From: a virus
DNA: 27,957 bases
Virus record (IMG/VR): IMGVR_UViG_3300038967_000018
Span: 1-27,957 of that record
Strand: one strand, 5' to 3'
Shown: positions 1 to 27,957 of the stretch, piece after piece
How the letters are laid out: the number at the start of each line of letters is the position of its first letter
How positions within the stretch are numbered: the first letter of the stretch is position 1
The notes under the pieces: generated by a model
The model's input: the letters and a program-made list of their open reading frames with translations, nothing else
Databases searched by the model: none
Told to the model about the DNA's origin: nothing
Made by a program: the position numbers and the translations under genes

Positions 1-71
1 TGCATCTCGGTTCGGAAGAGCAGACGAAGAAGTACGTCATGAAAGAGGAGAAGAAGACACTTGGTCGGTAA
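1..71 (+). CDS. 3' end of an unidentified gene (partial)
   Basis: An open frame runs in from the left edge and stops with TAA at 69-71. Only 22 charged residues (rich in Glu and Lys) are visible, so no function can be given. It overlaps the TTG start of the next gene by 11 bases, the same tight coupling seen between most genes here, so it probably belongs to the same plus-strand operon. Confidence 0.5.
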   Translation, partial: HLGSEEQTKKYVMKEEKKTLGR

Positions 72-546
72 AGAACTGGATGCTGGCCTCGAGAAAGCGC
101 GGGAAATCACGCAGACCGTTGAATCTTTGAAGCGTGGTGATCGGGTCCTCATTGTATGGCATGACGCCTGCCGAGTAACAAACGACCCTGATGTTCGGGC
201 GGAATACTACTCAACCCCGAAAGAAACCCAAGGGACCGTGTACGATTGTGTCCCAGATCCCGATTTTCCTGACATATTCTACCTAATCATAAGCGGCGAA
301 ACGACGGGAGGCAAACCGGACTACTACGACTCCATTCCCATTGCGTGGGTTGCGAAAATTGAACGCCTCGAGGTTTCAGCCACGAAGCATGTCAAGAAGG
401 TGCCGAAACTGGTCGCTGACACGTACACTGTGAACCGAACGCTCCGCTTCAAGGAAATAAATCATGATTCAGACGGCGCCCCGTTGAAGGCGCCGCAGAA
501 ATACGTTGAGGAAATCGTGAAAGTCGTCGACGACACCGAAGAGTGA
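61..546 (+). CDS. Hypothetical protein, 161 aa, possible small beta-barrel domain
   Basis: I do not recognise this soluble acidic protein; it has no signal peptide or membrane segment. Residues about 22-100 contain a 'KRGDRVLIVWHD' strand followed by several predicted beta strands, loosely like an SH3-type barrel; this is inference only. The C-terminal 40 residues are charged and probably helical. The TTG start at 61 is chosen because GAGGAG lies about 12 bases upstream and the gene overlaps the preceding stop. It is the first complete gene of a run leading to the terminase genes, so a viral role in assembly or host interaction is possible, but nothing in the sequence shows one. Confidence 0.6.
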   Translation: MVGKELDAGLEKAREITQTVESLKRGDRVLIVWHDACRVTNDPDVRAEYYSTPKETQGTVYDCVPDPDFPDIFYLIISGETTGGKPDYYDSIPIAWVAKIERLEVSATKHVKKVPKLVADTYTVNRTLRFKEINHDSDGAPLKAPQKYVEEIVKVVDDTEE

Positions 547-555
547 CCGCCATCC

Positions 556-801
556 TTGCCTACTGAAAAAGTATCACGAAAGAAGGAGTCCTTTGAGCAG
601 AAGCTTAAGGCCATGGTCATCCGGATCCCCATCAACACGACTACTGTTACCGCTGCGCTGCTTCTCGTCACGCAAGTTATCGCACTTGCACAAGTTCTGA
701 AGGTGCCGCTGGAAGTTGAGAAGGTGGCGCCCCTAGAGATTCTGCCGGTGCCCCCCGTCACGAAGATCCTAACCGATGATACGAAGGTGATTCAGCCATG
801 A
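556..801 (+). CDS. Small single-pass membrane protein, 81 aa
   Basis: A charged N-terminus (Lys/Arg/Glu-rich, residues 1-20) is followed by one hydrophobic helix at about 28-47 and a Pro/Val/Glu-rich tail. I do not recognise a family. Its TGA overlaps the ATG of the next gene (ATGA at 798-801), which implies translational coupling to the secreted protein downstream. The start is uncertain: TTG at 556 gives 81 residues but has a poor ribosome site; ATG at 613 would give 62 residues beginning just before the membrane helix. A paired role with the next two membrane-associated genes is inferred from position only. Confidence 0.55.
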   Translation: MPTEKVSRKKESFEQKLKAMVIRIPINTTTVTAALLLVTQVIALAQVLKVPLEVEKVAPLEILPVPPVTKILTDDTKVIQP

Positions 802-1310
802 AGGAAAAAAAGAAGTCAGTCTGGATATTGGCCTTAGTGGTGGTTCTCGCAGTAGCCGTCAGCGTTGCTCAAGTTACTTTGCGGCAAGCTGAAGGCCCTG
901 AGATGGCCACCGTTTCCTTCTTCTCCAATAACGCCCGAGGCTATGCGTGCTTCCTCAACTACACGTACCCACTTACAGGCGCCCCGGTCTGCCTCTCCGA
1001 CGACCCCTCTCTAGATCTGCCTGACAATGCGACCGTGCCGCTTGGCAGTTATGGAATCGTGTTCTTTCCATTCGGGACCGCCTCGAACAAGTCCACGTGG
1101 CTTGGAACGAAGAACGTTCAAGTCACCGGTTCAGGGGCATATGATGTCTCGAGCTCTTATGCGAACATCACGGTGAAAGGGGACGGCGCCATAGCCGTCT
1201 TCGTACTCCCCGACAACACGACCCCCATCCCAGAGTTCAACACAATCGGCATCGTAGCATTCTCAGCCCTCGCCGCGTCCCTCTACATTCTACGGCGCCG
1301 GCGTCGCTGA
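798..1310 (+). CDS. Exported surface protein with PEF-type C-terminal anchor
   Basis: The 170-aa protein has an N-terminal signal or anchor helix (about residues 8-25 after a KEKKK start), a compact extracellular beta-rich middle with several N-glycosylation sequons (NYT, NAT, NKS, NIT) and two cysteines, and a tripartite tail: 'PIPEF' near residues 143-147, one hydrophobic helix, then five arginines. That tail resembles archaeal PEF/PGF-CTERM sorting signals processed by archaeosortases, but it could equally be a plain C-terminal membrane anchor. It overlaps both neighbours (ATGA upstream, TGATG downstream). Inferred role: a virus-encoded protein displayed on the infected cell or on the membrane. 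Function unknown. Confidence 0.65.
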   Translation: MKEKKKSVWILALVVVLAVAVSVAQVTLRQAEGPEMATVSFFSNNARGYACFLNYTYPLTGAPVCLSDDPSLDLPDNATVPLGSYGIVFFPFGTASNKSTWLGTKNVQVTGSGAYDVSSSYANITVKGDGAIAVFVLPDNTTPIPEFNTIGIVAFSALAASLYILRRRRR

Positions 1311-1681
1311 TGAAAAAAACAGGGATTCTAATCAGCCTAGCAGCCATCCTTCTACTCCTCAACCTGGCAGACGTAGTATCTACGTGGATAGCGCTAAGCA
1401 CTGGAAGAAGGATTGAAGCTAACCCCATTGTGCTGCTGTTGGGAGGCCCATTCTCTCCGCTCTCCTTCTTCCTGAAACTGGTCGTCGTCCCGGGCGCCAT
1501 CCTGGGCGTAGCCTGGTACTTGGCGCGCAGGTTCAAGGATCCTCGGCTTGGCATGGCCACACTCGTTGCCCCCGCGGCGATGTATGCTGCCGTAGTGGCC
1601 AACAACGTGATGGTTGCCGCGAAGAAAGTTGAGAAGACAGCTAAGAAGGCCGTGAAGAATGTCGAAAGGAAGCCCACGTGA
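1310..1681 (+). CDS. DUF5658-like membrane protein, 123 aa
   Basis: There are about three hydrophobic helices: roughly residues 5-30, 52-72 and 82-98. The first carries 'LNLADVVSTW' and is followed by 'EANPIV' and a 'FFLKLVVV' helix. The order N-x-x-D, then E-x-N-P, then K in the next helix is the pattern of the DUF5658 family of small membrane proteins, whose function is unknown. The C-terminus is a Lys-rich cytoplasmic tail rich in Ala and Val. The ATG overlaps the previous stop (TGATG), and the gene overlaps the next one by 23 bases. The assignment is by pattern recognition; no activity is implied. Confidence 0.6.
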   Translation: MKKTGILISLAAILLLLNLADVVSTWIALSTGRRIEANPIVLLLGGPFSPLSFFLKLVVVPGAILGVAWYLARRFKDPRLGMATLVAPAAMYAAVVANNVMVAAKKVEKTAKKAVKNVERKPT

Positions 1682-2183
1682 AACGTTCCGGCTGTCCCGG
1701 CAAGAAGACCTTGCCATTCGTCTCTTGGCCAGGCGGGCCAATAAACCGGTTGGGGAGTACATACGATTGGCAATGAAGGAACACCTGCGAGAGGTGTCAG
1801 ACACCCAAACGTTGGGTGGCAGACACCTTGAGGCCCTAACCAACCTAACGAAGCAGTACATCACCAGTGCCCAACTCTCCCTGCAAGCCTCCAAGGTTCC
1901 CATGAAGGAATCGAAGGAGCCAGGGCTTCCAGGGTCGCCGAAACGTGATGACCTCGAGGCCCTTGTCTGGAAAGCCATCCAAGAGGCTGTTTCCTACAGC
2001 AAGACCGAAGCCGCCGCCAAGGATGCAGAGGCAAGACTACTGGCGCTGCGCGTTGCCAACGGCCTAATGCGAACGGAGCTGGCTCTTCTGAAACACCAGG
2101 ACGATGCCTTCGTTGGCGCCCTCCTGGAAGAGCTAGGAGCGGATGCGAATGGGTTGGCGAGGAAAACTCAGAAAGGAAGCTGA
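1659..2183 (+). CDS. Candidate terminase small subunit (RHH-like N-terminus)
   Basis: The 174-aa protein has an N-terminal ribbon-helix-helix-like segment (residues about 7-46: a strand 'ETFRLSRQED', a helix, then 'KPVGEYIRLAMKEHL'). A polar linker and a long Ala/Glu/Lys helical region (about 105-160), likely an oligomerising coiled coil, follow. A DNA-binding domain plus helical oligomer immediately before the large terminase is the usual position and architecture of a small terminase, which recognises viral DNA and regulates packaging. That assignment is inferred from context; an RHH regulator is the alternative. It overlaps both neighbours (23 bases upstream, 41 downstream). Confidence 0.5.
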   Translation: MSKGSPRETFRLSRQEDLAIRLLARRANKPVGEYIRLAMKEHLREVSDTQTLGGRHLEALTNLTKQYITSAQLSLQASKVPMKESKEPGLPGSPKRDDLEALVWKAIQEAVSYSKTEAAAKDAEARLLALRVANGLMRTELALLKHQDDAFVGALLEELGADANGLARKTQKGS

Positions 2184-3024
2184 GGCACGCCGGAAGGAAG
2201 ACGAGGGCCACCCTGACGACCCAACTGGCCCACAGACACTTGACATGGAAATTGTCAAGGACGCCGTGAAGTTCTGCCAGGTATTTTTAAAATTCTTTCC
2301 GACTCCGTACCAGGTGAAGCTGCTCCTGGACGAAGGCAGGCGCATCTATGTCTGCTGGTCTAGGCAGAGTGGCAAGTCGACTACTCTCGCAGCCCGCATG
2401 ATCCAGCGCTGCCTACAATACCCAGGGACCTTGCGATTGATCGTGGCCCCAGGGTTGAGGCAAAGCATGATCATGATGGACAAGATTGAAGATTTCATTT
2501 ACAACATCCCCAAGCCTGTGCGCCGGCAGATATTCAGCAAAATTCAGCGCACCACGATCCGCTTCAAGAACGGATCCCGAATCATCGCGTTGCCGAACAG
2601 TCCCCAACTCTTGAGGGGCTACAGCGCCGCAGAAGTGCTCTGTGATGAAGCCGCGTTCTTCCGCGATGACGAGCTGATGTTCTTCAACGTTCTGTATCCG
2701 ATGCTTCAAACCACCGACGGCAGCTTGATCGCGAGCTCCACTCCCTGGGGCAAGAACACGGTCTTCTACAAGTTCTCCCTGACACCAGAGGCGCCTGAAG
2801 GATTCTCGAAGCACCACATAACCTGGGAAGATGTCGTGGACGCTAAGCTGGCAAAGAAATCTTTCATTGAAGAGATGCGTCGCAGCATGCCTACGGACCG
2901 TTTCCGGCGAGAGTTCGAAGCCGAATTTACCGAGGACGAAACCGCCTACCTCCTACAAGACCTGATCACCAGGTGCATCGACCCTGAAGCCTCATTCATC
3001 CCCGACAGCTTCTTCGGTTTCTAA
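2143..3024 (+). CDS. terL: Terminase large subunit, ATPase part
   Basis: This is the packaging motor ATPase of tailed viruses. In the 293 visible residues, Walker A is 'SRQSGKST' at 73-80, preceded by the adenine-binding 'TPYQ' at 54-57; Walker B is 'EVLCDEAA' at 164-171 with its acidic pair; the coupling motif is 'ASSTPWG' at about 197-203. 'RREFEAEF' near 256-262 is the usual end of the ATPase domain. The frame stops with TAA at 3022-3024, just where the RNase H-like nuclease domain should start, and that domain continues in another frame at about 3017-3556. A normal enzyme would be one protein of about 470 residues. The start is ATG 2143; in-frame ATG 2149 is an alternative. Confidence 0.93.
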   Translation: MRMGWRGKLRKEAEARRKEDEGHPDDPTGPQTLDMEIVKDAVKFCQVFLKFFPTPYQVKLLLDEGRRIYVCWSRQSGKSTTLAARMIQRCLQYPGTLRLIVAPGLRQSMIMMDKIEDFIYNIPKPVRRQIFSKIQRTTIRFKNGSRIIALPNSPQLLRGYSAAEVLCDEAAFFRDDELMFFNVLYPMLQTTDGSLIASSTPWGKNTVFYKFSLTPEAPEGFSKHHITWEDVVDAKLAKKSFIEEMRRSMPTDRFRREFEAEFTEDETAYLLQDLITRCIDPEASFIPDSFFGF

Positions 3025-3030
3025 CGGCCC
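3010..3030 (+). other. Frame break between terminase domains
   Basis: The ATPase frame ends '...DSFFGF stop'. The nuclease frame, one base on (+1), is open from before 3002 and reads '..SNGPFYIGVDLGKK'. Removing one T from the TTT at 3018-3020 joins them as 'DSFFGSNGPFYIGVDLG'. This could be a base-calling or assembly error, a real inactivating mutation, or a +1 recoding site. No classical slippery heptamer is visible, and no good ribosome site precedes the nearest start (GTG 3044). Confidence 0.7.
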
Positions 3031-3043
3031 ATTCTACATCGGC

Positions 3044-3556
3044 GTGGACTTGGGAAAGAAGCATGACTACTCAGTAATTGCTGTGGTTACGAAACAGCCG
3101 AACAGGGACCCGGTCCACCTGGTCTACTACAAGCGATGGCCTCTCGAGACACCATACTCCTCCGTGATCGGTTCGGTCCGCGTGATCGTTGAGAGGCTTC
3201 ACAACGTGCAGAAGTGCCTGGTCGACCAGACTGGCGTTGGCGAGTACATCGTTGAGGACATGCAGAAGGGCGGCATTCCAAAAGTAGAAGGCGTGATGCT
3301 CAGCCTACCATCGAAGCAGGAAATCCTCAGCCACTTGAAGCAGCTCATGGAGGATGAACTGTTCACCTACCCATTCGACGTCGACCTGTCTGGCGAGCTC
3401 AACGTAGAACAATTCGAATTAACCAAAACCGGCCAGATGCAGTTCTCTCACCCCGACGGGACACACGACGACATCTTTTGGGCCGTCGCATTGGCCGTGT
3501 TCGCTACCAGGGCGCCCGCAGTCCCAGGTTTCAAACCTATCTCGCGGTCGTTCTAG
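3044..3556 (+). CDS. terL: Terminase large subunit, nuclease part (other frame)
   Basis: This is the C-terminal RNase H-fold endonuclease that cuts concatemeric viral DNA during packaging. The metal-binding acids are all present: Asp2 in 'VDLGKK' (numbered from GTG 3044), Asp61 in 'CLVDQTG' and Asp142/143 in 'HDDIFWAVALA'. The domain is therefore intact, and only its link to the ATPase is broken. The first strand, 'FYIGV', lies upstream of the GTG in the same frame, so independent initiation at 3044 would trim it; that favours fusion by frameshift or a sequence error. It ends three bases before the ATG of the GtrA-like gene. Confidence 0.85.
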   Translation: MDLGKKHDYSVIAVVTKQPNRDPVHLVYYKRWPLETPYSSVIGSVRVIVERLHNVQKCLVDQTGVGEYIVEDMQKGGIPKVEGVMLSLPSKQEILSHLKQLMEDELFTYPFDVDLSGELNVEQFELTKTGQMQFSHPDGTHDDIFWAVALAVFATRAPAVPGFKPISRSF

Positions 3557-3558
3557 AC

Positions 3559-3804
3559 ATGAAGCGATTCCGGCGATTGAAGCGGGTTCTCCTGCAACTG
3601 CTCAAGTTCGGCGTTAGCGGGATTCTTGGCGTTGCAATCAGCACGATCCTCTACTACGATTTCAAGGGCCAGCTGCCGGACCTGTTCTGGACGGTGCTCT
3701 TCTACCGGTTCAACGCCGTGGATGTGGGATTCTACGAACTCACAGCCATGATCGGCGGCACCGTACACTTCCTACTTTCCAAAACATGGGTGTTCGAAAA
3801 GTGA
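3559..3804 (+). CDS. Short GtrA-like membrane protein, 81 aa
   Basis: An arginine-rich N-terminus is followed by 'LKFGVSGILGVAIST' in a first membrane helix (about 16-33). A hydrophobic-aromatic stretch and a final helix then end in 'FLLSKTWVFEK'. The KFGxxG start and the W-V-F end match the GtrA-like family, which helps move lipid-linked sugars across membranes for surface glycosylation. Members usually have about 120-140 residues and four helices, so this copy looks shortened, with two clear helices and perhaps a third. It lies between terminase and portal, not a standard virion position, and its stop overlaps the next GTG (GTGA). Alternatively it is an unrelated small membrane protein. Confidence 0.5.
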   Translation: MKRFRRLKRVLLQLLKFGVSGILGVAISTILYYDFKGQLPDLFWTVLFYRFNAVDVGFYELTAMIGGTVHFLLSKTWVFEK

Positions 3805-3902
3805 CCAATGTTTTCGAGCTCATGCGCCACATTCGGCGAGAGCTCTCCCCTGAAAGTTACACCACGCTCCTGATACGGTTAGCTGCAGATGAGACGAAAT
3901 GA
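3801..3902 (+). CDS. 33-residue coupled small protein
   Basis: This tiny frame starts with GTG overlapping the preceding TGA (GTGA, 3801-3804) and its own TGA overlaps the portal ATG (ATGA, 3899-3902). The product is mostly amphipathic helix ('VFELMRHIRREL...') with no motif I recognise. Perfect overlaps on both sides are the main support that it is translated. It may serve only to couple portal translation to the upstream genes. Confidence 0.5.
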   Translation: MTNVFELMRHIRRELSPESYTTLLIRLAADETK

Positions 3903-5479
3903 CGAAGGCGAAGAACAAACCGTGGCCTCCCAAGCGGCGCAAGCGTTCCGCGACAAACAAGCGAAACGCTCATCGTAAGCGTTCCGCGACAAGTAAGCGG
4001 CCGATGATGGCCACCAAACGCGCCGAGGTGAGAGACCATCGTCCCGTAGCAGGGACCAGGACCCTGGGTTCGAATCCCGTGGGCGACTTCTCGGCGCTCG
4101 AGAGGATCCCAGGCGTCACGATCAAGGAGAACATGGTCTCCTTCCCCTATCCAGGAACGCCCCAGGGCGTACGGATTGCTGTTCATGCGAGCTCTAGGCG
4201 TGTTGCTGAAGCAGCCGCAATGCAGCTGAGCAACCTTCCCCTAAGTCGTCAACTCTCCGCGGCCAAGTCCAAGTATTACTTGGGCATGACGCAGACCATC
4301 TACGAAGCCTACAAGGGGATGGAGAAGCACTACCGCGCCTACCGCATGGACGCCATCGTGCGCGGATGCATCAACGCCCTCGCATACTGGTCCACGAAAG
4401 AATCCTTCGACACCGTTGTGGAAGCCGTCGGCGAAAACCTAACTCCCGTACAACAGCAAACGATCATTGACCAGAACCTGCCGTTGAAGCAGTGGATTGA
4501 CAAAATCAACCTGCGCGTCGACCTGGACCATGCCCTTCGCAACGCAATCATCAAAGCCAAAATCTACGGGAAGGCAGGCTTCGAAATTGAACTCAACCAG
4601 AAGAAGGAGCCGAACCGCCTCATCTCCCTCCCACTCCTAACCATATTCGACCTTCGCCCCGACGTGAACCAGGATTGGGAGCTGGAAGGTTTCTGGTGGC
4701 GTGGCCAGAAAGACTTCTACGCCCCAGGCGAGCTCCTCTACTTCACGAACAACTCCCTCGAATCCGATTATGAAGGCATCAGTGACATTGAACCTGTCCT
4801 GGATGATGTGGAGACCAGGGCGAAAATTCGCATTGAAGACCTGAAGGAGGCCGCGACAACCCTCTGGGCAGGGATCGCAATCCACAGCCTCGACGTCGAC
4901 CGCTTACCCGCAGGATTAACCGACGCCGACGTGCAAGCCCTGATAGACGCGCACATCGCCTCGCTGCGACCTGGCAAACACGTTGCCACCGACAACCGCT
5001 GGACCATCCAGGTCATTGACCTGAAGCCCGACCTACAAAGCCTCGTCGCAGTCAAGAACGACTTGGACCAGGAGATTATCGGTAACTTCCAAGTTCCGAA
5101 ATTCATCCTCAACCGCACCGAACAAGTGAACCGGGCAACAAGCTACACGCAGCTGGAATCCTTCGTCGACGGACCCATCACCGACATTCAACGTTGGATA
5201 CAACGAGCCGTCGAACAGCAATGGTACACACCATTAACCCGCTTCTATCTCAAGGTCCCGGAAGGCCAGGACCCGCCGGTCCGCGTGAGGCATCGGTGGC
5301 GTGAGATTCGCACAACTGATTTCTTCGCACTCCTAGCCGCAGTCGCCGCCGCCTACGATGGTGGCCTCGGCGTGATTGACAAGCCGAAAGCCTACGAGAT
5401 TATGAGGGACGGTCCAAGCGCCAAGTTCGACCCCGCCGAACTCGCGGAAACGGAAGAGACGGAGCCAACCGGACAATGA
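3899..5479 (+). CDS. Portal protein
   Basis: This is the dodecameric ring at the capsid vertex through which DNA enters and leaves. At 526 residues the length suits a portal. Recognisable parts are a helical clip/stem region with 'YRMDAIVRGCINALAYW' (about 143-160), a wing with 'GKAGFEIELNQKKEP', the 'YAPGELLYFTNNS' strand, and 'GNFQVPKFILN' followed by an 'RATSYTQLESF' helix. These match portal families of the HK97/SPP1 type and context agrees (after terminase, before the head protease). The first 55 residues are Lys/Arg/Ser-rich and contain a duplicated 12-residue unit, unlike normal portals; ATG 4132 could be a later start. The end overlaps the next ATG (ATGA). Confidence 0.85.
   Translation: MTKAKNKPWPPKRRKRSATNKRNAHRKRSATSKRPMMATKRAEVRDHRPVAGTRTLGSNPVGDFSALERIPGVTIKENMVSFPYPGTPQGVRIAVHASSRRVAEAAAMQLSNLPLSRQLSAAKSKYYLGMTQTIYEAYKGMEKHYRAYRMDAIVRGCINALAYWSTKESFDTVVEAVGENLTPVQQQTIIDQNLPLKQWIDKINLRVDLDHALRNAIIKAKIYGKAGFEIELNQKKEPNRLISLPLLTIFDLRPDVNQDWELEGFWWRGQKDFYAPGELLYFTNNSLESDYEGISDIEPVLDDVETRAKIRIEDLKEAATTLWAGIAIHSLDVDRLPAGLTDADVQALIDAHIASLRPGKHVATDNRWTIQVIDLKPDLQSLVAVKNDLDQEIIGNFQVPKFILNRTEQVNRATSYTQLESFVDGPITDIQRWIQRAVEQQWYTPLTRFYLKVPEGQDPPVRVRHRWREIRTTDFFALLAAVAAAYDGGLGVIDKPKAYEIMRDGPSAKFDPAELAETEETEPTGQ
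3941..3999 (+). repeat. Two direct 23-base repeats in the portal N-terminus
   Basis: Bases 3941-3963 and 3977-3999 match except for two positions (AC versus GT) and lie 36 bases apart. They encode 'KRSATNKR' and 'KRSATSKR', giving the portal a basic, histone-tail-like N-terminus. The 36-base period is 12 codons, so the reading frame is kept. Confidence 0.8.
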
Positions 5480-5646
5480 GACCTAGAAAAGAAATCATGG
5501 CGGACCTGGCCAAGAGGACCAAGGAAATAGGTCAGCCTGGTGACATGGCGCTGTTCTTCGACCTCGCAGTACTCGAGGTACTCCTCGACATACGAGACCT
5601 CCTAGCACGTACGAAGCGCCAGTCAGCGGTTCTTAGTGATGCATGA
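5476..5646 (+). CDS. 56-residue helical protein after portal
   Basis: The ATG overlaps the portal stop (ATGA at 5476-5479). The product is charged at the N-terminus and ends in an amphipathic leucine-rich helix ('DLAVLEVLLDIRDLLART'). I do not recognise a family, though small coiled-coil proteins next to portals are common. Its stop overlaps the next ATG (TGATG). Position suggests a portal accessory or a translation-coupling gene; this is inference. Confidence 0.55.
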   Translation: MRPRKEIMADLAKRTKEIGQPGDMALFFDLAVLEVLLDIRDLLARTKRQSAVLSDA

Positions 5647-5771
5647 TGGGGAAAAGAGGGATGCAGCGCCGCGGCTTACAGCCTGGCGTTGAACACGCTC
5701 CTGGAAAGAGTCCCCACACAAGGCGCCGAAAGCCACGCCTGATCAAACTTCCAATTCCTGTTTTGGCGTGA
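5646..5771 (+). pseudogene. Upstream fragment of an interrupted zinc-ribbon gene
   Basis: A 41-codon frame starts with ATG overlapping the previous stop (TGATG). It encodes a basic peptide ending '...RRRKPRLIKLPIPVLA'. Its last part matches the reading frame before the zinc ribbon at about 7191-7226 ('RKPHLIIRLPIP'). After 'LPIP' the frame is lost, but the next frame still reads 'FGVIALDFCQTPELA', which resembles 'YGVSVLTDYCPYC..PLA' at 7230-7290. I read it as the broken 5' part (or left copy) of a gene whose intact 3' part lies on the far side of the transglutaminase gene. Confidence 0.5.
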
Positions 5772-5800
5772 TCGCCTTGGACTTCTGCCAAACTCCGGAA
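5728..5800 (+). repeat. Left diverged copy of zinc-ribbon segment
   Basis: This segment matches 7188-7290 imperfectly, both in DNA (both contain CTTCCAATTCC and a CCTGATCA core) and in the encoded peptide (RKPxLI..LPIP..GV..L..C). The left copy carries a frameshift and has lost the second cysteine of the first CxxC. The two copies bracket the minus-strand transglutaminase gene. Confidence 0.55.
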
Positions 5801-5834
5801 CTGGCTATTGATAGAGAGACTAGGATTGCAGCGA

Positions 5835-7088
5835 TCAGCTTCGTTTTCTCTTCATGAAGAAAAGTGCTGCCCCGATAACGATCACTATTACCGCAACTAC
5901 AGCAACCATCAGAATGGTTCCGTTTCCAATCGTCTCAGGCGATGTGACGGGAGTTGAGATGTTTTGGATTACGCCTGAAGAGAGGGTTTGATTTAATGCA
6001 GTTGTTGAAGGAGCGATGCTCGTACTGGTGGAACTAGACTGAGTCATTATAGTTGATGTCACAGACGCGGTCGCTGGCCCTTGAAAGCCTTGAGTGATCA
6101 CTGGCTCTTCGCCTGAGAATACCGACTGGAACTTTGGTCCTGATCCCCATGCCCGCTGGTACAGATAATTCACCGACATTACCGGAACGTCGCCGCCATC
6201 CAGTTGCGCGAATGTTCCAACAGTCGGATCAGCTGGTATCCAACCATAGTTGGGGATAAAGAAGTGAACCCAGCTGTGTTTGTTGCTTCCGTCGTCCACT
6301 ATTTGCCATTTTCCAGTCGCTCTAGACCCCCAGATGTCAGCCGTCGGAATTCCATCTGCTCTTGCCAGCGCGGTGAACAATGCTGCAAAATGTCTACAGA
6401 CGCCTTTCCCGGATCTGAGGGCGTACAGCGCGCCTTCTGTGTTAGGGTTCCAAGGAGTAACGGCAGCCATGTCGTAGGTCATGTGTTGAATGACGAAGCT
6501 TTGTATCTTCGCGGCTACGAGGTACGGATTGGTTTCTCCTCCGGCAATCTCTTTCGCCTTCGCGATTATTTCTGGACTGTCGCTCTCAATGTATTGGGCG
6601 GGTTGGGTGTACAGTTTGTAAAGTTGAGAGCTAGTATCGTAGTTTCCAACCTTCGCAGAGTCTACTACGTAGCTGATCGAGTAGACTGTGAAGTGCTGCA
6701 ATACCGTCACATAGAACTGCCCCAAATCGGATTGCGACTGAAAGCTGATCCTTAAGACAGTGTTTCCAAGTTCGTCCACGCTGGTCTGATTTGTGAACGA
6801 CAAGCTGGGTTTAACAAGAATCATCGTGTCGGCGATATTGACGTACGCAAACGGTTGGATGATATGCATAAACAACACGAACGTTGGCGAATTTGGAGCA
6901 TTTACGAAATACGTGTAGTTGGCAGTCAGCTCGCGTGGGTTTGAGAGAGTATAGCCGGTAGAAGTGTAGATATCGACGGATGCTGGTGGAGTGCTAAGGG
7001 CGGCAGCCCTGCTAGTGAGGGTCAACGCAAGGACTAGAATCAAAGTTGCTGTTACGATTACGATCCTAGAGGAGGATCGACGAGACAT
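5835..7088 (-). CDS. Exported, membrane-anchored transglutaminase-like protein
   Basis: The 417-aa protein has a signal peptide (residues 1-30: basic start, hydrophobic core, 'SRAAA'), an extracellular N-terminal beta domain (about 35-165), a transglutaminase-like cysteine domain (about 170-300), a Ser/Thr-rich stalk (340-385), a membrane helix (392-412) and a KRKR end. The catalytic triad is complete: Cys231 in 'GKGVCRHFA', His271 in 'HSWVHFF', Asp287 in 'PADPT'. The family either crosslinks or cleaves peptides; direction and substrate are unknown. ATG 7088 is preferred to the longer frame from 7271 because it begins a signal peptide and has AAGGAAC just upstream and a TATA-like box at 7124-7131. 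The gene opposes all virion genes and interrupts a zinc-ribbon gene, so it is probably acquired cargo acting on the cell surface. Confidence 0.85.
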   Translation of the reverse strand: MSRRSSSRIVIVTATLILVLALTLTSRAAALSTPPASVDIYTSTGYTLSNPRELTANYTYFVNAPNSPTFVLFMHIIQPFAYVNIADTMILVKPSLSFTNQTSVDELGNTVLRISFQSQSDLGQFYVTVLQHFTVYSISYVVDSAKVGNYDTSSQLYKLYTQPAQYIESDSPEIIAKAKEIAGGETNPYLVAAKIQSFVIQHMTYDMAAVTPWNPNTEGALYALRSGKGVCRHFAALFTALARADGIPTADIWGSRATGKWQIVDDGSNKHSWVHFFIPNYGWIPADPTVGTFAQLDGGDVPVMSVNYLYQRAWGSGPKFQSVFSGEEPVITQGFQGPATASVTSTIMTQSSSTSTSIAPSTTALNQTLSSGVIQNISTPVTSPETIGNGTILMVAVVAVIVIVIGAALFFMKRKRS

Positions 7089-7123
7089 GTTCCTTCTGCA
7101 GCAATCATTCGCTGAAGACCTTT

Positions 7124-7131
7124 CTCTTAAA
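7124..7131 (-). promoter_or_regulatory. TATA-like box for the transglutaminase gene
   Basis: On the minus strand TTTAAGAG lies about 40 bases upstream of ATG 7088. That would place transcription start some 10-15 bases before the AUG, leaving room for the AAGG ribosome site. It supports independent expression of the cargo gene. Confidence 0.4.
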
Positions 7132-7187
7132 CGTTCATGGCATACGAAGCCCACAACTGACCGATTTCGAGCTGTGAAAGAGACGGG

Positions 7188-7290
7188 CACCGGAAGCCCC
7201 ACCTGATCATCAGGCTTCCAATTCCAAAGTATGGTGTTAGCGTCTTGACCGATTACTGTCCCTACTGCCACTACCCCCTCGCCGAAGTTG
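7188..7290 (+). repeat. Right copy of the zinc-ribbon segment
   Basis: Counterpart of 5728-5800. Unlike the left copy it keeps an open frame through to the zinc-ribbon stop at 7341-7343. Confidence 0.55.
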
Positions 7291-7343
7291 AGGCAGCCGA
7301 CGGCACGATCACGAAGAAATGCAATTGGTGCATGCAGATCTAG
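7245..7343 (+). CDS. Small zinc-ribbon protein or 3' half of a split gene
   Basis: From TTG 7245 this encodes 32 residues with two zinc knuckles, 'YCPYC' and 'KCNWC', 19 residues apart: a minimal treble-clef or zinc-ribbon unit. The same frame is open back to 7161, so the protein may be longer, and the similar segment at 5728-5800 suggests the original gene started at 5646 and had about 80 residues. Either translation from TTG (GGTG lies about 10 bases upstream) or pseudogene status is possible. A zinc ribbon could bind nucleic acid or protein; its role is unknown. Confidence 0.5.
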   Translation: MTDYCPYCHYPLAEVEAADGTITKKCNWCMQI

Positions 7344-7363
7344 GCCAGGATTCGAGAGGCGTG

Positions 7364-7462
7364 ATGTTTTGGTGGGTTGCGGCTAAGGTGCGTCAGTCCG
7401 CAATCAAATCAAGACGCACTACCACGCCCGAATATTCCTGGTCTAATCTGAAGCAGATCTAG
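7364..7462 (+). CDS. Possible 32-residue protein
   Basis: ATG 7364 follows GAGAGGCGTG closely and the frame runs to TAG 7460-7462. The peptide starts 'MFWWVAAKVRQ' and ends 'NLKQI'. Its last ten bases, GCAGATCTAG, are identical to the end of the zinc-ribbon gene (7334-7343). It coincides with an inverted-repeat element at 7367-7476, so it could be chance reading of a structured region. No family is recognised. Confidence 0.3.
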   Translation: MFWWVAAKVRQSAIKSRRTTTPEYSWSNLKQI

Positions 7463-7476
7463 TAATCCCACCAAAA
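7367..7476. other. Inverted repeat enclosing two smaller hairpins
   Basis: TTTTGGTGGG (7367-7376) pairs perfectly with CCCACCAAAA (7467-7476). Inside lie GTGCGTC/GACGCAC (7388-7394 with 7413-7419) and a small hairpin, ATCTG-AAG-CAGAT (7446-7458), which can extend past a bulge by three pairs. Together they could fold as a three-way junction. The element sits between convergent genes, so it may be a bidirectional terminator or a structured RNA. Confidence 0.4.
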
Positions 7477-7478
7477 AA

Positions 7479-7517
7479 GCACGGCGTCGAGGCGCGTTCG
7501 TCTATGAAGCGCCGTGC
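7479..7517. other. 8-bp perfect hairpin next to the junction
   Basis: GCACGGCG (7479-7486) pairs with CGCCGTGC (7510-7517) around a 23-base loop, starting two bases after the previous element. It overlaps the end of the small minus-strand frame at 7502-7639. It may terminate transcripts coming from the minus-strand surface gene. Confidence 0.4.
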
Positions 7518-7639
7518 GTCTCTATCATTTCTGATATAGATCTGATATACGCTCGCAGATTTCGGTCCCCAATCTTCGACATTTGGACGTAGTCCAAGCA
7601 CGGGTTATGATAGTTCCACGCATCATCCATACGTCTCAT
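7502..7639 (-). CDS. Possible 45-residue protein, unknown
   Basis: The minus-strand frame from ATG 7639 to TAG encodes a plausible folded peptide ('MRRMDDAWNYHNPCLDY...', then a helix with 'LRAYIRSISEMIE'). I do not recognise it. No ribosome site is visible, but CTATAG lies roughly 28-33 bases before the ATG, the spacing expected for a leaderless archaeal transcript. It lies 63 bases beyond the stop of the DNRLRE gene on the same strand and could be co-transcribed with it. Confidence 0.4.
   Translation of the reverse strand: MRRMDDAWNYHNPCLDYVQMSKIGDRNLRAYIRSISEMIETHGAS
7530..7549. repeat. Direct repeat TCTGATATA with 11-base period
   Basis: TCTGATATA occurs at 7530-7538 and 7541-7549. An 11-base offset places both copies on the same face of the helix, as in tandem operator half-sites. 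It falls inside the small minus-strand frame, so the regulatory reading is weak. Confidence 0.3.
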
Positions 7640-7702
7640 GCAGTAGGGGGAGCCAAGATCGTTTGGCTATAGCAGATCGTATGTTAGGGTCTCGGAGGGA
7701 GT

Positions 7703-9046
7703 TCATCTTCTGCGAGTGCGCGTTCTCTTCGACAGCGAGAATACAACGGCTGCTGCGGCAATCATCGCCACGATCTCTAACATTGTCATGCTATAATCGT
7801 CCCGCCAAACTGCGTCAACCCTTTTGGGTCCATCGATGATGATCGAGCACATCGGTGCAGTTGCGGCGCAGTCTTGCGTCCAGCGATCAAAAACATGCTG
7901 AACTCCCAAAAACCCCATCACCCCCTCAGAGAACACTCTCGTAGGTTGAACTGTGGCATATGCAACTTCGCCTGCAGAGTACCAGCCTGAACCGTTCGTT
8001 GAAGCGTAAGGCGAGTAAACGTCAAGCCTATATTGAATTTGAAAGTTGGCCCGCAACGTCAAATCATTTCCAATGTCGATGTCGCGGTTCCCCGAACTAA
8101 AATTGTCGCTCCAGCCTACAAAAATGCCATTCTCTCCCTGCCCCATGGAAACAGATGCGGGAACAGCAATATGGTGAACGCCCCATGGCACTGGAACCTT
8201 CAACACTCCGCTGCTATCCGATTGAAAGCTCAAGCCATCCACAGTTGCTGTAAGGTGAGGTAACGAAGTCGCAAGCGTCAGTGTCGGCTCACGGAAATAC
8301 AGGTTGAGTTCCGGCAAGAAAGTCATGTTTCCTTCCCGCGCTCTCGAGATGAACCATGCATCATTCATCGACGACGTGAAACCAGCCATCAGAGCGAAGG
8401 AACTGACACCACTCTGAATGTCCCGGGTGACATCGCTGGTCACGTTCCACCGGTACCATCGGTTAGCTCCACGAACGAGGTTTACGTCATAATGGCTCAT
8501 GTCGATCGCAGGCATATTATTCCAAGTCAACGTGTTCTCACGCCAATCGTTACTAGGAACATGATAGACTCGAACGCTCGCGTTGTAGAATCCGTTCACA
8601 AATTCAGCGAACAACCACAGAGACGCGTTCAATGGGCGAGCATGAGAGGCGACAATCGCATAAGGCAAAACGCCTGTCGTGTTAAACTTGAGGAAAGCAA
8701 TATCCTCCAGGACTGGGACAGTGGGTACGTTTTGAACGATCACCACGAGAGGCGTGGTAACGAAATTCGGATTAACTATCGTTGGGGCGGGCATGGATAG
8801 CATATTCCGTGAAGGCAATGATCTATCTGCGAATACTGCATCGCTCGGGAAAATTGCGCATCCGAGGATTCCAGGCGACTGCTGGATGCAACTCCCTAAG
8901 TTGCCCCCCAATTCGTGGTCCTGAGTTTCGACTGGGTGCCAAACGTATTGGTAGTCGTAGCTTCTCCCAGCGGCAAAATAATTAGCCTGTGAAACCACAA
9001 CTAGAAGAAGTAGCGAGACTAACACAATCCTGACGGCAATCAACAT
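7703..9046 (-). CDS. Exported DNRLRE/CBM96-type surface protein, membrane-anchored
   Basis: The 447-aa protein starts with a signal peptide (residues 1-22). Residues about 110-252 form a DNRLRE-type (CBM96-like) beta-sandwich with its hallmark order: 'AFLKFN', 'VRVYHV', 'WRENTLTWNNMP' (168-179), 'WYRWNVTSDV' (197-206), 'FISRAREGN' and a closing 'PELNLYF'. Two repeat-like beta domains follow (about 258-330 and 335-418, the second with two cysteines and 'FDRWTQDC'). A membrane helix and a TRTRRR end come last. Such domains are found in extracellular adhesive and carbohydrate-binding proteins; the ligand is unknown. Many NxS/T sites suggest glycosylation. It opposes the virion genes and is probably accessory cargo displayed on infected cells. 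ATG 9046 has a weak ribosome site; GTATATG at 9108-9114 may be its TATA box. Confidence 0.75.
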   Translation of the reverse strand: MLIAVRIVLVSLLLLVVVSQANYFAAGRSYDYQYVWHPVETQDHELGGNLGSCIQQSPGILGCAIFPSDAVFADRSLPSRNMLSMPAPTIVNPNFVTTPLVVIVQNVPTVPVLEDIAFLKFNTTGVLPYAIVASHARPLNASLWLFAEFVNGFYNASVRVYHVPSNDWRENTLTWNNMPAIDMSHYDVNLVRGANRWYRWNVTSDVTRDIQSGVSSFALMAGFTSSMNDAWFISRAREGNMTFLPELNLYFREPTLTLATSLPHLTATVDGLSFQSDSSGVLKVPVPWGVHHIAVPASVSMGQGENGIFVGWSDNFSSGNRDIDIGNDLTLRANFQIQYRLDVYSPYASTNGSGWYSAGEVAYATVQPTRVFSEGVMGFLGVQHVFDRWTQDCAATAPMCSIIIDGPKRVDAVWRDDYSMTMLEIVAMIAAAAVVFSLSKRTRTRRR

Positions 9047-9145
9047 TATAGGGCCTGCTCATTTGTGAGTAGATTTGCGTTGTAGGTTGCGTTGTGTTGA
9101 TCGCGGTGTATATGCGTAGTGTTCGTAGTGTCCCAGGGAAAACCC

Positions 9146-9165
9146 ATGCAAATCATGCATTGCAT
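9146..9165. promoter_or_regulatory. Palindrome ATGCAA-N8-TTGCAT, possible operator
   Basis: Perfect 6-base half-sites surround an 8-base centre that itself contains ATGCA. It lies between the minus-strand surface gene (start 9046) and the plus-strand small gene (start 9189), the place for a shared operator. Apart from this, 9047-9188 shows only the TATA-like GTATATG at 9108-9114. Confidence 0.35.
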
Positions 9166-9188
9166 CTTAATGAGAACAAGCTATCGAT

Positions 9189-9335
9189 GTGCTTGAGCTT
9201 TTCTTGGCCGTTGTGGCCATTGCGTTAGAACATCGGAAGAGAGATCAACGTCTTTTCATCCCTGTGCCTTCAGAAGAAGAAGCTGCACGCGTTAGAATGC
9301 GTGATACCGTCACGAAACTTAATCATCCCTCATAG
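9189..9335 (+). CDS. Small single-pass membrane protein, 48 aa
   Basis: From GTG 9189 the frame encodes 'MLELFLAVVAIALEHRKRDQ' and then a polar helical tail ending 'KLNHPS'; TAG is at 9333-9335. The N-terminal helix (about residues 2-13) followed by HRKR would give a membrane anchor with a cytoplasmic tail. Codon choice (GCC, GTG, GCG in the helix) looks like coding DNA. The ribosome site is poor, so the start is uncertain. No family is recognised; small membrane proteins near virion genes can be lysis or exclusion factors, but nothing here shows that. Confidence 0.5.
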   Translation: MLELFLAVVAIALEHRKRDQRLFIPVPSEEEAARVRMRDTVTKLNHPS

Positions 9336-9364
9336 TTGCAGATTTTGATCCCGTTCTCTGCAAC
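9335..9364 (+). other. Hairpin GTTGCAGA / TCTGCAAC
   Basis: Eight perfect pairs (9335-9342 with 9357-9364) surround a 14-base loop. It begins at the stop of the 48-aa gene and precedes the two motif hairpins, so it could end that transcript or form the first arm of a structured leader. Confidence 0.5.
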
Positions 9365-9371
9365 AAGCGTG

Positions 9372-9410
9372 GAAAGGGAAGCCTAACACGGGATAGGCTA
9401 ATCCCCTTTC
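9372..9410 (+). ncRNA. Structured leader motif, copy 1
   Basis: Seven outer pairs (GAAAGGG 9372-9378 with CCCTTTC 9404-9410) enclose an asymmetric internal loop (single A on the left, AATC on the right). Six inner pairs (AGCCTA 9380-9385 with TAGGCT 9394-9399) carry the loop ACACGGGA. Copy 2 at 9439-9476 has the same plan with different paired bases, which is covariation and supports a conserved RNA fold. Confidence 0.65.
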
Positions 9411-9438
9411 ATTAGCTCCGTCCGCTACGAGAAGCTTG

Positions 9439-9476
9439 CAGGGAGAAGCGCAACACGGAACGCGCTAAACTCCCTG
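9439..9476 (+). ncRNA. Structured leader motif, copy 2
   Basis: Seven outer pairs (CAGGGAG 9439-9445 with CTCCCTG 9470-9476), a single A on the left against AAA on the right, five inner pairs (AGCGC 9447-9451 with GCGCT 9462-9466) and the loop AACACGGAAC. It ends eight bases before the GGTGAT ribosome site of the head protease gene, so folding could affect translation of the head operon. Confidence 0.65.
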
Positions 9477-9498
9477 GTATTCCTGGTGATATGTGTTG

Positions 9499-11148
9499 AT
9501 GAGTGTAGAGGATATCAAAGCAGTGAACTTGCCGGAGATCGCTAAGTTCCCTGACCGCGAAAGTTGCGTAGCCGCGCACGTGAAAGAGGGCCTCAGCGAA
9601 GCGGCAACTAAGAAAATTTGCGGCCACTTCCCAAGCAAGCAAAGCCTGCGGAAGGTCTCCTTCGCCTACCAGGCCACCTTTGAACCGTACGAGGAACAGG
9701 GCAAACACCTGGCCAAGATCCACGTCATAGACCTAGCCCCGAACCTCAACAAGTGGCAGGTCACGCCTGCCGCTCGAGCGAAGGCCCTCAAGACCCTCCT
9801 AGACAGCCCACTCCTGGGGCCACCGCCTGAAGGTGAGAAAGGGAACGTGATTGGAGGCCCACCGGGATCCCCACATGAGGGTTTATGGTCCCCTGTTGGC
9901 CACTTCGTAGACTTCGAATCGAACCACGTCACCCACGGCATCGCCGAAATCACCAAGGACTATGCTTGGGAGAAAATCAAGAACGGCGAATGGAGCGCAG
10001 TCAGCCCCTCGGTCCTGGCGTTCCTTGAACACCAGGAAGGCGACGTCGCGGTTGTGGATGATTTCAATTTTGAACACGTACTCTTCGTTGACAAAGGCGC
10101 CTACCCGGAAGCAGGCGTAGAATCGACCTACGACGCGGGATTCTACCAAGCCCTGGCCACCGCCGCGGAGAAGCAGGCGTTTTCGATCACTGACCAAGAC
10201 CTGTCGGTTATGGAGAAGGCGGTGCAGAGTGCCCGCGGCATCCTAACTGCGCTCGAGGAACGCCTCGAGATTATACTCGGCGGCAAGCCTGACGCTGAAC
10301 CGCCCGTTCAGCCTTTGCCGCTTTCTTCTCACAACCGCGTGAGTGATGGAGAGATGAGTCCTGTGAGGCCTAGTCCAAGCCCTAACCAGACGCAAGGCCT
10401 CGAGAACAAACTGGGCCAGAAAATGGAGGGTGGTAACGAAATGAAAACCACTCAAGCATCCTTCGGAGACGCTTCCTTCCCGGATGAATGCTTCGCCTAC
10501 GTCCCACCTGAAGCCAAAGGCCAAGATGGGAAAAAGAGCCTCAGGTCCTTGCCGTACAAGAACTCGGATGGTTCCGTAGATGAGGGACATTTGCGTAACG
10601 CATTGGCCCGATTCAACCAGACCGACATCCCGTCGGCAGGGAAAGCGGGGGTTCTTTCGAAGCTGTGTAGTGCAGCGAAGAAGGCGGGAATTGATTCCGA
10701 CTTCTGCAAGGAACACTCCGAGGAGATGCATCAATCAAAGGAGGAACAAACATTGGATAATGAATTACAAGCAAAGGTCACAACCCTCGAAGCAGCAAAC
10801 GTCGCACTCAAAACAGAGAACGAATCGCTCAAGGCCTACAAGGCTGAGGTCGAAAAGAAGCAGCGCATGGCCAAGGTTCAATCCATAGTGGACCTGAAAA
10901 CCCACTGCGGCATGTTGGACCCAAAGGACCACGCCCAAGCCTACGTGGACTTGGAGAAGCTATCAGCTGATGCACTCGACGCAATCGAGAAAGAACTGAC
11001 AGCTGTCCGAGCACGTTTCGACTCGATGCCTTCTGGCCCAAAGGCGAAACACACGGCTGAAGAAGCATACAACACCGTCGAAGACATCAGGCAAGCAATG
11101 TTCGGCTATCGCCGAGACGAGAAAGGCCAGATCATAGGAGGTAACTAG
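9499..11148 (+). CDS. Prohead protease fused to scaffold
   Basis: The 549-aa protein appears to join the head maturation protease to the scaffold. Residues about 45-215 look like a phage prohead protease ('AWEKIKNGEWSAVSPSV' at about 157-172, with Ser169 or Ser171 as candidate nucleophile and several upstream histidines). Next come a Pro/Ser-rich linker (about 260-310), a 'FPDECFAYVPPEAK' to 'KKAGID' module (about 326-405) often found beside such proteases, and a coiled coil (about 419-458). ATG 9499 is chosen because GGTGAT (9485-9490) lies eight bases upstream; GTG 9493 and TTG 9496 are in frame but too close to it. It is followed by the decoration and major capsid genes, the standard order. 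Confidence 0.8.
   Translation: MSVEDIKAVNLPEIAKFPDRESCVAAHVKEGLSEAATKKICGHFPSKQSLRKVSFAYQATFEPYEEQGKHLAKIHVIDLAPNLNKWQVTPAARAKALKTLLDSPLLGPPPEGEKGNVIGGPPGSPHEGLWSPVGHFVDFESNHVTHGIAEITKDYAWEKIKNGEWSAVSPSVLAFLEHQEGDVAVVDDFNFEHVLFVDKGAYPEAGVESTYDAGFYQALATAAEKQAFSITDQDLSVMEKAVQSARGILTALEERLEIILGGKPDAEPPVQPLPLSSHNRVSDGEMSPVRPSPSPNQTQGLENKLGQKMEGGNEMKTTQASFGDASFPDECFAYVPPEAKGQDGKKSLRSLPYKNSDGSVDEGHLRNALARFNQTDIPSAGKAGVLSKLCSAAKKAGIDSDFCKEHSEEMHQSKEEQTLDNELQAKVTTLEAANVALKTENESLKAYKAEVEKKQRMAKVQSIVDLKTHCGMLDPKDHAQAYVDLEKLSADALDAIEKELTAVRARFDSMPSGPKAKHTAEEAYNTVEDIRQAMFGYRRDEKGQIIGGN
10441..11148 (+). CDS. Probable nested scaffold from an internal start
   Basis: An in-frame ATG at 10441 is preceded by GGAGGGTGG (10425-10433) seven bases upstream, one of the best ribosome sites in the window. 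It lies exactly between the protease-and-linker part and the C-terminal part. The 235-aa product would hold the 'FPDECFAYV' module and the coiled coil, i.e. scaffold without protease. Lambda-like phages make scaffold this way inside the protease gene. Inferred from the site and the domain boundary. Confidence 0.5.
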   Translation: MKTTQASFGDASFPDECFAYVPPEAKGQDGKKSLRSLPYKNSDGSVDEGHLRNALARFNQTDIPSAGKAGVLSKLCSAAKKAGIDSDFCKEHSEEMHQSKEEQTLDNELQAKVTTLEAANVALKTENESLKAYKAEVEKKQRMAKVQSIVDLKTHCGMLDPKDHAQAYVDLEKLSADALDAIEKELTAVRARFDSMPSGPKAKHTAEEAYNTVEDIRQAMFGYRRDEKGQIIGGN

Positions 11149-11150
11149 TC

Positions 11151-11579
11151 ATGCCATCAGCAGGTGACATTGACATGGTACACGCCTTCTTCTTCTTGCC
11201 AGTCACCAAGAACGCCACGGCAACCATCACGAAAGGCCAAATCATCAGCCTCAAAGACGGCCGGCCCTGGCAGGCTGGCGACAAGGGACCATTCGGCGTA
11301 GCCAACCAAGGCGTAGCCAGCGGCGCGGACATGAAAGGCAAAATTGTCATTGACGGCATCGTCTACGTGGCTGCGGCGGGTGCAATAGTGCAGTTCGCCC
11401 CAGTTGTACCCAGCACAGTAGCCTACGTCACCACAGCCTCAACCCTAGCGTTGGGCACAGGCGCATCAGGTGGCACCGGCATGACCGGCTCACTGATGCC
11501 AGGCGGAATGATTCTCGGCATGGGATTCGATGCAACAACGAACCCTGGCGATCTCCTCCGTGTGAAACTGAAGAATTAG
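11151..11579 (+). CDS. Head decoration/stabilisation protein
   Basis: This 142-aa Gly/Ala/Thr/Val-rich beta protein has no signal peptide or helix-rich region. Its sequence moves through short strands ('ATITKGQIISLKDG', 'GKIVIDGIVYVAAAGAIVQF', 'PGDLLRVKLKN') in the manner of DUF2190-like capsid decoration proteins that cement the shell. The place between protease/scaffold and the major capsid gene is the normal place for such a protein. It starts two bases after the protease stop. The family name is tentative; the decoration role is inferred from order and composition. Confidence 0.6.
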   Translation: MPSAGDIDMVHAFFFLPVTKNATATITKGQIISLKDGRPWQAGDKGPFGVANQGVASGADMKGKIVIDGIVYVAAAGAIVQFAPVVPSTVAYVTTASTLALGTGASGGTGMTGSLMPGGMILGMGFDATTNPGDLLRVKLKN

Positions 11580-11591
11580 GAGAGATGAAAC

Positions 11592-12578
11592 TTGGACATA
11601 CTTGAAGGTGGATTGAAAGGAGAACTTCAGGCTCGTGCTTGGTTCGACCCAGCCAGCAACAACATTTACCAGGGTAAAGTCAGCGACACCGGCCGCGTAA
11701 TCTTCAATGCCCGAAACGTGAAACAGGCTGCATTACCCAGCATCACGGACATCAGCGCAGTCAACATCGCTATACTACTCCAGGAAATCCTAGGCCTCGA
11801 AAGGCCAGTCTACAACCTACGCAACGCAACTCGCATCATCCCGATGAATGCGCTCAAGGCCACGATTCCAATATTCACCAAGCCCACAGCGTCAGAGAAG
11901 GTTCCAGCGCTAACCGAGGCATCACTAGAATCCGCCGGATGGAGCAGCATAACCTTCCAGCTCTGGAAGAACGTTGCCCACATAGTCATGCCAGACGAAA
12001 TTGAGAAGATGGCTAACGTAGACATCTTTGGAACTCAAACCCGAGACGCCGCAGGCGCATTAGCAGCCAGCGAGAACAGCCAGATCAGCGCAGCCTTCGC
12101 CGCAGCAGGTGGAGCACAGCCTGCCGCGAGTGGACTCTGGTCCGCAATATCTAGCGGAGGCAACAGCACATACAACCCATACACGGACATTATCAGCGCC
12201 ATGACTACGATTGCAACCGCCGGCTACAGGCCGACCTCAGTAGTGATGCACCCAACCGGATGGGCGCCTTTCTTCGGCAACAGTTACGTGAAAGGCCTAA
12301 TGGCTGGAGCCGCGTACCCAGACCTCTCGCAGGGCGGTGGATTTCCACTCCCCGGCCTACCGGGAGTAACAGGGTTCAGCGACTTCTTCATAACCCCAAC
12401 GACCAGCTGCTACGTGTTGGACCCAGCAGCCGCAATAATTTTGGGTTCAGGCCCGACTGAAGCGGCACGCTATCGCAATGAAGCTGCAGGCTACGACGCA
12501 TTCATCATGCGCCAGTGGCTGCAACCACTGACCGGCGTCACGACTGCGATCGAAGAAATCACCAACGTACACGCATAA
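11592..12578 (+). CDS. Major capsid protein, HK97 fold
   Basis: The 328-aa protein forms the icosahedral shell. It has an N-terminal arm, a region 'NATRIIPMNALKATIPIF' typical of the first strands of HK97-fold capsid proteins, a helical spine region with many Ala residues (about 140-175), the P-domain/A-domain 'YRPTSVVMHPTGWAPFF' and a C-terminal strand with 'AFIMRQWLQPL'. Length and order fit. The start is TTG 11592, with GGAGAG about nine bases upstream. No long N-terminal delta domain is present, consistent with a separate scaffold supplied by the protease gene. Two hairpins follow the gene. Confidence 0.82.
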   Translation: MDILEGGLKGELQARAWFDPASNNIYQGKVSDTGRVIFNARNVKQAALPSITDISAVNIAILLQEILGLERPVYNLRNATRIIPMNALKATIPIFTKPTASEKVPALTEASLESAGWSSITFQLWKNVAHIVMPDEIEKMANVDIFGTQTRDAAGALAASENSQISAAFAAAGGAQPAASGLWSAISSGGNSTYNPYTDIISAMTTIATAGYRPTSVVMHPTGWAPFFGNSYVKGLMAGAAYPDLSQGGGFPLPGLPGVTGFSDFFITPTTSCYVLDPAAAIILGSGPTEAARYRNEAAGYDAFIMRQWLQPLTGVTTAIEEITNVHA

Positions 12579-12606
12579 GCAAACCAGAAGAATTCTCTAA
12601 CGGTTG

Positions 12607-12660
12607 CCCGTCACCCATGACGGGAATGAATTTCTTACCTCACTCTTTCCCCCGTGAGGT
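12607..12660 (+). terminator. Two hairpins after the capsid gene
   Basis: CCCGTCA (12607-12613) pairs with TGACGGG (12618-12624) over a CCCA loop, and ACCTCAC (12637-12643) with GTGAGGT (12654-12660) over ten bases. They lie in the 131-base gap between capsid and neck genes and could end, pause or stabilise the capsid transcript. A poly-T run is absent, so read-through is likely. Confidence 0.45.
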
Positions 12661-12709
12661 GCCGTTCCCATTCATTGTCATGATTGTAAGATAGTAGAAG
12701 GTGGAATAC

Positions 12710-13180
12710 ATGACACCGTGGACCAACCACACCGAGGTCAAAGTCTACGCGGCCACGAAATGGAATGCTCTCAACGTGTCCGGTGGCACGGGAGGCGCGG
12801 GAGTTCAGGCCCCATTCCCTAACGAGGCCGCGTTCGACACTTTCATAGACGGCACCCTGATTCCTCGAGCGCAAAGCCACATCAACCGTTTCTGCAAACG
12901 GGATTTCGACGTGGACTTTCCAGGAGCGATTCCCCCAGCCATCCAGGACGTTGCCGCGAGAGCAGCGTCGAACATGATTCAGTACATGGTCAGCAACAAG
13001 ATGGGTCCCCTAGTCCACGAGACCATGTTCCAAATCTCAATCCCTGTTCAAGCGGTGCTTCCCAAGGACCTGCAGGACCTGCTGAATCCCTGGATCAAGC
13101 GCTATCCATACACGGCGGCCACTCCTTACCGAACCGATAAGATCGCCGACGATTGGAATGATCCAACTCCCGACCAGTGA
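12710..13180 (+). CDS. Head-tail adaptor, gp6-like
   Basis: This 156-aa protein forms the first ring under the portal. The helical body 'AFDTFIDGTLIPRAQSHINR' to 'AIQDVAARAASNMIQYMV' (about 40-105) is the typical helix bundle of HK97 gp6/SPP1 gp15-type adaptors, and the position right after the major capsid gene is standard. ATG 12710 is preferred over GTG 12701 because AAGGTGG sits at 12698-12704, five bases before the ATG. The C-terminal 30 residues are Pro-rich and polar. Confidence 0.7.
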   Translation: MTPWTNHTEVKVYAATKWNALNVSGGTGGAGVQAPFPNEAAFDTFIDGTLIPRAQSHINRFCKRDFDVDFPGAIPPAIQDVAARAASNMIQYMVSNKMGPLVHETMFQISIPVQAVLPKDLQDLLNPWIKRYPYTAATPYRTDKIADDWNDPTPDQ

Positions 13181-13352
13181 TCCCCGTTTCTGTACTGGAG
13201 AGATTTGGTGTTCTTGCTGCGGCAGAACCTACCCGACGGTTCAAGCGTACAACCAAGCCCATCCCAGGGGCGGCTTATCCCCTTCGACCAGTTTGGGCCT
13301 CACGCCCTCATCATGCGTGACGTCCTCGACGGATCCCTCTGCATGCAGATGA
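13158..13352 (+). CDS. Overlapping Cys-rich frame, uncertain
   Basis: From ATG 13158 a 64-codon frame overlaps the adaptor end and runs under the next gene in another frame. Its first 40 residues look like protein: 'WCSCCGRTYPTVQAYNQAH' resembles a zinc-finger start (CxxC, then an aromatic and H). The rest is low-quality Ser/Thr. It may be the true N-terminus of the next gene joined by a -1 shift near 13250-13275, or chance. Confidence 0.3.
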   Translation: MIQLPTSDPRFCTGEIWCSCCGRTYPTVQAYNQAHPRGGLSPSTSLGLTPSSCVTSSTDPSACR

Positions 13353-13600
13353 CGCCGCCGGCGAACGTTCCGGCCACGCGTTGGAATTGCATCTGCCACC
13401 CAGGCCTGCAGTACAGGCGCCCGCACTTCACCTGCCTGGCATTCTGTCGAATCAAGAGAGTCGCCCAGGGAGAGCTCCCCTCACTTATCCTCGTCAGCCG
13501 ATATCGCATGTACATCCACCTGGGGCGGCCGCATGCCAAAGCCAAGGACTGGTTGCTTCGGAAATTCGTGTTCCCGGTCGCTGAGTGGTTAGCAAATTGA
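13205..13600 (+). CDS. Probable head-closure-position protein, unknown family
   Basis: This 131-aa protein lies between adaptor and tail terminator, where the head-closure protein is usually encoded, so that role is inferred from order only. The convincing coding part starts at about residue 22 ('GRLIPFDQFGPHALIMRDVL'), followed by a Cys-rich segment ('WNCICHPG...FTCLAFC') that could bind zinc, which is unusual for a neck protein. GGAGAG at 13196-13201 supports TTG 13205 or GTG 13208. The first 20 residues may not be authentic, because the overlapping frame at 13158 looks better there. The stop overlaps the next TTG (TTGA). Confidence 0.55.
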   Translation: MVFLLRQNLPDGSSVQPSPSQGRLIPFDQFGPHALIMRDVLDGSLCMQMTPPANVPATRWNCICHPGLQYRRPHFTCLAFCRIKRVAQGELPSLILVSRYRMYIHLGRPHAKAKDWLLRKFVFPVAEWLAN

Positions 13601-14058
13601 CTTCTGCACCTCGAGAGGATGTCCGCGCAGCCTTCGTTGCAGTTCTCACAGCCGCGAACCTGGGAGTCACGATCTACAAGGAGTTGCCGTTCGATGGTGC
13701 GGACACTCGAAGCATCTACCTCACCATAGTTTCAGGGACCAGCAAGAGCCCTGGCGCTGGCATGCGCGGCGGACCTGCAACCGCGCCGGGTGGCCTGGCG
13801 GTCATGAACATGTACCATTTGCAAATCGACATCAACTATGATGATAAGGCGGGGTGCGGGCAACTGGCCGACAAGGTTGAGCAGGCCGTCTGGGAAGCCC
13901 ACGACGACCTACGAGACAACCACGATATTCACGGGCTACAGAAGATCCTTGACGTCGACACGTTACCGTTAGGTGCCAGCGTTCGACTTCCCGTTCTCAC
14001 TCGAGAAGCCAGGGTGATTCAAGATTTCATGTTCTGGACGTACAGGCAGCTGACGTAG
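13597..14058 (+). CDS. Candidate tail terminator / neck protein
   Basis: The 153-aa protein shows an opening helix 'VRAAFVAVLTAANLGVTIY', central strands ('SIYLTIVSGTSKSPG', 'MYHLQIDINYDD'), a helix 'LADKVEQAVWEAHDDLR' and closing strands. This alpha-beta layout matches tail terminator/tail completion proteins (lambda gpU/SPP1 gp17-like), which cap the tail tube and join it to the head. It agrees with position before tube genes. TTG 13597 is chosen because it overlaps the previous stop (TTGA) with GAGTGG just upstream; GTG 13585 is possible. Confidence 0.55.
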   Translation: MTSAPREDVRAAFVAVLTAANLGVTIYKELPFDGADTRSIYLTIVSGTSKSPGAGMRGGPATAPGGLAVMNMYHLQIDINYDDKAGCGQLADKVEQAVWEAHDDLRDNHDIHGLQKILDVDTLPLGASVRLPVLTREARVIQDFMFWTYRQLT

Positions 14059-14060
14059 CC

Positions 14061-14522
14061 ATGGGCGAGTTTGTTCGGCGCATGAAGTCGGCGCTGAAGC
14101 AGTTTGGGTTCCTGGTACTGATCGTCCTGGTGTTCTTGGCGTTCTACGGGGCGTTGCCTCAACCGGTGTTCACTGAACAGGCAACGGCAACGCAAAGCCC
14201 CATCTACGTGTACGAGATGGTTTCCGGTAAGACCGTCTATTACCGCTTCATCACCGTGGAGCTCGAGCGGCCCGCGAAAGGGATGCAGGCCACCGTTTCC
14301 ACGTGGTTCTGGTTGCACGTTTCCATTCATATCCTAGTCAACGGGACCGAGGTCGCGCAGGTCAATACGGGGGACAGTGGCAGCGCGAACTTCTACACTC
14401 CCTTCCCGGAACCGTTGAGCTCCTTCACCGTTGAGGTCTGGGCGCACAACATGCTTCCACTCCCAGATGATTTCCACGCAAACATCGTACTCTTCGACAA
14501 TGTCCAGCCAGTGTCGGGTTGA
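14061..14522 (+). CDS. Membrane-anchored extracellular beta protein
   Basis: The 153-aa protein has a basic N-terminus, one membrane helix (about residues 15-35, 'FGFLVLIVLVFLAFYGAL') and an external beta domain with 'YVYEMVSGKTVYYRFITVEL', 'SIHILVNGTEV' and 'SSFTVEVWAHNML'. It resembles a single immunoglobulin-like or jelly-roll domain; I do not recognise a family. A membrane protein between neck genes is not part of a standard siphovirus neck. It could be an egress, exclusion or envelope-contact factor. The stop overlaps the next start (TTGATG). Confidence 0.6.
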   Translation: MGEFVRRMKSALKQFGFLVLIVLVFLAFYGALPQPVFTEQATATQSPIYVYEMVSGKTVYYRFITVELERPAKGMQATVSTWFWLHVSIHILVNGTEVAQVNTGDSGSANFYTPFPEPLSSFTVEVWAHNMLPLPDDFHANIVLFDNVQPVSG

Positions 14523-14716
14523 TGAAATGCGTAATCATTCCACCCCAGAGGGCGCTTACCTGTCCAATTTGCGAGGCGGAAGGAAAACCGCGCCTTCAGT
14601 GCATGGTGGAGGATAGCGCAACACTCGCGTTGCATCTACGACTCTTTCATGGATTGGGTTTTCCTGACAAAGGGCAGGAGTTGACCAGCGTTTGCTTGAG
14701 CTTCCCAAGGCGTTGA
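14519..14716 (+). CDS. C2H2 zinc-finger-like protein, 65 aa
   Basis: A 'CPIC' knuckle (about residues 15-18) is followed by about 25 residues and then 'LALHLRLFH', giving C2H2 ligands with a longer-than-usual centre. Small C2H2 proteins are common in archaeal viruses and bind DNA or protein. The TTG/ATG start (14519 or 14522) overlaps the previous stop. The 3' end overlaps the next gene by 25 bases in another frame. Confidence 0.5.
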   Translation: MMKCVIIPPQRALTCPICEAEGKPRLQCMVEDSATLALHLRLFHGLGFPDKGQELTSVCLSFPRR

Positions 14717-14913
14717 ACGCTGATTGGGCGCCGTTCACCTGGCATTTCTACCAGGCCCAGGACGGAAAGCCAACAGTGTTCATCAACGATGGGAACGACT
14801 TGCTCTCCCTGGCCAAGTACGTGATTGAAGCTGACGGATCCGTGCAGCCAAGCGTACTCTGCCCAACATGTGGCTTCCACGACGACGTCAAACTCAGGGA
14901 CTGGGAAAAATGA
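14692..14913 (+). CDS. Hypothetical protein with C-terminal CPTC, 73 aa
   Basis: Begins at TTG 14692 (poor ribosome site) inside the end of the previous gene. It has an alpha-beta pattern ('WHFYQAQDGKPTVFINDG', 'LAKYVIEADGSV') and ends with 'LCPTCGFHDD', half of a zinc site. The frame is open back to 14668, so a -1 link to the zinc-finger gene is conceivable. The stop overlaps the next ATG. Function unknown. Confidence 0.5.
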   Translation: MLELPKALNADWAPFTWHFYQAQDGKPTVFINDGNDLLSLAKYVIEADGSVQPSVLCPTCGFHDDVKLRDWEK

Positions 14914-15011
14914 TGCATTCCTGTTTGCGTGGTTGCGTGGGCCTTGTCACAGCCGACGATGTTTTGCGGCATGTTCTGTTGACTGGGCACATAGTTGTCA
15001 GCTCAAGTTGA
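14910..15011 (+). CDS. Possible 33-residue Cys/His peptide
   Basis: ATG ATG at 14910-14915 overlaps the preceding TGA. The peptide contains CxxxC and two histidines further on ('CLRGC...RHVLLTGH'), which might complete a zinc site with the CPTC of the upstream protein if the two were joined. Otherwise it is a short frame supported only by overlap. Confidence 0.3.
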   Translation: MMHSCLRGCVGLVTADDVLRHVLLTGHIVVSSS

Positions 15012-15027
15012 GAGAGGCGCCCCATAG

Positions 15028-15381
15028 ATGAGTTACAGTATTCAGATCGTGTCGGACACGGTGACGCCGAAACTCCTTGCCGCTGTGCGGTTGATGGCGA
15101 AGGGGATCGCGGACGGTTTAGAAGATGTCGGCGGTCAGATGGAGGGCAGGGCCACGCAGGTAGTCCCGGTGCGAACCGGTTTCCTGCGAAGCACTATCTA
15201 CCACCGGGTGGATCGTGGCGCCCTCACTTTGGAGTTAGGCGCCACCGCAGACTACGCGCTATACGTGGAAATGGGGACTCGGCGGATGGCTGCGGAACCA
15301 TACATTCGCCCAGCATGGGATGCACACCAAGACCAACTCCTTCAGGCCTTGGTACTCGGCATCATGTCGGCCTTCCAGTAG
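15028..15381 (+). CDS. HK97 gp10-like tail completion/neck protein
   Basis: The 117-aa protein shows the hallmarks of the HK97 gp10 family: an N-terminal helix, then 'VPVRTGFLRSTI' (about 46-57), a strand, 'YALYVEMGTRRM' (about 76-87) and 'PYIRPAWDAH' (about 91-100). Members sit at the head-tail joint or are involved in tail completion. A family match by motif order is clear even though the overall sequence is short. AGAGAGG lies about 10 bases before ATG 15028. A 173-base gap follows before the tube gene. Confidence 0.78.
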   Translation: MSYSIQIVSDTVTPKLLAAVRLMAKGIADGLEDVGGQMEGRATQVVPVRTGFLRSTIYHRVDRGALTLELGATADYALYVEMGTRRMAAEPYIRPAWDAHQDQLLQALVLGIMSAFQ

Positions 15382-15554
15382 TTTTGCCTCGCAGAAAGTT
15401 CAATACATCTATAATCTGCCACCTAGCCCACGAAATGAATACTTGAAGCCTACCTATCATAGATTCTTTCAGGCTAGTCATAGACTTCCAGTTCGATGAG
15501 TTCGTGGAGTTTCAATAATTTTTCGGTCACAGTCTCATTGAGACCTGACGGAGC
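15382..15554 (+). promoter_or_regulatory. Structured gap upstream of the tail tube gene
   Basis: No convincing gene. CCACGAA (15428-15434) can pair with TTCGTGG (15501-15507), enclosing AGCCT/AGGCT (15447-15451 with 15471-15475); a hairpin GTCTC-ATT-GAGAC follows at 15532-15544, just before the GTG. CTATAAT near 15409 is a possible TATA box. The gap may hold a promoter and leader for the abundant tube protein. Confidence 0.35.
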
Positions 15555-16013
15555 GTGAAAATTGAAATGAAATACGATGGAGATGAAGTCGTAGTCGGTA
15601 TTGGGATATCGTCAGCAGCCGCAACGTCCGCCTTAACCAAAGCCCCCATAACTAACCTGGAGAGCATCACCTACAAGGTCGACCAAAGCGTCGCAGAAGT
15701 AGCGAAGGGCATCGGCTCTCGACTCACGGAAGTCTACGAGCACCTCATCAAATACACTGGAACAATTACCCGTTGGGTCGACGAGACCGTGGTGGTATCG
15801 GGCGGCACGGGTTCACTAGCAACGAACGTAGGAGCCTTTTCTGGTGACGTGCCTTTGACGCCGCTTTACGTGGCAATCAAGAACTTGACAACGGCCACGG
15901 TGATCACGCTGTGCGGTTGCATCGGCCTCTACAGCGAGGACCTCAAGAGCCCTGACGGGTTCCTGATGGAAACCTGGGACTTCAAGTTCTCCTCGATAAC
16001 CAGGACCCCGTAG
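15555..16013 (+). CDS. Major tail tube protein
   Basis: The 152-aa protein is placed after the neck genes and before the frameshifted chaperone, the position of the hexameric tube subunit in siphoviruses. It opens with a strand 'KYDGDEVVVGIGI', has a helix 'VDQSVAEVAKGIGSRLTEVY' and ends with strands containing 'METWDFKFSS', a typical last strand of tube proteins. GTG 15555 is used; ATG 15567 is also possible. The family is inferred from order and from the beta-helix-beta pattern. Confidence 0.65.
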   Translation: MKIEMKYDGDEVVVGIGISSAAATSALTKAPITNLESITYKVDQSVAEVAKGIGSRLTEVYEHLIKYTGTITRWVDETVVVSGGTGSLATNVGAFSGDVPLTPLYVAIKNLTTATVITLCGCIGLYSEDLKSPDGFLMETWDFKFSSITRTP

Positions 16014-16051
16014 GCCTTTTCGTAGGCCTTCAAGATTGGAGAGATGGAGAT

Positions 16052-16366
16052 ATGGAGAAAACTACCTTAGCGAAAGCAGACGTCAAGCCCCCCAACACTT
16101 TTTCTTCCGACGCAATTCCGCCTAGCGGTAGCCCCGACCTCAACTTCCTCGTCAGCTTCGGCGCCGTGATCAGCTGCAGGCTTGGGGATGTGGAACGGAT
16201 CCGCACCAGGATCCAGGAGTCTGGTGGCCGAATAGTGTTCCAGACTGTCAGCAACGGTCCCCTCTTCTTGCTGCGTGCTGGCCAGGTGGAGAGAGCCCTT
16301 CAAGGTGACCTCAGCGCACTCGCTGAGATTCACATCAGGAAAACTAGAAGGAGTGATAAGATTTGA
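16052..16366 (+). CDS. Hypothetical small tail-region protein, 104 aa
   Basis: The product starts with a polar Pro-rich stretch, followed by an alpha-beta segment ('VISCRLGDVERIRTRI', 'RIVFQTVSNGPLFLLRAGQV', 'LSALAEIHI'). It is unrecognised. GGAGAT just upstream of ATG 16052 and a TTGA overlap with the chaperone gene show it is part of the tail operon. It may be a minor tail protein or an additional chaperone. Confidence 0.55.
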   Translation: MEKTTLAKADVKPPNTFSSDAIPPSGSPDLNFLVSFGAVISCRLGDVERIRTRIQESGGRIVFQTVSNGPLFLLRAGQVERALQGDLSALAEIHIRKTRRSDKI

Positions 16367-16737
16367 GTCAAGAAAGAAGAGAGGCAATCCTAGCAGCTCG
16401 GGAAGCGAACAAGAAACTAGCTGAGCTCATCACGAAGGGCACCAGTTACCATGAGCCCGTCGAAGTGAAAGGCATAGACAACGAACTGCACAAGTTCGAA
16501 GTCTCGCCCATGTCCGACGCAGACCTGTCCGAACTCCTGGAGTCAACGAACGTGGACTTGAAGGATATCGGCAACAAGGACAAGATGGCGTCGAACTTGC
16601 AGTTCCTTCAGAAAGGCGCCGCCATCGTTACCGGCGTCCCAGATGTGGCCAAGGCACTGATGCCCATGGAGTCCCTGAAGTTGATTTTGAAAAGCTTCGA
16701 GCTCAGCGGCCTGACTGGGATCCCAAAACCCGCGTAG
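16363..16737 (+). CDS. Tail assembly chaperone, short form (G)
   Basis: The 124-aa protein is helical and acidic-basic mixed, with 'KFEVSPMSDADLSELLE' and 'FLQKGAAIVTGVPDVAKALM'. It is unlike known sequences at first sight, but position (between tube and tape measure) and the slippery site at its 3' end identify it as the gpG-type chaperone that coats the tape measure during tail assembly. TTG 16363 overlaps the previous stop. Most ribosomes would end at TAG 16735-16737; the others shift to make the GT fusion. Confidence 0.75.
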   Translation: MSQERREAILAAREANKKLAELITKGTSYHEPVEVKGIDNELHKFEVSPMSDADLSELLESTNVDLKDIGNKDKMASNLQFLQKGAAIVTGVPDVAKALMPMESLKLILKSFELSGLTGIPKPA

Positions 16738-16889
16738 GTTCATTCGCAGAGGGATCCGTCTACTCGGCCCCTCTCGAGGTCCTAGTTTCAGGGTTCGGTT
16801 ACCGGCTAACCGACCGTATGGACGAGCTCACCCCCCTGCAACGCCTGTGGCTGCTTCAGATTTGGAAGAAACAACATCCACGAAAGTGA
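16363..16889 (+). CDS. Tail assembly chaperone GT, -1 frameshift product
   Basis: A -1 shift on CCCAAAA at 16722-16728 takes ribosomes past TAG 16737 into a frame that stays open to TGA 16887-16889. It adds about 54 residues, including 'GYRLTDRMDELTPLQRLWLL' and 'KKQHPRK'. The added part behaves like a gpT domain (recruits tube subunits). It abuts the end of the minus-strand RHH gene (TGA then TTA, no spacing), and its 'MDELTP' segment recurs at 17047-17063, so its present C-terminus probably differs from the original one. Confidence 0.7.
16722..16728 (+). promoter_or_regulatory. Slippery heptamer C CCA AAA
   Basis: In the zero frame the codons are ATC CCA AAA CCC GCG TAG. X XXY YYZ with X=C, Y=A, Z=A allows re-pairing of both tRNAs one base back (CCA to CCC, AAA to AAA). 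AGAGGG (16748-16753) can pair with CCCTCT (16769-16774) as a downstream stem, although its 19-base spacing is longer than usual. Confidence 0.75.
16812..16860 (+). repeat. Left copy of duplicated gpT segment
   Basis: Contains ATGGACGAGCTCACCCC (16818-16834) and then CTGTGGCTGCTT. The same order recurs at 17040-17090 with changes. The two copies, 229 bases apart, bracket the minus-strand RHH gene. Confidence 0.65.
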
Positions 16890-17048
16890 TTAGAGCTCGC
16901 CTTCGCCTATCTCGACCAAATATAGAAGGAAACTTTCGAGGCTTTCGCTTCTTCTTCTCTGTTCCGGGTTTTCGGCTTCTGCGTTCAGTTTCCTTTCCCG
17001 TTCTATTTCAATCAACAGATTCTCAGGAATATCGACTGTAACACGCAT
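16890..17048 (-). CDS. Ribbon-helix-helix (CopG/Arc-like) regulator, 52 aa
   Basis: The minus-strand frame from ATG 17048 to TAA encodes 'MRVTVDIPENLLIEIERERK', the classic strand-plus-first-helix of an RHH DNA-binding protein. A charged stretch with 'EQRRRSESLESFLLYLVEIG' follows as second helix. It would bind operator DNA as a dimer. AAGGAGTG lies nine bases before the ATG and a T-rich TTTTTATT box about 50 bases upstream, so it has its own signals. It sits alone against the direction of all tail genes, between two copies of a gpT segment, and its ATG overlaps the start of the right copy. Probably an acquired regulator or an autoregulated cassette gene. Confidence 0.72.
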   Translation of the reverse strand: MRVTVDIPENLLIEIERERKLNAEAENPEQRRRSESLESFLLYLVEIGEGEL

Positions 17049-17090
17049 GGACGAGCTCACTCCTTGAACCCTTCTGAACTGTGGCTTTTG
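17040..17090 (+). repeat. Right copy of duplicated gpT segment
   Basis: ATGGACGAGCTCACTCC at 17047-17063 followed by CTGTGGCTTTT matches 16812-16860. A one-base loss after CTCACTCC (CCTTGAAC where CCTTTGAAC would keep the frame) separates 'MDELTP' from the next part. Confidence 0.65.
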
Positions 17091-17123
17091 ACGAATAAAA
17101 ATGCGATAGGTGATTTGGTTTGA
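17064..17123 (+). pseudogene. Remnant C-terminus of the original gpT
   Basis: In the frame of the GT extension, 17064-17123 reads 'LNPSELWLLTNKNAIGDLV' and stops at TGA 17121-17123, overlapping the tape measure start (TTGA). It parallels 'LQRLWLLQIWKKQHPRK' of the left copy. The perfect coupling to the tape measure suggests this is the ancestral end of gpT, now cut off by the RHH insertion. Confidence 0.5.
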
Positions 17124-20100
17124 GTACGAACATCGGCAGCATAGTCATGACCATCAAGGCCATCGACGAGGCCTCTGATGTGATGGGAAAAGTTTCTGCT
17201 GCGATGGGCCTAATTGGTTCGACGCTCGAGACACTGGGTCCAGGCTTCTCGAACCTTGGCCAGGTGATCCAGGGCTTTGCCGTGGGTGGCCCGACTGGTG
17301 CGGCGATCGTAGGTCTCGGTGAAATCGTCAAGGGTATGCAGGATAGCGTCGGGGCTGCAGCGACCCTTCAATCAGCGTGGGTTGGCGTGCAAAGCGTCAT
17401 GCAGTTGACCGGCGCCGCATGGGACACTATGAAAGGGAAGATTGACGCCGTTGTCGAATCATTACGAACAACCACCACCTTCAGCGACACGCAACTGATC
17501 GGCGCCTTCCAACAATTAGTAACCTACGGGATGACCGCGTCCCAAGCCATGGATGCCCTCGGCGCAGCAGCTGAGTTGGCGGCTGCCAAGCACATTGACC
17601 TCACCACCGCAGCCACCGCCCTCGGCAAAGCCTTCGGCGGCAACGACATGCTGCTCGTCAGATACGGGGTTGACGTGTCCACCGTATCGAAACTTGTTTC
17701 GTTAGGCACTGAAGCCATCAAAGAAATGGGCGTGAATCTTGAGAGCGCTGGGACAACGCAACTTTCCGCTTTCTCAGCTGCAGTGACAGCGGCAGGCTTG
17801 AGCCTTACAGACGCGAACGGGAAGCTGCTTACCCACGCAGCAATTCTGAAAGAGATAACGGACGCGTGGAAGTCGGGTTCTATTGACGCTGACCAACTGT
17901 CAACGATCGTGGGCGCTCTCGGCATCACCTTCCAGGGCAGCAAAGCCTTGGCCATGGACTACTCGAATGTGCTTACCCAGGTGAACACGCAATATGGAGG
18001 TGCTGCCCAAGCTCAAGCGACCACCTACGCCGGCCTCCAGGAGCGCTTATCGAATGCGTTCCAAGAAGTGAGTGAGAAAATTGGCACGATGGTACTTCCA
18101 GCCCTGACGTCCCTCATGACAGGGCTCCTTCCAATCGTTGATGGCTTCAGTAAGGCCGTCGATGCGGTCGAAAGTTGGGTTACAGCGATCGGGAAAATTC
18201 CTGCTGTACAAGGAGCGGTCAGCGCCTTCCAGGGCGTCTGGGATGGCCTCACAAAATCGTTCGACGACGCCTGGAATAAGGTGCAAGGGGACTTCATGCC
18301 GGCACTGAAGGACCTGCAGGATGCTTTCAACCAACTCGCCGCAGCCCTGCAACCCGTATGGGATGCCCTCAACGAGTTGTGGCACGCGATCACCGGGGGC
18401 ACTGGCGACTTCAACCTCTTCCAAGCAGTTCTTGAAGCAATCGTTACTGTGATCAAAGGCCTCGCAGACGGCATCCGCCTAGTCACCCCCGTAATTGCCT
18501 TGTTCGCTCAGGGATTCAAAGACCTAGCCGACATTATCGGGCCGGCTATCACGTGGATTATGACTACCCTCGGCGCTTTCTGGAAATGGTTGACCGACGG
18601 GTTCCAGGCGTTCTATGATTGGCTGGTCGGCCACTCCCTCTGGCAAGATCTATGGAACGCGGTCCTATCCATCCTAGACACCGCTATCACCGGCCTCGTC
18701 GGCAAAGTTACGACCGGCATCTTCGACTGGTTGAAAAACGGATTCACCACAGTCGTTAGCGATATTCAGGGGGCCTGGGGAGGCGTCGTTGCCGCCATCA
18801 CGACACCACTCGACCAGGTGGCCAGCGCAATTCAGACGAAGTTCCCGGCACTCGCTGCCGCGATAACTGCTGGAACGGACATAATGAAAGGCAACTGGGT
18901 CACGGAGCTAGGGGAAATGGCCTCGGCGGTCCCAGGAGTCTTCGGCGAGATCGGTTCCGCCATCTCCACAGCCCTGGAGGGGGCTGCCACTTCACTTGGG
19001 AAAGGGATCATGGACGTCCTCGCTGGCGCCGACAAATCCATCAAGGATTGGTATTCGTCCCTGTCAGCTGGGGACCCGATGAAGGCTCTCGTTGACGCAG
19101 TAGTTGGTGGAGTCAGCGAACTGACCGGTGCTGTTAGCGGAATCCCAAGCGCCCTTGCCCCTGCAGCAGCCGCAGTGAGCACGTCTCTAGCCGGGGTAGG
19201 TACCTCAGCCGCGACCGCCTTGAGTAGTGCGGGCGATACGGTTTCAACAGCGACCAGTGCCATCGCCTCCACGTTGACGACGGCAGCAACCAATTGGACC
19301 ACGCCCATTGCGAACTGGGTTCACTGGTTGGTTGGTGGGTCCATCTGGCCAGAAACCTGGACGCAAGTACAAACCATCACCACAACGAACACGACAGCGA
19401 TCACAACTCTTCTGCAAGCCAGCATGCAAACCTGGACGTCCATCTTTACTGATGGGGTGAAAGGACTCGCGGACATTTGGAATGCGGGACTGCAAACGCT
19501 CATCGCCGCCGCAACGGCCGGCATTACTGTTCTCACCGCGGCCTTCACAACCTTCTACACGACCTTGGACCTGGGACGGACAGAGTGGACTGCTTTCACG
19601 ACTGCCGCCACCGTGGCCCTTGCGAATTTGAAGGCTGCCGTGCCGGTGTTTCTCACCTGGCTTACAACGACCTGGACGACTACGTTCGACACTCTCACGG
19701 CCACGTTCACCGTGCAACTGACTCAAATACAGGACGCAGTGGCCGCGGCTTCGAGCGCGATGGGTGCCGTATGGCAAAGTACGATGAGCGGGATGCTTGC
19801 TACAGCTAACGCGTCCTTGGCGAGTTTGAATGCCGTCGTGGCGTCGTTTCTTTCGGCGCTTGCATCGGCCTGGACGACTTTCAGTTCTCAGATAAGTGCG
19901 ATGGAGAACCTGGTGAAGTCAGGTGGGTCTACTATGCAAATCAGTTGGCAAGCGACCATGAGTGGGATGGTTTCCACAACTCAAGCCGCGCTTCAACTGA
20001 TCTACAATAACATGAACACTCAAGTGAACGCTATCATCGCCCGCCTCCAAGCTGCGAAGCAAGCGATCTCGAGCGGCAGCATCTGGCCGGACATGCTTGC

Positions 20101-20377
20101 AGAAATGGTTGCCCAAACCCACGCGGGTATGGCAGCCATCCAAGGAGAGTTCGCGTCAGGGTTCGAATCCTCAAGCGGCATCATTCCAACCATTCAGGCG
20201 GGAGGCTCCGCTATGACTGCAGCTGCACCAAGCGCTGCGCCGGCAGCCGGGTCGGGAAGCCAAGCCATCACCCTACCAGTCAACGTGTACCTGGACGGGC
20301 AGCAGATCCAAACCTTCCTGGAGAAACGAATCGTTGACACCCTAATTCAGCATGCAGGCCGCAGCAAGCGGGTATAA
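17120..20377 (+). CDS. Tape measure protein
   Basis: At 1085 residues this is the longest gene here and follows the chaperones. It sets tail length and is threaded into the host during DNA delivery. An N-terminal 'TIKAIDEASDVMGKVSAAMG' and a 'FSDTQLIGAFQQLVTYGM'...'ALGKAFGG' core (about 115-180) match the TP901/PhageMin tail tape measure family. The middle is rich in Trp/Ala helices, and the C-terminal part contains near-repeats ('WQSTMSGMLATANASL' and 'WQATMSGMVSTTQAAL'). TTG 17120 has GGTGAT five bases upstream. Using the known proportion of roughly 0.15 nm per residue, the tail would be about 160 nm long. Confidence 0.9.
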   Translation: MSTNIGSIVMTIKAIDEASDVMGKVSAAMGLIGSTLETLGPGFSNLGQVIQGFAVGGPTGAAIVGLGEIVKGMQDSVGAAATLQSAWVGVQSVMQLTGAAWDTMKGKIDAVVESLRTTTTFSDTQLIGAFQQLVTYGMTASQAMDALGAAAELAAAKHIDLTTAATALGKAFGGNDMLLVRYGVDVSTVSKLVSLGTEAIKEMGVNLESAGTTQLSAFSAAVTAAGLSLTDANGKLLTHAAILKEITDAWKSGSIDADQLSTIVGALGITFQGSKALAMDYSNVLTQVNTQYGGAAQAQATTYAGLQERLSNAFQEVSEKIGTMVLPALTSLMTGLLPIVDGFSKAVDAVESWVTAIGKIPAVQGAVSAFQGVWDGLTKSFDDAWNKVQGDFMPALKDLQDAFNQLAAALQPVWDALNELWHAITGGTGDFNLFQAVLEAIVTVIKGLADGIRLVTPVIALFAQGFKDLADIIGPAITWIMTTLGAFWKWLTDGFQAFYDWLVGHSLWQDLWNAVLSILDTAITGLVGKVTTGIFDWLKNGFTTVVSDIQGAWGGVVAAITTPLDQVASAIQTKFPALAAAITAGTDIMKGNWVTELGEMASAVPGVFGEIGSAISTALEGAATSLGKGIMDVLAGADKSIKDWYSSLSAGDPMKALVDAVVGGVSELTGAVSGIPSALAPAAAAVSTSLAGVGTSAATALSSAGDTVSTATSAIASTLTTAATNWTTPIANWVHWLVGGSIWPETWTQVQTITTTNTTAITTLLQASMQTWTSIFTDGVKGLADIWNAGLQTLIAAATAGITVLTAAFTTFYTTLDLGRTEWTAFTTAATVALANLKAAVPVFLTWLTTTWTTTFDTLTATFTVQLTQIQDAVAAASSAMGAVWQSTMSGMLATANASLASLNAVVASFLSALASAWTTFSSQISAMENLVKSGGSTMQISWQATMSGMVSTTQAALQLIYNNMNTQVNAIIARLQAAKQAISSGSIWPDMLAEMVAQTHAGMAAIQGEFASGFESSSGIIPTIQAGGSAMTAAAPSAAPAAGSGSQAITLPVNVYLDGQQIQTFLEKRIVDTLIQHAGRSKRV

Positions 20378-20379
20378 CC

Positions 20380-22998
20380 ATGACGGGGATTCTAACTCAG
20401 AGTAGTAACGGGCTTATCTTCGCTGAGACCTTCGACTCCTACGCGAACGGGTGGGCGTTCGGTCACGCTTACACCGCTACGGCTTCAGCGTCAAGCACAA
20501 CGCCATCCCATGCTGGCGCCGCAGCTTTCCGGATTGCCACAGGAAAACTTTGGCCTGCAAACGCGTACGGGAAACTCACGAAATCCCTGGACCTTCTAAC
20601 AGGCGCGAACCGGGTACTGCGTACGTTCCGCGGGCCGCTTACTACCAGCGCTTGGCCTGCACCCACAATATACGATGATTTCTCCGGGTCGGTGATTGAC
20701 TCCACCCTTTGGAATATTACTGGGACTCCTGGGGAAAGCGACGGAGAAGCACATCTAGCCTACTCCGACGGGATATACTCGATTGCATTAACGCTTGCCA
20801 TGCCGGTGAAAGTCAGCGCAAGGTTCGCGGTGACCGGCACTCCCGCTCTCTGGGACGCGATAGAGTACGGTGATTCTGCGAGTAACACCGGGGTCTACAT
20901 GTTCTTTGAATCCTACGGCCTCCTGATCTATTTCTATAATTGGAACGCTTACGACCTGGTAACTTTCCCCACGCAAGATAGTGCCATGCATCTTTGGGAA
21001 GTTGACTGGGAGGCCACGTACATTGACATCTACAAAGACGGCACACTCTTCTACCATTACACGGGATCGCACGTTGCTTCACAGGTACCTAGCTCATGGC
21101 CCTATGTCTACCGTACGCATTTTCTCAACACGTTCGACGTTGACTATGTGGGGGTCACTGATCACACTCTGAACGCGGCTATAGTTGCAGCCGCGTACAA
21201 GCATAGCCTCATAATCGGCGCCCAAACCTTCTACGACATTGATGAGAACAGCGACCCTGGTACTCTCGATAACGGGTTCCACGATTCAGGGTGGATCCCT
21301 GTAACTGAAACCGGGTCCCATTCTGCTGAACTGAAACTGCGCAATGCCTCAGCCACAGCCTACTCAGTTGGGCCTGGCCGTGAACACTCCTTCGACGACC
21401 TCATCTGCATGCTCGACACGACTTTCACGATAAACGGCTTGCTGGGTGGACAGAAGGTTGAAGTGTACAACGCTGGCGATGGACTCCTTCTAACTGGGAC
21501 CTGCCCGTTGTCCGGGACACCCGTTGTAATCTCTGGAGTAAGTACGTATGTTATGAGTGCGAACGGGTTCTTGAGTTACTTCATAGTGTACGACACGGAC
21601 GGCGTCACCCCTCTCTACACGTCTCCGACGGCGTGGCGTTGGGGTGGCGACGTCTACCTGTGGATCCCTCAACAATCCAACATGAACATCGCGGCGGATG
21701 TTTCGCAGGTCTACCGGGCGGGAAGCGGGCTAAGCCCCGGAACTGCGACGATCACGGCCACCCTTACTGATGCTGGTACTGGGCTTCCAGTTAGCGGAAA
21801 GACCGTCACCTTCACACCTAACTTGGGCACGTGTAGCCCAACCAGCGGAACCACCGACGTGAACGGCCAGGTGACCACAACCTACACTGCGGGTTCCAGT
21901 GCTGGGCTTGGCGGCGTCCTCGCAACCTTCGCTGGCGACTCAGCATACGGCGCTTCAGCAGCGCAGCAACTCCTTGACATTTACTTTGGCCTGAAAACGG
22001 TTGATTCAACCAAAGATTTTCAGGCTTGGATTGAAGGCCAAGAAATCGTAGTGGCAGCCGGCAACTACACGCTGTCCGCGGACTTCATACCCCAAACCTT
22101 CAGCCTCACCACGCCCATCATGAATGCGAGCGTAGGGGGTTGGTGGTTCATTGAAATCTACAGGCGCGGCGTCTTAGAGTTCAGCGGCCGGATCCTTACC
22201 CGTAGCAGAGTGGGCGGCGCGAACCCGCAGTTGACGATCACCGGCCTCGATGAGAAGCTCACGCTTCAACGCCGAATCGCCAACCGAACCTACCTGGACG
22301 AACCAATGAACATCATTAACGACCTACTCGTCCGCTATTCGTGCGGCATCACCGCTGGGTCCATCGCTTCGTACGGCTCGGTGATCACCTTGCCGGCCAC
22401 ATACACAAACCTGTTCGACGCTCTCGCCCAGATCACAACCATCACGGGTTGGAAGTTCCGCCTCAACGCGAACCGGACCCTAGACTTCGCACCAAGCTTC
22501 GGAGTAGTCCAAGCCATCACCATCCAGACGGGTGGCAATGAGGCAACAGCTACGCACAAGGAAGATTGGTCGAATATTGATACGAAAGTGTACGTGGTAG
22601 GCAGCTCAACGGGGGCGCAGCTGGTAAGCACCGCCGCCGACTTGACCGCGCAACTCACCTACGGCCTCATCGAAGAAGCTTTTCTTGAGAAGAACTTGAA
22701 CGCCCAAGGAACCTTGGACCTCGCAGCCCAATCCTTACTCAGCACAAGGAACATCGTGAAAGAAACCGTCACCGTCAACTGGATTGACACGAACCCCACA
22801 GGGACCTACGGCGTATTCGACACCGTCACAATCATCGACGCGGATCTAGACCTCTCCGGCGGATACGTGATTTCAACGTTGACACGGGACCTTACAGACG
22901 CGAACCTAGCTGCGCTGGCCCTGACCAACCGTGTCCTATCCATAGCTGACGCCCTCCAACAAGTACGAAAGAACGTGCAGGACATGGGAGTACTCTAA
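20380..22998 (+). CDS. Baseplate hub fused to adhesin-like domains
   Basis: The 872-aa protein starts two bases after the tape measure. The C-terminal third (about 540-872, 'FQAWIEGQEIVVAAGNYTLS', 'ILTRSRVGGANPQLTITGLD', 'EPMNIINDLL') looks like a gp27/late-control-D type hub that closes the tail tip. In front lie a concanavalin/LamG-like beta-sandwich (about 94-263: 'YDDFSGSVIDSTLWN' with 'DIYKDGTLFYHY') and an invasin-type Ig-like domain (about 447-530: 'SGKTVTFTPNLGTCSPTSG', 'TTDVNGQVTTTYTAGS'). The order suggests a hub that also contacts host glycans. The stop overlaps the next ATG (TAATG). Confidence 0.72.
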   Translation: MTGILTQSSNGLIFAETFDSYANGWAFGHAYTATASASSTTPSHAGAAAFRIATGKLWPANAYGKLTKSLDLLTGANRVLRTFRGPLTTSAWPAPTIYDDFSGSVIDSTLWNITGTPGESDGEAHLAYSDGIYSIALTLAMPVKVSARFAVTGTPALWDAIEYGDSASNTGVYMFFESYGLLIYFYNWNAYDLVTFPTQDSAMHLWEVDWEATYIDIYKDGTLFYHYTGSHVASQVPSSWPYVYRTHFLNTFDVDYVGVTDHTLNAAIVAAAYKHSLIIGAQTFYDIDENSDPGTLDNGFHDSGWIPVTETGSHSAELKLRNASATAYSVGPGREHSFDDLICMLDTTFTINGLLGGQKVEVYNAGDGLLLTGTCPLSGTPVVISGVSTYVMSANGFLSYFIVYDTDGVTPLYTSPTAWRWGGDVYLWIPQQSNMNIAADVSQVYRAGSGLSPGTATITATLTDAGTGLPVSGKTVTFTPNLGTCSPTSGTTDVNGQVTTTYTAGSSAGLGGVLATFAGDSAYGASAAQQLLDIYFGLKTVDSTKDFQAWIEGQEIVVAAGNYTLSADFIPQTFSLTTPIMNASVGGWWFIEIYRRGVLEFSGRILTRSRVGGANPQLTITGLDEKLTLQRRIANRTYLDEPMNIINDLLVRYSCGITAGSIASYGSVITLPATYTNLFDALAQITTITGWKFRLNANRTLDFAPSFGVVQAITIQTGGNEATATHKEDWSNIDTKVYVVGSSTGAQLVSTAADLTAQLTYGLIEEAFLEKNLNAQGTLDLAAQSLLSTRNIVKETVTVNWIDTNPTGTYGVFDTVTIIDADLDLSGGYVISTLTRDLTDANLAALALTNRVLSIADALQQVRKNVQDMGVL

Positions 22999-23306
22999 TG
23001 CAAGTCCAAGGCCTGACCCTTCCGCAGGTACAACTCGTTCGCCGGATTGCCAACCTCATGCTAGGCTTGCAACCCACCCCAGGCCGAAGCATGCAGTACA
23101 CACGGCAGCTGGCCACGAACGGCGACACCTGGGAAATAGACGGCCTCACCGACCGCGCAACCCTGGAACAACTCTTCGCAATCCCAGACAATGGTACCAT
23201 CTGGGTTACGGACACTGACCGCGGAAATTTCCACGCAACCATCGAAGTGGAGGCCAGCTGGGTTGCAGACGACGCCACAGAACTCGAGAAAGACTCCGAT
23301 ACCTAG
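22998..23306 (+). CDS. Small baseplate-region protein, 102 aa
   Basis: The ATG overlaps the hub stop. The sequence has an N-terminal amphipathic helix ('QVQLVRRIANLMLGLQ') and a beta part ('DTWEIDGLTDRATLEQLFAI', 'GTIWVTDTD', 'ATIEVEASW'). I do not recognise a family; position makes it a likely tail-tip component. It ends 46 bases before the next start. Confidence 0.55.
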   Translation: MQVQGLTLPQVQLVRRIANLMLGLQPTPGRSMQYTRQLATNGDTWEIDGLTDRATLEQLFAIPDNGTIWVTDTDRGNFHATIEVEASWVADDATELEKDSDT

Positions 23307-23352
23307 TCACGCCGAAAGGCGAGACAAAACACTTCTGCGAGGTGATTCTGAA

Positions 23353-23949
23353 ATGAGATTAAACCAAGCAGCTGGAATAGACCTACGAAGACAAGGCGCT
23401 AATCCAGACCTGGTACTGCACGAACACGCTAACTGGCATCCAGTCTGGACCATAGATCGCTTCCAAGATGAGGATGGTGAAGTCGGCAAACTTTCGAAAC
23501 GCGGCATGTCCATTCAGCGCTTGAATCATCTGTTCGCAGAACAGTACCTTGGCCGCTCAAGATACAAAGGCAACCTGCTTCTGAACGGAGGCATCAACGT
23601 GGCCTGGGGCCTGATCTGCGCAGCGGGCGGAACAGCCTTCAGCAACGCGAACGCGTACATCGGCGTCGGCGACTCGGCGACCGCTGCGGTGGCAACGCAG
23701 ACCGGCATACAGGCAGCCACGAACAGGCTAAACGTGGGCATGGACGCAACGTATCCACTCGCGGCAGCCGCCCAAGCAGAAGTTTGGCGTTCAACCTTCA
23801 CTAGCTCACTCGCAAACTTCGCCTGGAACGAAATCGTAGTCTCCAACGCTAACGACTTCGTACACGGCCTGAACAGACTTGTTCAGACCATGGGTACAAA
23901 GGCGAGTGGGGCTACGTGGGTAGCGAGCCTCACGATAACGTTGTCGTAG
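23353..23949 (+). CDS. Virion structural protein, tail-tip region, 198 aa
   Basis: ATG 23353 has an excellent GAGGTGAT ribosome site nine bases upstream; the longer frame from 23191 overlaps the previous gene and is rejected. The sequence has a polar N-terminal part with 'HEHANWHPVWTIDRFQDEDG' and a Gly/Ala-rich C-terminal domain ('NAYIGVGDSATAAVATQTG', 'EVWRSTFTSSLANFAWNEIV') of the kind seen in phage structural proteins near baseplates. The exact role is unknown. A T-rich hairpin follows. Confidence 0.55.
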   Translation: MRLNQAAGIDLRRQGANPDLVLHEHANWHPVWTIDRFQDEDGEVGKLSKRGMSIQRLNHLFAEQYLGRSRYKGNLLLNGGINVAWGLICAAGGTAFSNANAYIGVGDSATAAVATQTGIQAATNRLNVGMDATYPLAAAAQAEVWRSTFTSSLANFAWNEIVVSNANDFVHGLNRLVQTMGTKASGATWVASLTITLS

Positions 23950-23958
23950 GATCTTCTT

Positions 23959-23983
23959 CGCTGAGTTTTCTTTCCTCTCAGCG
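23959..23983 (+). terminator. Hairpin with T-rich loop
   Basis: CGCTGAG (23959-23965) pairs with CTCAGCG (23977-23983) around an 11-base pyrimidine loop, in the 70-base gap before the fibre gene. It may attenuate or end the upstream transcript. Confidence 0.45.
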
Positions 23984-24019
23984 CCCGACCGACCGTTAGG
24001 AAATAGAGGGGATTTCATT

Positions 24020-25369
24020 TTGACCGTTGATACAATAGGCGACGCTTCAGGCCAGAACGCTGACTTCATCAGTAACTTGTGGGTTTCTCCGATAATAGCT
24101 TCGGCTAGTGGAGTACTTCAAACCATCGGCGTCAACATGCAAACCGCCGGCGGAAATATTCGTTTGAAATTGTACGCGGACAGCGGCGGGGTACCAGGTA
24201 CACTTCTATGTGAAACAAACAGCACTGCCTGCGCAGTTGGTTGGAATGACATTGCCCCCACCACGCTTCCATCAATCGTTGCAACCACAAAATACTGGCT
24301 GGGTGTGGAGACTGACAACGTCAATCCTGCCTATTACTACGCGGGCACATCGGGCGATTACTACATCGCTCACACTTATGGGGCTGGGCCCAGCCCGTAC
24401 GGCTCCGGCACCAGCATAGCCGTCACACTGAACATGCGTATGACTTACACCGCCAACGTCGCCAAAACCGCTTCAGATACAGGGCACGGCGCCGACGTGC
24501 TTCAACAAGGCATACCAGGGAAGGATGTAGGTTCAGGTGGAGAGGGGCTGGCAAATTCGGTGACCTTCGGCATTTCGGATTCTGGCACTGGCTCAGACCA
24601 CCCACGCCAAGAAATGGATTACCTTGACAACGCCATCGGCGGCGAATCCCCAATTTGGCCAACGTTGCGAATATCAGACGCCGGCGTGGGCAGCGACGCA
24701 GAAACGTCTTCAGTGACCTTCTCGGTTGGGGATTCCGGTTCAGGTGCAGACAACCCAGTCGAATGGATGTACTACAACGATGTGAGCAGCCGCGTCCACG
24801 TTGGGGTTGCAGTCAACATATTCGACGTTGGATTCGGCGTCGAGCTTATCACCATCCAGGTCACATTCGCTGTCTCAGATTCGGGGGCAGGCAGTGAAGT
24901 TGCGACGTTCAAGGTCACATTCACTGCAGCCGATTCGGGGTTCGGTTCAGAAGCTTTCAGAACAGGCATTCTAACGAGTGACTCCGGGATTGGGAGTGAA
25001 GTCCCAACTTTCCAAGTCTCTTTCGGTGTCGGCGACGCCGGTTCCGGCGTTGAAGCTCCAACTGAAGGACCATGCTGGTACGATTTCGGCGTCGGTTCAG
25101 AGACTCGGACGTTACTGGCAAGCTTCACGGTCAACGATGTTGCGTTAGGGTTAGAGTTGTTCGGTAAAGCCTTCACTACCTTTGATTCAGGTGTTGGCAG
25201 TGAGGCGTACGCTCGAGTCTTCTACGTTGACGTTGCCGATGGTGTGAGTGGTTCGGACAGGTTTGCAATTCGAGTTCTCCGATCGGGGCGGTTCCAGTAC
25301 ATCGTCCGGTTGAGTGTGACCGAGAACGTGTTCGACACTTCAGCGTTCGACCCGTACGCTTACGAATAG
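24020..25369 (+). CDS. Repeat-rich tail fibre or adhesin
   Basis: The N-terminal 150 residues of this 449-aa protein form a beta domain ('GGNIRLKLYADSGGVPGTLL', 'TTKYWLGVETDNVNPAYYY') like extracellular anchor-type sandwiches. Residues about 185-415 hold 12 copies of a short unit with core D-S/A-G-x-G-S-E/D spaced mostly 16-19 residues. A short C-terminal domain ends 'FDPYAYE'. Acidic Gly-rich repeats of this kind occur in phage tail fibres and could bind calcium, though no RTX nonamer is present. The start is TTG 24020, preceded by GAGGGGATT. Likely receptor binding. Confidence 0.65.
   Translation: MTVDTIGDASGQNADFISNLWVSPIIASASGVLQTIGVNMQTAGGNIRLKLYADSGGVPGTLLCETNSTACAVGWNDIAPTTLPSIVATTKYWLGVETDNVNPAYYYAGTSGDYYIAHTYGAGPSPYGSGTSIAVTLNMRMTYTANVAKTASDTGHGADVLQQGIPGKDVGSGGEGLANSVTFGISDSGTGSDHPRQEMDYLDNAIGGESPIWPTLRISDAGVGSDAETSSVTFSVGDSGSGADNPVEWMYYNDVSSRVHVGVAVNIFDVGFGVELITIQVTFAVSDSGAGSEVATFKVTFTAADSGFGSEAFRTGILTSDSGIGSEVPTFQVSFGVGDAGSGVEAPTEGPCWYDFGVGSETRTLLASFTVNDVALGLELFGKAFTTFDSGVGSEAYARVFYVDVADGVSGSDRFAIRVLRSGRFQYIVRLSVTENVFDTSAFDPYAYE
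24575..25260 (+). repeat. Twelve DSGxGSE units in the fibre gene
   Basis: Unit starts are near 24575, 24669, 24726, 24820, 24873, 24930, 24978, 25031, 25079, 25133, 25180 and 25235; most steps are 47-57 bases and two are double (94). The units have diverged in DNA but keep Gly spacing, so copy number could change by recombination. Confidence 0.75.
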
Positions 25370-25379
25370 GTGAATAACC

Positions 25380-26129
25380 ATGGTCCTCTTTGGTTCCACA
25401 ACTCTACCGCACGTTCTAGCAGTGCAGCGGCAGCAGCCGCGCATCAAGCAGGAAGTCCCGTTACCAGGTAGAAGTTTCGCTTACCGACGGGACCGCGGAG
25501 GCCTCGGCGCCCAGTTCACTCTCAAAGGCGCAATTCGCCCCACGAGCCAGGCAACCAGGGACCTGATCGCAGGCCTCGCGGATGGGACGGCTAGGATCCT
25601 TGACCTGCAGGAGGCCACGTTGACGCTCCTGGGGAGCTGCTTCCGCTACCAGTCAGGGCCCACGTGGACGGATTACACGGTTGAATCCCAAAGCACCCTG
25701 GGAACGCCGTTCACTCTCCTGGGCGCCACAACTGACTACGGGTACTTTGGCCACCGCGAGAAATGCAATCAACTATCCTTCGTGTTGGCGGCGCTTGGAA
25801 CCTACGGGGCTCTCCTCTGGGAGTATAGCCAGGGCGCCGGCGCTTGGGCAACTCTCGCGGTGACCGATGGCACGAGTGGCCTACACCAGAATGGCGCCGT
25901 CACCTTCACGCCGCCCACCGATTGGAAGCAGGACACGGTCAACGGGATTGCGAACAAGTTTTGGGTCCGCGTCTCGGCGACCAGCGTCACAACGCCGGCC
26001 ACCATCTACAATATTCAACTGAACAATGTCTTCCTCTGCGTCATGCAGAACCCCAGCTTCGACGAAACCGCCGACGACTACAACGAGATTCCCTACACTC
26101 TAACCTTCCTACAATCGGAGATGCCTTAG
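25380..26129 (+). CDS. Baseplate/tail-tip structural protein, 249 aa
   Basis: The first part has short strands ('LKGAIRPTSQATRDLIAGLA'). Residues about 100-220 form a domain with 'GYFGHREKCNQLSFVL', 'WEYSQGAGAWATLAVTDGTS', 'VTFTPPTDWKQDTV' and 'KFWVRVSATSV', a recurrent beta domain of phage baseplate and tail proteins. AGGTGA is eight bases before ATG 25380. The end is two bases before the next TTG. Exact partner unknown. Confidence 0.6.
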   Translation: MVLFGSTTLPHVLAVQRQQPRIKQEVPLPGRSFAYRRDRGGLGAQFTLKGAIRPTSQATRDLIAGLADGTARILDLQEATLTLLGSCFRYQSGPTWTDYTVESQSTLGTPFTLLGATTDYGYFGHREKCNQLSFVLAALGTYGALLWEYSQGAGAWATLAVTDGTSGLHQNGAVTFTPPTDWKQDTVNGIANKFWVRVSATSVTTPATIYNIQLNNVFLCVMQNPSFDETADDYNEIPYTLTFLQSEMP

Positions 26130-26130
26130 A

Positions 26131-26349
26131 TTGGGGATCACGCAGAAACCTAGCGGGACCATCACCCGGGACGACTACAACAACCTCGTCACCTACCTTG
26201 GCGGGCCTTCAAGCAATAACTCCCTCTTCGACGACGATCTGCGCATGAACACCGCCAGCAAAGGCTTGGTCGTCGTGACGCCGGACGGGACGAAGAAGTT
26301 CCGGATTCGTGTGGACAATGTCGGGAACTTGGTTGTTGAGCAGTTGTAG
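26131..26349 (+). CDS. Short fibre-tip-like protein, 72 aa
   Basis: TTG 26131 follows the preceding stop at once. The N-terminal half has 'ITRDDYNNLVTYLGGPSSNN' and the end has the strand pair 'FRIRVDNVGNLVVEQL', the style of trimeric fibre heads or attachment modules. It is probably the last gene of the tail operon; a 185-base gap with a new promoter follows. Confidence 0.55.
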   Translation: MGITQKPSGTITRDDYNNLVTYLGGPSSNNSLFDDDLRMNTASKGLVVVTPDGTKKFRIRVDNVGNLVVEQL

Positions 26350-26495
26350 CGGACCGCCATTCTCATCTACCGAGAACGATTAGATGGAGCCTATCCGCGT
26401 GCCCCCTGTTGTGATCGCCTACAAAATCAGAAAGTCGATGCGGGTGAGCTAGGTCAACCAAACGAACACCCAACAGAACCGGCAGGCGGGGCCCC

Positions 26496-26515
26496 TAAAT
26501 ATTCGCAGTTGCGAA
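26496..26515 (+). promoter_or_regulatory. TATA box with overlapping palindrome
   Basis: TAAATATT at 26496-26503 is the clearest TATA box in the window. The palindrome TTCGCA-GT-TGCGAA (26502-26515) lies directly on its 3' edge, where a repressor would block initiation. Transcription should start near 26525, before the GAGGGTG ribosome site. The rest of 26350-26495 holds only a 22-codon frame at 26384-26452 of doubtful value. Confidence 0.5.
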
Positions 26516-26534
26516 CATTACGTGAGGGTGCCCG

Positions 26535-27957
26535 TTGACGAAATCACTACGCAGTAAATGCATGAGATTCTCCGCCAGGAGACTCGTCTCATTTCTCCTT
26601 ATAGTATCCATCATGGCCATATTGACTAGCAACATTCCATGGCCACATACGCAAGCCGCTATCCCCTCGACATTGAACATAAACGAATGGCAGGTCCCGA
26701 CCGGAAACGCCGGACCTGCAGGAATTAATGTCGATAGTACCGGAAGAGTCTGGTTTGCCGAAAACCAAACCGGCAAACTCGGCATGCTCGACCCAGCCGC
26801 CAACAAGATCTACGAGTGGAACATTCCCGGGCAGCTCTCAGGGAGCTCTGTCAATTCTCGCAATATCTTCACTTCACCAACACTCACGGACGGGAGTGCG
26901 AATTTTCGAGCCTATTTCGCAGAATACACTAAGGACAAGATAGCGTACCTTGACACGACGGCGCCGACCCCGACCGTAACGACAACTGTAACGAGTACGA
27001 CGACGATTATTACAAGCACAACAACTACGAACACCGCAAACTACCTCACAGAATGGCAACTCCCAACGGGCAGCAAACCTGTGAGTATCTTCATCGACGA
27101 TCAGCAGCCAGCCAACATTTGGTTCACAGAATCCGGGAGAGATGCCATTGGCGAACTGGTTGGAGGAAGCACAACAAACGCGCAATTCATCGAATGGGAA
27201 CTTCCTGGAGGGAGTCCAGGTGGTACCTGTGGTGCCCTCTGTGTTTGGGGACTCTACGTCCAGCCAGCTGGATCCGATCACTATGTTTGGTTCACGGAAC
27301 GCACAGGAGGAAATGCCAAAGCTGGTTTAGTTGGCAGGTTGCAGTTGAGTAATAATCTGCTGACTACGTGGGATCTCAACACTCTCAATAATGGTGTGTA
27401 TCAGCCGCGTGATATCGCTCTTGACTCTGCTGGAAACGCATACTTTTCCAACTATCTGGGGAACAGAATCTCAGTACTCGGCAACAGTGGCACGTACAAA
27501 GAATATGGGATCGCAACAGCGGCGGCTGAACCTGAAGCCGTGGCCACGGATCCAACACGAAATCTTCTATGGTTCCTTGAATATACGGGGAACAACATCG
27601 CATACCTCAACAGCTCGGCCCCTGGAAATACTCTCACTCTGTCAGCTAGCCAATGCGTAATACCATCCACCGTCACCGTGACTACTGCAGTTACTACTTC
27701 CAGGATAATTTACACTACTACCACTAATCTCAATCCCAACGTGACCCCCTGTAGCGGAGGCGCCTATGAGACTGGGGCCGTCTCAATGACCACAGCTCCG
27801 ACATCTCTGGCTGCACCGAATGTAGTGAATATTAATCCGTCGACTCACCCACTCGGTAGCGCTCAAGCGCTAGCCAACGGAATCTCTGAATACGGTCTGC
27901 CAAGCGCCAACTCGCGACCATACGGCGTGACCTTAGATTCAAATGGCGACTTATGGC
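26535..27957 (+). CDS. Secreted Vgb/NHL-type beta-propeller (3' end outside window)
   Basis: TTG 26535 follows GAGGGTG; ATG 26562 is an in-frame alternative. A signal peptide (about residues 15-41) leads into propeller repeats with the streptogramin-lyase-like (Vgb) signature: 'INEWQVPTGNAGPAGI', 'GRVWFAENQTGKLGML', 'EWELPGGSPGG', 'NLLWFLEYTGNNIAYL'. Two Thr-rich linkers (around 155-175 and 375-400) separate groups of blades. Vgb itself opens the streptogramin ring, but most archaeal relatives are extracellular proteins of unknown function, so lyase activity should not be assumed. At least 474 codons are present and no stop is reached. It may be virus cargo or a host gene past the virus end. 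Confidence 0.75.
   Translation, partial: MTKSLRSKCMRFSARRLVSFLLIVSIMAILTSNIPWPHTQAAIPSTLNINEWQVPTGNAGPAGINVDSTGRVWFAENQTGKLGMLDPAANKIYEWNIPGQLSGSSVNSRNIFTSPTLTDGSANFRAYFAEYTKDKIAYLDTTAPTPTVTTTVTSTTTIITSTTTTNTANYLTEWQLPTGSKPVSIFIDDQQPANIWFTESGRDAIGELVGGSTTNAQFIEWELPGGSPGGTCGALCVWGLYVQPAGSDHYVWFTERTGGNAKAGLVGRLQLSNNLLTTWDLNTLNNGVYQPRDIALDSAGNAYFSNYLGNRISVLGNSGTYKEYGIATAAAEPEAVATDPTRNLLWFLEYTGNNIAYLNSSAPGNTLTLSASQCVIPSTVTVTTAVTTSRIIYTTTTNLNPNVTPCSGGAYETGAVSMTTAPTSLAAPNVVNINPSTHPLGSAQALANGISEYGLPSANSRPYGVTLDSNGDLW

Follow-up and report, generated by a model that had tools for sequence, protein, structure and literature searches.

Upstream of the head genes of a tailed virus that probably infects uncultured archaea lies an element made of two kinds of hairpin, A and B. 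The pairing of hairpin B is kept by selection, and the hairpin is locked 8 nt from the Shine-Dalgarno (SD) sequence of the first head gene. We propose, with a probability of about 0.6, that the element is a clade-specific, cis-acting leader RNA of the transcript for the putative protease, the scaffold and the major capsid protein (MCP), with a function that its position and conservation suggest to be linked to translation. The DNA studied, referred to as the window, is the whole stretch of 27,957 nt, positions 1-27,957 of IMG/VR record IMGVR_UViG_3300038967_000018.

The virus and its relatives

The window carries terminase, portal, scaffold, HK97-type MCP and tape measure genes and belongs to a tailed dsDNA virus. 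Searches with the MCP recovered four close relatives, L023 (88% identity), L024 (72%), L025 and L026 (both 70%), to which the portal search added L031 and L027, the latter 100% identical over the portal but with a record that stops before the leader; wider MCP searches added L033-L036. A genome scan with a narrow MCP profile gave no match, whereas the wider profile found seven contigs of Bathyarchaeota metagenome-assembled genomes (MAGs) with MCP relatives at 37-44% identity. Since these relatives sit in Bathyarchaeota MAGs, the host is probably a member of the Bathyarchaeia, an assignment based on the MCP and not on a spacer match; GGTGA-type SDs precede genes more often than expected, which is consistent with an archaeal host. 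Among cultured phage records, no relative of the window MCP or portal was found, and the element itself gave nothing beyond a 22-nt chance match.

The N-terminal part of the terminase (window 2143-3024, L023 91-1035) is only 37% identical between the window and L023, in contrast to 81-88% for portal, protease and MCP, and judging by this divergence the packaging module of the window is to be regarded as a recombinant. The terminase reading frame in the window looks short.

The head block was recognised by the scaffold (PHROG 673) and MCP (PHROG 10) genes downstream of a protease-like gene, whose name is putative, coming from its position and from an earlier note on this DNA; its sole PHROG match is a family of unknown function.

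9499-11148, plus strand: protease-like gene, first of the protease-scaffold-MCP block; relatives 80-85% identical
11151-11579, plus strand: head scaffolding protein (E 2.7e-07)
11592-12578, plus strand: MCP (E 2.3e-08; Phage_capsid just under the cut-off; relatives in Bathyarchaeota MAGs)

Hairpin B is conserved at a fixed distance from the SD

The earlier note had described two neighbouring hairpins before this block, the second of them eight bases before GGTGAT, and both fold as it said.

9372-9410, plus strand: hairpin B1, GAAAGGG-A-AGCCTA-ACACGGGA-TAGGCT-AATC-CCCTTTC; MFE -16.9, z -3.25
9439-9476, plus strand: hairpin B2, CAGGGAG-A-AGCGC-AACACGGAAC-GCGCT-AAA-CTCCCTG; MFE -20.0 kcal/mol, z -4.81
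9485-9490, plus strand: SD sequence GGTGAT

The z-scores of these two folds are against dinucleotide shuffles. The plan, as seen in B1, is a 7-bp outer stem, an internal loop of 1 x 3-4 nt (A opposite AAT(C)), an inner stem (AGCCTA/TAGGCT) and a loop, ACACGGGA; a pattern that captures it, GAAGC-n-AACACGG-n-GCTAA, occurs twice in the window, with 0 occurrences expected from shuffles. Approximately 0.5% and 1.5% of all 45-mers of the window fold as well as the two hairpins, so that stability alone is unexceptional in this genome and relatives were needed to settle the case.

One intact B is present in each of L023, L024, L025 and L026, directly before the protease-like gene, that is, in every close relative with an intact leader; in L031, B is degenerate (11.7 bits), with the protease gene still present. 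A covariance model built from the relatives L023, L024 and L025 only (R2), which avoids circularity, found B2 in the window at E 3.9e-14 and B1 at E 5e-6, and nothing besides these two in the whole window at E <= 1. Over five distinct B sequences, 98.3% of cells are paired, 6 of the 12 pairs carry double-sided changes, and the covariation score is 0.60 versus 0.23 in shuffles, none of which (0/500) reached the observed value. The observation in the earlier note that pairing is kept while bases change thus extends beyond the window: more copies that covary precede this gene in L023-L026, and because every close relative with an intact leader has one, its reading does not fall for lack of them.

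The distance to the SD is likewise constant. B2 ends 8 nt before GGTGAT and 22 nt before the ATG of the protease-like gene (9499), and the 8-nt spacing is exact in 5/5 genomes. When B1 is aligned in its proper register, the stems of A (see below) and B together comprise 80 Watson-Crick pairs, 3 G-U wobbles and 0 A-C mismatches, read on the plus strand. All three wobbles are G-U on the gene-sense strand, which, although three events are few, favours an element that acts as RNA with the same sense as the head genes. An N-terminal coding extension of the protease was considered and rejected: in the window, a TGA at 9487 closes the frame, and the L025 gene is listed without an upstream extension; in L023 the open frame by chance reaches farther upstream.

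The element appears to be specific to the clade of the window, where alone it was found. A consensus pattern run across all of IMG/VR returned four clade contigs only, and looser loop patterns gave mostly chance matches, the true ones belonging to the same clade. With model R1, E values below 0.01 were obtained in G000-G004 at the B site only, and 257 genomes of the probable host class, which include no positive control, gave no match at E <= 0.001. The evidence base is a single clade, which offers three complete A-B units and five different B sequences.

A partner hairpin with a complementary loop

Accurate for B1 and B2, the initial description of the element missed a partner hairpin, A, which lies 6-8 nt upstream of B and has a loop complementary to that of B.

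9335-9364, plus strand: hairpin A1, 8-bp stem GTTGCAGA/TCTGCAAC, 14-nt loop TTTTGATCCCGTTC; MFE -11.2, z -2.3
9348-9354, plus strand: AUCCCGU in the A1 loop, predicted to kiss ACGGGAU of B1
9388-9394, plus strand: predicted kissing segment of B1, ACGGGAU, complementary to 9348-9354
9414-9436, plus strand: candidate A2, a short hairpin (AGCT..AGCT) that includes GCTCCGT (9415-9421) and would pair weakly with B2

The A stem is kept in L023 (CTCGCAG/CTGCGAG) and L025 (CTCGCGGA/TCTGCGAG), and of five pairs counted, two show double changes. The A loop, RUCCCGU, is complementary to the B loop, ACGGGAY, across 7 nt, with 7/7 pairs in the window, L023 and L025; the outermost of these covaries, being A-U in the window and G-C in the two relatives. 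Docking would require the innermost A-U pair of the inner stem to open, since the last base of the B1 segment is part of it. The kissing stretch varies very little, with one covarying pair in the three sequences plus one in the weak A2-B2 pair. Shuffles of the loops themselves match the observed complementarity in 1.4-9% of cases, and the 7 bp of A1-B1 in 1.4-3.5%, so that each instance alone is modest evidence. When A, B and the kissing pairs are scored together, 98.6% are paired, 9 of 24 pairs carry double changes, and 0/500 shuffles reach the score. This joint pattern of complementarity and covariation makes it quite probable that A and B form a kissing complex.

In L023, single-strand folding mispairs A with downstream sequence. 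L024 has lost A and has an intact B without an A beside it, so that A may be non-essential. Candidate A2 is tentative, because its hairpin folds no better than shuffles; its GCTCCGT faces ACGGAAC of B2 with one mismatch, UCCGU pairing with ACGGA, and relative to the A1-B1 loop pairing there is one double change, from C-G to U-A. The window accordingly holds one full unit, A1-B1 (9335-9410), and B2 with its weak A2. The left arm of B could also pair with CCTGG overlapping the SD in L024 and, less completely, in other genomes, as a possible switch; because the pairing is weak in L025, we do not claim it.

The element in a locus that receives cargo

Where a sampled Bathyarchaeota relative has both a portal and a protease gene, the two lie side by side or almost so, and model R1 found no B in these loci. 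Because these relatives run the portal into the protease with little or no gap, a leader function would not be general to head operons.

Between the same two genes, the window (5479-9499), L024 (2405-3905) and L031 (3105-6519) have a cargo hot spot. On a Bathyarchaeia-class contig (L101, G038:C96, 1194-2612, minus strand), portal and protease homologues adjoin and leave no room for a leader. The window cargo comprises transglutaminase-like and CBM96 genes on the minus strand, with a broken copy of A at the edge of the latter:

7551-7569, plus strand: broken A copy, in which the left arm and some of the loop remain (GCTCGCAGATTTCGGTCCC) before the interruption (compared with L025)

The L024 cargo is a gene for a DUF559/Vsr-like endonuclease, situated between a broken A-B and the intact B, and that of L031 spans several kb, includes a glycosidase-like gene and ends in the degenerate B. 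By contrast, L023, L025 and L026 keep the element without a large insert. Since relatives carry one intact B and the locus hosts variable cargo, the tandem arrangement in the window is, as this comparison suggests, one outcome of duplication and insertion here and not the basic form of the element. The proposal of a duplicated RNA element in the earlier note therefore stands as far as the two window copies are concerned, both of which were found by the relatives-only model, but the duplication is peculiar to the history of this locus.

A small Cys4 zinc-ribbon ORF (DYCPYC...WCMQ) lies at 7246-7342 in the window, 3728-3835 in L025, 2675-2773 in L024 and about 3660-3762 in L023. It is upstream of A in the three relatives and upstream of the broken A in the window, and its product is a candidate regulator. 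Another cargo site is located among the neck and tail genes, where the window has no insert (13600-13607) and relatives carry 0.2-1 kb extra with small membrane-protein-like genes (L131 14671-14906, L133 12874-13576, L135 7407-8449); inspected by eye, this site has no evident hairpin borders.

A second element lies on the other side of the MCP gene, so that A-B and C-D bracket the protease-scaffold-MCP block:

12607-12668, plus strand: element C-D, just 3' of the MCP gene, CCGTTCC after hairpin D; fold z -2.8 to -3.7

The motif, CCTCAC-n-GTGAGG followed in most copies by CCGTTCC, is kept in L023 (7000-7085 and 7705-7790), L024 (7042-7120), L025 (6990-7070) and L026. The two copies in L023 are diverged and flank a cargo gene, and hairpin C is degenerate in this genome. 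A scan of viral sequences for hairpin D returned the clade and a handful of other matches.

Comparison with described elements

The impression that no known class fits was borne out by Rfam, which yields no family even in permissive searches: with Rfam 15, the whole window gave one sub-threshold match at E <= 5, elsewhere than the element, the element alone gave chance matches far below gathering, and the L025 element gave none. The tandem hairpins of guanidine-II (mini-ykkC) riboswitches carry ACGG in their loops and are able to kiss, and in these respects resemble the element. This class was nevertheless rejected: there is no Rfam match, the B loops (ACACGGGA and AACACGGAAC, 8-10 nt) are larger than the ACGR tetraloop, and the context is the capsid, not guanidine metabolism.

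An intrinsic U-tract terminator was rejected, B2 being followed by GTATTCCTGG, which has no U-run; a terminator consensus gives two matches in the region versus 0.6 expected, and just one of the two falls within the element, on an alternative hairpin of B1. Matches to a sigma-70-like promoter are near chance, and this candidate was rejected as well. To our knowledge, few structured regulatory RNAs have been described for archaeal tailed viruses. In a paper on Bathyarchaeia viruses, there is no mention of a hairpin or of an intergenic or untranslated element (PMC10848311).

Discussion

Collectively, the features to be looked for in a translational leader are present: an RNA structure on the plus strand, 8 nt from the SD in 5/5 genomes, with G-U wobbles only. 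The pattern strongly suggests that the 14-nt loop of A docks onto the loop of B through a kissing helix of 7 bp, so that the two hairpins would fold compactly together. As B reaches to the upstream edge of the 30S binding site, we infer that the folded leader would control how ribosomes load on the head operon. The leader could prevent upstream sequence from pairing with the SD and shield the 5' end of a heavily used mRNA, or it could be the site for a regulator, either a head protein or the zinc-ribbon protein encoded before A, that blocks or allows initiation. In either case, it probably helps to set the expression strength of the capsid-building genes.

Phages offer parallels in translational operators to which a virion or replication protein binds, such as the MS2 coat operator and the T4 gp43 and RegA sites. 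Like these, B is an imperfect, bulged hairpin with a conserved loop near the SD of a structural or replication gene, where ribosome binding would be governed; unlike them, it stands 8 nt upstream of the SD and excludes it, is part of a pair of hairpins with complementary loops, and belongs to an archaeal tailed virus. Of the functions considered in the earlier note, a regulatory leader or protein-binding site would fit best, whereas a packaging-type signal is unsupported because the virus is of the tailed dsDNA type and RNA packaging does not apply.

The same locus could also be read at the level of DNA, with A-B as a landing site or boundary for cargo, be it the target of a homing endonuclease or the border of a cassette, and with the tandem copies as insertion scars. 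Cargo does occur at this point in several genomes (in the window, CBM96 after the broken A; in L024; in L031), C-D is likewise duplicated around a cargo gene in L023, and the opposite-orientation cargo and the nuclease gene at an intergenic point recall moron and free-standing homing-endonuclease sites of tailed phages. Yet it is pairing that is conserved at the site of these insertions: a target of a nuclease or integrase should keep its sequence, not its pairing through compensatory stem changes, the G-U-only wobbles and the fixed SD distance point to RNA and translation, and the element persists in L023, L025 and L026 without a large insert. As a replacement for the leader RNA we regard this as unlikely; the leader and hot-spot roles are compatible, and the element can be both.

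Even less probable is an antiterminator resembling put, an RNA that would bind the elongating archaeal RNA polymerase and allow read-through of the long head-tail operon. HK022 putRNA, about 70 nt with two stem-loops (PMC9378689), is similar in architecture and size to A1-B1, which likewise places two adjacent stem-loops in about 70-80 nt of a tailed-virus leader, near the start of the late block. However, put belongs to early leaders and has bacterial RNA polymerase as its binding partner, acting on the zinc-binding domain of beta', and a kissing helix goes unmentioned in the parts of that source consulted (PMC9378689), whereas our element has 7-bp loop complementarity and a fixed SD spacing, which antitermination does not need.

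Equally doubtful is an arrangement in which A-B (5') and C-D (3') bracket the head message as nuclease barriers or processing sites. Structured elements do stand at both ends of the block, and the other cargo site has no such structures by eye, but the C hairpin of L023 is degenerate, no processing motif of a known type was identified, and a fixed SD spacing would be unneeded. Chance, non-functional hairpins, an idea encouraged by the stability of each hairpin alone not being rare in the window, are refuted for B by the independent model matches and the covariation across relatives, leaving only A2 as tentative.

Returning to the leader RNA, one may tentatively go further and envisage a new class of kissing-loop leaders in tailed viruses of Bathyarchaeia: a regulated translational operator of the capsid block that has a sister element downstream of the MCP gene and whose DNA doubles as a cargo hot spot. 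The covariance model of A-B can be used for finding further examples. If our reading is true, A-B would be a small, testable control of capsid production in a group of viruses for which no cultured relative was found.
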